This document shows positions 1 to 57,885 of a stretch of DNA of 57,885 nt, one piece after another; positions within the stretch are counted from its first letter, which is position 1, and each line of letters begins with the position of its first letter. The notes under the pieces were generated by a model that searched no databases, had not been told where the DNA came from, and saw only the letters and a list, made by a program, of their open reading frames with translations. The translations under genes were made by a program, and so were the position numbers. Source of the stretch: Lachnospiraceae bacterium (GTDB lineage: Bacteria; Bacillota; Clostridia; Lachnospirales; Lachnospiraceae); NCBI GenBank assembly GCA_022781925.1, contig JALESO010000026.1, positions 1 through 57,885 on the forward strand. Reading direction: 5' to 3'.

Positions 1-203
1 TCTTTAAAAAATTTAAAGAACAATGCCAGATTGGTCTTTCCAGATGCATTTGCTCCATAAACTACTGCATATTTTAATAACTGGGTACTTTTTATCTTTA
101 ACCTGTGATTTGCATTTGTTCGTATTTTATTTGAGGAAATCATTGTCAGCTCTGCTACTTTATCAAAAGATTTAAAATTTTCAACACTTACTTTTACTAA
201 CAT
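1..203 (-). CDS. AAA family ATPase, N-terminal part only
   Basis: The gene runs off the left edge of the window; only the first 67 or so residues are present. It begins MLVKVSVENFKSF, the usual opening of SMC-like or OLD-like AAA ATPases (AAA_15/AAA_21 type), and has a Walker A motif, GANASGKTN, about 50 residues in. An AGGTG-type ribosome site (GGAGGTG) lies 7 bases before the ATG. Proteins that start this way are often parts of abortive-infection or overcoming-lysogenization defence systems, but many are simply uncharacterised, and the fragment cannot tell which. It is the first gene of a stretch full of broken genes, which suggests an accessory island. The ATPase identity is firm; the role is inference. 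Confidence 0.8.
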   Translation of the reverse strand, partial: MLVKVSVENFKSFDKVAELTMISSNKIRTNANHRLKIKSTQLLKYAVVYGANASGKTNLALFFKFFK

Positions 204-423
204 TCTTATACACCTCCACCTTTATTATATGTTTTACTCTTCTTTCAGTCAATGTAAATTTTCCTATTTAGAGATTTTTTCGTTATATATCATTCTCTTT
301 TCTATTTTTAACAATTTTATTTTGAGTTATGCATATAATATTAATGTATAAGTCAGCTTTTTGTAGCAACATTATTTTACTAATTCCGCTACCTGAAATA
401 TTCAGTAAATAAAAACTTCTAAT

Positions 424-813
424 TCACTTTTCTTCTATCTCTCCCAGTCCATCCTTCCTGTCACATTCAACATCTTTTCTTCTCGGAAACTGAGCATTTT
501 TTCCATTTGTTCCGCCGACAATGATATGATCCAGCAATTCTATTCCCAATAGCTTTCCGCACTTCTGCAGCTTTCTCGTAACAATCATATCCTCTTTTGA
601 TGGTTTCACATTGCCACTGGGATGATTATGAATCCCAATGATTGCAGAAGCATTTGCCAGAATACTGCTCTTAAAGACTTCCCTTGCTTCTGTTTTTCCT
701 GACAAATAGCTTATCACTTTGTTTGCCTTAATGCTTTTCTGCAACTCACTGATAATGCACAGATCTGCCACATTCACTCCCGGCAAAGCCGGGCATCTCA
801 TATCAATTTTCAA
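424..813 (-). pseudogene. radC: RadC-like JAMM domain, truncated at N-terminus
   Basis: The 129-residue frame matches the C-terminal metal-binding JAB/MPN domain of RadC-type proteins: AREVFKSSILANASAII is followed by the JAMM signature HNHPSG, then PSKED, and by LLGIELLDHIIVGG. RadC proteins are normally near 220 residues and begin with a helix-hairpin-helix region, which is missing here. The frame opens with TTG directly after a stop (TAA GGG TTG) and has no convincing ribosome site. The first 45 residues do not look like RadC until KANKVISYLSGKTEAREVF. I read it as a remnant whose 5' part was deleted or replaced, among other gene fragments. RadC-like proteins are frequent on mobile elements; the historical DNA-repair role is doubtful. 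A short stand-alone JAMM protein is the alternative. Confidence 0.6.
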
Positions 814-957
814 CCCTTATACACTAAATTTTTCATATTTTATAATCAAAAAGCAGGCAATGAAAGGTCACAAAACCTCTTCATCCACCCGCTTTTCACC
901 TATACTCTCACCACTACCGTTTCCACAACATCGGAATGTTCCCCCCACACATACCAC

Positions 958-1251
958 CTATTTTGTGACTTTCTCATGCTGGAAGACAAAATATTCCACT
1001 GCGCTATGTGGGAAAAATTCTTCCATTTGCCCATACATCTGTGCCGCCAACGTTTTGTTATATGTAATGATCAGTGTCGGTTTGTTCAACTGCTGAATAA
1101 CATTTGCCATGGTAAATGTCTTACCGGAACCTGTGACACCAAGCAACGTTTCAAACTGATTGCCTTCCTTGAAACCTTCCACCAGTTCTGAAATTACCTG
1201 TGGCTGATCTCCCGTTGGTTTATATTGTGAAACTAATTCAAAATGGTCCAT
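958..1251 (-). pseudogene. uvrB: uvrB 5' fragment (excinuclease subunit B)
   Basis: Ninety-seven residues correspond closely to the start of UvrB, the damage-verifying helicase-like subunit of the UvrABC excinuclease: [18 protein letters not shown], the Walker A motif [18 protein letters not shown], then [18 protein letters not shown]. After AVEYFV the family continues into the YYDYYQPEAY segment, but here the frame leaves the family and ends with FQHEKVTK and a stop. Full UvrB is about 660 residues, so only about 15 percent is present. The start is well formed (AGGAGGTC, then ATG). It cannot be functional excinuclease; a complete uvrB must lie elsewhere if the cell is proficient. Some residues ([14 protein letters not shown] where AHNKTLAAQLYGE is usual) differ from the consensus, which suggests that the copy is drifting. 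Confidence 0.85.
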
Positions 1252-1467
1252 ATAGACCTCCTGAGTGAATTTCTTCTATCTTTGAAAAAACATCTATCTG
1301 TCAGAATCTCTTCTATTAGTATTGTTACTTGTCTAGTATATCATTCAGAAGAAAAAAGCACAGGACAAATCGAATGTTCGTTCTGTACTTTTTAATCTTA
1401 ATTTATTCAAAAAGTTTCAATTCATTCTCAATCAAATCTTCTGCCAGATATCTTGCATCCATATTTT

Positions 1468-1620
1468 CTATTCCATACCTGGATGCCAGTATATTGCTTC
1501 CAAAATTCCCCGTGCTGCTGAAGGTGTCATAAAATCATAAGAACATCGTTCAACTTTCATCTCCGGTCTTGAAAATAAAGCATAATCGCCCCATACGTTT
1601 ACCCTTACACCGATGCCCAT
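1468..1620 (-). pseudogene. cas5c: cas5 (type I-C) 5' fragment
   Basis: Fifty codons begin [20 protein letters not shown] and continue [20 protein letters not shown] and EAIYWHPGM, which is the N-terminal ferredoxin-fold segment of type I-C Cas5 (the Cas5 that processes crRNA in this subtype). A TAG stop follows at once; the usual continuation (W-x-I-D-K-I and about 170 more residues) is absent. After the stop, another frame encodes an open tail that ends ARYLAEDLIENELKLFE, which I cannot assign. The ATG directly abuts the stop codon of the upstream gene, and its ribosome site (AAAGGAG) lies inside that gene, so it was once translated as part of an operon. No cas8c, cas7, cas4, cas1, cas2 or repeat array follows. 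It is the relic of a lost CRISPR-Cas operon. Confidence 0.8.
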
Positions 1621-2061
1621 CTATAATACTTCTCCTTTCTTATAGCATGCTGCAATATAATCCCGTGGTTGGTAATAAAAATCTGTGTTATAGTCTGATA
1701 TTTTCTCGTCTATCCACGAATGATAAACTTCCCATATGCCATTTAAAATATCAGAATCTTTATAGCTATCCTCTATCAGACGTTCATACACTTCACCAAT
1801 ATCCCAATAATCAGGAATTCGATAACGGCATTCGATTACATTATCAAAATTTCCTGTTTCTATCTTACATTCAGTTATAAATTCATGTGCAACCTTTTCC
1901 ATTGGTTCACAATGCAACACATCTGCATATTCATAAATTCTATCTATATTCTCTTTTCCCAATGCATCTGCTATTTCACATCTGGTTCTCTTTTTTAAGC
2001 GTCCAATGTATTCGATTAAACTACATGTAAAAAATAAATTATTATTATTTTTTGCTCCCAT
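1621..2061 (-). CDS. Partner protein of the DUF3990 gene, function unknown
   Basis: This 146-residue soluble protein starts 17 bases before the end of the DUF3990 gene, so the two are translationally coupled. It is rich in acidic and aromatic residues. The N-terminal half (LFFTCSLIEYIGRLKKRTR, ALGKENIDRIYEYADVLHCE) looks like a compact helical domain of the kind that accompanies DUF3990 genes in Clostridia. The C-terminal half (IGEVYERLIEDSY, VYHSWIDEKISDYN) is also predicted helical. There are no enzymatic motifs, signal peptide or membrane segment. The coupled arrangement behind a probable ADP-ribosyltransferase-fold protein is compatible with an antitoxin or a target adaptor, but this is inference from context. 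It ends immediately before the cas5 fragment, whose ribosome site it contains. Confidence 0.7.
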   Translation of the reverse strand: MGAKNNNNLFFTCSLIEYIGRLKKRTRCEIADALGKENIDRIYEYADVLHCEPMEKVAHEFITECKIETGNFDNVIECRYRIPDYWDIGEVYERLIEDSYKDSDILNGIWEVYHSWIDEKISDYNTDFYYQPRDYIAACYKKGEVL

Positions 2062-2512
2062 TTACTACCTCACTTCCTACATACTGCAATGTATCTAATG
2101 CGGATATCGTATGAAAACTGATCTGATGAGTCGGGTGATTGAACTTAACAAGTTCCCAAAATGCAGCTCTTGATATTTTTCCATCTATAAAATTTTGTAC
2201 ATAGTTGTAAATGGTATCATCTGCCATTGGTCCTTCTACAATATCATAATCATGTGATTGTCCACTTCGGCAGGCAACAATAAAATCCAACCATTCTTCT
2301 GTCATTTCTTCAAAAATCAAATACTTTAATTTATAATTCGGTGTATATTCATAACAATTCACGTATCCTTTGCGCCCATAACGAGTGGCCCAGCGTTCTG
2401 CCTGTTCCTGCATCTTAGTACAATAAAATCCAAAATAAAAATCTTTATTAAACAATGCTTTCCTAATTTCCGGAAATTCTACAATCTCCTTACTTCCATG
2501 ATATAAAATCAA
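2045..2512 (-). CDS. DUF3990 family protein, possible toxin
   Basis: The protein of 155 residues opens with ILYHGSKEIVEFPEIRKAL and continues KDFYFGFYCTKMQEQAERWA, the signature of DUF3990, a family with resemblance to ADP-ribosyltransferase folds (YHGS and the GFY..T strand correspond to the NAD-binding R/H and S-T-S positions). The acidic C-terminal part carries FHTISALDTLQYV. The start is TTG, chosen because a strong GGAGGAGG site lies nine bases upstream and no in-frame ATG is nearby. It overlaps the next gene by 17 bases. DUF3990 genes are commonly found in short two- or three-gene cassettes in gut Clostridia and are suspected toxins; enzymatic activity is not shown. Here the cassette occupies the place where the body of cas3 should be. 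Confidence 0.75.
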   Translation of the reverse strand: MILYHGSKEIVEFPEIRKALFNKDFYFGFYCTKMQEQAERWATRYGRKGYVNCYEYTPNYKLKYLIFEEMTEEWLDFIVACRSGQSHDYDIVEGPMADDTIYNYVQNFIDGKISRAAFWELVKFNHPTHQISFHTISALDTLQYVGSEVVNGSKK

Positions 2513-2625
2513 ATTTCTTTTCCTCCTCCCAATTATATAAAATCGTCAACTCACAATATAGATTTCATTTCCCAAAAGTACCTTTTTATACTATTTTCGT
2601 TCTTGATAATTTCACTATAATATCA

Positions 2626-2772
2626 TTACATGAATAATGCCATCCCATCCTCTAAAGAAAAATCCAATCCATATTCGTCTGTATACTGTTCTCCTGCTCT
2701 TTCTGCCGTTCCTTCCAGATGTTCTTTTACAGATTGTTCCCTTTCTCCATCTTTATGTGCAATATATTTCAT
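2626..2772 (-). pseudogene. cas3: cas3 5' fragment (HD-nuclease start)
   Basis: This 48-codon frame, too short for usual gene callers, begins MKYIAHKDGEREQSVKEHL and EGTAERAGE, the opening of Cas3 HD-nuclease domains, where the His of the AHK segment and the EHLEGTA helix precede the metal site. It then leaves the family (YTDEYGLDFSLEDGMALFM) and stops, before the HD motif and the whole helicase. AAGGAG lies eight bases upstream of the ATG. In type I-C operons cas3 directly precedes cas5, and a cas5 fragment lies 1 kb downstream on the same strand with two unrelated genes in between, so the two fragments support each other. The last 20 residues might derive from another protein of the inserted cassette; I do not recognise them. 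Confidence 0.65.
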
Positions 2773-2851
2773 TCGATCAACTCCTTGCATTAGCATATGT
2801 TGAAATTTATTTGCAGAAAAACAAATCTGATTTTTTAACTAATCTATTATT

Positions 2852-3583
2852 CTACTCACAAAACTCCACGATCTTCTCCGCGGTTTCCTCCTGCTGCTCC
2901 ACGGCAGAAATATCCGCTTCCCCATCCCCTTTCTGCGCACCATAATCTCCGTATCCTGCATGGTTACCGCCCTGAATACAGAATTCTTCATACGCAGACG
3001 GCATCAGCTTCCGGCCATCCACCACTTTATCCATATTCACGACTCCGTCATTGCTTCCATAGATAGACAACACCTTCAAATCTGTGTCTGACAAATCTTT
3101 TGTAGAATACGCTGCCAGAAAAATCAGTCCATCCAGTTTTTCACTGTTTTTGCCCGCATAAACGGCAGCCATGGCGCCGCCCAGAGAATGACCCGCCAGA
3201 TACCAGTGATCATAACTGTATGTTTCCATGATCTTATCCGCCCGGTTCATTCCAAGAAACGCCAGATTTCCCGGCATATGCACCAGATAGCAATCGATGC
3301 CCTCTGCCGCCAGCTGTTTCAGCAGATTTACATAAGCAAGATCTTCCACTTTTGCTCCCGGATAGAAAATTAATGCCGTATCATTGCCCGGTCCATCAAA
3401 AAAGTATCCATCTGCAACTTCCTCCACGGTAACATCCGCCGTACTCTGCAACGCAGCCTGACGGTCTTGTACATGGTAATAATTGCTCACATAGCCAAGA
3501 GAAACTACCACCAGTGCTACGATCACCGCCAGACCGATCAGTCCCGCCCGTTTTAATCTTTTTCCATTTTTTTGCTTACTCAT
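2852..3583 (-). CDS. Membrane-anchored alpha/beta hydrolase
   Basis: The 243 residues start with a basic stretch and one transmembrane helix (about residues 13-31), so the catalytic domain is probably held outside the membrane. The hydrolase fold shows the nucleophile elbow GHSLGGA, an acid in YGSNDGVVN and the catalytic histidine in GGNHAGYG, a complete Ser-Asp-His triad. FYPGAKVED after the first strand would form the oxyanion region. It resembles the dienelactone-hydrolase-like / alpha-beta hydrolase 'lysophospholipase-like' proteins that are common in Firmicutes; the substrate is unknown. The gene is a single transcription unit on the minus strand and lies at the boundary between the decayed island and ordinary chromosome. 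The triad is visible; substrate and topology are inferred. Confidence 0.85.
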   Translation of the reverse strand: MSKQKNGKRLKRAGLIGLAVIVALVVVSLGYVSNYYHVQDRQAALQSTADVTVEEVADGYFFDGPGNDTALIFYPGAKVEDLAYVNLLKQLAAEGIDCYLVHMPGNLAFLGMNRADKIMETYSYDHWYLAGHSLGGAMAAVYAGKNSEKLDGLIFLAAYSTKDLSDTDLKVLSIYGSNDGVVNMDKVVDGRKLMPSAYEEFCIQGGNHAGYGDYGAQKGDGEADISAVEQQEETAEKIVEFCE

Positions 3584-3886
3584 TTTTCATTTCCTTTCCA
3601 ACGTTACGTTTTACGATATTTCTACAAACCTTCTTACAATCTTTCTTATCATTTTTCAATTTTTCTTATGATCCTTCTTCCTTATTTCTGAAAACAATAT
3701 GCAACGCTCCATATATACTTCATCCCGTTCACTCATTGATGCTTTTGTAAAAAATCAGTAAATTCAATTTTTTCTCTTGACGAATCCCTTTTTTCGTATT
3801 AAACGGACCAAGGTTTTGAAGCGGAACGCTTTAAACAAATCCTATTTTATAGAAGAGTTCAAAAATTTTCAACAGGAGGTGTGATC

Positions 3887-3976
3887 ATGGACAATTGTGA
3901 TAGTACAGGACGAAGTATGATCTGCGGTGGCAGACAATGGAAACTGAATATGCAGCTGTTCCGTGTGATTCACTGA
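3887..3976 (+). CDS. Possible leader peptide upstream of mgtE (29 aa)
   Basis: A 29-codon frame begins at an ATG preceded by a very strong ribosome site (AGGAGG, six bases of spacing) and ends at TGA 266 bases before mgtE. The peptide (starts MDNCDSTGRSMICGGRQW, ends QLFRVIH) has no recognised family. The codons TGCGGTGG within it are perfectly complementary to CCACCGCA near 4020, so its translation could influence the fold of the leader. A weak promoter-like pair, TTGACG and TAAACG with 17 bases between, lies at 3777-3805. A small stand-alone gene or a chance ORF is possible; the ribosome site is the only firm support. Confidence 0.35.
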   Translation: MDNCDSTGRSMICGGRQWKLNMQLFRVIH

Positions 3977-4242
3977 TTCCTGCGTTTTCATTTCCCATAT
4001 TTTTATTTCATACATTTTCCCACCGCATACGATCAGTTCATATGTAATTTGCAAATGAACGGTAAGAATTCCTATACTGCACAGTCGGTAACTGTAACGT
4101 TAGCTTTCGGAATTTCGTAAAGCGGTGATTTTTTATGCCCTTTTTTCAGAGGTACACGACTGAACTACAAGTGCATTTCCACTCTGTCTTTAAAAGATGG
4201 CAAATGTATCCAAGTACCTGAGGGCTGTCAGGAGGAAATGAG

Positions 4243-5633
4243 ATGAAAAAAACATTAAAAAGACCAAACTATGCAGAAGAATTACTGAAAATCATTCAGA
4301 CCCCGTTAAAAAATGAGGTTCTGCTGGACCGGCTGAATGATTATCATGAAAGAGATATCGCAGATGCACTGGAACTGCTGTCACCACAGCAGCGCAAAAA
4401 ACTGTATCCGGTACTCGGTGCAGAAAGACTTGCAGAGATTTTTTCCTATCTGGAGACACCGACACAGTATCTGTCAGAGCTCAGTGTCAACCAGGCTGCA
4501 AAGATCGTATCCTTCATGGATTCTGACGATGCGGTAGACGTTCTGGAGCAGATGGAAGCATCCGCAAAGGAAAAAATCGTAAAACTGCTGGATGCTGATT
4601 CCAGTCATGACATCCGACTGATCCTCTCCTACGGTGAGGATGAGATCGGCAGCATGATGACCACAAACTTTGTAGCCATCCGCAAAGATCTGACCATCCG
4701 CCAGGCCATGCGGGAACTGGTGACACAGGCCGGTGAGAATGACAATATTTCCACGGTTTATGTGGTAGATCATACAGATAAATTTTACGGTGCCATTGAT
4801 CTGAAAGATCTGATCATTGCCCGTGAAACCGATGATCTGGAAGACATCATCAGTACATCCTACCCGTATGTAACAGATCATGAAAAAATCGAAAACTGCA
4901 TCGAAACCATCAAGGATTACGCCGAAGATTCTCTGCCGGTCCTGACCGACGCCGGAGAGCTGATCGGTATCCTGACTGCGCAGGATATCGTGGAGGCCGT
5001 AGACGATGAGATGGGTGAAGATTACGCAAAACTGGCTGGTCTGACTGCCGAGGAAGATCTGCATGAGAAAACATCCACCAGCATCAAGAAACGTCTGCCG
5101 TGGCTGATCATCCTGCTGTTTCTCGGAATGGCAGTATCCTCTGTGGTCGGTGTATTTGAGACCGTTGTAGCCGTACTGCCCATCGTTATGTGCTTCCAGT
5201 CCCTGATCCTTGATATGGCTGGAAACGTTGGCACCCAGTCTCTGGCTGTTACCATCCGTGTACTGGTAGACGAGACACTGACTGCAAAACAGAAATTCAA
5301 CCTTGTGCTGAAAGAGATGAAAATCGGATTCTTAAACGGTCTCTTCCTCGGAATCCTCTCTTTCGTATTCATCGGTCTGTACATCTGTATGTTAAAACAT
5401 TATCCGATGGGACATGCCTTCCTGATCTCCGGCTGTGTCGGCTTCTCCCTGATGGTTGCCATGGTAATCTCCAGCATGGTCGGCACCCTGATCCCGATGT
5501 TTTTCCACAAGATCAAGATCGATCCGCAGTTGCTTCCGGTCCGTTGATCACTACCGTCAACGATCTGGTTGCCGTTGTCACTTACTACGGACTTGCATGG
5601 CTTCTGCTGATCCATGTACTGCATATGATCTAA
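4243..5633 (+). pseudogene. mgtE: MgtE magnesium transporter, frameshifted near C-terminus
   Basis: MgtE is a dimeric Mg2+ channel gated by intracellular Mg2+. The frame shows the superhelical N domain (residues 1-130), two CBS domains (to about 260) and the membrane domain, including the family signature DMAGNVGTQSLAVT. AGGAGG lies seven bases before the ATG. Near residue 428 the frame runs KIKIDPQLLPVR and stops at 5547. Reading one frame over from 5527 restores the expected ending, in which PLITTVNDLVAVVTYYGLAW and LLLIHVLHMI form the last transmembrane helix, with a stop at 5633. Adding a single G after GATCCG at 5521-5526 joins the two. Thus one base is missing, by mutation or by a sequencing error; if real, the last helix is lost. 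A bidirectional terminator follows. Confidence 0.85.
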
Positions 5634-5645
5634 CACCATAGCCAT

Positions 5646-5697
5646 AAAAAAGACAGTTGTATACGAAATAGTAATTTCGATATACAGCTGTCTTTTT
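5646..5697. terminator. Bidirectional terminator between mgtE and AraC-GH39
   Basis: A long hairpin with AAAAAGACAG on the left and CTGTCTTTTT on the right, enclosing GTATACGAAAT / ATTTCGATATAC. A-rich and T-rich flanks on both sides let it serve the converging mgtE and AraC-GH39 genes. Confidence 0.85.
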
Positions 5698-5713
5698 AAA
5701 TTGCGATCATCCC

Positions 5714-8107
5714 CTACATAACACTTAACCGGATCAGCCGGACTTCAAATGGCTCTAGGTGTTCGTACAGACAGATACTTCCATCTTCCTGACGATCCAC
5801 ATAATCAGTCATGCGAAGCGGCTGATTCATTTCATTAATATAAGAAATATCCGAAGATGAGATTCGTGATGCCTTTTTATAATTTTTGCAGAAGCCATAT
5901 GGATTTCCATAATTTTCGTTCAGCACACAGGTTGTTTTCAGATATGTCCGCTCCTTTGCATATTCCAGGCGGATTTCATAGTCCAGATCATGTGCCGGCT
6001 CCAGCATCTCCGGACAGATCACATTCTGGTCCAGTTTTCTCTGACAGTAGGCTTCTGACAGATGCAGATAATCATACAGCAGGATCTGGATTTCCCCGTC
6101 CTCTGATTCCGTGATCAGATAGTTCTCCCCCTTTTGTACAAAACGACTCCCCAGCTTTGCCAGCATCTCATACACATAATAAGAAGGCTTTTTGATAAAA
6201 TCATAAGTAAAGATTCCGCGTTTTCCCTGAAAAGACCCCTGTATCATCTGATCTTCTGAGAGGTTTTCCAGGGGATCCATCACACCAAAAGCAATTCCCG
6301 TCTGCCAGCAGTCCACCATATTTTTTACAATATATGCCGGATAAAACATCGTATCCTGAAGGGCATTGTTCCAGCCCAGATCAAAGTTCCACTCTGCCAC
6401 ATACCAGTCACTCACGTTCCAACCGCAATACTTATTGTTTTTCAGGATCCTCCGGATCACATCATACACCGCATCCCTGCGCTGCATGATACCGGCAGGC
6501 TGCCGTCTTTGAATACTTTCCGGCGTGTCGTCCACGGTATACAGGTTCGTCATGACAAAATCCGGTTCGCAGTGTTGTTTCTGATAAAAAGATGCAAAAC
6601 CGTCCATCCATTCCGGATACAGCAGATTCACCGACATCAGTGCCGACGTTCCCACCTGGAATCGCTCATCGATTGCTTTGATCACCTGCCAGGTGGACAG
6701 ATACAGACGGTAATAATTCTCCCGCTGCAGCGCGGAATAATTAATTCCCGGATTGTCCGGTGAATTCCACACACAGAATTTCCATTTCAGCACCTGACTG
6801 CCGCCATAACGCTCCACCATATGTTTCACCACATGATGCACAAGCAGATCCCACTGTTCCATATCCGTCGGCATATCGGAGATCGAATTGTGCATCATCG
6901 CCTCTTTATTCACATTCTCCACCATGAGAAACGGTACAAAGGACAGTTCCACAAAGGGCGTCATGCCACATTCCACGATAAAGTCAAACAGCTGATCTAC
7001 CCGGTAAAAACTGTAATGCGGTGTTCCATCTCTGTCTTTTACATAAATTTCCATATCATCATGAAACAGTTCGTGAAAATAAATCCCGGTAAAATGCAAT
7101 TTTTCTGTCAGTTCCCGCACCATCTTACGCACCGGATGAAGCAGCAGATAGCTGGCTTTCCGAACAGTCAGAATCCCCCCGGGCTGATCCAGACTGACAA
7201 ATTTCTCCAGATCCACGCCGGTGATCAGCTGCTTTTTCCCCGGATATCTGACCGGATCCACACCGATACGTTCCTGTTCCAGTTCCGCCAGAAATGCTGC
7301 CAGTTCCTGCGCCTCATCTGCCTGCAGCTGTGCAGGTGCTTCCGTCTTCTGCTGTCTGCGGTATTCACTTGGCAGGATCTGATAATATTCCCGAAATTTC
7401 GTACTGAAGGATCTGGCATTTTTAAAACCGCTCTCCTCCGCGATCTGGTCAATGGTTTTCTTGGTATCCCGCAGTTGTCCCGCCGCATGCAGCAGACGGA
7501 TCTCATTGATGTATTTCAGGAAACTGGTGCCAAGCTTCACCCGGAACATTTTGGACACGTAGGAACTGCTGACGTAAAACTGCTCCGCAAGTTCCCCCAG
7601 CGTCAACGCTTCCGTATAGTGCTGTGAAATGTAAAACAGCATGTTCTGCATCATTGGAAACTCTGTGCCCTCCGGCTCCGTCTCCACCCGGAAATCACGC
7701 AGCAGATGCTCCAGAAGCTGATAAGACCACTTCATTTCACGGACATGAGCGCACACATTTTCCTGCTGCCGGATCTCCTGTACGAGATGTAAGATATCAT
7801 AGATCACTTCCTGATACCGCTCTTTGTGAAGTTCCATGGCAGAGTTGCACTCCAGTCTCCCCGGTGCCGTCCCCTGACCGGACATCAGCTTCGTCAGATC
7901 GACCCGGCAGAGCAGACAGCTCCCGGAGACATCGGACAGGCTGAAATACTGAAAAGGCTGAACCATCACGATATCTCCTTTTTTCAGTTCCAGAATCTCT
8001 TTTTTCAAAAGAAGCCCTGCCGTACCGGACAACGGGATCAGAAAGCTGTAATCCGATGACCATTCCGGCTCCTGCTGTCCTTCTTTCCTAACTACAAAAT
8101 GAACCAT
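5714..8107 (-). CDS. AraC-type regulator fused to a GH39-like domain
   Basis: The 797-residue protein has three parts: a cupin-like sensor (about residues 1-75), two AraC-type helix-turn-helix motifs (about 160-250, with LTLGELAEQFYVSSSYVSKM and the family end SFSTKFREYYQILPSEYRR), and a GH39 beta-xylosidase-like TIM barrel with a C-terminal beta domain (about 290-797). In active GH39 enzymes the acid/base is the Glu of a WNEPD-type motif; here it reads VWNSPDNPG, with Ser at about residue 449. The nucleophile motif is kept (VAEWNFDLGW, Glu near 572). I infer that the barrel binds a glycan or oligosaccharide as ligand rather than hydrolysing it. The start chosen is the ATG with GGGGAG seven bases upstream; a GTG five codons earlier has no spacing. 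The neighbouring wall-bound GH3 gene is a plausible target. Confidence 0.85.
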   Translation of the reverse strand: MVHFVVRKEGQQEPEWSSDYSFLIPLSGTAGLLLKKEILELKKGDIVMVQPFQYFSLSDVSGSCLLCRVDLTKLMSGQGTAPGRLECNSAMELHKERYQEVIYDILHLVQEIRQQENVCAHVREMKWSYQLLEHLLRDFRVETEPEGTEFPMMQNMLFYISQHYTEALTLGELAEQFYVSSSYVSKMFRVKLGTSFLKYINEIRLLHAAGQLRDTKKTIDQIAEESGFKNARSFSTKFREYYQILPSEYRRQQKTEAPAQLQADEAQELAAFLAELEQERIGVDPVRYPGKKQLITGVDLEKFVSLDQPGGILTVRKASYLLLHPVRKMVRELTEKLHFTGIYFHELFHDDMEIYVKDRDGTPHYSFYRVDQLFDFIVECGMTPFVELSFVPFLMVENVNKEAMMHNSISDMPTDMEQWDLLVHHVVKHMVERYGGSQVLKWKFCVWNSPDNPGINYSALQRENYYRLYLSTWQVIKAIDERFQVGTSALMSVNLLYPEWMDGFASFYQKQHCEPDFVMTNLYTVDDTPESIQRRQPAGIMQRRDAVYDVIRRILKNNKYCGWNVSDWYVAEWNFDLGWNNALQDTMFYPAYIVKNMVDCWQTGIAFGVMDPLENLSEDQMIQGSFQGKRGIFTYDFIKKPSYYVYEMLAKLGSRFVQKGENYLITESEDGEIQILLYDYLHLSEAYCQRKLDQNVICPEMLEPAHDLDYEIRLEYAKERTYLKTTCVLNENYGNPYGFCKNYKKASRISSSDISYINEMNQPLRMTDYVDRQEDGSICLYEHLEPFEVRLIRLSVM

Positions 8108-8253
8108 TTTCATTCTCCCCACATGTTATTTCTTATCACATGATATTCCTTATTACATGTTATCTCTTATCGCATGTTATCTTTTATCACATTTCAATTT
8201 TCATCTCAGACGACTGCATGATATCTCAGTCTTTTTCACGATTGTACAACAAA

Positions 8254-8278
8254 AACCGGGGGAATAAAACCCCCGGTT
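8254..8278 (-). terminator. Terminator of the GH3 gene
   Basis: A perfect 9-bp GC-rich stem, AACCGGGGG and CCCCCGGTT, around a 7-base loop, followed on the minus strand by TTTTTG. It lies 31 bases after the GH3 stop codon. Confidence 0.9.
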
Positions 8279-8309
8279 CTGTCACGGTTTCTGATTTGAA
8301 TCCTTCTTT

Positions 8310-11300
8310 TTAGAATACTACTTTTCCGTTTACTACATTCCACCAGCCATATTCATTTGCGGCACGGCCTGTATAACCGAAATCGATCTTTCCACCGTTT
8401 ACATACCACCAGCCATACTCGTTTGCTGCAAGTCCGGTGTAAGCAAAGTTGATGCTTCCATTCTGTACATACCACCAGCCGTTCTCATTTGCTACCAGTC
8501 CGGTGTAGTTAAAGTCAACTCTGCCGCCCTGTACCATGAACCATCCGTTTTCATTGGATGCAAGTCCATTGTAGCTGAAGTTGATGCTTCCATTCTGTAC
8601 ATACCACCAGCCATACTCATTTGCGGCAAGTCCGGTGTAGGCAAAGTTGATGGTTCCGTTCTGTACCATCCACCAGCCATACTCATTTGCTACCAGTCTG
8701 GTGTAACCAAAGTCAACCATACCGTTTACTACCATGAACCAGCCGTTCTCGTTTGCTGCAAGTCCGGTATAAGTGAAATCCACTTTTCCGTTCTTTACAT
8801 ACCACCAGCCGTAAGCATTTGGAGCAAGTCCGGTTGCATCTGTGGCAACTTTACCATCGATATAGTAATTCCAGTTTCCATTTTCATCTGCCTCATTTGC
8901 AAGACCATCCGGGATCGTCACACCTGATGTTACAAACTGGATTCCTTCCACTCTCGCATTTGCGTTTTTAAATACCAGATATACGTTGTGGACTCCTGAT
9001 GCGCCGCTCAGATCTGCAGTTGCTGTTGTGTAGCCAAGTTCTGTATAAGTTCCGGCATCCACACCATTTTCAGAAGTACGTGCATTGGTAACAGCTTCTG
9101 TTGCGCCATAGTTTACGGTGCCGATCAGTTTTCCGTCCGGAGCATCCAGACGAAGCTCGATACCGTTCTGAGCCTCTGTGGAAGCTATATTCAGGACAGC
9201 CTGTTTTGCCTGATCCAGATCCACGTTCAGGAGTGCTGTATAGGCACCGGCTTTTTTCGCCATCACTGCAAACATCTCATCGCTGTCTGCTGCTGCCGCC
9301 TCTGCGGTATTTCCTTTGGAATACTCTACATATTTTACATCAGATGCTGTAAAGGAAGAGGACCATACATTCAGTTTTTCTGTTGTATCAGCATTGCTTA
9401 ATGTACTTCCGGATACTTTCACTTTTTTGCTCAGTACGTTCTCACCCTTCAGGTCAGAAGAATGTGCCGCATACAGCTGGTAAGTACCGTTTTCTACCAC
9501 ATACTCACCTGCGTTGACATCCCATACTTCCAGTGCGGAAGCATCTACCTGAATGTCTACTTTTGCAGATTCGCCTGCTTTCAGAGCAACTTTTTCAAAA
9601 CCAACCAGTTTTTTCTGCGGAGCTGTATCACCATAGGAAGAATCCGGGTTGGATGCATAGATTTCCACAACATCAGAAGTATCTACGTTTCCTGTATTTT
9701 TCACCGTTACAGACACATTGATATTGCCATCTGCATCTGCTTTTGCGTTCATACCAGAGTAAGTAAATTCTGAGTAGGACAGACCGTATCCAAACGGATA
9801 AGTCACATCCTCATCATCTGCATACATATAGGTCAGATGTGTCTGCTCCATGTCAGTCTCTGTCATATCCACAGTCACATTGTCGTCGATATCATCCAGT
9901 GTCAGACCTTCTACCAGATCCGGTCCGATATTTGCCATTGCATTTTCCGGAAGGGAGTACGCATCAATAGCCGGGAGCGCATCCTGGGATTTGTACCAGG
10001 TACTTACAAGACGTCCGGTTGGTGCTGCTTCCCCGTAAAGTACGTTTACAAGTGCAGTTGCATCATACTGTCCGCCGAATGCGTTGAACACAATGGCAGA
10101 TACATTTTCATCATTCTGTAATGCTTCTGCTTCCACCGGATATTCTGTATTGATGACCACAATGGTCTTCTTGCCTTCTTTTGCATAGTTTGCTGCTACG
10201 GTAGATACCATATCCATCTGATCCTCACTGAGACTCAGATATTTACGGTCAATGCCCTCGCCGGAAATACCGTTGTACGGCTGTCCGATGACTACGATGG
10301 CATAATCCGTATCTGCTGCCAGTGCTGCGGAATCCGCACCAGCTTCTTTGATCGTTTCCTCTTTGAAGGTATACGGTGTCTTATCCTCTGCGTTTTCAAA
10401 GGCTGCGATACCGGTTGCCAGATTTCCACCGAGAAGGAACGGAAGGTTCGGTCCCTGGATCGGCTGTGCCTCACCGTTTAACTGTACGTTTCCATCCTCT
10501 GTGGTCTGCAGATACCATCCTAACTTGTCACTGAGCGCCCATGTGGTGGAAAAGTCTGTGTCGTTATATTTGTCACCCATTTTCAGGTAATAGCTTCCAT
10601 CCTCATCTGCTGCACGTTTTGACATGAAGGTCGGCATGTTGCTGACTGCAGTTGCCATTCCGGCGCTTGCTTTCATGCTGTAAGAACCATTGTTGGAAAC
10701 TGTCGCATCGTACAATCCCATGGTATTGCCCGGCAGGGAATTGTTTTTCACACCTGCGTTGACCCATTTCTGGTTTGCCAGGGAAAGAAGACTGAAGGCA
10801 TCCTGTCCCCAGTCCGCATACTCAAATAAATATTTGGACTGATCTGCCACCTGTGTTCCCTCTTCCGGATTGGAAATGGTAAGCTGTGCTCCGTTCTCAT
10901 CCTCAGTGGCTGTCACATAACCACCTGCTGTCTTGTATGCAACCACACGGTTTCCGGTGGAATAAGATACATTGTCGCTGCCGATCTGGCTCTGTACTGC
11001 TTCCAGGATATTATCGCCTGCGCCCTGTACATAAGTATTGTATTTTTCATCATTTACATCCAACTCGGAAGAATACTGTCCGTACTGCATGGTTTCTGCC
11101 ATCACACCATAGACACCAGCTTTGGAATCACTGGATAACGGAAGGGTATTGTCTTCATTTTTCAGCAATACCACAGACTCCTCAGCCATCTGAAGCTCTG
11201 TCTCCTGGCTTGTCTGGGAAGAATGATCTGTCTGGATATCCGTATACGGATAGTAACGCGGCTGTCCGTTTTCATCACGCTCATCCAGTGCGCCGGAACG

Positions 11301-12497
11301 TGCCATGGTCACGATGGTCGGACGTGCTACTTTGTATACATCATCCTCTGTCAGACCTTCCACATGATTCTCTACTGCTGTTTTGATGGTCTGTGCAATA
11401 TCTGCATCTACGATGCCGGTGGTTCCACCCTGAACATGACCAGCCAGAATCATGGATGCGGTACGATCCAGAAGGGAAGAAGAATACAGCTTGTCATATC
11501 CGTTGGAAAATCCGGATGCATTCAGTCGATACTGCTCATCAATATAACCATATTCTGCCATGAAATCACAGCCTGTGGTCAGACCGTCTTTGCTTATTTT
11601 CTGAGCAAAATCATGGATAAATGTGGAAGTCGTCGGCACACGGTTCATATTTCCGTAAGAAGACATGTAACCGGTGATATTTCCATCTGAAAATGGCTTC
11701 TCTGCAGCTTTTCCGTAATACTCATAGAAGGTACGGGTGCTTACATTGTTGCCGCCCTGCAGACGGAAAAACTCGGAATTGTATGTGGTCCAGTGTTTTG
11801 TCTGTGGGATGGATTTCATATAAACATCGGATTCATCGCCAACCATACCGCCGGCCCAGGCATCTGCCATCTCTCCGATCATAAATGCATCTTCTCCATA
11901 TCCCTCATCGTAACGTCCGGATAACGGATTCATACGCGCATCGATCTGTGCCGCATGTGCGCCCACTGCTGTGGTTCCGATGGATGATGTCGCATATTTG
12001 GAACGCATCTCATCGCCATATACAGAACCGGCCTGTTTCAGCAGATCTGTATTCCAGGTCTGTGCCTGCGCCAGCTGATTCGGCCACTGTGTCTCTCCAT
12101 CCAGACCTACATCTGCCGCACGATTTACTGTGATTGGCACATTGTAAGTCTTGCTCTCTCCATTTTCATCGGTGTAAGTACCCACCGGAGATTTGCCTGC
12201 CAGAATACTGATCCAGCCATCCACTCCGATCTCGTCCATGATCAGATCCACATAATCATCCAGATCCTCTGCTTTTCCGTTGTACAGCGGCATGCCCTCA
12301 TAGCTTACATCGCCATCCTGATATGCGGCGGATGCGCGGTTGAACGTCTTTCCGTTATAAGTAACGGTTGCAGCGCCCACACTGTTCTGTGTCTGCACCT
12401 GTGCTGCCTGTACCTGCATGGTCAGCCCCGGCACCTGTGCGGTTCCTGCTACAATAGATGCTGCCAGTAAAATGGTCAGTAATTTTTTCATCTTCAT
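8310..12497 (-). CDS. Secreted, wall-bound GH3 glycoside hydrolase
   Basis: The protein of 1395 residues begins with a signal peptide (MKMKKLLTILLAASIVAG, cleavage after QAA near residue 32). The GH3 barrel shows RMNPLSGRYDEGYGED (for the usual DPRWGR..E..GEDP), TKHW near 233-236 and GLTTGCDF, where Asp 311 is the best candidate nucleophile although the motif (usually GLVVSDW) has one extra residue. The second GH3 domain (EESVVLLKNEDNTLPL, NAFGGQYDATALVNVLYGE) and the FnIII-like domain (YPFGYGLSYSEF) follow, then a CBM6-like domain (about 1000-1160), then nine wall-binding repeats (GWWYVKNGKVDF type). It probably acts on beta-glucosides or related glycans at the cell surface. The start was set at the ATG behind AAGGAGG; a longer upstream frame lacks a ribosome site. 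Expression may depend on the neighbouring AraC-GH39 protein. Confidence 0.88.
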   Translation of the reverse strand: MKMKKLLTILLAASIVAGTAQVPGLTMQVQAAQVQTQNSVGAATVTYNGKTFNRASAAYQDGDVSYEGMPLYNGKAEDLDDYVDLIMDEIGVDGWISILAGKSPVGTYTDENGESKTYNVPITVNRAADVGLDGETQWPNQLAQAQTWNTDLLKQAGSVYGDEMRSKYATSSIGTTAVGAHAAQIDARMNPLSGRYDEGYGEDAFMIGEMADAWAGGMVGDESDVYMKSIPQTKHWTTYNSEFFRLQGGNNVSTRTFYEYYGKAAEKPFSDGNITGYMSSYGNMNRVPTTSTFIHDFAQKISKDGLTTGCDFMAEYGYIDEQYRLNASGFSNGYDKLYSSSLLDRTASMILAGHVQGGTTGIVDADIAQTIKTAVENHVEGLTEDDVYKVARPTIVTMARSGALDERDENGQPRYYPYTDIQTDHSSQTSQETELQMAEESVVLLKNEDNTLPLSSDSKAGVYGVMAETMQYGQYSSELDVNDEKYNTYVQGAGDNILEAVQSQIGSDNVSYSTGNRVVAYKTAGGYVTATEDENGAQLTISNPEEGTQVADQSKYLFEYADWGQDAFSLLSLANQKWVNAGVKNNSLPGNTMGLYDATVSNNGSYSMKASAGMATAVSNMPTFMSKRAADEDGSYYLKMGDKYNDTDFSTTWALSDKLGWYLQTTEDGNVQLNGEAQPIQGPNLPFLLGGNLATGIAAFENAEDKTPYTFKEETIKEAGADSAALAADTDYAIVVIGQPYNGISGEGIDRKYLSLSEDQMDMVSTVAANYAKEGKKTIVVINTEYPVEAEALQNDENVSAIVFNAFGGQYDATALVNVLYGEAAPTGRLVSTWYKSQDALPAIDAYSLPENAMANIGPDLVEGLTLDDIDDNVTVDMTETDMEQTHLTYMYADDEDVTYPFGYGLSYSEFTYSGMNAKADADGNINVSVTVKNTGNVDTSDVVEIYASNPDSSYGDTAPQKKLVGFEKVALKAGESAKVDIQVDASALEVWDVNAGEYVVENGTYQLYAAHSSDLKGENVLSKKVKVSGSTLSNADTTEKLNVWSSSFTASDVKYVEYSKGNTAEAAAADSDEMFAVMAKKAGAYTALLNVDLDQAKQAVLNIASTEAQNGIELRLDAPDGKLIGTVNYGATEAVTNARTSENGVDAGTYTELGYTTATADLSGASGVHNVYLVFKNANARVEGIQFVTSGVTIPDGLANEADENGNWNYYIDGKVATDATGLAPNAYGWWYVKNGKVDFTYTGLAANENGWFMVVNGMVDFGYTRLVANEYGWWMVQNGTINFAYTGLAANEYGWWYVQNGSINFSYNGLASNENGWFMVQGGRVDFNYTGLVANENGWWYVQNGSINFAYTGLAANEYGWWYVNGGKIDFGYTGRAANEYGWWNVVNGKVVF

Positions 12498-12692
12498 AAC
12501 TGCCTTTTCCTCCTTAACCAAACCTTGATATCTGAATTTTATCAGACCCCGCAGGATCCCATAAGTCCAAAACAGGGCGGATCCGGTATCGTTTTTCACA
12601 CATTTTTCACATTTTATCCGCAGCCAATTTTATCTCAGGCAAAAAATTACACATATTTTTGTTTTTTATGTAACTTTCGGTATAATCAGGCA

Positions 12693-12721
12693 AAAAAATA
12701 CGGGAGACACTCGTTCTCCCG
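12693..12721 (-). terminator. Terminator of the small Cys-rich gene
   Basis: Stem CGGGAGA / TCTCCCG with a 7-base loop, followed on the minus strand by TATTTTTTT. It lies about 60 bases after the gene at 12779. Confidence 0.85.
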
Positions 12722-12778
12722 CACTTTTCGCTTCTTTTTCATTCATTTTTTGTGTACAAATCTGCACACAGCTCCGGT

Positions 12779-12976
12779 TTACATCTGTTTTCTTACAATA
12801 CTGTATTCATCTCCCGGACGATAATACGGACATTCCCGGAACTGCCCGGTGATAAACCGATACATCTCGTCCTGATCCAGATCCTGTGTACAGACATAAT
12901 ACTCATAATCCTCATCGTATTCATAATTCATACAGTATTCGCAGCTGGAACCGGCACTTTTCTTCTTTTTCTCCAT
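12779..12976 (-). CDS. DUF6472-like small Cys protein
   Basis: This 65-residue protein has a basic start (MEKKKKSAG), a CEYCMNY motif, an acid- and tyrosine-rich centre (DEDYEYYVC) and ECPYY near the end, so four cysteines could bind a metal. The pattern, including EMYRFITGQF and the terminal YSIVRKQM, matches the small family annotated DUF6472 in Lachnospiraceae, whose role is unknown. The ribosome site is weak (GGATTGAG). It is separate from the phloretin-hydrolase-like gene upstream and has its own terminator. The family assignment is from memory of its pattern. Confidence 0.75.
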   Translation of the reverse strand: MEKKKKSAGSSCEYCMNYEYDEDYEYYVCTQDLDQDEMYRFITGQFRECPYYRPGDEYSIVRKQM

Positions 12977-13152
12977 ACGCTATCTCAATCCTGTCTCTGT
13001 TTTTGTATTTTGCATTCAGGAATGTTCTCTTTATTCTCTGATCACACAGCTTACTATAACATTACCTGTTGCAAATTTCCACAGGCATTCTTTCATTAAT
13101 TCTTCCTGTTGCTTGGAAAAGCAGAGGCTCAGCTCAGACTGCGCAGAGCGCA

Positions 13153-13953
13153 TTATAATACAACCGGACCGTTTTCTTTGATGTAACGCCATCCCTCAGC
13201 AGTTTTCTCTACTTCCAGACAGCACTGTACGTTCTGGGACGGATCCGGATGATTTTTCCACAGATCATATAATTTCGGTAAAAATACCGGCCACTGGCTT
13301 GCCTCAAAGTCCTCATGCTCTGTCAGGAAGTTCGGCACAATCTTCGCATTCGGATCTTTTTTCAGAATATCAATGATAAATGCCGGCGGTGCAGATACTT
13401 TGGAATTCTGCACGGTTGCTGTGATATGTACGCAGCCGCCCTCTACATCTTCCCACATATGAACCGTGGAATCTACCAGTTCACCGAGATCGTTGTATAC
13501 ACCCTCGCAGATCACATGTTTCAGACATGTAGTAAATGGGAAGAAATCTTTCAGTGCAAGTCTGTGGATCTCCACACCTTCACCGCCAAATACAGCTGCG
13601 CCCGGCTCACATGCCTCAGAAATCATATGAACGGAAGCTTCCATACCGTACTCTACCGGTGTCTTCACCCAGGTAAATTTCTTGTGAGAGCCCGGAGCCC
13701 ACAGATAATAACCTTTCTCCATGTTTGCCCAGAACCAGTCCATCATCTCGGATGTTACACCCGGAAGAAAATGCTGTTTCTGTGACGGAAGCACATATCC
13801 TTTGTCAATAGCGTCCTGATTCAGCTCCAGTTCCGACAGTAATGGATTTGGTTTTGCCGGTTTCTCATAAGATGCAAAAGGCACCTTTACATTATCCTGA
13901 CATGGCAGATAGGTCTGTCCTCCGTTTGCCACATATGTTACATGTTCACTCAT
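13153..13953 (-). CDS. DAPG hydrolase / phloretin hydrolase-like enzyme
   Basis: The 266-residue soluble protein has the features of the PhlG/Phy family, which cleaves C-C bonds next to phloroglucinol rings in a Zn2+-dependent reaction: LPGVTSEMMDWFWANMEKGY, LWAPGSHKKFTWV, ASVHMISEACEPGAAVFGG and HVICEGVYNDLGELVDSTVH. Conserved His and Glu residues in these blocks (SHKK, VHMISE, KHVICEG, VHMWED) are the expected metal ligands. In Eubacterium ramulus the related enzyme splits phloretin into phloroglucinol and phloretic acid. Substrate here could be phloretin, another dihydrochalcone or an unrelated acylphloroglucinol. AGGAGG lies seven bases before the ATG. It stands alone, without transporter or other flavonoid genes. 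Length fits the family; specificity is not visible in the sequence. Confidence 0.8.
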   Translation of the reverse strand: MSEHVTYVANGGQTYLPCQDNVKVPFASYEKPAKPNPLLSELELNQDAIDKGYVLPSQKQHFLPGVTSEMMDWFWANMEKGYYLWAPGSHKKFTWVKTPVEYGMEASVHMISEACEPGAAVFGGEGVEIHRLALKDFFPFTTCLKHVICEGVYNDLGELVDSTVHMWEDVEGGCVHITATVQNSKVSAPPAFIIDILKKDPNAKIVPNFLTEHEDFEASQWPVFLPKLYDLWKNHPDPSQNVQCCLEVEKTAEGWRYIKENGPVVL

Positions 13954-14065
13954 AAATAGTCCTCCTTCTTATCCAGCTACGCTTTTCATTCCGGTCTGCT
14001 GGTCTTACCTAATTTTCATTGTAATGGTTTTGCGGTTCTTTGTCCAGAAAAAGTTCAAATCCTGC

Positions 14066-14119
14066 AAAAATGGCACCTGAAAACAGATAACAAAGTACCT
14101 GTCCCTCAGATGCCATTTT
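14066..14119 (-). terminator. Terminator downstream of secA
   Basis: Imperfect stem AAAATGGCACCTGA / TCAGATGCCATTTT, with a 25-base loop, followed on the minus strand by TTTTTG. It lies 85 bases after the secA stop. Confidence 0.7.
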
Positions 14120-14203
14120 ATATTTCACATAGTATTCTTACTATTCTGCAATTCTATACAATTCACACAACAGCAGCGTTATTATACTATTTCCAGCTGC
14201 TTC

Positions 14204-16768
14204 CTATGCCATTCTTCCGCAGCACTGTTTGTATTTCTTGCCACTTCCGCATGGGCACGGATCGTTCGGATATACTTTCTTTGCTTCGCGTGTCTTCGGT
14301 GCTCTCTGTACGGAATCATCTTTGTTTGTTCCGGTTACTTTTGCAACTTCCTCACGCTCTACCTTCTGCTCTACTTTCACATGGAACAGCAGGCGGATGG
14401 TCTCTTCCTGAATGTTTGCAGTCATCTCATCAAACATCTCGAATCCGGCCATCTTGTACTCAACCAGCGGATCTCTCTGGCCATAAGCCTGAAGACCGAT
14501 ACCTTCACGAAGGATCTCCATATCATCGATATGATCCATCCACTTACGGTCAATGGTTTTCAGCAGAACGACACGCTCCAGTTCACGGATCATCTCTTCC
14601 TCCGGGAACTCAGCTTCTTTTGCTTCATATAATTTCACTGCACGCTCTTTGAGCATATGTTTCAGTTCATTTGCGTTCAGACTCTGGATCTCATCATCCG
14701 CTAACGGCTGCATCGGAATAACCGGGATCAGCAGTTCGTTCAGCTCCAGAACATCCCAGTTCTTGCCTTCCTCATCGGATACACAGTGATCTACGGTATC
14801 TTCCACACGATCTGTGATCATCTTGTAGACAGCACTGCGCATGTTTTCTCCATCCAGAACACGACGACGCTCGCCGTAGATGATCTCTCTCTGATCGTTC
14901 ATAACCTGATCGTACTCCAGCAGGTTTTTACGGATACCAAAGTTGTTACCCTCAATCTTCTCCTGCGCTTTCTCAATCGCGCTGGAAAGCATCTTGTGCT
15001 CGATCTGCTCACCATACGGAACACCCATAGCGTTAAACATATTGATCAGCTTCTCAGAACCGAACAGACGCATCAGATCATCTTCCAGGGAAATGTAGAA
15101 ACGGGATTCACCCGGATCTCCCTGTCGACCGGAACGTCCACGCAGCTGGTTATCAATACGACGGGACTCATGACGCTCTGTACCGATGATCTTCAGACCG
15201 CCGGCAGCTTTTGCCTCATCGTCCAGCTTGATATCCGTACCACGACCTGCCATGTTGGTTGCGATGGTAACTGCACCATGTACACCGGCCTGCGCTACGA
15301 TCTCAGCCTCAAGTTCATGGAATTTTGCATTCAATACGCTGTGCTCGATGCCTTCTTTTTTCAGCATTCTGCTCAGAAGTTCGGAAGTCTCGATGGTGAT
15401 CGTACCAACCAGAACCGGCTGACCGGTTGCATGTGCTTTGACAACTTCCTTGACAACAGCCTCAAATTTTTCCTGTTTTGTCTTGTATACAGCATCCTCT
15501 CTGTCGATACGCTGTACCGGGCGGTTTGTCGGGATTTCGATAACGTCCATGCCGTAGATATCACGGAACTCTTTCTCCTCTGTCAAAGCGGTACCTGTCA
15601 TACCTGCTTTCTTCTTATATTTATTGAAGAAGTTCTGGAATGTGATCGTTGCAAGTGTCTTGCTCTCACGTTTTACTTTTACATGCTCTTTTGCCTCGAT
15701 TGCCTGATGAAGACCGTCAGAATAACGACGTCCCGGCATGATACGTCCAGTAAACTCATCAACGATCAGGATCTCATCATCCGCAACAACGTAGTCCTGA
15801 TCACGGTGCATCAGGTTATGTGCACGCAGTGCAAGGATGATGTTATGCTGGATCTCAAGGTTCTCAGCATCCGCAAGGTTGTCAATCTTGAAGAATTTCT
15901 CTACTTTCTCCACACCTTCCTGTGTCAGATTGATGACCTTGTCCTTCTCATTTACGATGAAGTCACCGGTCTCTTCAATCTCAATACCCATGATGGCATC
16001 CATTTTGGAAAATTCCTGACTTGCCTCACCACGTTTCATCTGTCTTGCCAGAATGTCACATGCCTCATACAGCTTGGTGGATTTTCCGCTCTGTCCGGAA
16101 ATGATCAGCGGTGTACGTGCCTCATCAATCAATACAGAGTCAACCTCATCGATGATGGCATAGTGCAGATCACGCTGTACCAGCTGCTCTTTGTAGATAA
16201 CCATGTTGTCACGCAGATAATCAAAACCAAGCTCATTATTGGTAACATAAGTGATATCACACTCATATGCTTTCTTACGCGCATCATGATCCATATCATT
16301 CAGGACGACACCTACGGTAAGTCCCAGGAATTCATGTACTTTTCCCATCCACTCAGCATCACGTTTTGCCAGGTAGTCATTGACGGTAACGATATGAACG
16401 CCTTTTCCTTCCAGTGCATTCAGATATGCCGGAGATGTGGAAACAAGTGTCTTACCTTCACCTGTCTTCATCTCCGCGATACGTCCCTGATGAAGAACGA
16501 TACCACCGATGAGCTGTACCCGGTAATGCTCCATGCCGAGCACACGTTTTGCTGCCTCACGGACAGTTGCAAAAGCTTCCGGAAGCAGATCATCCAGAGT
16601 CTCTCCTTTTGCAAGTCTTTCTTTATATTCTTTTGTCTTACCGCGCAGCTCCTCGTCAGATAATGCCTGCATCTGAGGACGGTAACTTTCAATTTTATCC
16701 GCAATTGCATAAACAGATTTCAGTTCCCGCTCACTGTGGGTTCCAAAGATTTTTTCTATAATACTCAT
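14204..16768 (-). CDS. secA: SecA, preprotein translocase ATPase
   Basis: SecA drives secreted proteins through the SecYEG channel using ATP and works at the inner face of the membrane. The 854 residues include Walker A ([11 protein letters not shown]), the DEVD box ([17 protein letters not shown]), the preprotein cross-linking region, the second helicase domain ([29 protein letters not shown]) and a C-terminal zinc SEC-C motif ([18 protein letters not shown]). The length is normal for Clostridia. The start was placed at MSIIEKIFG because CAGGAG lies six bases upstream; a 22-residue upstream extension has none. It is a single gene, divergent from the TSCPD gene. It is probably needed to export the wall-bound proteins encoded in this window. 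Confidence 0.98.
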
Positions 16769-16930
16769 GTAGTTCTCCTGTACCTTTCCTTCTTTGCGGC
16801 TGAAAACCGCTAAACACAATCTATATTTTACCACTGAATAAGGCTACGCACAATACACAATCCGGTAAACGATTTGTGAACTTTTTATAAACGAAGGACT
16901 TTTTTCTATGCATCCATTTCCAAAGTATGC

Positions 16931-16936
16931 TATACT
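16931..16936 (+). promoter_or_regulatory. -10 element for TSCPD gene
   Basis: TATACT, preceded by TATGC in a possible extended -10, stands 48 bases before the ATG of the TSCPD gene. No good -35 is visible. The region 16769-16983 also carries the divergent secA control region. Confidence 0.4.
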
Positions 16937-16983
16937 TGATTCCTGAAATCAAAATTTGATTCTTACACAAAAGGAGGATTCTT

Positions 16984-17241
16984 ATGAGTTATTTATACAA
17001 AACAAAAGGAACCTGTTCCACACTGATTGAAGTAGAACTGGATGGCAACGTAGTAAAAGACGTAAAATTTACCGGCGGATGCAACGGTAACCTGAAAGCA
17101 ATCCCGAAACTGGTCCAGGGACTGACCGTAGAGCAGGTAGAAGAAAAGCTTTCCGGCATCTCATGTTCCGGACGCCCGACTTCCTGCGGTGATCAGCTGG
17201 CAAAAGCCTGTCGTGCCGCACTGGATGCACAGAACGCATAA
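16984..17241 (+). CDS. TSCPD-domain protein (TIGR03905 type)
   Basis: This 85-residue protein is one TSCPD domain, named for the motif of that kind: YKTKGTCSTLIEVELDG, then FTGGCNGNLKAIPKLVQGL and SGRPTSCGDQLAKAC. Conserved cysteines (TC, GGC, SC, TSCGD, KAC) suggest metal or iron-sulfur binding. The same domain occurs at the C-terminus of some vitamin-B12-dependent ribonucleotide reductases; stand-alone forms are common in Clostridia and have no proven role. AAGGAGG lies seven bases before the ATG. A terminator follows 50 bases downstream, so the gene is monocistronic. Confidence 0.9.
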   Translation: MSYLYKTKGTCSTLIEVELDGNVVKDVKFTGGCNGNLKAIPKLVQGLTVEQVEEKLSGISCSGRPTSCGDQLAKACRAALDAQNA

Positions 17242-17290
17242 TTTCAAGTCGAACGCACGTGAGACTTGGTGCGTGATTCTGGTCAGCGGA

Positions 17291-17328
17291 AGCATCTGTA
17301 CACAGTTTCGTTGTGCAGATGCTTTTTC
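17291..17328 (+). terminator. Terminator after TSCPD gene
   Basis: AGCATCTGTACAC and GTTGTGCAGATGCT form an almost perfect stem with a short loop, followed by TTTTTCTTT. Confidence 0.9.
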
Positions 17329-17425
17329 TTTCTCTGTATTGCTTGTAATTATCTGATAATTCTATATATTGTTTCGTTCATTTCTGCTTATTTTTATTAT
17401 TTTTAAATATTTTCCCATTTTTCTA

Positions 17426-17454
17426 TTGACTTTTTATATATTGTCTGTTATATT
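17426..17454 (+). promoter_or_regulatory. Strong sigma-A promoter of the repeat RNA
   Basis: TTGACT (17426-17431) and TATATT (17449-17454) are separated by exactly 17 bases in very AT-rich DNA. The predicted start point is near 17461, about 43 bases before the first repeat. Confidence 0.8.
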
Positions 17455-17503
17455 GAATACAACAAATAAAGAACTTACAGTTCTTACAAAAACTACAGAA
17501 AGA

Positions 17504-17890
17504 GAGGTACAGACCACCGGAAACATAAGTTAAACTTTAAAAACGATACTAAGCATAGGAGGTACAGTCCAATCTACATTTAAATTTTATCTTCATTTAT
17601 TATAACGAAAGAGGTACGGTTCAATGAAATAATTATTCGTTTTCCATCAATTTAATTTTCGAAAACGAGGTATAGTCCAATGAGATAATTATTCATCTTT
17701 CATCATTTAAATTTTTGAAAACGAGGTACAGTCCAATGAAATAGTTATTTTCTTTTCATAATTTAAATCCTTGAAACGGAGAGCAGACCAATGGACAGGT
17801 AAATGAATTAATTTAATCTTAGAATACATAGTTGGAGGTACAGTCCACCAGAGATTAAAGTAATCAGCAGTTTTTTCAGATACCAGAATT
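17504..17890 (+). repeat. Seven tandem ~56-nt units with GAGGTACAGTCC core
   Basis: Core starts are at 17504, 17559, 17611, 17667, 17723, 17779 and 17835, i.e. steps of 55, 52 and then four times 56. The core is GAGGTACAGTCC; units 1 and 7 continue with ACC, units 2-6 with AAT. Units 3-6 carry an ATG nine or so bases after GAGG, and each ATG meets a stop within two or three codons (ATGAAATAA, ATGAGATAA, ATGAAATAG, ATGGACAGGTAA). Between the cores the units share AT-rich text such as AATTATTC and CATTTAAATTTTTGAAAAC. This is not a CRISPR: the spacers resemble one another and the repeat is short. Confidence 0.85.
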
Positions 17891-18094
17891 GAATACATGA
17901 CAGTTACCATAGTAAATCAGAAAGTCAAGGTTCAGACGGCAGCGTTCAGATATGAATCGGATTTTAAAGGTCATGATTGAATGAGATTTGAAGACGTAGA
18001 AGAAAAAGCTCAAAGGAAAAATTGAATCGACAATTGCATAGTGAGACATATCAGAAGATTAAGGAGGAAAAATCCCTTGGAGAGTATATGTTAT

Positions 18095-18140
18095 TAAGGC
18101 TACATTGATATCTGTAAAAACAGTGTTGATGTAGCCTTTT
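18095..18140 (+). terminator. Terminator of the repeat RNA
   Basis: AAGGCTACAT pairs with ATGTAGCCTT, extended by an imperfect inner stem (CTGT/ACAG) around AAAA, and ends in TTTT. Confidence 0.88.
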
Positions 18141-18154
18141 CCAGTGCCCTGCTA

Positions 18155-18183
18155 TTGACACACTTCTCTCATAGGTGTAATCT
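18155..18183 (+). promoter_or_regulatory. Promoter of degV
   Basis: TTGACA (18155-18160) and TAATCT (18178-18183) with a 17-base spacer, 14 bases after the preceding terminator. The start point would be near 18190. Confidence 0.8.
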
Positions 18184-18241
18184 AGTATTGAAAACTAGGT
18201 GTTGTCGTTTTAACAGACAACAAGAAAGGTATACAACTGAA

Positions 18242-19099
18242 ATGAGAGAGATTATTATTTCCACAGAGAGTGGCTCCGATCTTCCGGAAAACCTTGTAAA
18301 AAAATACGATATAAAAGTCATTCCCATGCATATCGTCATGGATGGCACTTCCTACGCTGACGGAACCATCAGCGTAGATAAGATTTACGAATACTATAAT
18401 GAAACAAAGAAAATCCCGACAACTTCTGCCGTAAATGTCGGCGAATACATCGATTTCTTCACACAGATCCGTGAGGAACATCCGGACTGCGTTATCATGC
18501 ATCTGGCTTATTCCTCTCTGGCTTCTTCTACTTATCAGAATGCAGAAATTGCCATCCGTGAATTTGATGACATCTATCTGATTGATACCAGAAATGTATC
18601 CGGTGGCTGCACTGCCCATCTGGCAAAAGCCTATGAGATCATTCAGGAGAAAAAAGATACTGTCACCGATTACAAAGCACTGGCTGACGAGATCGAATCC
18701 TGGAACCAGAAAATCTTCTGTTCCTTCATCCCGGGAAATCTGGACTATCTGAAAGCCGGCGGCCGTGTATCCAATGCCGCATACCTCGGCGCCACCCTGC
18801 TCCGTCTGAAACCACTGATCGAGATCGTGGACGGACAGCTTCTGGCTTCTAAGAAATACCGCGGCTCCATCGAGAAATTCGTGGATACATATATGGAAGA
18901 ATATCTGGCAAAACATGACGTATCCAGAAAATGTCTGTATCTGATGTATTCCAAAGGACTTTCCCAGGTCGCCCTCGACCGAATGAAAGAAAATGCGATC
19001 CGTTTTGGGTTCGAAAGCTATGAATATGTTATGACCGGATGTGTTATCAGCTGTCATAGCGGCCCGGGAGCAATTGGACTTGCCGGATGCTGCGAGTAG
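18242..19099 (+). CDS. DegV family fatty-acid-binding protein
   Basis: DegV/FakB proteins bind a fatty acid and present it to the kinase FakA for phospholipid synthesis. The 285 residues begin MREIIISTESGSDLPENLV, in which the TESGSDL segment is the ligand-carboxylate loop, and contain DGTSYADG, TSAVNVGEY, MHLAYSSLASSTYQNA, IDTRNVSGG and IPGNLDYLKAGGRVSNAAYL, all typical of the family. The upstream 29 codons of the open frame have no family similarity and the ribosome site (AAAGGT) precedes this ATG. It has its own promoter. A FakA-like kinase is not in the window. The family is clear; which fatty acid is bound is not. Confidence 0.93.
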   Translation: MREIIISTESGSDLPENLVKKYDIKVIPMHIVMDGTSYADGTISVDKIYEYYNETKKIPTTSAVNVGEYIDFFTQIREEHPDCVIMHLAYSSLASSTYQNAEIAIREFDDIYLIDTRNVSGGCTAHLAKAYEIIQEKKDTVTDYKALADEIESWNQKIFCSFIPGNLDYLKAGGRVSNAAYLGATLLRLKPLIEIVDGQLLASKKYRGSIEKFVDTYMEEYLAKHDVSRKCLYLMYSKGLSQVALDRMKENAIRFGFESYEYVMTGCVISCHSGPGAIGLAGCCE

Positions 19100-19140
19100 G
19101 ATTCTTTCGCATGTTTTTTGAAAAAATGGTTGGATAATTT

Positions 19141-19210
19141 AAAAAAATCCCATATTTTGCATCTCGCAGGCTAAGACGCCTTGCTCCGATGAAAAATATG
19201 GGATTTTTTA
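19141..19210 (+). terminator. Terminator of degV with nested GGCTAAGACGCC hairpin
   Basis: AAAAAATCCCATATTTTGCATC pairs with GATG AAAAATATGGG ATTTTTT. The loop contains GGCTAAGACGCC, a small hairpin of its own, a motif repeated in the terminator at 23231. Confidence 0.85.
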
Positions 19211-19345
19211 TTTACGTTATGACATTATTTTTCAAGTCACAGGCTCTCTCATGCCAGCGCCACGCTCCGATGAAAAATATGCGTTTTTTTATTTACGTTA
19301 CGACAATATTTTTCAAGTCACAGGCTCTCTCATGCCACCACCACA
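19183..19345. repeat. Two tandem copies of an 81-bp intergenic repeat
   Basis: The unit starting GCTCCGATGAAAAATATG occurs at 19183 and 19264 and continues TTTTTATTTACGTTA and TTTTTCAAGTCACAGGC, CTCTCATGCCA; the copies differ at about six positions. The second copy ends before ybjQ. No ORF is present. Confidence 0.85.
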
Positions 19346-19370
19346 ATCCTGATAAATATGTCAGTTTCTC

Positions 19371-19685
19371 TTAGTTTGCGAATTTGACTGCGGTGCCATA
19401 TGCGATGACTTCGGCGGCTCCCTGGATGATAGCAGATGTCGCAAAGCGGATATTTACCACTGCATCTGCTCCGAGTCCTTCTGCTTCTTCGATCATACGC
19501 TGAATTGCCAGATCTCTTGCTTCATTCATCATCTCTGTATAGGCTTTCATCTCTCCGCCCACCAGGTTCTTAAAGCTCGCACCGATATCTCTGCCGATAT
19601 TTTTGCACTGAATGGTGCTGCCTTTTACCATGCCGAGCATTTCCAGTTCTTTTCCTGAAATATAATCTGTGTTTACTAATACCAT
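19371..19685 (-). CDS. YbjQ family protein
   Basis: A 104-residue protein of the YbjQ/UPF0145 family: MVLVNTDYISGKELEMLG, KNIGRDIGASFKNLVGGE, AYTEMMNEARDLAIQRM, EAEGLGADAVVNIRF. The domain forms a homopentamer-like assembly in solved structures and was once proposed to bind heavy metals, without proof. GGGAGG lies eight bases before the ATG. It stands alone between degV (convergent) and the GntR-ABC operon. Length is normal. Confidence 0.93.
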   Translation of the reverse strand: MVLVNTDYISGKELEMLGMVKGSTIQCKNIGRDIGASFKNLVGGEMKAYTEMMNEARDLAIQRMIEEAEGLGADAVVNIRFATSAIIQGAAEVIAYGTAVKFAN

Positions 19686-19854
19686 AAGTTTATTCCTCCC
19701 ATTTAAAATGCATTCTTTTCTTTGCTCCCTCTGACTCTCTTTCGCTCATTATATCGTGATTTCATCACTCAATAATTTCGTCACTCGTCAACCATACAAG
19801 TATGTTGACTCGTTTGCACTCATTATATCATAGGCTGTATGAGATATGTCGGTT

Positions 19855-20706
19855 TTATTCCAAATTTAATTTATTCTTCAAAAACCAGGTAGTCACAAAG
19901 GAAAATACCACACTGTAAATTGCATCTGTGATGCACTGTTTTGCCAGAAGTCCGCTATAACCGATTCCTGCCAGCCCGTCTCCGGCTTCAAAGATCATTC
20001 CAACAGTACCTCCCGCTGCCTCATTTACTGTAGCAGAACCGCTGAGCATATCAATAAGACTGATATTTGTTACCGTGCCGATAATTCCCATAATAACCAT
20101 GATGATAATAAAAGTCAGCACACTGTAAAATACTTTATGGCGTTTTGCTGCAGCACCGATTGCCATAGCGGTATAAACCAGCAGGATAATACGCACAATC
20201 TGAATAATAGCAGCCACGATAGTCAGAATGATCTGTCCCGCGCTTTCATGGAACATTTTGAAGAAATCTCCCCATGGGAAGGATCCCCAGTCAAGAGCAA
20301 ACAGATTTCCACTGCCGACCACACTGGTCAGTACAAGTACAAACACCGATACGATCAGAGTTATCATACTCAATAAAATCCAGATCAGGGAACTGATTGT
20401 TTTTGATGCAACCAACATCCAGGTCGGGACCGGAAGCGTATGCATCAGATAACCTTCCCCTTTGAGCAGATTTTTATAAAACCGCTGCAGGATCATAACG
20501 ACAGTCACGATCAGCAGTGCCATGATCAGCAACGCATAGATCAGTCCGCTGACCACAACTGCGATGGCATTTCCCTGTGTCGCCTGCCAGATCGTTCCTC
20601 TGGCTATGAATCCAACGACTGCTGCCACAACCAGCACTGCCAGATACAACACACCCATCAGTCTGCTGGTGGACTTTAACTCATATTTCAATAATTTTCC
20701 TAACAT
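19855..20706 (-). CDS. ABC transporter permease of the GntR operon
   Basis: This 283-residue membrane protein has about six transmembrane segments (for example VLYLAVLVVAAVVGFIA, IYALLIMALLIVTVVMIL, MIFEAGDGLAGIGYSGLLA near the end) and begins MLGKLLKYELKSTSRLMG, the opening of ABC-2-type permeases. It starts 7 bases inside the ATPase gene, so the two are translated together. GGGAGG precedes the start. With the ATPase and a YtrA-type GntR repressor it forms a three-gene unit like those that respond to cell-envelope stress or antimicrobial peptides in Firmicutes; the substrate is unknown. Confidence 0.85.
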   Translation of the reverse strand: MLGKLLKYELKSTSRLMGVLYLAVLVVAAVVGFIARGTIWQATQGNAIAVVVSGLIYALLIMALLIVTVVMILQRFYKNLLKGEGYLMHTLPVPTWMLVASKTISSLIWILLSMITLIVSVFVLVLTSVVGSGNLFALDWGSFPWGDFFKMFHESAGQIILTIVAAIIQIVRIILLVYTAMAIGAAAKRHKVFYSVLTFIIIMVIMGIIGTVTNISLIDMLSGSATVNEAAGGTVGMIFEAGDGLAGIGYSGLLAKQCITDAIYSVVFSFVTTWFLKNKLNLE

Positions 20707-21398
20707 CTGAATACCTCCCTGAACAATTCATCTACGGATTTATGTTCTGTCTCACGGATCTCATCGACACTGCGATGGAAAACAACACTTCCACGATTGA
20801 TGAATACTGCTTCATCCAGCACACGCTCGATATCTGCGATCAAATGTGTGGACATTACGACCAGAGCATCTTCTGAATAATTTCGAATAATCGTATTTAA
20901 AATATAATCTCTTGCCGCCGGATCCACACCGCCGATCGGCTCATCCAGAAAATAAATCTCTGCCTTCCGGCTCATGGCCAGGATCAGCTGCACTTTTTCT
21001 TTATTTCCTTTTGATAAGGTTTTTAACCGGTCTTTCTCACGTAAGTTTAACTGTTTTAACATTTCTTCCGCTTTTTTCCGGTCAAAATCCGCATAAAAAT
21101 CATCAAACATTCCCACCAGTGCTTCCACATTCATCCAGTCTGGCAGATAATTCGCATCTGGCAGATAGGAAACAAATGATTTCGTCTCCGGTCCCGGCTG
21201 TAATCCATTTAACAAAAGCTCGCCGGATGTGGGCTGAAGCAGACCGTTTGCCAGCTTGATCAGCGTGGTCTTTCCGCTTCCGTTCGGTCCAAGCAGACCT
21301 ACGATCCTGCCGCTTTCCAGTGTCAGATTGACATCACTCAATGCCATTACATTTCCATAATCTTTGGTAAGATTTCTACATTCCAGTCTACTGCTCAT
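20700..21398 (-). CDS. ABC transporter ATP-binding protein
   Basis: The 232 residues show Walker A (GLLGPNGSGKTTLIKLANGL), a signature motif that reads LSKGNKEKV rather than LSGGQ, Walker B with the catalytic Glu (AEIYFLDEPIGGVDPAARDY) and the H-loop (VVMSTHLIADIERVLDEAVF). SKGNKEKV-type signatures are usual for the YtrB/BcrA-like ATPases that work with ABC-2 permeases. It overlaps the gntR gene by 11 bases and the permease gene by 7. AAGGAGGG lies before the ATG. It energises the permease next to it; export or resistance is more likely than uptake because no binding protein is present. Confidence 0.93.
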   Translation of the reverse strand: MSSRLECRNLTKDYGNVMALSDVNLTLESGRIVGLLGPNGSGKTTLIKLANGLLQPTSGELLLNGLQPGPETKSFVSYLPDANYLPDWMNVEALVGMFDDFYADFDRKKAEEMLKQLNLREKDRLKTLSKGNKEKVQLILAMSRKAEIYFLDEPIGGVDPAARDYILNTIIRNYSEDALVVMSTHLIADIERVLDEAVFINRGSVVFHRSVDEIRETEHKSVDELFREVFRC

Positions 21399-21765
21399 AA
21401 CGCTCTCCCTCCTTCTCCTCTCGGATCAGATCTATAATTTCCTCTTTTTCAAATCCCATATTTTTCATCTGCTGTAAAAATGTCTGTATAGTTTCCTTCG
21501 CTGTCTCACGTTTCATTTCCTGAATCCTCCCTTCATCGTCAGTCACAAATCTTCCGCTTGTTCTCTGGGAATATACCAGCCCCATACGCTCAAGTTCCGC
21601 CAGAGCTTTCTGCATCGTATTCGGATTTACCTCCGCTTCACTGGCCAAATCACGCACCGATGCAAGTTTGCTGCCCGGTGCATAATATCCGGTTGCGATT
21701 CTGTTTTGAATAATATCGACCAGTTGAAGATAAATCGATCGGTCATTTACAAAATTCCACGCCAT
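21388..21765 (-). CDS. GntR family regulator (YtrA-like)
   Basis: This 125-residue protein has an N-terminal winged helix (YLQLVDIIQNRIATGYYAPG, SKLASVRDLASEAEVNPNTM, QKALAELERMGLVYSQRTSG) and a short helical C-terminus (about 45 residues) instead of a ligand domain, which places it in the YtrA subfamily. Such proteins repress the ABC genes they precede. It is the first gene of the operon. A perfect inverted repeat, GTTGTATTA-6-TAATACAAC, lies 66 bases upstream and is the probable operator, so the unit is likely autoregulated. The coding region reaches the ATPase start with an 11-base overlap. Confidence 0.9.
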   Translation of the reverse strand: MAWNFVNDRSIYLQLVDIIQNRIATGYYAPGSKLASVRDLASEAEVNPNTMQKALAELERMGLVYSQRTSGRFVTDDEGRIQEMKRETAKETIQTFLQQMKNMGFEKEEIIDLIREEKEGERYEQ

Positions 21766-21830
21766 ATCATTTCTCAGTCCTTTCTTCTCTGTATGATTTT
21801 ATGCATCTTTGTCGCTTGTATTATTGTACT

Positions 21831-21854
21831 GTTGTATTACTTGATTAATACAAC
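21831..21854. promoter_or_regulatory. Probable GntR/YtrA operator
   Basis: GTTGTATTA and TAATACAAC are exact inverted copies separated by CTTGAT; the symmetry extends further with mismatches (TACT / AATA). TTGTAT and TACAAT inside and next to it could be the -35 and -10 of the minus-strand operon, so binding would block transcription. Confidence 0.7.
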
Positions 21855-22044
21855 AATACTCTCAAATCATTTTGTCAATACATAAATCATATTTTTTACC
21901 GAAAAAATAATTCTGCTTCCGCCAGAAAAAGCAAAGCATAACCTGATTTCTTTTTCCGTTGAAATTACTTTACGCAATTGAAAAAGAAGCTTCCCTAATT
22001 TCGCTAATTTTTGTAATATTTCTATACGGTACCAGGTTTTCTGT

Positions 22045-22241
22045 GATATGATATCCGTAGATGTTCAGAATCATGGGAATCACTTTTACTGCTCCGAAAC
22101 GCAGTTTTTTTGAAATCGCCGGATTAGCCTTACCTATCGCTTAGTGTTCTATGCATTAGAAGTGGGGAAATGCTTATTCTGCGTTCAACCTGTTCTGAAG
22201 GATCACGCAATCATTAATAATTCGAAAGGAAACATACTCTG
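22045..22241 (+). promoter_or_regulatory. Leader region of the trigger-factor-like gene
   Basis: TGATATGAT at 22044-22052 looks like an extended -10. The ~185-nt leader that follows has ACTGC-8-GCAGT with a run of seven T, and alternative pairing of AACGCAG (22098) with CTGCGTT (22180) and of TTCAGAA (22064) with TTCTGAA (22193). This could be a structured leader or a separate small RNA; I do not recognise a family. The rest of the gap (21855-22044) is AT-rich with no visible gene. Confidence 0.35.
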
Positions 22242-23186
22242 ATGAGATTAGGAACATACAAGGGCATCCATATGGCCCACCCGAACACAGAAGTGACCGA
22301 GCACGAGGTCATGAACGTGTTAAAAAAGAAGCAGAAAGAATACGCGGTTGCCACAAATATCGATGACCGCTGCGCACAGGAAGGCGATCAGGCCATTCTG
22401 GATTTTGAGGGCATTTACAACGGACAGACCATCCCTCATGGAAACGGAAACAATTTTGCACTGACCATCGGTGCAAAAGCGTTCTTACCGGAATTTGACG
22501 AGGCATTGGTTGGGAAAAATCCGGGCGACACCTTCGATATCAACGTTACATTTGCACCGGATTACCGCATCAGCGCCATGCAGAACCGCTCCGTTGTATT
22601 CCACACAACTGTAAAGAAACTTCGTCTGATGGACTATCAGCCGATTGATGATGAGTTTGCAAAAGATTTTTCTGAATATGAGACACTGGAAGAATGGAAG
22701 GAAGAAATTCTGTCAAATTTAAAGGCGCGCCGTGAAACTTCCGTCCGGGAAAAATTTTCACGGGAAGTCATGGCAAAAATCGTTGCCGATTCTGATATTC
22801 CGATTGATGAAGATCTGAAAGAAGAAATGACACAGATTTTTTATGATGATTTTCTGGATGAGCTGGAGATGAATCAGATTCCTCTGGAACTGTACTGCAA
22901 ACGCTCCGGTCATACCGAAGATGAAATCTATGCTGACAAAGAGCAGGAAGCTGTAGAAGCCATTCAGGCTCAGAGTGTGCTGCATGCAGTTGCCGCTGCG
23001 GAACATATCAGCGTCACTCCGGAAGAACTTGCCGAAGAACTGAAGGCAATCGCACTGGAAGAGGAAGAAGATCCGGAAGAATTTGTGGATTCTCTGGAAG
23101 AGGAAGATGTGGAAAGCATTGCCGATCAGTTGACGATGGACAAAACGATGGCCTTCATATTGGACAGCGTGGTTTTTGAGGATTAA
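22242..23186 (+). CDS. Trigger-factor-like peptidyl-prolyl isomerase without ribosome-binding domain
   Basis: The 314-residue protein has an FKBP-type isomerase domain (about residues 45-135: GDQAILDFEGIYNGQTI, LTIGAKAFLPEFDEALVGK, TFAPDYR) and a trigger-factor-type helical C-terminal chaperone domain (about 140-314, beginning IDDEFAKDFSEYETLEEW). Trigger factor is normally about 430 residues with an N-terminal ribosome-binding domain that contains GFRxGKxP; it is missing here, and the first 40 residues form only a short lead-in. The acidic run EEEEDPEEFVDSLEEED lies near the end. It probably assists folding of a specific class of protein away from the ribosome. A full-length tig may exist elsewhere. 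Confidence 0.88.
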   Translation: MRLGTYKGIHMAHPNTEVTEHEVMNVLKKKQKEYAVATNIDDRCAQEGDQAILDFEGIYNGQTIPHGNGNNFALTIGAKAFLPEFDEALVGKNPGDTFDINVTFAPDYRISAMQNRSVVFHTTVKKLRLMDYQPIDDEFAKDFSEYETLEEWKEEILSNLKARRETSVREKFSREVMAKIVADSDIPIDEDLKEEMTQIFYDDFLDELEMNQIPLELYCKRSGHTEDEIYADKEQEAVEAIQAQSVLHAVAAAEHISVTPEELAEELKAIALEEEEDPEEFVDSLEEEDVESIADQLTMDKTMAFILDSVVFED

Positions 23187-23230
23187 GAGTATGGCCGTCA
23201 TATTGAACAGCGTGGTTTAGGATGATTAAT

Positions 23231-23302
23231 AGGAGAAGAATTCAGATGAGTGCTTTGGGCTAAGACGCCCTGCATCACTAATCTGAGTTCTTCTCCTTTT
23301 TA
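23231..23302 (+). terminator. Terminator with GGGCTAAGACGCCC loop
   Basis: AGGAGAAGAATTCAGAT pairs with ATCTGAGTTCTTCTCCT and is followed by TTTTTA. Its loop contains GGGCTAAGACGCCCTGC, like the loop of the terminator after degV. Confidence 0.88.
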
Positions 23303-23421
23303 CGTTGTGAACACGCTGTCTCTATTCCGGCCACGAGCCGCTATGCATTACTACTCTACGTTTTCTCCTCTTTTACGTTGTGAACACGCTGTCTCTATTC
23401 CGGCCACGAGCCGCTATGCAT
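23291..23421. repeat. Two tandem copies of a 73-bp intergenic repeat
   Basis: TTTTACGTTGTGAACACGC and TGTCTCTATTCCGGCCACGA, GCCGCTATGCAT occur at 23297 and 23370 with almost no differences. The start, TTTACGTTGTGA, resembles TTTACGTTATGA in the repeats after degV. Confidence 0.88.
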
Positions 23422-23492
23422 ACCCGTATATTTTTTGTAATTCTGCCAATACTAGTGTCGCAAACGAAAACGCTGTATTTGGAGGACTGAAC

Positions 23493-23759
23493 ATGAGTAA
23501 AAATACGCACACAAATAGCAATACACATGACACGAATTGTCACAGAAATTATAGTGGGCCAAGCAAGGATGCTATTTCAACTGATACTTTTGAACAGGCG
23601 GATAAAACCGATGATTTTGACTATGATTATCTGGGAAAATCGGCTTCTGCCAATGACCAGACCGGTCTGATCCCGTCCGGCCCGCAAAATGATAATGAAA
23701 TCGAATCTTATCAGGATGTGTTTCCTTTCGCGCCTCCCCTGTTGAAAAAAGAAGAATAA
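23493..23759 (+). CDS. Small hydrophilic protein of unknown function
   Basis: An 88-residue frame starts at an ATG with GGAGG eight bases upstream. It is rich in Asn, Thr, His, Asp and Ser, has no hydrophobic core or membrane segment, and ends PPLLKKEE; it looks disordered. I recognise no family. The open frame extends 81 codons further upstream, but that part is the tandem repeat DNA and has no ribosome site. The ribosome site and codon choice support it modestly; a non-coding region is possible. Confidence 0.55.
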   Translation: MSKNTHTNSNTHDTNCHRNYSGPSKDAISTDTFEQADKTDDFDYDYLGKSASANDQTGLIPSGPQNDNEIESYQDVFPFAPPLLKKEE

Positions 23760-23929
23760 TACACCACCCTCTGGCTCAGAATCTAAAAACAGTTTCAACC
23801 ACATCTTACGTTTTGTAACGTAAATCTGTGTGCACCATAAAACACTGAATTGTCAAAAAATTATATGTGTACGTGGCACGCAGTGCCGTCATATGGATGG
23901 CTTTTTCACTGTGTAAATAGCGAAAACGA

Positions 23930-24092
23930 GGCATCCTGTCAGGGAAAGCGATTAAGTGAGTGACGGAGTTTTGCGAGTTTTGCGCGAGTGGGAACGACCT
24001 CTTTTTCAGGCGTGGGAGCGAGCGCGATAAAACCGAAGCAAAACGATGGTAACGAGCGTCTAGCGTCCCGACAGGATGCTCCGTTTTCGTAT
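23930..24092. repeat. 163-bp imperfect inverted repeat element
   Basis: The left end CGAAAACGAGGCATCCTGTC and GGGA pairs with TCCCGACAGGATGC and TCCGTTTTCG on the right, with one or two bulges. Inner segments (GAGTGACGGAGTTTTG / CAAAACGATGGTAACGAGCG) also pair roughly. The element fills most of the gap between the convergent genes at 23759 and 24127. There are no transposase genes or obvious target duplications; it may be a MITE-like or REP-like unit. Confidence 0.7.
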
Positions 24093-24126
24093 TAAAAATC
24101 AAATTAAATCAAATTTTAAGCCACCC

Positions 24127-25491
24127 CTACACAACCTTGTGGTCCAGCCATTTCCGTCTATGGAACCGGATCGTAAACACAATGCCCCGCACGGTCCAGT
24201 CGGTAAACATTCCGATCCACACCGCGATCGGTCCAAATCCCTGCACCCGGCAAAGGTAGATACACAGACTCACACGGAAGATCCACATAGAGCAGGTGGA
24301 CAATATCATGGAGAATTTAACATCTCCTGCTGCACGCAGTCCATATGGCGGGATAAATGCCGGCACCCAGATGATCGGTTTTACGATGGTGATCACCGTC
24401 ATCATGAAAAAGCACATATCCGCACTGGCTGGTTCCATACCGGCCAGCATGGTGATCGGCTTTGTCAGTACCCAGATTACGAGGCAGCAGACGATAACCA
24501 CAAATTCGGACACTACCGCAAGTTTCTTGATATAATACACGGCCTGCTCTTTTTCACCGGCACCGATACACTGACCGACAATGGTCATCAGACCGATTCC
24601 GATTCCCAGTGCCGCTATACCGTTTAAGTTTTCCAGAATGATCGTCATGGCCTGCGCCGCAATCGCTGTGGTTCCGAGGGTGGATACCGTAGACTGGATC
24701 GCAAGTTTACCAAACTGGAACATACCATTTTCGATACCGGACGGGATTCCCACGGAAAGTATGATCAGGATCAGTTTCATATCCGGACGGATGCTGAAAT
24801 AATCCCGGATGACGATTTCCTGTTTCGGCACGCGCTGACGGCAGATCATGATAATGGACATCAGGATACGGGACACCAACGTGGAGATAGCCGCACCGGC
24901 TACACCCATATTAAATCCAAAGATCAATATCGCATTTCCGGCAATGTTTGCCAGGTTACACAAAGCAGAAATGGTCATCGGCAGTCTGGAATTTCCCTCT
25001 GCCCGGAAAAATGCCGCATTCGCGTCAAACAATCCGATAAATGGGAAAGACAGCGCCGTGATCAGAAAATAGATCTGGGAATTGTCCATAACTTCCTGCT
25101 CTACATTTCCGAAAATCAGCCGAAGCAGAGGATGGCGGAACGCGATACACACAGCCATCAGTCCGATGGAAATCACCAGCATTGCCAGCAATACCTGACG
25201 GGCCGCCTTATTACATGCTTTGACATCTTTTCGTCCAAGATACTGGGAACAGATGATGGCGCCACCTGCCGTCAGTGCCGTAAACACCTGGATAACCAGC
25301 ACGTTGATGGAATCCACCAGCGAAACCGCAGAAATAGCTGCACTTCCCACATTGCTGACCATCATACTGTCCACGGTTCCCATCAGGGAATTCAACAACT
25401 GTTCCACCATCAGCGGTATCAGCAATACCTTCAGATCGTGGTTGGAAAAGAGCAGCTTACTCTCATCAATCTTCTGTTTTTGTTTTCTCAA
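24127..25491 (-). CDS. MATE family efflux transporter
   Basis: The 454-residue protein has twelve hydrophobic segments in two similar halves, as in MATE exporters that expel drugs or cationic compounds by Na+ or H+ antiport. Typical text includes PLMVEQLLNSLMGTVDSMMV, ISAVSLVDSINVLVIQVFTA, GGAIICSQYLGRKD, LPMTISALCNLANIAGNAIL and GIGIGLMTIVGQCIGAGEKE. The start is TTG, overlapping the end of the GDPD gene by four bases (TTGA), behind AAGGTGAG; no ATG lies close. Translational coupling to the GDPD gene follows. The substrate is unknown. Length is normal. Confidence 0.93.
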   Translation of the reverse strand: MRKQKQKIDESKLLFSNHDLKVLLIPLMVEQLLNSLMGTVDSMMVSNVGSAAISAVSLVDSINVLVIQVFTALTAGGAIICSQYLGRKDVKACNKAARQVLLAMLVISIGLMAVCIAFRHPLLRLIFGNVEQEVMDNSQIYFLITALSFPFIGLFDANAAFFRAEGNSRLPMTISALCNLANIAGNAILIFGFNMGVAGAAISTLVSRILMSIIMICRQRVPKQEIVIRDYFSIRPDMKLILIILSVGIPSGIENGMFQFGKLAIQSTVSTLGTTAIAAQAMTIILENLNGIAALGIGIGLMTIVGQCIGAGEKEQAVYYIKKLAVVSEFVVIVCCLVIWVLTKPITMLAGMEPASADMCFFMMTVITIVKPIIWVPAFIPPYGLRAAGDVKFSMILSTCSMWIFRVSLCIYLCRVQGFGPIAVWIGMFTDWTVRGIVFTIRFHRRKWLDHKVV

Positions 25492-26342
25492 CTCAATCTC
25501 ACCTTTTCCCCTTCTTCTGGCAGAAAACTGTCAAAAATAAACATATCAAATACACCGCGGGCCGCTTCCAGTTCAGCCTGACTTTTGATTGTCCATGCCG
25601 CGGTTTTTACTTTAAATAATTTCCGGCACATCCGAAATCCCCGGATATGTCGGTCTTTGTGATTATAGGATATAAAATCCGGTTTCGCACAGAAGTTCAG
25701 CAACAGATTTGTCAGGAAAAAACGCATGATCTGAGGCATCTTATCCTCGCTGTGAAAGAAATCCATAGACAACTGTCCACGCAACACCTTCGGATCATGT
25801 CTGCGATACCAGACCAGCGCCAGCGGATTAAAACATTCCATGCAATAAACACCGTTATACTGAGACAGCATCGCAGCTGCAGCCTCCGTAGTTGCCATAT
25901 AATCAAAGCCGACCTTGATCTCCACCACAAGGGGCACTCTGCCGTTGACCAGTTCCAGCACAGCAGAAAAAAGCGGTATCTTTTCTGTACTGTTCTTCAA
26001 AGAATACTGCTCCAGTTCCGCATACGTTAATTCTGTTAATTTCTTATGTACACCGCACATGCGCTTCAGGTCAAAATCATGGAAAACCACAAGTTTTCCG
26101 TCCTTTGTAAGCTGCACATCCAGTTCCATGCCAAAGCCCTGATCCACGGCTTTTCGGAACGCAGCCAGACTGTTTTCCGGTGCTTCCGAATCATTGTCAA
26201 ACAGTCCGCGGTGAGCGATCATCGTATGATCAAAGGCTGCAAAAGAACGTGTTTTTTCCGTTTCCGGTCGAAGCATGCACACGCTTAACCCCAGTAATCC
26301 AACAATGATTGCAGCGGCAATCAGAATACCTGTCAGTATCAT
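25488..26342 (-). CDS. Glycerophosphodiester phosphodiesterase
   Basis: GDPDs hydrolyse glycerophosphodiesters to glycerol-3-phosphate and an alcohol. The 284-residue protein has an N-terminal hydrophobic segment (about residues 4-22) and the catalytic HRG and HD pair: MIAHRGLFDNDSEAPENSLA, GFGMELDVQLTKDGKLVVFHD, then VPLVVEIKVG. E and D ligands for the metal lie in MELDVQL. The TM segment suggests that the catalytic part faces outwards. It is cotranscribed with the MATE gene (4-base overlap). Catalytic residues are complete. Confidence 0.93.
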   Translation of the reverse strand: MILTGILIAAAIIVGLLGLSVCMLRPETEKTRSFAAFDHTMIAHRGLFDNDSEAPENSLAAFRKAVDQGFGMELDVQLTKDGKLVVFHDFDLKRMCGVHKKLTELTYAELEQYSLKNSTEKIPLFSAVLELVNGRVPLVVEIKVGFDYMATTEAAAAMLSQYNGVYCMECFNPLALVWYRRHDPKVLRGQLSMDFFHSEDKMPQIMRFFLTNLLLNFCAKPDFISYNHKDRHIRGFRMCRKLFKVKTAAWTIKSQAELEAARGVFDMFIFDSFLPEEGEKVRLS

Positions 26343-26441
26343 TCCTGTTATTTTTCCTCCACATCAGTATCATTCATCTGCTTCACATCCGCATATCACA
26401 ATGCAGATAATATTATTTAGATGAACCGCACCTGATTTTCT

Positions 26442-26918
26442 CTATGCCTGTACTTTATTCAGGAAATGCTCCCATTCTACCACTGCTTTTTCAAATTCCA
26501 CTTCTACCCAATAGGTATCTTCTTCTACATCGACAGCGATCTCACAGCAGCATTCACCGCCATTTTTTGCAGGCTTTGGCGTAACTACAAATACTTTTCC
26601 ATCTTCCTGCATTTTCTGAAAGATCTCTTTAAACTGATCTTCCGGAATATCCTGATCCGGTACTTCACGCTGAAGCACATTGTTCGCGTCATAATATTTT
26701 GCACCCTCCAGCAAAAAACGTGTGATCACCGGAGATTTGAAACGGATCTCTGTGTCATCCAGATAACGATCCGCCAGGGTATCATTGGATGGGTTGTTAT
26801 GTCTTGCTGCTACCCCCAGCAGAACCATCGTCATAAGACCCGGATTAAACTCCATTTTTTTCACTTCTGCATCCTGGAACATAAATTTGTCCAGTTCGTT
26901 TACACATTTATACTTCAT
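26442..26918 (-). CDS. Conserved hypothetical protein
   Basis: A 158-residue soluble acidic protein starting MKYKCVNELDKFMFQDAEV. The N-terminal half has hydrophobic blocks (FNPGLMTMVLLGVAARHNN, TEIRFKSPVITRFLLEGAK) and the C-terminal half mixes acidic and aromatic residues (CCCEIAVDVEEDTYWVEVEF, VVEWEHFLNKV). I do not recognise a family or catalytic motif. It has a modest ribosome site and codon use like its neighbours, and the reading frame is long without alternatives. It is a single gene; the neighbouring gap 26343-26441 holds nothing notable. Confidence 0.7.
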   Translation of the reverse strand: MKYKCVNELDKFMFQDAEVKKMEFNPGLMTMVLLGVAARHNNPSNDTLADRYLDDTEIRFKSPVITRFLLEGAKYYDANNVLQREVPDQDIPEDQFKEIFQKMQEDGKVFVVTPKPAKNGGECCCEIAVDVEEDTYWVEVEFEKAVVEWEHFLNKVQA

Positions 26919-27097
26919 ATTCTGTTCTCACTTTCCAGCTTTTTTCTAACATAGATTATAAGTACAATGCATTATTTTTGCAAGCATGATTCTGTACTTA
27001 TAAAAACAGCTGTCAGATCTTATAGATATGTTTTTCAAACTGACTAACAGTATTAGTCAATCACAATAACACATATATGAATAGGTCATGTTTCATA

Positions 27098-27153
27098 AAA
27101 AATGCCCTCTTTCAAATAAACAGTTTTTACTGTCTGTCTAAAAGAGAGCATAT
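27098..27153 (-). terminator. Terminator downstream of lrgAB
   Basis: AATGCCCTCTTT and AAAGAGAGCATT pair imperfectly; an inner CAGT / ACTG stem fills the loop. TTTTTT follows on the minus strand. The rest of the gap 26919-27284 is AT-rich with no visible gene. Confidence 0.7.
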
Positions 27154-27284
27154 TACTCATAATAAGCTGCTTTTCATTTTTCTGATATTGTTTTCTGCTC
27201 AGCACTTACAAAATCATCTGCCTTGCTTCATCGTTTAAGCATACGGAATCCGCTTCATATCTATGAAACCACATACTTTATATG

Positions 27285-27977
27285 CTATATAATATGTGAA
27301 AAAATAGGTGCAACGATAACCGTCAGAATACCTGCAACGGCGATGGAGAGTCCGCCCATGGCGCCCTCGATCTCACCCATTTCCAGTGCTTTTGCAGTAC
27401 CGATCGCATGTGCGGAAGTACCCAGTCCAACTCCTTTTGCCACCGGATGTGTAACATGGAATAACTTGTATACAAAATCCGCCAGCACATTTCCAACCAC
27501 ACCGGTGATAATAATAACCGCAACGGTAATCGTCACAATACCATTCAGTTCTTCCGACACACCCATACCGATTGCTGTTGTGATAGACTTCGGCAGCAAT
27601 GTCACAAACATATCATGCTCCAGATGGAAGATCAGGCACAATACCAGAATACAGACAGCACTGGTCAGGACACCTGAGATAATACCACCCATAATGGCTT
27701 TCCAGTTTTTCTTCAGCAGTTCCATCTGCTCGTACAGCGGAATTGCCAGACATACGGTGGCCGGTGTCAGCAGATAACTTAAAAGCTGTGCACCATCATT
27801 ATATGTATCATAATCAATATGGAACCCTACCAGGACCAAAATAATGATCACGATAGAAATCAGTAACGGATTTAACAATGCAAATTTAAATTTCTTTTTC
27901 AGCAATACTCCGACTTCATATGCAAGGATACTCACCAGTACGCCGAAAAACATAGAATTATTCAGAATGTCCTTCAT
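27285..27977 (-). CDS. lrgB: LrgB-type membrane protein
   Basis: The 230-residue protein has about six transmembrane segments and matches LrgB/CidB, which with LrgA/CidA forms a holin/antiholin-like pair tied to murein-hydrolase control and, in some organisms, pyruvate or glycolate transport. Text typical of the family: SKSITTAIGMGVSEELNG (LPKSITTAIGM), GVGLGTSAHAIGTAKALEMG, EIEGAMGGLSIAVAGILTV. The start was set at MKDILNN, with GAGGAG 11 bases upstream, which overlaps the end of lrgA by 20 bases; the upstream frame extends only 8 codons. It is the second gene of the pair. Confidence 0.92.
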   Translation of the reverse strand: MKDILNNSMFFGVLVSILAYEVGVLLKKKFKFALLNPLLISIVIIILVLVGFHIDYDTYNDGAQLLSYLLTPATVCLAIPLYEQMELLKKNWKAIMGGIISGVLTSAVCILVLCLIFHLEHDMFVTLLPKSITTAIGMGVSEELNGIVTITVAVIIITGVVGNVLADFVYKLFHVTHPVAKGVGLGTSAHAIGTAKALEMGEIEGAMGGLSIAVAGILTVIVAPIFSHII

Positions 27978-28332
27978 TTTTCTTACGCTCCTCTGCTTCA
28001 ATCATCGTCTGTGTTACTTTTCCGGAAACACCCATAACTACAATTGTGGATACAAACAAGATCACAATTATCGGAATCAGCACTGGTTTTAATGTATCCC
28101 ATGCGTTCAGCAGACCGACACCTGCCGGAATAAACATCATCGGCATGATCTCGATCAGAAATTTTCCCGCATCCTGAACCGCTTCCACCTTCAGCACTTT
28201 CGTTTCCAGCAGGACAAACATCAGCACAAGTCCGTAAATACTTGCCGGAATCGGCAGCGGCAATACATATTTCAATGCCTCTCCTATAAAAGAAATAAAA
28301 AGAATAATGACAAATTGACGAATATACTTCAT
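27958..28332 (-). CDS. lrgA: LrgA/CidA-type membrane protein
   Basis: The 124-residue protein has four transmembrane segments in the LrgA/CidA pattern (FVIILFISFIGEALKYVL, LPIPASIYGLVLMFVLLET, FIPAGVGLLNAWDTLKPVL). It is the first gene of the lrgAB unit and overlaps lrgB by 20 bases. GAGGCG precedes the ATG. A LytSR-type two-component system, which often controls this pair, is not adjacent. Confidence 0.92.
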   Translation of the reverse strand: MKYIRQFVIILFISFIGEALKYVLPLPIPASIYGLVLMFVLLETKVLKVEAVQDAGKFLIEIMPMMFIPAGVGLLNAWDTLKPVLIPIIVILFVSTIVVMGVSGKVTQTMIEAEERKKNEGHSE

Positions 28333-28473
28333 AATAACGCCTCTTTTCCCTGGTCAAAAAGTCTACATTTTACGATAACATTTTTCCTAAAAATGCAATT
28401 CAGTTTTCTCAGTTATTATACCAGTTTCTGTACTATTTGCAATACATTGGTGCTACCAATTTATAGAAATAAG

Positions 28474-28542
28474 AAAAAATTGTGTTATTTACATATAAAC
28501 GATGCATATTCTTACACACGCTATGTAAATAGCACAATTTTC
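28474..28542. terminator. Hairpin between lrgAB and the YfhO-like gene
   Basis: AAAATTGTGTTATTTACATA and TATGTAAATAGCACAATTTT pair over 20 bases with one mismatch, and runs of A and T flank them. It probably ends transcription of the YfhO-like gene on the minus strand; it also lies upstream of lrgA's control region, in a gap with no other visible gene. Confidence 0.7.
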
Positions 28543-28570
28543 TACTTAAATCCACAAATCTATTTTCCAA

Positions 28571-31258
28571 TTATCTGCTGCGCAATCTTCGTTTCTGTAA
28601 GATAGTTCCTGCCGCCCATACCGCATACAGCAGCACAGACAGCATGCTTGCCAGTTTTCCATACGTTTCTCCCGGAGGGTCAAGCCGCAGATCCACCGTA
28701 TGGGTTCCTGCAGTTACCTTTGCACCGGCAAAAGCAGTATTCACCATTTCCAGATCCTTTTCTTTTCCATCCACGTACAGCTTCAATCCTTTTTGCATCG
28801 GAATGGATGTAACGAAATAGCCATCCTCTCCGGCAGTGATCTCACAACTGAGCACACTGTTTTTATTCCACTGCTCCTCCGGAAGCAGTTTGGCAGACTG
28901 CACCTGTTTTTTCTGGAACAGTTTTGTCGGGAAACGATAGCATCCTATCTCTGTCAGATCATAGGTTCCCGCAGACACTTTCAGGGATATATACTTGTCC
29001 CTGCCCTTTTCCTTCAGCATATAGGAAAAACAGTTGTTTTCATTCGGATACGGCGCATCCAGACCGGAAAGCTTATTTCTCCTTCCGTTTGCTGAAATGA
29101 TCACCGGATCCTCTGTATGATTTTTCACCTGAAACCGGAAATACAGCGTTCCGTTCTTCATATCCGGATCCAACGAAATCCGGATGACGCCGCCTTCTGT
29201 GGCGGTGATCCGATAACCGTTTTTGATGGCTGTGATCTGTATCTGACTATCGTGGCTGACTTCTTCCGCGTCCAGTCCCGGCAGTGGAACCTCTTCCATC
29301 TCAGATACTTTTACCGTTTTCTGCTTACTGTTTTCTACCACAGTATATCGGCTCAGTGCCGTCATTTTTTCCAGATCATCCAGAGACGCAAACTGTTCAT
29401 CCGAAATATAGTCTGCCGTGGTATAGGCAATCGGCAGCACATCCGTATTTTCCGCAATGACATATTTGCCCTTCTGCTGCAAAACGGAATAGCCCGAAGG
29501 CATCTTATTCTCTGTCGTCAGGATATAGCGTTCCCCCATCAGCTGTGCAAACAGCGGGTTGCGCTCTTCCAGCAATGCCGTCCGGTTATTGATCTGTATC
29601 GGCATTTTCACAATATTATAATAGAAATTCTGGTACAGCGGATTCGTGACAGAGGAATACATATTCGCACTCTGCTGTCCGTAAAATAACAGGGCGTTAC
29701 AGTCTTTCTTTGTATCCGTCAGCTTGTCGCAGCGATACAAACGATTACTGCAAATTGCCTGTAACTCTTCTTCTGTAAATTCCTCCGATGCAGTGTCAGC
29801 GTCTGTACCGGAAGTTACACTGCTTTCCGTACCGATATCCTGAACGACATTTGCATCAGAAATCTGATTCGTATCTGTGCCGACTGTCTGCTCTACATTT
29901 GCACCGAGAATCTGACTGGCTTCTGCATTGGAAATTCCCTGCCAGCCTTCCATAGACGCCGCACCCAAATAGATAAAAAATGGCATGACGAACAGACCGA
30001 CATAGCGAAACATTCCTGTTCCATACAGACTCCGCCGCTCTTCTTCCGCCTCCGTCAGACGCTCCCGTTTTCGCAAAATCAGATCCACCAAAACAATGAC
30101 AAGCAGCACCGCACCATCCAGTGCCACCCAGGTAAACCACGCCTGTTTCCGCTGGGTCAGCATCACGATCGCAAAGATCAGAAACGGCCACAACCGCCAC
30201 TGCGTCTCACCCTGACGGATTTTCTGAAATACTTTCATACAATAGTAGATAACCACCGGCACAAATGGCATCAGTATTTTTCCTCTGGCATACAATGTCG
30301 CATTCAGCACATAGGATGCCACACCAAAAAGACTTCCCGCCAGAAGCAGGGCACATTGCCAGCGGACTTCCCGCAGTCGAAGCCCTAAAACCAGAAGATA
30401 CAGACACAACAGCGTCAGTCCCAGTCCGTAGGGATCATACAGCAGATTTTTAATATTCGGCACCACCAGATCCGCCCATGTAGTGGCTTTTTCTCCACTG
30501 TGTCTGTGTTCCAGGATCGTCATAAAGGTCGGCAAAAGCAGCATCATTGCCATTCCAACGGATAAGATCACACTGGTCACACCCTGAAACAGCAGCACTC
30601 TGCGTCCCTTAGCGTCTTCCCTGCGCAGCATTCCAACCGCAAACCAGCCGATCACCGCCAGACATGCGATTGCATAGTAAAAGCTGTGCAGATAGACCAG
30701 CGTCAGACAGATGCTCATCAGCGCAAATCTGCGTTTTTTCAGGGAAATCAATGCCAGCAGTAAAAACGGCATGTAATTCACGAACATGATCTGCCGATGT
30801 GTCTGGAAAAAACATCCGGCCAGCAAAAAGAGCATGCTTCCAAAAAATGCAACATACGGTGTCATTCCCTTTATTCTGAGCCAGAGCTGCATCAGCAGTA
30901 CCGATGCCAGATAGCTGCTCAGTGCATAGACCGGGATCAGCACCGTCATAGGCACCTGTGGAAGCAGACATCCTAGGATAATGTCCGGCCGATAATAGCC
31001 ATAATAGGCAAACTGAAATCCGTTGCTTCCGCCACCCAGGGAAATCCAGGACGGTGCCAGGGTTTTCTCCTGAATACATACTTTCCGGATCGTTTCCGCC
31101 AGAGTCACATGCTGACTGTACCAGTCCGTGGTGGATCCGTAGAAACAGCCCTCCGGCCAGATCAGACGGATCAGCAGTACAAATACCGCCACCAGGATCC
31201 CGGTAAAGATCACGGTCTGCAGGACCTCTTTTTTTCTATCTTCATTTTGTTTCATCAT
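28571..31258 (-). CDS. YfhO-like polytopic membrane protein
   Basis: The 895-residue protein starts with a membrane helix (VIFTGILVAVFVLLIRLI) and has many further hydrophobic segments in its first half. STTDWYSQHVTLAETIR, WISLGGGSNGFQFAYYGYY and a long extracytoplasmic domain with a final membrane helix (ASMLSVLLYAVWAAGTIL) fit YfhO-family proteins, GT-C-fold enzymes or helpers that glycosylate surface polymers such as lipoteichoic acid. An N/T/S-rich low-complexity stretch (about residues 445-500) links the membrane half to the outer domain. The start was moved five codons in, to ATG ATG, behind GAGGT; the upstream GTG has no ribosome site. No other gene of the pathway is adjacent. Function inferred. 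Confidence 0.8.
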   Translation of the reverse strand: MMKQNEDRKKEVLQTVIFTGILVAVFVLLIRLIWPEGCFYGSTTDWYSQHVTLAETIRKVCIQEKTLAPSWISLGGGSNGFQFAYYGYYRPDIILGCLLPQVPMTVLIPVYALSSYLASVLLMQLWLRIKGMTPYVAFFGSMLFLLAGCFFQTHRQIMFVNYMPFLLLALISLKKRRFALMSICLTLVYLHSFYYAIACLAVIGWFAVGMLRREDAKGRRVLLFQGVTSVILSVGMAMMLLLPTFMTILEHRHSGEKATTWADLVVPNIKNLLYDPYGLGLTLLCLYLLVLGLRLREVRWQCALLLAGSLFGVASYVLNATLYARGKILMPFVPVVIYYCMKVFQKIRQGETQWRLWPFLIFAIVMLTQRKQAWFTWVALDGAVLLVIVLVDLILRKRERLTEAEEERRSLYGTGMFRYVGLFVMPFFIYLGAASMEGWQGISNAEASQILGANVEQTVGTDTNQISDANVVQDIGTESSVTSGTDADTASEEFTEEELQAICSNRLYRCDKLTDTKKDCNALLFYGQQSANMYSSVTNPLYQNFYYNIVKMPIQINNRTALLEERNPLFAQLMGERYILTTENKMPSGYSVLQQKGKYVIAENTDVLPIAYTTADYISDEQFASLDDLEKMTALSRYTVVENSKQKTVKVSEMEEVPLPGLDAEEVSHDSQIQITAIKNGYRITATEGGVIRISLDPDMKNGTLYFRFQVKNHTEDPVIISANGRRNKLSGLDAPYPNENNCFSYMLKEKGRDKYISLKVSAGTYDLTEIGCYRFPTKLFQKKQVQSAKLLPEEQWNKNSVLSCEITAGEDGYFVTSIPMQKGLKLYVDGKEKDLEMVNTAFAGAKVTAGTHTVDLRLDPPGETYGKLASMLSVLLYAVWAAGTILQKRRLRSR

Positions 31259-31484
31259 TCTCACATACCTCACCCGTCACACGCATCCAAACAAATTCGG
31301 TTTCTTCCATGAAGTTTCTTCATCTTCCTGAAATGGAACACTTTTCAGGTCAAATACACTTGATACTTAACTTACAGATCCATCTCCTATGGAAATGATG
31401 TCTTCCCTTGTGTGACTTGTCCAGTATAGCAGAGAATTTTGAAAATCCCCTATTGAAATTCTGAATTTTTCTTAATATTTACAT

Positions 31485-33353
31485 TCAGCTGCGCAGCCAG
31501 TCCGCATAACAGCAGATGACATGCTGGATCCGGAACAGTTCCGATTCACGGCTCACACTGCGCCACAATACCTTGTAATCGTACAGCCAGTATTCGAGTT
31601 CTTCCGCCAGTGTCAGACGCTGAGCCCTGCATACATCATCAGAAGTCTGTTCACCGGACAGTACCATTCCCAGTTTCTGTAACAGAATCATTCCCTGGAC
31701 AGCGATCAGATATGCATGGATCTGTTTTTTCTGTTCCACAGGAACGTGGGACACGGATGCATACAGTTTATCTTTAATCTCTTCCAGATGCTTTTTTGCC
31801 TCCCGGTAATCACCCACCGGATACAGCGGCACATCCGGAAGTTTTTCCACATCCACGGCATCCACATTGCCATCTGCATGTTTTTCCTGCAATCCCCCCT
31901 GTTCCAGCCAGTCCACTGCATTACGCCAGGTAAACTTCCAACTGACGGAGATTTTTGCCAGCACAGACACAAGTGATTCTGACACATCGCCATAAGCAAC
32001 GCAGGATATCTGCCGATTGATTTCGTCAAAGGATGGAATATCCGCATTCCAGGAAAATGCCGCCCCGTAAATCATTCCGACCAGACTGAAATCCGGATGG
32101 TTGATATGACCGCAGTCGCCCCAGTCGGTATTCAGCACGCCTTCCGCCTGATAGTCAAAAGCGTAGCGGCACATTCTGCTGATGTTTTCATAGGAAACTC
32201 CGATCTGATTTACCAGCTGATCCCATCCACTGACTCCCGGGCAGTTATAAAGTCTTGCTCCCGCCTCAGAAAGTTTTCGTGTGGAATCCTCCGGCCAGTC
32301 CGCGTCATATCCCCAGTTCAGACAGATGGTTTCCTTCGGCAGTTCCTGTACAGCCTCCGGAAATGCACAGATGATATCGCCCCAAAACATCGGAATTTTT
32401 CCTTTGCTCACCACATACTCACACAGTTCCTTTACAAAATCCAGATACATGCGCTGTGTGCCTTCTGTCTCTGCCAGGCCGGCACTTTTTCCTTTTCCAA
32501 GATCAAAAGTCTCATCCGCGCAGATATTAAAATGCTTTGATGTAAACAACGGCATAAACTCATCGATCAGCGATCTGACCAGCTGCATGCTCTCCGGATT
32601 TGAAACATCCAGCGTGTGGTGTCTCATGCGGTCCACAAATCCAAAGGGCTCCCGCTCCATATCCGGAAGTTCACACAAATGACTGTACGTTCTGGTACGG
32701 AGCACTTTATACAAATGTCCGAAGCATGCAATGCTCGGGATCAGTTCAATGTGACGCTTTCTGCAATAGGCATCCAGTTCCAGAATGTCCTCCGGCGTCA
32801 GCGGCGTATCATCCCGCCAGACTTCCGAAAATTTTGCAAACAAAAACGTATGCTCCATGTACAGCTGCAGCTGGTTGAGCTTATATGCAGCCATGCGGTC
32901 CACCAGTTTTTTCAGATAAGTCATGGTAGGGATCCGTCCTCTGGTAACGTCATGATAAAATCCACGGTTTGCGATCTGCGGCTCATCCTGAATGGCTGTG
33001 TACGGCAGACAGCAGCCTTCCTGCTGCGTCATCTGGCGCAGTGTCTGCATGCCATAGAAAAGCCCGCAGGCGCTGCCGCCGGTTATGATGATTCCATCCG
33101 CATTTATGCACAGATCATACGCCTGTGCGCCCAACGTTTCACCCAGCTTCAGGCAGATATCTCCCGGACGCACACTGCCTCTGATGATACGCATCGTAAA
33201 TCCCAGCGTTTCACAAAGTGCCTGCTGCAAAAGTCTGGCATCCTCATAAACTTCAGCCGGGCAGCTGGTGTCCAATACAATGGCACGATCATAACAAATC
33301 GTAAAAATCCCCTCTGTTGTCGTCCACTTCTGTGGCTTTGGTATCAAATACAT
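31485..33353 (-). CDS. GH20 beta-N-acetylhexosaminidase-like enzyme
   Basis: The 622 residues have the GH20 plan: a small alpha/beta domain (about 1-90), then the TIM barrel starting NRGFYHDVTRGRIPTMTYLK, with LIPSIACFGHLYKVL and the catalytic Asp-Glu pair in HFNICADETFDLGKG. Such enzymes release N-acetylglucosamine or N-acetylgalactosamine by substrate-assisted catalysis. There is no signal peptide, so it is probably cytoplasmic and acts on imported oligosaccharides. GGAGGAG lies six bases before the ATG. It stands between the YfhO-like gene and the amino acid ABC operon without overlap with either. Specificity (GlcNAc, GalNAc or others) is not determinable. Confidence 0.88.
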   Translation of the reverse strand: MYLIPKPQKWTTTEGIFTICYDRAIVLDTSCPAEVYEDARLLQQALCETLGFTMRIIRGSVRPGDICLKLGETLGAQAYDLCINADGIIITGGSACGLFYGMQTLRQMTQQEGCCLPYTAIQDEPQIANRGFYHDVTRGRIPTMTYLKKLVDRMAAYKLNQLQLYMEHTFLFAKFSEVWRDDTPLTPEDILELDAYCRKRHIELIPSIACFGHLYKVLRTRTYSHLCELPDMEREPFGFVDRMRHHTLDVSNPESMQLVRSLIDEFMPLFTSKHFNICADETFDLGKGKSAGLAETEGTQRMYLDFVKELCEYVVSKGKIPMFWGDIICAFPEAVQELPKETICLNWGYDADWPEDSTRKLSEAGARLYNCPGVSGWDQLVNQIGVSYENISRMCRYAFDYQAEGVLNTDWGDCGHINHPDFSLVGMIYGAAFSWNADIPSFDEINRQISCVAYGDVSESLVSVLAKISVSWKFTWRNAVDWLEQGGLQEKHADGNVDAVDVEKLPDVPLYPVGDYREAKKHLEEIKDKLYASVSHVPVEQKKQIHAYLIAVQGMILLQKLGMVLSGEQTSDDVCRAQRLTLAEELEYWLYDYKVLWRSVSRESELFRIQHVICCYADWLRS

Positions 33354-33380
33354 CTATTTCTCCTCCATCTTTCCTGTATA

Positions 33381-33419
33381 AAAGGGCAAACCTGGATTTC
33401 TGCTCCAGATTTGCCCTTT
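33381..33419 (-). terminator. Terminator of the amino acid ABC operon
   Basis: AAAGGGCAAACCTGGA pairs with TCCAGATTTGCCCTTT over 15 bases with one mismatch. It directly follows the ATPase stop at 33424, with TTTTAT on the minus strand. Confidence 0.88.
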
Positions 33420-33423
33420 ACAA

Positions 33424-34146
33424 CTAAAGTACCTTCGATAAAAATTCCTGCAGTCGCGGATTTTTCGGATTCTCAAAGAAATCCTTCGGATTATTCTGTT
33501 CTGCGATATTTCCGCCATCCATAAACAGGACACGGGTTCCCACCTCACGGGCAAATCCCATCTCATGGGTTACGACCACCATGGTCATTCCATCATCAGC
33601 CAGCTCTTTCATCAGCTGAAGAACCTCGCCTACCATCTCCGGATCCAGGGCAGATGTCGGCTCATCAAAAAGCATGACTTCCGGGTTCATGGCCAGGGCG
33701 CGGGCAATCGCGATTCGCTGCTGCTGACCACCGGAAAGCTGTTTCGGATATGCGTCTGCCTTATCCGGCAGTCCGACACGCTCCAGAAGCTCCATGGCTT
33801 TCTGATCTGCTTCACTGTCTGACATTAGCTTTAATGTCACCGGCGCAAGCTTGATGTTCTCCTTGATGGTCAGATGTGGAAACAGGTTGAACTGCTGGAA
33901 CACCATACCCATTTTCTGACGCACTTTATCGATGTCTGTCTTCGGATCTGTAATGTCCTCGCCATCTACGGTGATGGTTCCGGCTGTCGGCTCCTCCAGC
34001 AGATTCAGGCAGCGTAAAAATGTTGATTTTCCGGAACCGGAAGGTCCGATGACAACGACTTTTTCTCCCGGATAAATATGCTCATTGATTCCGTCTAATA
34101 CTTTATGATCACCAAAACTTTTTTCCAGATTCTTAACGTCTATCAC
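33424..34146 (-). CDS. Polar amino acid ABC transporter ATPase
   Basis: The 240-residue ATPase has Walker A ([20 protein letters not shown]), a Q-loop ([20 protein letters not shown]), the signature [19 protein letters not shown], Walker B ([18 protein letters not shown]) and the H-loop ([13 protein letters not shown]), as in GlnQ/HisP-type proteins. It is the last gene of a three-gene uptake operon (binding protein, permease, ATPase) and starts 14 bases inside the permease gene with GTG, behind GAGGA. The presence of its own binding lipoprotein shows uptake. A polar or charged amino acid, possibly glutamine or cystine, is likely, but the substrate is not determined. Confidence 0.95.
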
Positions 34147-34861
34147 TGTTTCTCATCCTCCTCTCGATCAGTCCAAGTACCTTGGATAATGCGATAACGC
34201 ATACAAGGTAGATCACTGCGATGCTGATGTATGGCATAAATGCCTGGTAAGTAACAGCCTGTACGGTCTGAGCTGCTTTTGTCAGATCCTTTGCTCCGAT
34301 AACCGTCATCAGGGAAGTATCTTTTAACAATGTGATCATCTCATTGCCCAGTGCCGGCAGGATATTTTTGATCGCCTGTGGGATAATGATATGGCGCATG
34401 GTCTGTGTATAGTTCATACCCAGGGAGCGTCCCGCTTCCATCTGACCTGCATCGACGGACATGATACCGCCTCGCACGATCTCCGCTACATAGGCACCGG
34501 AGTTGATACCAAAGGCCAGTGTCGCTACTGCCACTTCATGTCGGCTGGATGAAAATACAACGAAATACATGATCATCAGCTGAACCATCATCGGGGTTCC
34601 ACGGATGATGGTCAGGTATACCTGACAGATCGCATTTAAAATGTTTAAGATCACATTGCCGAAGCCATGTGCATTTTTCTTTCTGGAATCATGTTTTGTA
34701 CGGACGATCGCCACCAGGATACCGATTGCAATACCCATCAGAAGGGCAAGCACTGCAACGCGGATGGTAACGGTAAATCCTTTTGCAAACAACTGCCAGC
34801 GGTCTTTTGTAATAAAGGTCTGTACAAAGTCATTTGCCAGTTTTGCAAACCATTCCTGCAT
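34133..34861 (-). CDS. Polar amino acid ABC transporter permease
   Basis: The 242-residue membrane protein has about five transmembrane helices and the ABC transporter EAA loop ([20 protein letters not shown]), with a typical HisM-type start and the segment [20 protein letters not shown]. It provides the channel for the uptake system; usually this subunit forms a homodimer. AAGGAG lies eight bases before the ATG. It overlaps the ATPase gene. A hairpin (34902-34934) lies between it and the binding-protein gene and probably lowers its expression relative to that gene. Confidence 0.95.
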
Positions 34862-34901
34862 GTTTGTTTCTCCTTTTTATAATAGCCTTCTTATAATCAT
34901 T

Positions 34902-34934
34902 AAAATGGGGCAGCATAGCATGCTGCCCCGTTTT
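34902..34934 (-). terminator. Internal hairpin between binding protein and permease genes
   Basis: GGGGCAGCATAGCATGCTGCCCC is an almost perfect inverted repeat, with AAAA on one side and CGTTTT on the other. In such operons partial termination or 3'-end stabilisation raises the binding-protein to permease ratio. Termination in vivo is inferred. Confidence 0.7.
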
Positions 34935-34953
34935 ATACGTTTCCTAACGTGGA

Positions 34954-35769
34954 TTACTCAGCCTTGATATATTTATCAATAATGGACTGTAATGTTCCGT
35001 CTGCTTTTAATTTTGCCAGAGTTTCGTTGATCTGATCTAATAACTCTGTATTTCCTTTTTTCACAGCGATCGCATAATCCTCTGTTACATACTCTGTATC
35101 AAGGATCTTTAATCCCGGATTCTCAGCTACGAATGCTTTTGCCGGCTCGTTGTCGATAACTACTGCATCTACTTTTCCTGTCTGTAATGCCTGGATCGCG
35201 CTTGCTCCATTCGGATATGCTGTTACGTGATCCTCACCGAAACCGCCGTTCTCCGGTGTGTCGGAGCAGTAGATGTGACCTGTGGTTCCCTGCTGAACAC
35301 CGATCATCTTGTCTGCCAGATCATCCGGACCTGTGATATCGGAATCTTCCGGAACGATGATTACCTGTACACCGGTTGCATAAGTATCAGAAAAATCTAC
35401 GTTCTGTTTACGCTCATCTGTTACTGTCATGCCTGCCAGAGACATATCTGCTTTTCCTGTTGTGATTGCCGGAATGATGGAATCAAAATCAATATCATCT
35501 ACTTCCAGTTTTTTACCCATGGCATCAGCAATTGCCTGAGCGATCTCGATATCGATACCTTTATAATCTTCTCCATCTACATACTCATATGGCGGGAATG
35601 TTGCGTTTGTTGCCATAACCAGTGTATCACTGTCGGATGATTTTGTTGTCTCTGCTGCTGCGCTTCCGTCTTTTGCATCAGAACTGCTGCTATCTGCACT
35701 GCCACATGCTGCCATGGAAAGCACCATTGCTGCAGCTGCCACCAGGGCTACGATTTTCTTTGCTTTCAT
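34954..35769 (-). CDS. Amino acid-binding lipoprotein of the ABC transporter
   Basis: The 271-residue protein has a lipoprotein signal ending in MAACG (Cys about residue 22), a Ser/Asp-rich linker, and an SBP family 3 domain: VMATNATFPPYEYVDGED, YKGIDIEIAQAIADAMGK, DFDSIIPAITTGKADMSLAG, VTDERKQNVDFSDTYATG. It captures a polar amino acid outside the cell and delivers it to the permease. It is the first gene of the operon, behind AGAGGAG. A promoter (TTGCAA-17-TATAAT) lies 76 bases upstream. The specificity is not visible; the TDERKQ loop suggests the general polar class. Confidence 0.95.
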   Translation of the reverse strand: MKAKKIVALVAAAAMVLSMAACGSADSSSSDAKDGSAAAETTKSSDSDTLVMATNATFPPYEYVDGEDYKGIDIEIAQAIADAMGKKLEVDDIDFDSIIPAITTGKADMSLAGMTVTDERKQNVDFSDTYATGVQVIIVPEDSDITGPDDLADKMIGVQQGTTGHIYCSDTPENGGFGEDHVTAYPNGASAIQALQTGKVDAVVIDNEPAKAFVAENPGLKILDTEYVTEDYAIAVKKGNTELLDQINETLAKLKADGTLQSIIDKYIKAE

Positions 35770-35844
35770 ATTTTCTCTCCTCTTTTTACACAGATACCTG
35801 TGAATTTATATGCACATCAATATCTGAAATGTTTACTAGCGTTC

Positions 35845-35873
35845 ATTATAGTTGCAATAAGAAGAGATTGCAA
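35845..35873 (-). promoter_or_regulatory. Promoter of the amino acid ABC operon
   Basis: On the minus strand TTGCAA (35873-35868) and TATAAT (35850-35845) are 17 bases apart, a near-consensus sigma-A promoter, upstream of the binding-protein gene. Confidence 0.85.
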
Positions 35874-35919
35874 TGGTTATTGTGCATAAAAATAACCTGT
35901 TTCTGTATTTTTTTTCAAA

Positions 35920-37197
35920 TCACAGGTTTTTAAAGTGAAACTGCTTCTCGCCGGATGCATAATCTGCCACGATCTGACCGCTTCCATACAGCTTGTATTT
36001 GTAGCTGACCAGACCTTCCAGCCCCACCGGGCCTCTGGCATGGAGTTTTCCTGTGCTGATGCCTACCTCTGCGCCAAATCCATAGCGGTATCCGTCTGCA
36101 AAACGTGTGGAACAGTTCTGATATACCCCGGCGGAATCCACCAGATTCATAAAATGCTCCGCAGTCTGTGGGTTTTCCGTAATGATGCAGTCTGTATGGT
36201 GAGAACCGAAGCGGTTGATATGTGCGATGGCCTCCTCCACACTTTTCACGGTTTTTGCGGAGAGAATATAGTCCAGATACTCGGTTCTGTCATCTGCTTC
36301 CGTGGCCGGTACACAGTCCACCACAGCCGCAATGTCTTTTGTGCCGCGCAGTTCCACCTGTTTTGCGTCCAGGGCTGCCTTCAGCATCGGCAATAACTGA
36401 TCCCGGACATCCTCATGAACCAGCAATGTCTCAACGGTATTGCAGGCAGATACATACTGGGTCTTGGCATCCACAATGATCGGAACGGCTTTCGCCAGAT
36501 CCGCATCCTTATCCACATAAATGTGGCAGATGCCGTCCGCATGTCCCATCACCGGAATCTTAGTGTGGTTCATAATGTACTGCACAAAAGCGTTGGAGCC
36601 CCGTGGAATCAGCAGATCCACAGACTCATGACACTCCAGAAGCTCATTGATCTCGGAACGCGCCTCCAGCTGCATCATGCAGTCTGCCGGAAGTCCCGCA
36701 CTGATCACAGCGCTGTGAATAATGTCAAACAGTTTTTTATTTGTGCGCAGTGCCTCGCTGCCGCCCTTTAAGATCGCGCAGTTTCCACTCTTGATGCACA
36801 GTGCAGAGATCTGTACCAGCGCATCCGGGCGCGCCTCAAAGATCACACCGATGACACCGATGGGACAGGTGACACGTTTCAGTACCAGACCTTCATCCAG
36901 CTCCCGGGCAAACTGTGTCCGGAACAGCGGATCTTCCATGCCCGTCAGATCTGAAATACCTGCCGTCACATCCCGCAGTTTTCCTTCATCGAATTTTAAC
37001 CGTTTCAGCACCGGACCGGAGACGCCATCCGTCTCCGCCTGCTCCATGTCCTGCCGGTTTGCTGCAAAAATCTCTTCCTGATGCTGCAGCAGTGCCTCCC
37101 GCACCGCTGCCAGAGCCGCATTCCGCTGCTCATTTGTGGTGGCTGCCAGCTCTGGCGCCGCCTGTTTTACCATTTTCACCTGCTCCTGAAATAACAT
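35920..37197 (-). CDS. proA: Gamma-glutamyl phosphate reductase
   Basis: ProA reduces gamma-glutamyl phosphate to glutamate semialdehyde with NADPH, the second step of proline synthesis. The 425-residue protein has the aldehyde-dehydrogenase fold with PIGVIGVIFEARPDALVQIS, CAILKGGSEALRTNK, the catalytic cysteine in DAKTQYVSACNTVETLLVHE and HHTDCIITENPQTAEHFM, ending ARGPVGLEGLVSYKYKLYG. The length is normal. A proB gene is not adjacent in this window, though the two are often in one operon. It is followed on the same strand by the ABC operon, which has its own promoter. Confidence 0.97.
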   Translation of the reverse strand: MLFQEQVKMVKQAAPELAATTNEQRNAALAAVREALLQHQEEIFAANRQDMEQAETDGVSGPVLKRLKFDEGKLRDVTAGISDLTGMEDPLFRTQFARELDEGLVLKRVTCPIGVIGVIFEARPDALVQISALCIKSGNCAILKGGSEALRTNKKLFDIIHSAVISAGLPADCMMQLEARSEINELLECHESVDLLIPRGSNAFVQYIMNHTKIPVMGHADGICHIYVDKDADLAKAVPIIVDAKTQYVSACNTVETLLVHEDVRDQLLPMLKAALDAKQVELRGTKDIAAVVDCVPATEADDRTEYLDYILSAKTVKSVEEAIAHINRFGSHHTDCIITENPQTAEHFMNLVDSAGVYQNCSTRFADGYRYGFGAEVGISTGKLHARGPVGLEGLVSYKYKLYGSGQIVADYASGEKQFHFKNL

Positions 37198-37339
37198 TGT
37201 CTCACTTTTCCTCTTCTCTCTTTATCACATGTGTCAGATGCATGACCGCGTCCCTCCACGGATATATGTGAATCTCATTTTTCTCACATCTGACGTACAT
37301 TTTTATACGGTTATCGGTTTACTTTTCCATTCTATACGG

Positions 37340-39775
37340 TTACCGGTTTACTTTTCCGTTGACTACCTGATAGGTGCCGCTGCTGACTTTTACCGTTCCG
37401 GTGTAGCTGAAATCCACCTGACCGTTCCGGATGTACCACCAGCCAAAATCATTCTGTGCGATGCCGTTATAGCCAAAGTTTACTTTTCCGTTGTCAATTC
37501 TCCACCAGCCCATTTCATTGTCAGCCACGGTGCTCTTGAAGATGACCTGACCGCCACGGACGTTCCACCATGCGGTATCTCCGTTTACGGTTCCTTCCAG
37601 CACGCTGTTTTTATCAAAATCAACGGCGCCATCCTGGATGTACCACCAGCCGCCGGCATTCTGCGCCAGTCCCGTATAGGAAAAATCTACTTTTCCATCT
37701 GTAATTTTCCACCAGCCGTTTGCATTTGCGCATACGTCATTGTCAAAAATAACCTGGCTGTTTACCACTTTCCACCAGCCATAGATGCCATTTACAAAAC
37801 CTTCGATCACATCGGTATCGTCAAAATGCACCTGACCGCCACGGCAGTACCACCAGCTGGTTCCATTCTGTCCAAATCCGGTGTAGTTAAAGTCTACCGC
37901 TCCATCCTGGATATACCACCAGCCACCGGCATTCTGTGCCAATCCCGTATAAGAAAAATCTACTTTTCCATTTGTGATCTTCCACCAGCCGTTTGCATTT
38001 GAGCATACATCATTGTCAAAAATAACCTGACTGTTTACCACTTTCCACCAGCCGTAAGTGCCGTTTACGGTTCCTTCGATCACGCCATTGTCATCGAACT
38101 GTACCTTACCGCCGCGGCAGTACCACCAGCTGTCTCCATTCCGGCCAAATCCGTTATAGCTGAAGTCCAGCACACCGTTTAAAATATACCACCAGCCATA
38201 TTCATTGGATGCCAGTCCGGTGTATGTCGTATCAATTTTATCATTTACCTTGTAAACCCATCTGCCATCTGTATCCTGCACCAGACCGGTAACGGTATTA
38301 CTGATGATCTCCGAACGTCCGTAAATCGCCTTGTTAAAATACAGCCTGCGGATCAGTTCACGGATCGTATCCACACCTGCATCTCCGTCCACAGATAATC
38401 CCACATTCTGCTGAAATGCACTGACTGCCGCTTTTGTCGCCGGTCCATAACTGCCATCCAGAGAAAGTCCTGCGTTCTGATACCGATTCAGTGCATTCTG
38501 CAGCCACTGGATACCGATCTTGCTGACAGCCGGTGAAGTGGACGGCATCCGGTAATCCCCTGCATTACAGTAGGTCCAGCCCATGCCGGAAGCATCGGTA
38601 TATGCGTTGATCCTTCTCGTAATGTAACTTTTCCGGTTTGTATCTGACTGGCTGAGCCAACTGTTTCGGTTCGTATATGCATAGCACACAGTGGTAATAT
38701 GGATCTCATTCAGCATCAGATCCCCGAGATTTCCAAAATTCTTTGCATAAGATAAGATCGTGTTCACACCGCCGGAACCGCTCTGATTCTCAACATCTGC
38801 CAGATAAACAACAGCTGCTGCATTGCGGATACCGCGATTGTAAATATCGTTGACATACTCCGTCACATCGGCATTTTCCTGCACATCCTGTGCCAGCTGG
38901 CTCTGTGTAGTGGCCAGCAGTGTGCGCATTTTATTTGCCTCGTCGTCCGTCAGAACACGTTTGCTCCAGCTGCCGTCTCCTAGGATCTCGTTGTACAGCG
39001 CATCTCCCAGGATCGCCTGCGCATTTGCAGCATCTCCGGAAATAATAATCCGCAGAAGGCTTTTGGCACGATCCGCATGCCATTGCATCTTTCCGATGGA
39101 AAGTGCTCCGTTGTCGTTTGCATTGACAGAACTGTAACTGCCCTCATATTTGCGGATCATTGCTTTTGCCGCATTTACGATATCTGTGGTAGCCACACCG
39201 CCAATGGTGGACGGTGCCGCCGCTGTCAGTAAAATGCCGTCATTAGAATAAGAAGCGATCTCCTGCTGCAGTTCGGCAACTTCACTGTCACTCAGAACAT
39301 CCAGATCCGCTTCCTGTGCATCGGCAACATCCTCTTCCATATTCGTTATATTCGTTGACTGCATATCGGAATCTGTGCTGGTCTGAGCGCCCGCATTGCT
39401 GTCATATGTATCTGTATCCGATTCATCTGATGCCGGATCAGAAGCTGCGTCCGATGGATTCTGCGCTTCGGATGGATTGTCGCCTATTGATGTATCCTGG
39501 TGAGAAGACGCTGTACCATTTTCTGTTGTTTGATCAGAACCTGTCTCTGGGGATGTCGCTGCATCTTCATCCGTGCCTTTTTTCTCTGTTGCATTGTCTG
39601 CTGATGTAATGTCTGCTGCAACATCACTGACTGTATCTGCCGCTTTACTCGTATACTGTACCATGGAGTTTTCCGCACCGGAAACTGTCGGTACGGATGC
39701 CGCAAACGCTGCGGAATTGCTGCTTACCGTCAAAGCGATCACAAGCCCGAAAGCTGCCAATTTTTTACGTTTCAT
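37340..39775 (-). CDS. Secreted lysozyme-like protein with wall-binding repeats
   Basis: The 811 residues begin with a signal peptide (MKRKKLAAFGLVIALTVSSN, cleavage after FAA near 26) and a Ser/Thr/Asp-rich linker (about 45-155). A lysozyme/endolysin-like domain follows (about 190-400): IRKYEGSYSSVNANDNGALS, IGKMQWHADRAKSLLR. Then comes a peptidoglycan-binding PG_binding_1 domain (WLQNALNRYQNAGLSLDGSY, GPATKAAVSAFQQNV) and 14 repeats of the GWWYILNGVLDF / GWWKITNGKVDF kind. Within them a block of four to five repeats is present twice. The Glu of EGSYSS is a candidate catalytic residue, by analogy to known muramidases. It probably cleaves peptidoglycan at the surface. AGGAGG lies nine bases before the ATG. 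Confidence 0.85.
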   Translation of the reverse strand: MKRKKLAAFGLVIALTVSSNSAAFAASVPTVSGAENSMVQYTSKAADTVSDVAADITSADNATEKKGTDEDAATSPETGSDQTTENGTASSHQDTSIGDNPSEAQNPSDAASDPASDESDTDTYDSNAGAQTSTDSDMQSTNITNMEEDVADAQEADLDVLSDSEVAELQQEIASYSNDGILLTAAAPSTIGGVATTDIVNAAKAMIRKYEGSYSSVNANDNGALSIGKMQWHADRAKSLLRIIISGDAANAQAILGDALYNEILGDGSWSKRVLTDDEANKMRTLLATTQSQLAQDVQENADVTEYVNDIYNRGIRNAAAVVYLADVENQSGSGGVNTILSYAKNFGNLGDLMLNEIHITTVCYAYTNRNSWLSQSDTNRKSYITRRINAYTDASGMGWTYCNAGDYRMPSTSPAVSKIGIQWLQNALNRYQNAGLSLDGSYGPATKAAVSAFQQNVGLSVDGDAGVDTIRELIRRLYFNKAIYGRSEIISNTVTGLVQDTDGRWVYKVNDKIDTTYTGLASNEYGWWYILNGVLDFSYNGFGRNGDSWWYCRGGKVQFDDNGVIEGTVNGTYGWWKVVNSQVIFDNDVCSNANGWWKITNGKVDFSYTGLAQNAGGWWYIQDGAVDFNYTGFGQNGTSWWYCRGGQVHFDDTDVIEGFVNGIYGWWKVVNSQVIFDNDVCANANGWWKITDGKVDFSYTGLAQNAGGWWYIQDGAVDFDKNSVLEGTVNGDTAWWNVRGGQVIFKSTVADNEMGWWRIDNGKVNFGYNGIAQNDFGWWYIRNGQVDFSYTGTVKVSSGTYQVVNGKVNR

Positions 39776-39893
39776 CTCTTATGCCCTCCTTACGGAACCA
39801 CGAATCTTATATTATGTTTTGCAGATCGTGGTTCAACTTATTGCTGTCTGTTTGTATCTTTTTTTATCATCTTTATCATTTTATAATCTCAAA

Positions 39894-40721
39894 TTATGTT
39901 CTGTTTCCAAGCTGCCAGAATGCCACTGCGCTGGCTGCCGCCACATTCAGGGAATCCACCCCATGTGCCATGGGAATCTTCACCGCATAATCACAGTCCG
40001 CAATGGTATCGCCACCCAGACCGTCTCCTTCCGTGCCCAGCACAACCGCCAGTTTTTCTTCTGCCATCAGCCCTGCATCATCAATGCTGACGGAATCATC
40101 CCGCAATGCCATGGCTGCGGTCTTAAATCCGAGTTTCTGTAAACATGCCATGCCGTCCTCCGGCCACTTTTCTTTCTCCGGAAAGAACGTCCACGGCACC
40201 TGAAATACCGTTCCCATGCTCACCCGCATGGCCCGGCGGTACAGCGGATTGCTGCATCCCGGAGTCAGCAGTACCGCATCCATATGCAATGCCGCCGCGG
40301 AACGGAAAATTGCCCCCACATTGGTGGGATTTACGACATTTTCCAGCACTGCGATCCGACGGGCATTCTGACACACATCAGCAACCGTCGGCAGCACACG
40401 CCGTTTCATGGCACAGAGCATTCCTCTGGTCAATGCAAACCCGGTCAGCTTCGTCAGCACTTCATATTCCGCCGTATAGACCGGGATTTCTCCGCATCGT
40501 GCGATCAGTTCTTTCGCCTGTGTTTCAATATGCCTGTGCTCCACCAGCATGGAGATCGGCTCATATCCCGCATCCAGCGCCCGCTCGATCACCTTCGGAC
40601 TTTCTGCAATGAAAATCCCCGGTTTCGGTTCATGTATCCGCAGTAACTGGACTTCCGAATAACGTGCATATACATCCAGCTCCGGTGCTTCCAAATCTGT
40701 AATCTCTATTATATCTGCCAT
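39894..40721 (-). CDS. TrmH/SpoU family RNA methyltransferase
   Basis: The 275-residue protein is a SPOUT methyltransferase that adds a methyl group to a ribose 2'-OH of tRNA or rRNA using S-adenosylmethionine. The N-terminal substrate-binding part (about 1-110) is followed by the knot domain with the three SpoU motifs: NVVNPTNVGAIFRSAAAL, VVLGTEGDGLGGDTI and IPMAHGVDSLNVAAASAVAF. The target site is not known. It is a single gene on the minus strand. The length is typical for the TrmH-like group that includes RlmB and TsnR relatives. Confidence 0.93.
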   Translation of the reverse strand: MADIIEITDLEAPELDVYARYSEVQLLRIHEPKPGIFIAESPKVIERALDAGYEPISMLVEHRHIETQAKELIARCGEIPVYTAEYEVLTKLTGFALTRGMLCAMKRRVLPTVADVCQNARRIAVLENVVNPTNVGAIFRSAAALHMDAVLLTPGCSNPLYRRAMRVSMGTVFQVPWTFFPEKEKWPEDGMACLQKLGFKTAAMALRDDSVSIDDAGLMAEEKLAVVLGTEGDGLGGDTIADCDYAVKIPMAHGVDSLNVAAASAVAFWQLGNRT

Positions 40722-40872
40722 CGTTTCATCTATACTCCTGTATCCTTCGTGTAAAAGTGCTTTTTTCCTTTTCGAAGAATCTTTTTGTCTGATTTATTCC
40801 CCATTTTAGCATAATACTCAAAAATATGGTAGTTTACTCTCTTTGTTTTTTACGACTTACCATTGGATGAAA

Positions 40873-41847
40873 TTAATTCTGCCAGCAGATCTGTTCCCCT
40901 GTGATTGGAGTATAGCGGATCAGCCTGGCAGCATCCAGATTTTCCTTATGCATATCAACTGCAGAAATCTGATGATTTTCATAAGTCGTATAATAGTAAA
41001 TCCCACGATTCAGATTACAGCAGGAAGTGTACAGGGTTATCTCATATTTTCCTTTCGTCACTTCACAGCATCCACGCTGCTGATCCACCGAACCTAAAAT
41101 GTGGAAAAACTGGCTGATGCTTCCGTTTTCTGAATCGTCGGATATGGAATGCAGCCTTGTAAATGCCACCCGTGCAAAACGGGAGCTGGATGACAGATCG
41201 CCCGGAAGTCCCAGAGTACCCATGCCACGGCTGTATGCCTGCAGATCCAGCTTATCCGAAAAATGATTTTCCGGCTGGCTCGGAGACAAATGCATATATT
41301 GATTCAACTGAAACATCTGCTGTGGAAATGGCGGATTATTTGTCAGTACCCCCGCCGGATTGTCATATACATGCAGACCATCTGCCATACATTCCACCAC
41401 GATACATTCTTTTGTATCTGCGATCATCCAGTGAAGCTGTGCCGTCGGAAGACTTTCATGAAACGAAGTCCCCACCAGATGCATCTGCGCCAGACAGTCT
41501 TTTGCCTCCTGCACCGTAGCACACTGCCGCAGGATCCATGGAATAAATTCATACTGCGCTACATTTTTCTTTTTCTCTGACAGTTCCTGATACACCGCAT
41601 TTCCCACAAAATTCAGTCCTGCCATACCCAGTCCTTTTTCATTGATGGCATCATAATAAAGCGGATAATCCCCCACCACATGCGCCATGCCGAGGATTGC
41701 ATAATTTTTCTCAACGGCTCCCACATGGCGAAACTTCAGCGGATAGTTCCGGGGCGTGATGGTCAGCTCATCCCCGTATGAAAATTCATAATCCAGCGTT
41801 CTGCCAAAATAAGTATCTTTCGTTCTGTAAACTGCTGCTGTACACAT
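40873..41847 (-). CDS. Choloylglycine hydrolase (bile salt hydrolase-like)
   Basis: This Ntn-hydrolase of 324 residues removes the glycine or taurine from conjugated bile acids, or the acyl chain of related amides. The start MCTAAVYRTKDTYFGRTLDY gives the nucleophile Cys2 (after Met removal) with Arg16 and Asp19; AGLNFVGNA supplies Asn79, LTNNPPFPQQMFQLNQY the second Asn (170/171) and SSRFARVAF Arg223, the set found in bile salt hydrolases and penicillin V acylases. No signal peptide: the enzyme is cytoplasmic. GGAGG lies before the ATG, and the alpha/beta hydrolase gene ends 16 bases upstream, so they are probably one operon. Choice between bile acids and other substrates is not certain from the sequence. 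Confidence 0.9.
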   Translation of the reverse strand: MCTAAVYRTKDTYFGRTLDYEFSYGDELTITPRNYPLKFRHVGAVEKNYAILGMAHVVGDYPLYYDAINEKGLGMAGLNFVGNAVYQELSEKKKNVAQYEFIPWILRQCATVQEAKDCLAQMHLVGTSFHESLPTAQLHWMIADTKECIVVECMADGLHVYDNPAGVLTNNPPFPQQMFQLNQYMHLSPSQPENHFSDKLDLQAYSRGMGTLGLPGDLSSSSRFARVAFTRLHSISDDSENGSISQFFHILGSVDQQRGCCEVTKGKYEITLYTSCCNLNRGIYYYTTYENHQISAVDMHKENLDAARLIRYTPITGEQICWQN

Positions 41848-41863
41848 GCTGTTTTTCCTCCAT

Positions 41864-42748
41864 TTATATCCTCAAAAATTCTTCTGTGAGACACTTCGCA
41901 AAGGTCTCCGGTTCGTCAGAAGCAAAATTATGATATCCCGGAACCGTCAAATGCTTCCAGCCTTTTGCCTCTGCCGCCTGATAGGCCGAGCGGTGGAACA
42001 TTCCAGTCCTGTCGTCAGAACCGCATGCCACAGTCACCGGAACGGATATGTCAAAATCATCCAATTTCAAGTTTGAAAAGCTGTCCATTTCTTTTTCCAG
42101 AAACAATTCCAGATTTTTCAAATTACGGTTCTGCTGTTCCATGGACTGTCCCGCTTTGTCCCGGTTCATGCCACCCATGGCATTCACAAAGTGCATCATG
42201 CAAGTAATGATCCGATGCTTTTCGGCTCCTTTGCGCAGCTTCTCCCAAAACGCATCCTGCTCCTCTGCCAGTTCTCCGCTGCCACGCATCAGCGGTTCAT
42301 GTAAAAATACCTGCCGCACCAGCTCGGGATATTTCGTTGCCAGGGCAGCTGTCACCGCGCCGCCCGCGCTGCAGCCAGCCACAAAAACGCCCGTGCTCTG
42401 GTCTGCTTTTCCATCACTCTGACCAGCACTGCATCCATTGCTCTGCGATCCCGCTTCTTCCGAACACAGCCCTTCTTCAGCCTGTCGCTTCTGCTCTGCC
42501 CGTATGATCTCTGCCGCATCCTCCGCATGCGCCCAGACGGAAAAATCGGTCTCTCCCTCTGCGGCAATGCTCCGGCTGTATCCCCGCCGGTCATAGCTGA
42601 TCACCGTAAAATGCTCTGCCAGGATTGCGGACGTCCCCCGAAAAAATTCACTGTCGCAGGCTACTCCATGTATGAGCAGAAGGGTTGGACCACTGCCTTC
42701 CCTTCTGCAAAACAGCGTTCCATGTGCTGTCTCAATCTGATATTCCAT
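41864..42748 (-). CDS. Alpha/beta hydrolase beside the bile salt hydrolase
   Basis: A soluble 294-residue protein of the alpha/beta hydrolase fold: LLLIHGVACDSEFF (oxyanion region), VISYDRRGYSRSI, the nucleophile elbow AGCSAGGAV, an acid in ACGSDDRTG and His in PGYHNFASDEP. It carries an Ala/Gly/Gln-rich insertion (about 100-120) that is likely a loop. The gene is followed 16 bases later by the bile-salt-hydrolase-like gene; coexpression suggests a linked substrate, but nothing in the sequence shows it. GGAGG precedes the ATG. Esterase or thioesterase activity is a reasonable guess only. Confidence 0.85.
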   Translation of the reverse strand: MEYQIETAHGTLFCRREGSGPTLLLIHGVACDSEFFRGTSAILAEHFTVISYDRRGYSRSIAAEGETDFSVWAHAEDAAEIIRAEQKRQAEEGLCSEEAGSQSNGCSAGQSDGKADQSTGVFVAGCSAGGAVTAALATKYPELVRQVFLHEPLMRGSGELAEEQDAFWEKLRKGAEKHRIITCMMHFVNAMGGMNRDKAGQSMEQQNRNLKNLELFLEKEMDSFSNLKLDDFDISVPVTVACGSDDRTGMFHRSAYQAAEAKGWKHLTVPGYHNFASDEPETFAKCLTEEFLRI

Positions 42749-42858
42749 TTCTGTCTTCCTCCACCATCTATTAAATGCAAAATTCTTATCTGCTATAATT
42801 ACCGAATACTGTTAGTTTAACATAGATTTGAAGTAATAGAAACGGAATCTTTCTGTCA

Positions 42859-44574
42859 TTATATCTCCTGTTTCAGACAGGTTTTGATATCATCCTCCGC
42901 ATTGCTGATCAGATGCAGCTGGAACGTATCCACCAGATACTGCACCACATTCGGACTTAAAAATGCCGGCAGGATCGGTCCGAGATAAATATTTTTGATG
43001 CCGAGACTCAGCAGAGCCAGCAGTACCGCCACGGCTTTCTGTTCATACCAGGACAGAATCATGGACAACGGAAGGCTGTTGACATCCGTGTCAAAAGCAT
43101 CCGCCAGCGCCGTCGCAATGCGCACTGCCGAGTACGCATCGTTACACTGTCCCACATCCAGCAGACGCGGCAGCCCTGCCACAGTTCCAAAATCAATTTT
43201 ATTAAAGCGGTACTTTCCACATGCCAGGGTCAGGATCACACAGTCCTCCGGCACCATCTGTGCAAATTCCGTAAAATAGTTTCGTCCCGGACGTGCACCG
43301 TCACAGCCGCCGATCAGGAAAAAGTGACGGATCTGTCCGTCCTTTACTGCCTGCACGATTTCTCCCGCATGGCTTAATGTCGCCTCATGGGCAAAACCAG
43401 TCAGAAGTTCGTCCGCCTGCTGATACTCTGGGCAATCGGATGGCTCCGTCGGAGGAACATCCCGATCCGTATCATAGCCGCCAAGCGCCAGTGCCTGCTG
43501 AATGATCTCACTGAAATCTTTTTCCCCGTTTTCTTTTCCGGGGATATATTTCACACCGTCCCATCCCACTACGTTTGTGCTGTATATCCGGTCCTTATAG
43601 CTGTCCCGCGGTTTCATCAGACAGTTGGTGGTCATCAGAATACAGCCCGGAATATTGTCAAACTGCTTCTGCTGATCTTGCCATGCACCGCCGAAATTTC
43701 CCACCAGATGCGGATATTTTTTCAGGCCTTCATAGCCATGGCCCGGTAGCATTTCCCCATGGGTATAAATGTTGACACCGGTTCCCTGACTCTGCGCAAG
43801 CAGCATCTCCAGATCATGAAGATCATGTCCGGATACAATGATAAACGGCCCCGCTTTCAACTTCATCGGTACCGCATGCGGCGACGGGTTGCCATAAACC
43901 GTTGTGTTTGCCTCATCCAGCTTCTGCATGATCTCCAGCGCCATGGTTCCGGTCTTCATCGACAGCTGGATCAGTTCTTCCACCGTCAGCTGATCGTCGG
44001 TGACTGCCGTCAGTCCCTGGATATAAAAATCATCCACCGCATCACTGTAATATCCCAGTTCCCGCGCCTGATGGCCATAAGCGCTGATACCCTTCAGCCC
44101 ATAGATTACCAGCTGGCGCAGAGAACGGATATCCGCATCCAAGTCCTGATCATACATAATACCGGCGATCTGTGATGTGCGCAGCATCTCACTCTTCGTC
44201 TCCGGCAGCCGGTACGTCATATAGATATTTTCCGTTCCGGTGCCGCCGGTCTGCTGCCGCAGCTCGTCCTTGATCTTCTGTGCTTCCCGCAAAAGCTTCA
44301 CATGCACTTCCGGATCAAAGTTTACATTGGTCAGCGTCGTAAACAGGCAGTTCTCCACAAAGGACACCACACGTTTGTCCAAATGCATCTCTTTTTTCAA
44401 CAGAATGTCGCCATAACAGCTGATCCCCTTTAACTGAAAAATGAGCAAATCCTGCAAATTGGCTACTTCCGGTGTCTTTCCGCACACACCCTGTTTTGTA
44501 CAGCCCTTTCCATTTGCCGTCTGCTCACACTGATAACAAAACATCTCGTATCCGAGTTCCATATTATTCTGCAT
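42859..44574 (-). CDS. hcp: Hybrid cluster protein (hydroxylamine reductase)
   Basis: Hcp carries a [4Fe-4S] cluster and a hybrid Fe-S-O cluster; it reduces hydroxylamine in vitro and acts as an NO reductase and in protein S-nitrosylation. The N-terminus has the cluster ligands Cys13, Cys16, Cys25 and Cys31 (FCYQCEQTANGKGCTKQGVC), and the hybrid-cluster part contains VSGHDLHDLEMLLAQSQGTG, HGEMLPGHGYEGL, DRIYSTNVVGWDGVKYI and LTLACGKYRFN. The 571-residue length is right. GGAGG stands seven bases before the first ATG. The gene is monocistronic; an NO-responsive regulator such as NsrR or HcpR is not adjacent. Confidence 0.96.
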   Translation of the reverse strand: MQNNMELGYEMFCYQCEQTANGKGCTKQGVCGKTPEVANLQDLLIFQLKGISCYGDILLKKEMHLDKRVVSFVENCLFTTLTNVNFDPEVHVKLLREAQKIKDELRQQTGGTGTENIYMTYRLPETKSEMLRTSQIAGIMYDQDLDADIRSLRQLVIYGLKGISAYGHQARELGYYSDAVDDFYIQGLTAVTDDQLTVEELIQLSMKTGTMALEIMQKLDEANTTVYGNPSPHAVPMKLKAGPFIIVSGHDLHDLEMLLAQSQGTGVNIYTHGEMLPGHGYEGLKKYPHLVGNFGGAWQDQQKQFDNIPGCILMTTNCLMKPRDSYKDRIYSTNVVGWDGVKYIPGKENGEKDFSEIIQQALALGGYDTDRDVPPTEPSDCPEYQQADELLTGFAHEATLSHAGEIVQAVKDGQIRHFFLIGGCDGARPGRNYFTEFAQMVPEDCVILTLACGKYRFNKIDFGTVAGLPRLLDVGQCNDAYSAVRIATALADAFDTDVNSLPLSMILSWYEQKAVAVLLALLSLGIKNIYLGPILPAFLSPNVVQYLVDTFQLHLISNAEDDIKTCLKQEI

Positions 44575-44712
44575 CGCAATTCCTCCGGTTTCTCATCCAG
44601 ACAGATTTTCCTGAATCGAATCCATATATTTCTTTTTGAGGAAATCTATCTGCATGTTATTTCATAATCATATTTTTCACTTTATTTAACATGCCTGTTC
44701 CCCGGATTTTTA

Positions 44713-44769
44713 TACAAGAAAGTGTGCTGTCACATTTTCCTATAAATACAAGAAAGTGTGCTGTCACAT
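44713..44769. repeat. Two direct copies of ACAAGAAAGTGTGCTGTCACAT
   Basis: Identical 22-bp copies begin at 44713 and 44748, 35 bp apart. They lie between hcp and the L25 gene, in a gap (44575-44994) that otherwise holds GC-rich GCGAGTGCGC / GCACGAAGTGC text and two hairpins but no ORF. Confidence 0.8.
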
Positions 44770-44877
44770 ACTCTCGTGTACAAAATGCTCAAAAGCACAT
44801 CTTTCTTGTCCGCGCCGAGCACGCTTGCGAAGCAATAATTTCTTCTCGTGCGAGTGCGCATCGTTAGCACGAAGTGC

Positions 44878-44921
44878 TTTTGTTTTATAGGAAATTTAGC
44901 ATAATTTCCTATAAAACAAAA
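44878..44921. repeat. Perfect 19-bp inverted repeat
   Basis: TTTTGTTTTATAGGAAATT (44878-44896) and AATTTCCTATAAAACAAAA (44903-44921) are exact reverse complements around TAGCAT. Function unknown; it may be a transcription terminator or an RNA processing site after the L25 gene. Confidence 0.85.
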
Positions 44922-44960
44922 CGAAGCCACAGCGCTTAACTCTGTGACTCCGCTTTTTTT
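44922..44960 (-). terminator. Terminator of the L25 gene
   Basis: CGAAGCCACAG and CTGTGACTCCG pair around an 8-base loop, with GTTTTGTTTT following on the minus strand. It lies 35 bases after the L25 stop. Confidence 0.8.
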
Positions 44961-44994
44961 ACATTTTTTGGTGAATTGAAAATTTATATGGCTT

Positions 44995-45585
44995 TTACTC
45001 TTCTGCTGCTTCGTCGTCAGCTGCCTCATCATCCGGGATACTATTTCTGATGGCATCAACCATAACAACGATTGCTTCCGGATCGGTGTGGATATCGACA
45101 TCCGGGTTCTTAGAGATCTCAAGATCTTTGACACGGATAACGTCGCCGACTTTCATGCCTGCCACATCAACGGTAACATGGTCAACCAGTGCTGCCGGTA
45201 ATGCTTTGTATTCGATCTCCTCCAGGCACTCCTGCAGAGCACCCTCAAGAACTTTCTCACGGTTTTCAATCTGAACTGCTGCTGTTGAGTGAACTTTCTC
45301 GGTACTTACCAGTGCCTGGAAATCAATCTCATCGACGCAGCGTTTCATTGCATTATAATCTACCTCTTTGATCAGAACATCGTAATCCTGTCCTTCTACA
45401 TTCAGCATGATCTGGCTTCCTTTGTGATCTGTCTTTAACAGACGGTCAACTTCGATTCTGTCCATCTTCAACGGAATAGAACCCTCGATCTCTTTACCGA
45501 ACAGATTACCTGTTACGAATCCCTCTCTTCTGAGTTTCTTTGCTTTGACATCCATGCTTCTTTTTTCAGCTTTTAAAGTATTCAT
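44995..45585 (-). CDS. rplY: Ribosomal protein L25/Ctc
   Basis: L25/TL5/Ctc binds 5S rRNA in the large ribosomal subunit; the long Ctc form in Firmicutes is a general stress protein. The 196-residue protein shows LRREGFVTGNLFGKEIEGSI at the 5S-binding domain and a C-terminal TL5-like domain (AALVDHVTVDVAGMKVGDVI, KNPDVDIHTDPEAIVVMV) with an acidic tail. GGAGG lies seven bases before the ATG. TATAAT at 45676-45671 on the minus strand is a likely -10, though the -35 is poor. The gene is separate from the large surface-protein gene behind it. Confidence 0.9.
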   Translation of the reverse strand: MNTLKAEKRSMDVKAKKLRREGFVTGNLFGKEIEGSIPLKMDRIEVDRLLKTDHKGSQIMLNVEGQDYDVLIKEVDYNAMKRCVDEIDFQALVSTEKVHSTAAVQIENREKVLEGALQECLEEIEYKALPAALVDHVTVDVAGMKVGDVIRVKDLEISKNPDVDIHTDPEAIVVMVDAIRNSIPDDEAADDEAAEE

Positions 45586-45750
45586 TTATCTTTTCCTCCA
45601 AAAATCTGAATTGCTTAGCAGCCTTCTACAAAGAGGTTTTGTTAAGTAGTTCCTTATTTGTTACAGCGTCATTATAGCAGGTATATCAGAAACAGATTAA
45701 CCAAAATTTCAGAAAATATGGTATAATTTTTGGTTATTTTTGAACTTTTC

Positions 45751-48700
45751 TCAGGAAAAATCTACTTTTCCACCGCGTACATACCAGGTTCCATATTCAT
45801 TGGTTGCAAATCCGTTGTAACTGAAATCTACTTTTCCGGCAGTTACTTTCCACCAGCCGTACGCATTCTGTACCAGTCCATTGTAATTGAAGTCGATGGC
45901 TCCGTTTACTACCATGAACCAACCGTACTCATTGGATGCAAGACCGGTGTAGCTGAAATCTACGACTCCGTTGATCACCATGAACCAGCCATACTCGTTG
46001 GATACCAGTCCGGTGTAGCCAAAGTCTACCGCTCCGTTTACTACCATGAACCAGCCGTATTCATTTGCTGCAAGTCCCGTGTAGTTAAAGTCTACTGCTC
46101 CATTTGTTACTTTGAACCAGCCATATTCGTTTGCTGCAAGTCCGGTGTAACCAAAGTCTACTGCTCCGTTTACTACCATAAACCAGCCATTGTTGTTTGC
46201 CGCAAGTCCGGTATAAGTGTAATCTACTGCATTATCTCTGTATACATACCAGTTACCATCTTCTGCCATCTCGTTTGCCAGTCCGTCTGCATGTGTCGGT
46301 TCCGGATCTGGTGTCGGCTCTGCTTTCTTATCTGCATCCTTTGCTGCTGCAAGCACGCTATCCAGAGATGCCTCCGCTGCTTTCTGTGCTTCTGTCACTT
46401 CTTCTGTCGATGCCGCCGCATTCATTGCTTCCTCTGCTGCTTTTACTGCATCTTCAGCATTTGCTTTGTATGCAGCTTTCTGATCTGCAGTTAAGTTTGC
46501 CAGTTTTTCGATTTCTTCTGTAATAGAAGCTGCTTTGTCGTTTACGGCTTTCACTGCATCAGCTTTGGCTTTCTGCAGTTTTTCTGCTGCCGCTGCATCT
46601 GCAAGGTTCTTCTCGGACAATGCGGTTGCTTCTGTTGCTACTCCATCTAACGCTGTCTTTCCATCTGCAACTGCTTTGTCTACATCTGCGGTTGTTTCTG
46701 CTTCATCGATTTTTGCAATTGCTGCATCTTTTGCTTCATCCGATTTCTTGTTATAAGCTGCAACTTCTTCTTCACTTAAACCTTTCAGAGCCGAAATTAT
46801 TTCTTTCTGATCATTGGTATAATCCGTAATCTCTTTCTCTGCTGCAGTTTTTGCATTTTCCAATGCAAAGTCTCTGATCTCCACATCAAATGTAGCGGTC
46901 TGTCCTGCATATTTTACAGTAACGGTCTGCTTTTCTGCCACTTTGCTGCTGTCAAAACCAGTTATGATTACTTTAGAAAGATCTACAACATCTTCGGTTC
47001 CATCTTCATAAGAAGCTGTAACTGTCATACCGGTTGTATCAAGTGATTCGCCTAGATCATATACCGTTTTTGTCGGTGCATTTACTTTAATTTCAGAAAC
47101 AGCTACTGTCTTTGTACTTACCAGTACCGGAGCCATATTTTCTGCATTTGCATAAGATGCCGCACCTTCTTTACTTACAAAGAAAATACGATTTGCTTTG
47201 TCAACCTGTTTGCCAACCATATTTACAGCCAGTGTGATACTGTCCTGTCCGGCTGCTTTTGCTGCTGCAACTAATGATGTAACATCTGCTGTTGCTACTG
47301 TACCATTTGGTGTACTGATCTGTGCCGGATCATTGCTTATAATCGTTCCAAGGTTAAATTCTTCTGAAGTAATTACTCCATTTGCATCCAAAATTGCCGG
47401 TTTATTTTTCCAGTTCAGCGTATTTTCTGTCCAGTCTGTATTCTCTGCCATGGCAATCTGAAGCTGTGCATCCAAATTAGCAGCTTCACTGTAACGTACA
47501 CCCAGTAATGTCAGCTGTAATTTTACACGGTCAACCTGAGTAAGATCAATCTGTGACACATCAAATTTCAGATATGTAACTTTATTATCACTTCCACCTG
47601 CAGTTCCCAAGGTTCCTTTAGAATCTGTTCCATAGGAAGTCCGCAGGAAATTCTTTGCGCCAAAGTCTGCTGTCTGATCTCCACTCCAGCTGCCTGCAAA
47701 TGTATCCTGTGATACAACGGTTCTGGATACTTCGGAATCTTTTCCGATAACCTTTTTCACGGTTGCACGGATGACAGGAGCAGCTTCCTTCTCTGCATCC
47801 AGTTTTGCTGCGCCTTCGGTACTTGCAAATGCCAGTTCATAACCGTTTTCATCACATACTGCCAGAGAAAGTGTATTTTCGGAATCACCCATATTTTTGA
47901 TAAGTTCTGTCACATCTACGGTTGCCTTTGTTCCATCATAGTTTGAAGCCGTAATACCAACACTGTTTTTCACTTCGCTGTTTTTATCAACCTGAAATTC
48001 TTCTGAGTAAGCAACTTTTTCTGTATCCCACTCCGGATGTGTATTCCAGGTTGCTGTCTTCGCATCCCATTCTCCGGATACCGGAATCACCATCAAACGA
48101 TCTGTTCCAGTTGAACTGCTGCTACGTCGGTTGATCAATGTCAGCTCCAGTTCTGCTTTCTCCAGATTCTTAAGATCCTTTTTTAGATCTGATACATCAA
48201 ATTTTAAAACACTGATTTTTCCATCACTTCCATCGGAAGTATTTGTTATCTTTTCACCGAATAATCCATATTTTTCCTGATCCGTCTTTGCACCTGTCAT
48301 TCGAAGGACACGCAGATACTCATTATCAGAATAGGTATTATTCTTTTCGCCTTTCCAGCCTGCCAGATAGGTATCCTCTGCAGCTGTAATATTTACCTGC
48401 TTTACCTCACCGGCTTCAATATTGATGGTAACAGTTTTCTGTGTGGAAGCACCATACTCATCCAATGCCTTAAACGTAATTTCTTTCCGTCCACTGTCAC
48501 TGTCAGATGTTTCCCATGTAAACGTGCCCGTTTCAGCATCAAAGGACGCTCCTTTCGGAAGTGCGCTGACAACCGATAAGGTCACGTTATGTTCTTCCGG
48601 ATCCGTTGCTTTTACCTGGAAAGAAACCGTTTCTCCTGCCTTCACATTGAATGGTTCATTATCCAGATCTTCAAATACCGGTGCCGCATTTTTCTTGATA

Positions 48701-50760
48701 TTTTCACCGTTTGCAAGGAATGTAAAATTTTTCACGCTGTCTGCGACTGTCAGATCAACCTGTGAATCATACTCTACCAGCTTTCCGCCCAGATACAGAT
48801 TATCAATCGTTACATTGTCAATGTTTTTGAATGAAAACGGTGTGTCTGCATCTTTAAACCAGCATTCCTTAAAAGTAACGTTCTTCGGGTTAAACTGATT
48901 GAGGTCATTTCCATTCGGAATATTTGCGGCATTGTTTCCGTTATTTGCCGTGAAGGAACAATTATTAAATGTCAGACTTTCATAATTTGGATTACAGTGG
49001 TTTGTTCCATTCTGAATACTCAGAGCACCGCCACCACCATTTGTTCCATAACCGGTGACATGCAGGGTATTCAGATTGGTAAATGTATAATCCCGCATCT
49101 GATAACTTCCACCATCCGCTTTGAAATGCGTATTATGTCCGAGACGGACTGCATTGGCAAAGGTACTCCATCCCAGGGTATTGCTGATATTTACATCTGT
49201 TGTATCGTCTGTATCCCACTGCAGTCTGTCTTTGTTGTAAATTGCAGCAGCTGCTGCAATGTTCTGATCTTCCGTGGACAGATTATTTAAATCTGTGCTT
49301 TTGCTCAGACGTCTCACTGGAAATTCATTACTCGGATTATAGTGTCCGGATGCAAACGTATCGTCATTTCCCATGGTAATTGCACCATTTAAAGTAATTC
49401 CCTGTCCGCTTGTCAGATCCAGTCCATCCACCCAGGAATGCTGAAACGGGCTCAGACCTTTGATGTTATTATAGTTGATGTTTTTTACGGTGTGGCATTC
49501 CCAGTTCCACTGTTTTACATCTCTGACATAAGTATCATTAAATGTAATATTCTGAGAGCGAACTACCATACTTCCGCCCTGATGACCACTCAGTTCCGCA
49601 TCCGCTTTGTCCCAGCTGTAATTATAAGTTCCCTGACCATCAATGATACCTCTTCCGGAAATCGTAATATTGGAAGAATCCCAGATTCCGATGGCTGGTT
49701 CCATGGCCTGTGTACACTCCTGCAGACGGTTTACAAGCAATGCATCTTCATCCAGATAAATGTTCAGCTTTCCGTCTTTTCCATCTCCGTCCCAGTTTTT
49801 AATCGACAGACCGGACCAGAGGTAAGTACCTGCCGGAAAGTAAATCGTATCCAGTGTATCACTGTTTTTCACTTCTTCCAGCGCTGCCTGAAATGCTTCT
49901 GATACATCATTTTTCTGACGGACACGTTTGTTTGGGAACATTACCCGTTTCGCTTCATATTCCTGATATACCCCTTCTCCATAAGACCAGGTATACTCTT
50001 TTCCATCATTCATAGATGTATCTGTAACTGTACCTGCTTCTGTGCACACTTCACCTACAGTATCCGTAATCGGATGCTCCTGCAGATATTTTTCTGCAAA
50101 ATCCTTAAAGTTCAGTACATTTGTCGCTGTCACATCCGGTTTGTCTGTCTCTGTCGGATCATTAATGATTGCAAGCTGCGGTTTTCCATTTGTATCATTA
50201 ATAGTGCCATTGATATTTACAATACAGTAACGTAAATCCGCTGACATTTTAAATTTCACAGTTTTCTTATCCGCACTGATTTCAAAAGAATCTTCCGGAT
50301 AATATCTCTCCGGTGATACATAGATGCTGTCAATGGTTGAGCCATCTTTCATGGTTATCTCAAAAACCGGCTCTGCATCGTCGGAAGAAAATCTTGCGAT
50401 ATCCATATGATAATAACTTCCCGGATTTGCCTGTTTCTGATATTTATAAACAGAAACCGGTGTTCCGTTTACTTTTAACTCATACTTTGTGGATTCCTGA
50501 TACTGTGCGGATTTCAGTACATCAGAATTTGCAACGATTGCGGATTCATCCACATCCGGTGTTGCCGGATCATCTCCTGTCTTTCCATAATCATGAATGT
50601 TTCCCCCTGTTTTATCCAGCACCTGTACTTTTTCGGTCACATTCTGACTGTCCTCTGCAAATGCAGGTACCGGATACAAGGTAACTGCCATTGCCGCTGC
50701 CATGGATAGTGCCATGATTCTGGCTGATATTTTTTTCCTTTTGTCTGAGTGTCTGCTCAT
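45751..50760 (-). CDS. Giant secreted beta-helix protein with carbohydrate-binding domains
   Basis: The 1669-residue protein has a signal peptide (ends PAFAED, near 37), then a pectin-lyase-fold parallel beta-helix (about 260-690: YFPAGTYLWSGLSIKNWDGD, ITISGRGIIDGQGTYN, MGNDDTFASGHYN). Ig-like domains (about 700-800), two CBM96/DNRLRE-like beta domains (TAAEDTYLAGWKGEKNNTYS and SQDTFAGSWSGDQTADFG), a further bacterial Ig-like domain (GMTVTASYEDGTEDVV), a long Ala/Lys/Glu helical stretch and eight wall-binding repeats follow. The NDD motif resembles the acidic residues of GH28/GH49-type glycosidases, but the family is not certain. It probably degrades a plant or host polysaccharide at the surface. 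The start is the ATG behind AAGGAGG; eight upstream codons lack one. Confidence 0.85.
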   Translation of the reverse strand: MSRHSDKRKKISARIMALSMAAAMAVTLYPVPAFAEDSQNVTEKVQVLDKTGGNIHDYGKTGDDPATPDVDESAIVANSDVLKSAQYQESTKYELKVNGTPVSVYKYQKQANPGSYYHMDIARFSSDDAEPVFEITMKDGSTIDSIYVSPERYYPEDSFEISADKKTVKFKMSADLRYCIVNINGTINDTNGKPQLAIINDPTETDKPDVTATNVLNFKDFAEKYLQEHPITDTVGEVCTEAGTVTDTSMNDGKEYTWSYGEGVYQEYEAKRVMFPNKRVRQKNDVSEAFQAALEEVKNSDTLDTIYFPAGTYLWSGLSIKNWDGDGKDGKLNIYLDEDALLVNRLQECTQAMEPAIGIWDSSNITISGRGIIDGQGTYNYSWDKADAELSGHQGGSMVVRSQNITFNDTYVRDVKQWNWECHTVKNINYNNIKGLSPFQHSWVDGLDLTSGQGITLNGAITMGNDDTFASGHYNPSNEFPVRRLSKSTDLNNLSTEDQNIAAAAAIYNKDRLQWDTDDTTDVNISNTLGWSTFANAVRLGHNTHFKADGGSYQMRDYTFTNLNTLHVTGYGTNGGGGALSIQNGTNHCNPNYESLTFNNCSFTANNGNNAANIPNGNDLNQFNPKNVTFKECWFKDADTPFSFKNIDNVTIDNLYLGGKLVEYDSQVDLTVADSVKNFTFLANGENIKKNAAPVFEDLDNEPFNVKAGETVSFQVKATDPEEHNVTLSVVSALPKGASFDAETGTFTWETSDSDSGRKEITFKALDEYGASTQKTVTINIEAGEVKQVNITAAEDTYLAGWKGEKNNTYSDNEYLRVLRMTGAKTDQEKYGLFGEKITNTSDGSDGKISVLKFDVSDLKKDLKNLEKAELELTLINRRSSSSTGTDRLMVIPVSGEWDAKTATWNTHPEWDTEKVAYSEEFQVDKNSEVKNSVGITASNYDGTKATVDVTELIKNMGDSENTLSLAVCDENGYELAFASTEGAAKLDAEKEAAPVIRATVKKVIGKDSEVSRTVVSQDTFAGSWSGDQTADFGAKNFLRTSYGTDSKGTLGTAGGSDNKVTYLKFDVSQIDLTQVDRVKLQLTLLGVRYSEAANLDAQLQIAMAENTDWTENTLNWKNKPAILDANGVITSEEFNLGTIISNDPAQISTPNGTVATADVTSLVAAAKAAGQDSITLAVNMVGKQVDKANRIFFVSKEGAASYANAENMAPVLVSTKTVAVSEIKVNAPTKTVYDLGESLDTTGMTVTASYEDGTEDVVDLSKVIITGFDSSKVAEKQTVTVKYAGQTATFDVEIRDFALENAKTAAEKEITDYTNDQKEIISALKGLSEEEVAAYNKKSDEAKDAAIAKIDEAETTADVDKAVADGKTALDGVATEATALSEKNLADAAAAEKLQKAKADAVKAVNDKAASITEEIEKLANLTADQKAAYKANAEDAVKAAEEAMNAAASTEEVTEAQKAAEASLDSVLAAAKDADKKAEPTPDPEPTHADGLANEMAEDGNWYVYRDNAVDYTYTGLAANNNGWFMVVNGAVDFGYTGLAANEYGWFKVTNGAVDFNYTGLAANEYGWFMVVNGAVDFGYTGLVSNEYGWFMVINGVVDFSYTGLASNEYGWFMVVNGAIDFNYNGLVQNAYGWWKVTAGKVDFSYNGFATNEYGTWYVRGGKVDFS

Positions 50761-50878
50761 TGTTCTCCTCCTTTTCCTTTTCACAAAAACTTTTTGTTTT
50801 CTGCTTCATTTTTCATGATCTGTCTGTACCGGTTCCGTGTTTCTTCTGAAAAACCGGTTTCTTATTTTTTAACTCCTG

Positions 50879-51787
50879 TCACCATCCTTTCAGCACAGAT
50901 ATGTTATAATTCATCGGATTATCGATTTCTTTTCCTTTTTGTTTGCGCCACTCCCGGGGTGTCGTCCCTACAAACTTCCGGAAGTTCCTGATAAAAGCAC
51001 TGTCTGTCCGGAATCCGGCCGTAACTCCGGCTTCCCCGATACTGCACTCCGTATAGCGGAGCAGCTCACAGGCCTTTTTGATCCGCAGCAGATTGATATA
51101 ATCCCCCGGCGTGATCTTCATATATTCTGTAAATTTTCTGCGAAAATGTGTCTCGCTCATCTGACTGATCTTCGTCAGATCTTCAATGTGGATCTCCTCA
51201 CGGTAATTTGCATCGATATATTCCACCACCCGCAGGATATCCGACAGGTATCGGTTATGGTACGTCATGGGTTCTACCATCCGTTCTCCGGGATTGCACC
51301 GGATGATTGCCAGAAGCAGTGACAGCAGATCCGCTTTCACCACCGGAAGATACAGTTCCTGTTCTTCCCTCAGTTCATCCAGAAGCAACAGCAGACGCTT
51401 TCCAATGGCCTGATTCATCTCTTTCGTGATCACAAACATCCGGCTGTGCAGCCGCCGGATCAGCTGATCTGTCAGTTCCGGCTGTCCCGGAAACTGTTCC
51501 TTCAGGAAATTGTCACTGTCCACATACAGATATTCCCATTTCTGCATATTGTTGTCTGCTCCTTCCGTGCGATGTGGAAAATTTCTCGGAATCACAGCCA
51601 CGCTTCCGGAACGGTAGGGGACACAGTCATCTCCAAAATGCATGATCCCTCTGCCGGAATAACAATATCCCAGTTCCAGATAGTTGTGAAAATGCATCGC
51701 GTCACTTCCGTACCGGGTGATCCACTTTTCTCCCAGCAGCGGAAGCATCGGCATTCCCTGAGGCATTTCATAATAACGGAATTCCAC
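50879..51787 (-). CDS. AraC family regulator with probable N-terminal frameshift
   Basis: The 302-residue frame has a cupin sensor (HFHNYLELGYCYSGRGIMHF) and two AraC-type helix-turn-helix motifs (IEDLTKISQMSETHFRRKFT, CSIGEAGVTAGFRTDSAFIR, GTTPREWRKQKGKE). The frame opens with GTG behind a weak A-rich site. Upstream, another frame (52011 to 51789) encodes PVYLMPYTAYAAEHAKADEK; adding one A to the 7-A run just before the start joins the two as ADEKKENVEFRYYEMPQ. I therefore suspect a frameshift in the homopolymer and a longer natural N-terminus. It may control the beta-helix gene 95 bases downstream. Alternatively the GTG is the true start and the upstream frame is chance. Confidence 0.85.
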   Translation of the reverse strand: MEFRYYEMPQGMPMLPLLGEKWITRYGSDAMHFHNYLELGYCYSGRGIMHFGDDCVPYRSGSVAVIPRNFPHRTEGADNNMQKWEYLYVDSDNFLKEQFPGQPELTDQLIRRLHSRMFVITKEMNQAIGKRLLLLLDELREEQELYLPVVKADLLSLLLAIIRCNPGERMVEPMTYHNRYLSDILRVVEYIDANYREEIHIEDLTKISQMSETHFRRKFTEYMKITPGDYINLLRIKKACELLRYTECSIGEAGVTAGFRTDSAFIRNFRKFVGTTPREWRKQKGKEIDNPMNYNISVLKGW

Positions 51788-52020
51788 ATTTTCTTTTTTT
51801 CATCCGCTTTCGCATGCTCTGCCGCATATGCTGTATACGGCATCAGATACACAGGTGATTTTTGTTCTTTCCATTCTTCCATTTGTATTTCTTTTAAATT
51901 TGCGTTTTCTTTCATTTCTTCTGTTACTCTGCGGTTCTTTTTCTTTCTGTCTACATTATATTTCATCAGGCAGGCTGATTTTAAGAGGACTTTTTTTATA
52001 TTTTCTTTCATTTTTTACAC

Positions 52021-52062
52021 AAAAAAAGCACATGGAAGTTTGCGTTTTCTTCCATGCACTTA
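52021..52062 (-). terminator. Terminator of the lipoprotein-YesMN operon
   Basis: AAGCACATGGAAG and CTTCCATGCACTT pair over 13 bases with one mismatch, with TTTTTTTGT after it on the minus strand. It lies 27 bases after the kinase stop. Confidence 0.9.
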
Positions 52063-52088
52063 TGAAAACTACCCGTTTTTTTCTGTTT

Positions 52089-53858
52089 TTACCTGTCAGA
52101 ATCTTCCACCCCGGATTTTTTCGGAAACCGAAGGGTAATTTTGGTTCCCAGACCCGGTGCACTGCTGCAGGACAGTTCTGCATTTTTCTCATAAAAAATC
52201 AAAAGCCGTGTTCTCACATTGGAAAGACCGTAATGTGTTCCACTGTTTTCCGTCAGCTTCTCTTCCGACAGAAGCGACGGATCCATGCCGACACCGTCAT
52301 CCTGCACTTCCAGAATGATCGTATCCTCCTGTATCCGCCCGGACAGACGGATGGTTCCGCGGCCACCCTCTTTCTCATCGATTCCATGCAGCACAGCGTT
52401 TTCCAGAATCGGCTGCAGGGTGATCTTCGGGATCAGATACGGACAGATCGCCTCGTCCACATCCACCTCAAACTGCAGCTTATTCTTTTTGCGCAGTACC
52501 TGGATCTCCATATAAGCCTGACACATGCGGATCTCTTCGCCAATGGTGATGATGTAGGCTCCCCGGCTCAGCACCATCCGGTAAAACCGCGACATGGCAG
52601 ACAGCACTGCCCGGATATTGTCCGTCTCGCCTTTTACCGCCATCCAGTTCATCATGTCCAGCGTATTATACAGGAAATGCGGACTAATCTGTGCCTGCAG
52701 TGCATGCAGCTGCGCCTCGGATTTTTCCTTACCCAGCACATACTGCTCTTCCATCAGATGCCGGATCTGCTCCACCATTCCGTTGTAACGCTGGATCAGT
52801 CGGCCCAGTTCATCCCGACATTCCGGTACATCAATGGGCTCTAAAATTCCCTGATCCACAGCCTCCATAGTCGTATCCAGCCGGTGTACCCGGCCAAGGA
52901 ACTGCCGGCTGACCAGCTGAAGCAGCACAAAAGCAAGTGCACAGATGATTGCATAACAGATCAGCATTTCCCGGATGATCCTGCCTGACTCCTGCACCAG
53001 AACATCCCGTGGCACCAACGAAACCAGTGTCATACCGCCCTCCTGCAGCAAACCGCTGCGCACCATCCAGGCATCGCTGCTCTCATGTGTCTCAGAGACC
53101 GTTCCCTGCAGCTTCGGCATCTGCAGATCCTGTGCCCGTTCGTTTCCGCCGGATACAAGCACCGTTCCCTGTTCATCCAGCAGATACATGCTCTGCATGC
53201 GCATCACATTGTCCATACTTTCTTTTACCGTATTCACCGGAACCATTACCGCCACGATGCCAAGCTGCTGCGTATACTGCTCCGTATTCCAGATCACCCG
53301 GAAATTCGCCAGATAGGTCTTCCGCTGCCCATAGCGGTTCTTCTCCTGTATCACTTTCCAGGAAGCCCCGGCAGTCTGTTCCATCGTCTCTGCATCCACA
53401 TTCCACTTCTTCAGATCGCTCTCCGGGCGGTAACAGGTATTTCCGCTGCCAGAGATCAGAAACTGCTCCGGGATATAGTAGAGGATCGAGACATCGTCCG
53501 AACTCATCTCCAGCTGATAGGTATAATCCGAAAGCCGGTCAAACCGCTGCAATTCATCCACCAGGCTGTCCTGCTCATTGCTGCGCAGGGCATCCCCCAC
53601 TTCTTCAGATACCGTGACCAGGGATGCGATTCGATCCATCCGATCCTGGATATTTTCAAAATTCTGCACCACCCGGTCATAGTTCTGATCCATGGTATAC
53701 AGCTGCATCTGAATGGAACTGTGCACCATACGGTACAACGTGATCCCCAGGATCACCGTGATCGGCAGGACACAGACTCCCAGAAACAGCAGCAGCAGTT
53801 TCCGTGACAATTTCCAGTGATAAAAAAACGGCAACTTACGCTCTTGGTTCTTTTTCAT
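52089..53858 (-). CDS. YesM-type sensor histidine kinase
   Basis: The 589-residue protein has an N-terminal membrane helix (LLLLFLGVCVLPITVILGI), a large extracellular sensor (about 40-275), a second helix (ILICYAIICALAFVLL), a HAMP domain and a kinase core. The phosphorylated histidine lies in AQISPHFLYNTLDMMNWM and the ATP-binding part has ILENAVLHGIDEKEGGRGTI, VQDDGVGMD and HYGLSNVRTRL. YesM-type kinases sense sugars or glycan availability. The start, MKKNQERKL, has GGAG seven bases upstream and overlaps the response-regulator gene by 23 bases; the longer frame has no ribosome site. With the regulator and the lipoprotein gene it forms one operon. The signal is unknown. Confidence 0.92.
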   Translation of the reverse strand: MKKNQERKLPFFYHWKLSRKLLLLFLGVCVLPITVILGITLYRMVHSSIQMQLYTMDQNYDRVVQNFENIQDRMDRIASLVTVSEEVGDALRSNEQDSLVDELQRFDRLSDYTYQLEMSSDDVSILYYIPEQFLISGSGNTCYRPESDLKKWNVDAETMEQTAGASWKVIQEKNRYGQRKTYLANFRVIWNTEQYTQQLGIVAVMVPVNTVKESMDNVMRMQSMYLLDEQGTVLVSGGNERAQDLQMPKLQGTVSETHESSDAWMVRSGLLQEGGMTLVSLVPRDVLVQESGRIIREMLICYAIICALAFVLLQLVSRQFLGRVHRLDTTMEAVDQGILEPIDVPECRDELGRLIQRYNGMVEQIRHLMEEQYVLGKEKSEAQLHALQAQISPHFLYNTLDMMNWMAVKGETDNIRAVLSAMSRFYRMVLSRGAYIITIGEEIRMCQAYMEIQVLRKKNKLQFEVDVDEAICPYLIPKITLQPILENAVLHGIDEKEGGRGTIRLSGRIQEDTIILEVQDDGVGMDPSLLSEEKLTENSGTHYGLSNVRTRLLIFYEKNAELSCSSAPGLGTKITLRFPKKSGVEDSDR

Positions 53859-55383
53859 AACGCTTCTCCATCTGCTTCCGGTAATCCGTCGGTGACATGT
53901 GCTGGTTTTCCCGGAACGCTTTTGCAAAATAATTTCCGTTGGAATAACCGCATTTCGCCGCAATCTCATCCACGGTATCGTACGTCTGTGTCAGCAGTTC
54001 CCTTGCCCGCTCCATCCGCATCTCACTGATATACTGCTTGATGGTCACGGACAGTTTCTGCTTGAACAGCTGGTTTAAGTAGGTCACCGACAGATGAAAC
54101 TGATCCGAGATCATCTGTCCGCCCAGGGCATTGTCCGACAGATTCCGGATACAGAACGTCCGGATATCGCTGACCAGACGACTGTAACGGTTCTGCTCCT
54201 CCAGACAGTGCTCCATGCCATCCAGAAGCAGACCAAACTGCTGCTCCGTCTCCCGGATATTGCTGGTCCGCTCCAGCTGCCGCATATACGTCTCCACATC
54301 GGACTCTCCCACTGCTGCCAGACTCTCCGGATAGTCTTTCAGAATCTGGCTGGCAAAGGTTCTGGTCAGGGCGATGATCCGTGCCCCCTCCGGCATGGTC
54401 TGCTTCTGCTTTGCAAACTGCTGCAGCTGTGCCCGGTACCACTCCCGGATGCGCCATGGATTTTCCTGATATACCCGCAAAAATACCTGATAGATCCCCG
54501 AATCAATGTATTCCCGCTGCACCAGATGATCCAGTTCCAGATAATGCGCCTCCGGCTCGAAATAGCCGCGCTCCATGGCCATCTGTGCCATCCGGCTGCT
54601 GTTGTATACACCGGACAGGGCATCCACAAAATATCCCACCGCAATCGTATATTCCGTGTACTTTGATGCAAACAACCGCAGTTTCCGTAAAATCTCTGTC
54701 TGCCGTCTCTCCTCACAGGCCAGCACCGCCACACACTGTTCCGTCTCCGGCAGCCGGGTGGTCAGGATAAACTCCGTGCCCTCAGCAAAATACTGCTGCA
54801 GACGCTGCTCACACTGTGCATCATCCATCGCAGAACTCTGCTCCCGGATCCGGATACACAGATACCGTTCCTGTCTGGTACAAAAGAATCCACAGCTCCT
54901 GCAAAGTTCTTCCAGGTGTTCTTCTGTGGCTCCCTTTTGCAGCATCCCCTGCAAAAACCGGTTCTTCTGATAGGCTTCATTTTCCTTTCGCAGCTGAGTG
55001 TGTTCCTGATGCTTCTGGATCTTTCCCACCGCTTTTTCCAATGCTTCCATCACAGCCTCCGGCTGGATCGGTTTTTCAATAAAAGCCACCGCAGACAGGT
55101 CGATGGCATCCTTCAGATACTCCGTCTGCATGTAGCCGGTGATAAAAATGATCTTGCAGTCCGGCACCAGCCGCACCGCCTCCCGGCAGAAGTCAATGCC
55201 GTTTTTCTGCGGCATTCGGATATCTGTAATGATCAGATCCGGCAGATACCAGGACACCGTGTGCAGTGCTTCTTTTCCATTTTCTGCCTGCATGACATCA
55301 TCAATTCCATACAGATCCCAGGGCATCGTCTCCGCCAGTCCCTCTCTGGTATAGATATCATCATCTACAATAAGCAGTTTCAT
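53836..55383 (-). CDS. YesN-type response regulator
   Basis: The 515-residue protein begins with a receiver domain (MKLLIVDDDIYTREGLAETM; phosphorylated Asp54 in IITDIRMPQKNG; IEKPIQPEAVMEALEKA), has a long linker domain (about 130-400) and ends with two AraC-type helix-turn-helix motifs (SVTYLNQLFKQKLSVTIKQY, KCGYSNGNYFAKAFREN). It is the natural partner of the kinase encoded next to it. The start was set at MKLLIVDDD behind GGGAGGAA; the lipoprotein gene ends two bases before it. It likely activates genes for glycan use, among them this operon or the neighbouring beta-helix gene, but no target is evident. Confidence 0.94.
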   Translation of the reverse strand: MKLLIVDDDIYTREGLAETMPWDLYGIDDVMQAENGKEALHTVSWYLPDLIITDIRMPQKNGIDFCREAVRLVPDCKIIFITGYMQTEYLKDAIDLSAVAFIEKPIQPEAVMEALEKAVGKIQKHQEHTQLRKENEAYQKNRFLQGMLQKGATEEHLEELCRSCGFFCTRQERYLCIRIREQSSAMDDAQCEQRLQQYFAEGTEFILTTRLPETEQCVAVLACEERRQTEILRKLRLFASKYTEYTIAVGYFVDALSGVYNSSRMAQMAMERGYFEPEAHYLELDHLVQREYIDSGIYQVFLRVYQENPWRIREWYRAQLQQFAKQKQTMPEGARIIALTRTFASQILKDYPESLAAVGESDVETYMRQLERTSNIRETEQQFGLLLDGMEHCLEEQNRYSRLVSDIRTFCIRNLSDNALGGQMISDQFHLSVTYLNQLFKQKLSVTIKQYISEMRMERARELLTQTYDTVDEIAAKCGYSNGNYFAKAFRENQHMSPTDYRKQMEKRYEKEPRA

Positions 55384-55385
55384 GA

Positions 55386-56969
55386 CTATTCCTCCCAATA
55401 TGCATCTAATTGCTGCTGCAAAATATCCAGATACTGCTGCAGTCCGGCCTCATACAGTTTCTGGATCGCCGTCTGGTAATCTTCCTCGATATTGTCAGAG
55501 ACTCCACAGCACAGCGGCAGCAGATAATCCCGGCGCACTTCCTCCAGCCGGCTTTCAATCTCTTTCAGTCCATCGTCTTCCCATGCAAAATCCATCAGAA
55601 GGTCATCCGGTGCGGTCTCACGCAGTTCCTCTGTCCGCGCCTGTATCTTCTGATATTCCTGTTCCCACTGCTTGTCCTCTGTGTACTCCGACTGTTCCAG
55701 TGTAAAATCCACACAACCTGTCCAGTATGAAAATGAATTTTCCTCCGGGATATTTTCATGGGAAACCGCACCATCTTTCATCTCGTAATGAATTCCCGCC
55801 ACGCCCTGCCGGATCAGCGTGTAAAAATTCTCATCCGTATGCAGTTTTTCCAGCAGTTTCACCGCCATCTCCGGCTCTTTGCATTTGGAGGATATGGAAA
55901 TGCAGGACACTTCTTTTCCCTGCTTTCTTTTTGTAATATTACCATTGTTCATCTGATAGGAGAAAAATCCATACGTCCACTCCGGATGTTTCCGGTATAA
56001 CGTTGGCACATAATTGCCATTCACTGTCCAGATCGGAGCGTTTGTCTCACACGGCTTCTCATCCGCCTGCATCATCTCCAGAGCCGTCAGCCCCTCATTG
56101 TCCAGGGAAGCCAGTATCCCCGGATTCAGAATGCCATCCACATACCACTGATGCAGTACATCCAGCATCTGTCGGAACTCCGGCGTCTCAAACCGGCTGA
56201 TCACCCTCCGGCAGCTTTCCCGGTCGGTCACTGCATAAGGAAGCGTCTCCAATGTTCCGATCTCCTCATAATTTTCACTGTTCAGATACCACAGTGCATT
56301 CCAGGCGCGGTTATCTGTGATCAACGCCTCATCCTGATATCTTCCGTCCGCTTTTGCCGCGTACAGATACTGCTGCATACTGTCAAAATCCATCACCTCC
56401 GGCAGATTCCATTCCTCCAGCAGATCCGTCCGGTAGAAAAATCCACCGCCGGTATCACTGATGGTATCCCGGTTAAACTGTGGAATGCCATACAGGCCAC
56501 CGTTCCACTCCAGATTTGTCAGATAGTCCTCCTGGTAAGACTCATAATGTGCAAAAAGTTCCGGTACCACATCCCGGTAATCATTCAGATCCAGAAAAGC
56601 TCCCTTTGCCGCCTGCTGATAATAATCCGAAAAATTACCATTTGAGATAAAATCATATTCCCCGGACGCGATGGCCATATTCAGCTGGGAACGCTCATCC
56701 CCCCACGGAATATACTCAAACCGCAGATGGCATCCAAGTTCCTCCGTCATGGCATCCAGTTCCTCATAAAACTCGTCCATGCCATTCTCCGGCAACTGCC
56801 CGAGCGTAACCGCTTTCAATGTTACATACTTACCTGTCTGTGAATCATTGCTGTCCGTCTGTTCTTTACCTGCCGTATTTTTGCTTCCATCTCCCGCCTG
56901 TCCACAGGCTGACAGACAAAGCACCACCGCCGCAAGTGCCACCGCCAGTATCTGCTTTACTCTTCCCAT
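55386..56969 (-). CDS. Sugar-binding lipoprotein (SBP family 1-like)
   Basis: The 527-residue protein has a lipoprotein signal (VVLCLSACGQAGDG, Cys near 22) and a family 1 solute-binding fold: LKAVTLGQLPENGMDEFYEE, FEYIPWGDERSQLNMAIASG, EYDFISNGNFSDYYQQAAKG, PALRQMLD-like text and FTLEQSEYTEDKQWEQEYQ near the end. Such proteins usually deliver oligosaccharides to ABC permeases, but no permease gene follows: the next genes are the response regulator and the kinase. I infer that the lipoprotein feeds a transporter encoded elsewhere or acts as the input subunit of the sensor. AGGAG lies eight bases before the ATG. It is the first gene of the operon. Confidence 0.9.
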   Translation of the reverse strand: MGRVKQILAVALAAVVLCLSACGQAGDGSKNTAGKEQTDSNDSQTGKYVTLKAVTLGQLPENGMDEFYEELDAMTEELGCHLRFEYIPWGDERSQLNMAIASGEYDFISNGNFSDYYQQAAKGAFLDLNDYRDVVPELFAHYESYQEDYLTNLEWNGGLYGIPQFNRDTISDTGGGFFYRTDLLEEWNLPEVMDFDSMQQYLYAAKADGRYQDEALITDNRAWNALWYLNSENYEEIGTLETLPYAVTDRESCRRVISRFETPEFRQMLDVLHQWYVDGILNPGILASLDNEGLTALEMMQADEKPCETNAPIWTVNGNYVPTLYRKHPEWTYGFFSYQMNNGNITKRKQGKEVSCISISSKCKEPEMAVKLLEKLHTDENFYTLIRQGVAGIHYEMKDGAVSHENIPEENSFSYWTGCVDFTLEQSEYTEDKQWEQEYQKIQARTEELRETAPDDLLMDFAWEDDGLKEIESRLEEVRRDYLLPLCCGVSDNIEEDYQTAIQKLYEAGLQQYLDILQQQLDAYWEE

Positions 56970-57081
56970 AGTTTCTTCTCCTGTTTTTCCGCTTTTCCTC
57001 TATTGTAAAAAAACATATTTTATCTGTCAATTCAAGAATACTTATTACCTGAATACATGTAATCAATAAACTGTAACGTCA

Positions 57082-57116
57082 AAAAATCCCCACACAGATT
57101 TCTCTGCATGGGGATC
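57082..57116 (-). terminator. Terminator after the small zinc-ribbon gene
   Basis: AATCCCCA and TGGGGATC pair and enclose a second CAGA / TCTG stem; on the minus strand the hairpin is followed by TTTTTT. Confidence 0.85.
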
Positions 57117-57122
57117 TATTTT

Positions 57123-57323
57123 CTATTTACTCTTTTTCCGATGGATATACATCCAACTGTCTGCATAATCCAACCGTTCCTGCTCCGACATTCTGACGTA
57201 CTGGGCATATTCCAGCTTCACCGGCTGCATCATCACACCGGTGCATTTGAAACATTCCACAGACACCCGTCTCGAAACAGTTCGCATCCACCCACATTCC
57301 GGGCAAATGAACAAACGCATCAT
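57123..57323 (-). CDS. Small zinc-ribbon-like protein
   Basis: A 66-residue protein with two CxxC pairs: FICPECGW near the start and ECFKCTG in the middle, which can bind one zinc ion. The rest is helical and basic (YAQYVRMSEQERLDYADSWM, YIHRKKSK). I do not recognise a family. It starts inside the last codons of the LCP-family gene (ATGA overlap), so it is translated with it, and a terminator follows closely. Small zinc-ribbon proteins at the end of cell-wall operons are not well understood. Coupling and the complete ligand set support that it is real. Confidence 0.8.
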   Translation of the reverse strand: MMRLFICPECGWMRTVSRRVSVECFKCTGVMMQPVKLEYAQYVRMSEQERLDYADSWMYIHRKKSK

Positions 57324-57885
57324 TCTGTTGTATCCTCCGTTGCATCGGATCCATCATCGGTTGACTGCGTTCCGTCTCCAAAGAATTCGTCCTGTCCGCT
57401 GAACCGGTTATCCGCACTGTGATCTGCGGTAAATCCACTCACATCCACAATATGCTCACTGTACTTTTTAACGGTCTCAGATGGTGTATAGTTGTCTGTA
57501 CCATACAGTCTCTTGTGCAGTTCAATGACATTACTCTCCAGATCACATGGCGCCACCACGCTTCCGATACTCTTGCTCGGTGTAAAAGTATCCTTGCTGT
57601 ACGGGAATCCGCCGCTGTTTGCCATATCATATTTGATCATGACTGCTGCCATGCTGATGATGTCCTTTTTGTCCAGATCCGTAGAAATCTGTGGGAATAC
57701 GGTATTGATCAGGCTGTTTAACTCTGTCAGACTCGCAGATTTTGCCTTCTTGATCATCTCAGTCAGGACACGGCGCTGACGCTCCGCACGCTTGTAATCA
57801 TCACCGGCTGTATAACGGATACGTGCATAAGACACTGCCTGCACACCGTTTAAGGTCTGTAATCCGGTATGCTCTACTTCCGCAT
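57320..57885 (-). CDS. LCP (LytR-CpsA-Psr) family protein, C-terminal part
   Basis: The frame continues beyond the right edge; the visible 188 residues contain TLNGVQAVSYARIRYTAGDD and YKRAERQRRVLTEMIKKAK, the C-terminal signature of LCP phosphotransferases, which join wall teichoic acids or capsular polymers to peptidoglycan outside the membrane; the arginines of ARIR and KRAERQR contact the pyrophosphate-lipid substrate. The last 40 residues are acidic and Asp/Thr/Ser-rich, likely a disordered tail. The N-terminal membrane helix and the first half are outside the window. The small zinc-ribbon gene overlaps its stop codon. Confidence 0.92.
   Translation of the reverse strand, partial: AEVEHTGLQTLNGVQAVSYARIRYTAGDDYKRAERQRRVLTEMIKKAKSASLTELNSLINTVFPQISTDLDKKDIISMAAVMIKYDMANSGGFPYSKDTFTPSKSIGSVVAPCDLESNVIELHKRLYGTDNYTPSETVKKYSEHIVDVSGFTADHSADNRFSGQDEFFGDGTQSTDDGSDATEDTTE

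Follow-up and report, generated by a model that had tools for sequence, protein, structure and literature searches.

Tandem extended Shine-Dalgarno units in a candidate family of ribosome-engaging RNAs from Clostridia and viral contigs

Introduction

RNA genes that carry many copies of a motif resembling a ribosome-binding site (RBS) are known from the CsrB and RsmZ sponges, and in type III toxin-antitoxin systems a toxin gene stands beside an RNA repeat array. Known cases of ribosome sequestration in bacteria rely mainly on proteins such as hibernation factors.

Several described systems come close. The bar minigenes of phage lambda consist of a Shine-Dalgarno (SD) sequence, a start codon, a single sense codon and a stop codon (PMC8012679), and the STAB-SD of the cry3A mRNA is an SD-like sequence that binds the 30S subunit through the 3' end of 16S rRNA without directing initiation (PMC4113751). 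Extended, start-proximal SD pairing is described as the normal mode in S. aureus (PMC13009471). A survey of 50 genomes for uORF leader candidates reported conserved in-frame start and stop codons; in one candidate, the stop lies within a hairpin that precedes a terminator (PMC11109978). The intergenic TAACTGA repeats of Beggiatoaceae are short direct repeats at ribosome-site positions for which a post-transcriptional role is suspected (PMC4679880).

Here we analyze a tandem array from a Lachnospiraceae genome that the earlier note, made from the letters of the sequence, had proposed, as one of two readings, to be an RNA that holds or titrates ribosomes, and compare it with these systems.

Results

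Architecture of the array

The window, a stretch of 57,885 nt (contig JALESO010000026.1 of assembly GCA_022781925.1), contains a presumed RNA gene of ∼680 nt in which seven units lie between a predicted promoter and a terminator (Table 1). The array is placed between a small gene (16984–17241) and an ORF starting at 18155 that we take to be DegV-like. The protein encoded by the small upstream gene is 95% identical to its copy in Eubacterium ramulus ATCC 29099, which places the genome close to this species. Just past the DegV-like gene is an 81-bp tandem repeat in two copies (19183–19344, 92% matches), and the window contains a further 73-bp repeat in two copies (23271–23421, 92% matches) as well as tandem repeats at 8334–8834, 37629–38167 and 45899–46230; those at 8334–8834 encode the C end of a 1429-aa ORF and, by eye, have the look of cell-wall-binding repeats.

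Table 1. Features of the presumed RNA gene in the window.
Feature	Position	Strand	Basis or remark
Promoter TTGACT-17-TATATT, TG before the -10	17426–17454	+	10/12 against consensus; aligned copies in E. ramulus and G012
5' leader ACAACAAATAAAGAAC..., presumed transcript start	17461–17503	+	conserved in three-way alignment
Unit 1: GAGGTACAGACCA CCG GAA ACA TAA	17504–17528	+	repeat search
Unit 2: GAGGTACAGTCCA ATC TAC ATT TAA	17559–17583	+	repeat search
Unit 3: GAGGTACGGTTCA ATG AAA TAA	17611–17632	+	repeat search, alignment
Unit 4: GAGGTATAGTCCA ATG AGA TAA	17667–17688	+	repeat search
Unit 5: GAGGTACAGTCCA ATG AAA TAG	17723–17744	+	repeat search
Unit 6, degenerate: GGAGAGCAGACCA ATG GAC AGG TAA	17778–17802	+	repeat search
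Unit 7: GAGGTACAGTCCA CCA GAG ATT AAA; exception, without early in-frame stop	17835–17859	+	repeat search
Middle region, no recognized units	17862–18060	+	conserved in E. ramulus and G012
Terminal unit: AAGGAGG-AAAAATCCC-TTG GAG AGT ATA TGT TAT TAA	18061–18097	+	stop adjoins terminator stem
Terminator hairpin GGCTACATTGAT...GTTGATGTAGCC followed by TTTT	18098–18140	+	fold; alignment with relatives breaks down after it

The earlier description of seven repeat copies at a near-constant step was reproduced by a direct-repeat search, which located all seven with steps of 55, 52, 56, 56, 55 and 57 nt. The repeat string given for them is less uniform than it had seemed: exact GAGGTACAGTCCAATG occurs in unit 5 only, and unit 6 (GGAGAGCAGACCAATG) is degenerate. 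Searching for GAGGTACAGWCCA with at most two mismatches gave nine matches in the window, six of them in the array; across 100 shuffles the mean was 1.55, and none had more than 5. The units follow a general pattern AGGUAYRGWCCN-codon-...-stop, repeated at steps of 52–57 nt in the window. The short ATG frames that had been noticed in units 3 to 6 are all present; the start position of units 1, 2 and 7 is CCG, ATC and CCA, respectively, and the fourth in-frame codon is still TAA in units 1 and 2. The six-codon frame reported downstream of AAGGAGG was likewise recovered (18077–18097), and an identical frame is called in two other loci (L105 and L106).

Both flanks claimed for the array can be seen in the sequence, as a promoter-like site with 10 of 12 consensus positions and as a hairpin that folds, but promoter sites of this kind are not above chance in the region: four sites with at least 9/12 were found in the array region against a shuffle mean of 4.4. 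Support for the window promoter comes from its conservation in relatives and from the promoters of other arrays. The U tract of the terminator comprises only four T, and the element is absent from a mechanical terminator scan.

Constraint on the reading frame

Units were indexed from the A of AGGUA (index 0), which puts the start position at index 12. Across 151 distinct units, index 12 is ATG in 47, CCA in 27, AAG in 24, CCG in 12, ATC in 11, TTG in 9, AAA in 8, ACA in 7 and other codons in 6. The first in-frame stop falls at index 21 in 92 of the 151 units and at index 18 in 30, and the other two frames are free of stops over this stretch in 56 and 54 units. All three stop codons occur.

Removal of similar units left 116, and the downstream frame was evaluated at positions outside those fixed by the search pattern (index 0–10). 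A stop within three codons is found in 30 of 37 ATG units, as opposed to 5 and 1 in frames +1 and +2 and to a mean of 7.5 (maximum 15) in 400 shuffles. The corresponding figure for TTG units is 5 of 9 (shuffle mean 1.2, maximum 5, so that shuffles can reach the observed value). The constraint extends to the 70 units with neither ATG nor TTG at the start position, 55 of which have the stop (7 and 4 in frames +1 and +2; shuffle mean 12.5, maximum 23). It also extends to 39 units that fail the strict pattern and were picked solely on index -10 to +11, where the first in-frame stop lies at 18, 21, 24 or 27 in 31. Two observations count against ribosome capture: the five strict units of L137 and L176 have no AUG and no UUG, and 21 of the 116 units have a weaker SD, AAGG.

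The choice of stop codon differs between the two classes, with 22 TAA and 13 other stops in start units and 48 TAA and 7 others in non-start units (Fisher p 0.009). Based on this difference in TAA preference, the UAA of non-start units may belong to a motif that serves another role; translation leaves the in-frame UAA of units lacking a start codon unexplained.

Two other explanations of the unit were considered and rejected. A hairpin that sequesters the start codon, hinted at by AUGAAAU...AUUUCAU in a second copy from the same genome (see below), is not general, as the mean pairing of the start codon is 0.48 in 48 start units versus 0.46 in shuffles and 0.20 versus 0.24 in 77 other units; helices of at least 6 bp that begin at the start codon show a small excess (17% of start units, 9% shuffled). 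The consensus fold of 107 units contains two GG/CC pairs only and no covariation. Translation of the motif itself (AGG UAY RGW CCN, Arg-Tyr-x-Pro) can also be set aside, since for 128 of the 151 units the preceding 40 nt contain no start codon in frame, and L251 and L254 have UAA inside the motif in that frame. By eye, a UACCYC element that could pair with the GAGGUA of the next unit is located ∼25 nt upstream of some units in L151, L165, L161, L132 and L144.

Complementarity to the 16S rRNA tail

The 3' tail of 16S rRNA, GGCTGGATCACCTCCTTTCT, was read in 10 rRNA copies of two genomes (G361 and G274) but could not be located in the assembly that contains the window. In the best predicted duplex of most units, GAGGU pairs with ACCUC and (G)GUCCA with UGGAUC, and two or three bases of the unit are bulged between them. 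Extended pairing of this type is predicted for 53 of 54 strict units, for 48% of spacer-shuffled versions and for 31% of 409 mechanically chosen gene RBSs. The mean duplex energies are -16.1, -13.8 and -11.3 kcal/mol, respectively, and a looser pairing criterion gives 70/70 units against 80% of shuffles. The (A/T)CC element is present in 94% of the 54 units and in 1.7% of the 409 gene RBSs, a difference that is partly by construction, as is core conservation in general, given that the strict pattern fixes index 0–10 in part. Pairing with U would call for a purine at index 11, and 110 of 116 units have A or G there.

The terminal units provide the fairest test of pairing, because strict units owe part of their core to the search pattern itself. 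Among the 25 terminal frames described below, the leaders of 18 do not match the strict pattern (12 of them have (A/T)CC before the start), and 16 of these 18 are predicted to form the extended duplex, versus 37% when shuffled. A hand-picked set of 18 terminal leaders, most of which end in (A/T)CC, gave 72% against 21%. Pairing with the 16S tail need not block initiation, considering that extended SD pairing is reported as normal in S. aureus (PMC13009471). A possible pairing of upstream UCUAAGAAAG with the 3' extension of immature 16S rRNA was discarded, as one position is mismatched by eye.

The terminal frame

A terminator was called in 47 arrays, and in 25 of them a short frame ends between -6 and +4 nt of the stem base, which occurs in 5% of shuffles. 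The test called for an SD and at least three codons, with the upstream 60 nt shuffled. The set includes near-duplicates and several weak, probably wrong terminator calls, and the terminator called for the window is not its true one. Related arrays keep the peptide MDSIV through codon changes (GAC AGC or GAT AGT, TAA or TAG), and other lineages have other peptides. What is kept therefore seems, from these sequences, to be the act of translation rather than a particular peptide.

Copies in the same genome and in relatives

The same genome harbors a second copy (contig C37, 38192–38380; positions 1501–1700 of locus L001) with promoter TTGACA-17-TACTAT, two units, the terminal frame MKLQEIH and a terminator. 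The repeat, whose absence from relatives would have spoken against the earlier reading, is present at the homologous place in E. ramulus (L024) and in genome G012. In a three-way alignment, identity is high between promoter and terminator and patchy before the promoter, and the alignment breaks down beyond the terminator. The G012 array is shorter by the length of one unit (∼56 nt), unit 3 ends with TAA in the window and with TAG in both relatives, and the TTG frame of the terminal unit is kept, with a different spacer in G012. No Rfam family accounts for the locus: the window returned 0 Rfam matches, and a permissive search with the array (E up to 5) gave three, all far below gathering scores.

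Within the genus, a strict two-unit pattern matched 18 pairs in 6 of 20 genomes, and its reversed control gave 0 matches. A looser pattern matched 41 of 397 family genomes (78 pairs); some of these must be chance matches, since the reversed pattern matched 14 genomes (21 pairs, counted by hand). The unit set omits the matches in G322, G332 and G434, which look coding by eye, and does not cover G366. Units were also found at 11 of 80 named loci around the upstream gene, including records of Eubacterium ramulus, Roseburia and Lachnospiraceae. A sequence profile built from 107 units (R1) matched 28 of 391 genomes of the class; among the 16 same-family genomes listed, eight have a match, the window's own genome counted. 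In a sample of the phylum, 3 of 299 genomes had a match; besides the window's genome, these are a member of the same family and a genome whose weak match sits in an open frame.

The arrays contain from one to about eight units and sit between long ORFs; the upstream gene of the window is common to some, and elsewhere the neighbors are different. A promoter with 10–12 of 12 consensus positions is found upstream of 54 of 60 arrays and in 6% of shuffled regions; this set includes near-duplicates, and the promoter region of L172 was wrongly cut in the shuffled-region comparison. Leader-like starts CAACAAAAGAA are also present in several other arrays. The downstream ORFs vary and some are on the opposite strand (for example in L001, L117 and L132), and a consistent same-strand downstream gene, the feature of a leader or uORF attenuator, was not found across the arrays; many phage copies, by contrast, precede one gene type. 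By eye, no recurrent toxin candidate was seen among the neighboring ORFs.

A class-level version in four other families

Ten loci from four other families (f29, f41, f42 and f74) share an RNA of ∼400–560 nt (L228, L230, L233, L234, L236, L238, L239, L240, L245 and L254). They come from 20 matched genomes outside the family; in addition, L243 is a gene RBS, and nine others are outside that count. The RNA has one copy of the repeated unit, or two in the case of L239, and in 10/10 loci the unit has AUG followed in frame by a stop within three codons. Conserved blocks include CACGACGGUG and GUUCUCNUUAGAGAA, and a conserved, partly structured middle (CACGACGGUG, GUUCUC..GAGAA) lies between the unit and the terminal frame. 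The terminal frame has nine or ten codons, mostly encodes MLDIKSEQK or a close variant, and its stop lies within the terminator stem. In the consensus fold, 13 of 36 pairs have changes on both sides, 10 of these 13 in the terminator. Twelve class-level loci had no match over the RNA in Rfam. In L228, a Gut-1 RNA (RF01706, 2103–2177) is found downstream of the class-level RNA, after a tRNA.

A compact version in viral contigs

An exact 16-mer scan of IMG/VR returned 24 contigs, roughly the number that we estimate for chance. Seven of these 24 carry a compact RNA composed of a consensus promoter, an AUG GGC UAA unit, a second unit encoding MD(T/N/S)VA and a terminator, and patterns that demand the stop yielded further contigs. 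In total, the mini version was identified in 20 of 38 viral contigs examined, several of them near-identical, each with a perfect TTGACA-17-TATAAT whose -35 lies ∼60 nt ahead of the unit core. These 20 contigs hold 21 mini RNA genes; in L318, two different copies are located on the reverse strand at 5891 and 7325, ∼1.4 kb apart. The terminal unit was found by pattern in 20 of the 21, and L272 has one with a changed SD; by eye, the stop of the phage version lies ∼15–20 nt before the stem. As for the 18 remaining contigs, the site is inside a long ORF in 14, three lack a promoter, and L328 stands apart, with a unit of the window's type plus a terminal frame. Nine viral loci had no match over the RNA in Rfam, and an annotated phage collection contained no match to the phage mini RNA.

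Discussion

The modules, the constraint on the reading frame, the complementarity to 16S rRNA, the wide conservation and the phage copies are features of the sequences themselves. Our best reading, to which we give an even chance, is that the array belongs to a family outside Rfam in which an RNA made of ribosome-engaging modules would capture ribosomes. Conservation from promoter to terminator, in-frame stops, 16S complementarity and phage copies lend strong indirect support to the ribosome-holding RNA of the earlier note, although its term 'start-stop' fits only part of the units.

From these features we infer transcription, ribosome binding, titration and an effect on the cell, along the following lines. 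The repeated module A would act as an extended SD, in which GAGGU pairs with the anti-SD and, across a bulge of two or three nt, GWCCA pairs with UGGAUC; AUG units would add one or two sense codons and a stop, and the other units would do without a start codon. Module B, the last one, would be a short frame with its own SD, ending at the terminator stem in roughly every second array for which a terminator was called. Several 30S subunits could then be bound simultaneously and independently of a start codon, AUG units would additionally allow 70S formation with near-immediate termination (abortive starts), and the terminal frame would place one further ribosome near the 3' end. As the outcome, ribosomes would be parked or cycled, and either free 30S would be lowered for other messages, or the RNA would be shielded by its ribosome cover, or both. 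The more specific proposal of ribosome-sink RNAs that are widespread in Clostridia and phages, whose tandem extended-SD modules pair with most of the 16S 3' tail and park 30S and whose start-stop frames cycle 70S, is more tentative, and we put it somewhat below even.

One alternative is a stability device, in which 5'-proximal SD-like units hold 30S subunits that act as roadblocks against 5'–3' decay, in the manner of multiple STAB-SDs, and protect the terminal frame or the body of the RNA; titration of ribosomes would then not be the purpose. An SD that binds 30S without initiation would suit the units lacking a start codon, there is the Firmicute precedent of STAB-SD (PMC4113751), and the class-level version, a longer RNA with some structure, has its single unit (L239 has two) at the 5' end. 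However, the second copy and the phage version consist almost wholly of modules and leave no body to protect, and a roadblock does not require AUG-stop frames; we regard this alternative as unlikely.

Somewhat less probable still is a sponge that follows the logic of CsrB and RsmZ, with an unknown protein that binds RNA at sites overlapping RBSs and represses translation. The earlier note had allowed for repeated protein-binding sites, and this possibility is kept alive by the tandem RBS-like motif on a presumed RNA gene, by a core conserved beyond a plain SD (partly by construction), by two genes elsewhere that have the motif as RBS (L201 in genome G034, and L243), and by the exact 16-mer preceding several phage ORFs. 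The ORF at 1514 of L243 looks by eye like an iron alcohol dehydrogenase, and that at 1500 of L201 (reverse) has 76 codons. The possibility is weakened in that no mRNA target with the motif at its RBS was found in this genome, where 8/8 single full-motif copies (AGGTAYRGWCC) lie inside mechanically listed ORFs. A second pattern gave two more places, L204, also in an ORF, and one on contig C67. Moreover, CsrA (PF02599) was not found in 18 of 31 RNA-carrying genomes, including that of the window (91% complete), GGA occurs near the core in only 74 of 116 units with no conserved hairpin, and 16S pairing accounts for most of the core.

Abortive translation that causes peptidyl-tRNA drop-off and tRNA depletion, as with the lambda bar minigenes, would explain the AUG-codon-stop frames with SD, which are found in phage contigs too, and has those minigenes as a precedent. 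We consider it improbable, given that the AUA second codon of the minigenes (PMC8012679) occurs in 0/37 ATG units and that ATG and TTG are both absent from the start position of 70 of 116 units. A decayed coding repeat or repeated DNA sites without any role as RNA would account for tandem direct repeats in an AT-rich gap but are very improbable, as the steps of 52–57 nt are mostly not multiples of three, the units carry in-frame stops, promoter, leader, units and terminator are conserved jointly, and upstream promoters exceed those in shuffles.

If the reading of ribosome-engaging modules is true, these arrays would represent an RNA-based way to act on the ribosome, unlike sequestration by proteins, and, should the RNAs indeed be ribosome sinks, a cell or an infecting phage would gain RNA control over the free ribosome pool. 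The arrays are found in gut bacteria and phage contigs, and their modularity, from one to about eight units, makes both dose and mechanism testable.

We recognized no similar array in the open-access subset of the literature, which does not prove absence from print. The parts of the array have precedents, but a conserved presumed RNA gene of tandem start-stop or start-less extended SD units combined with a terminal micro-frame matches no tested family and may represent an as yet unrecorded way of controlling ribosomes. To our knowledge, no extended 16S pairing has been described for the lambda bar minigenes. The arrays differ from CsrB and RsmZ in that GGA is not borne on hairpins, in the match of the motif to the 16S tail, and in that this genome yielded no CsrA. 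The uORF leaders of the 50-genome survey stand ahead of a constant downstream gene that they are believed to regulate (PMC11109978), whereas the downstream genes here differ, and the TAACTGA repeats have little SD character and stand mostly ahead of real ORFs (PMC4679880), unlike the present arrays. S. aureus shares with the units an SD pairing that is extended toward the start codon (PMC13009471); there it serves ordinary genes, and here it is repeated on an RNA without one. The likeness to STAB-SD lies in the predicted pairing with the 16S 3' end and in the position of the first window unit, 50 nt after the -10 of the predicted promoter, but STAB-SD lies within the 5' UTR of a protein-coding message (PMC4113751), whereas the arrays have several units, no large ORF and many start-stop frames. 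Finally, the order SD, start, one or two sense codons and stop is common to the lambda bar minigenes (PMC8012679) and to 30 of 37 ATG units, and is seen in window units 3 to 6, and both kinds of element are found in phages; units that have no start codon depart from this order, and the passage of that paper on the minigenes describes neither tandem arrays nor stand-alone RNA genes.
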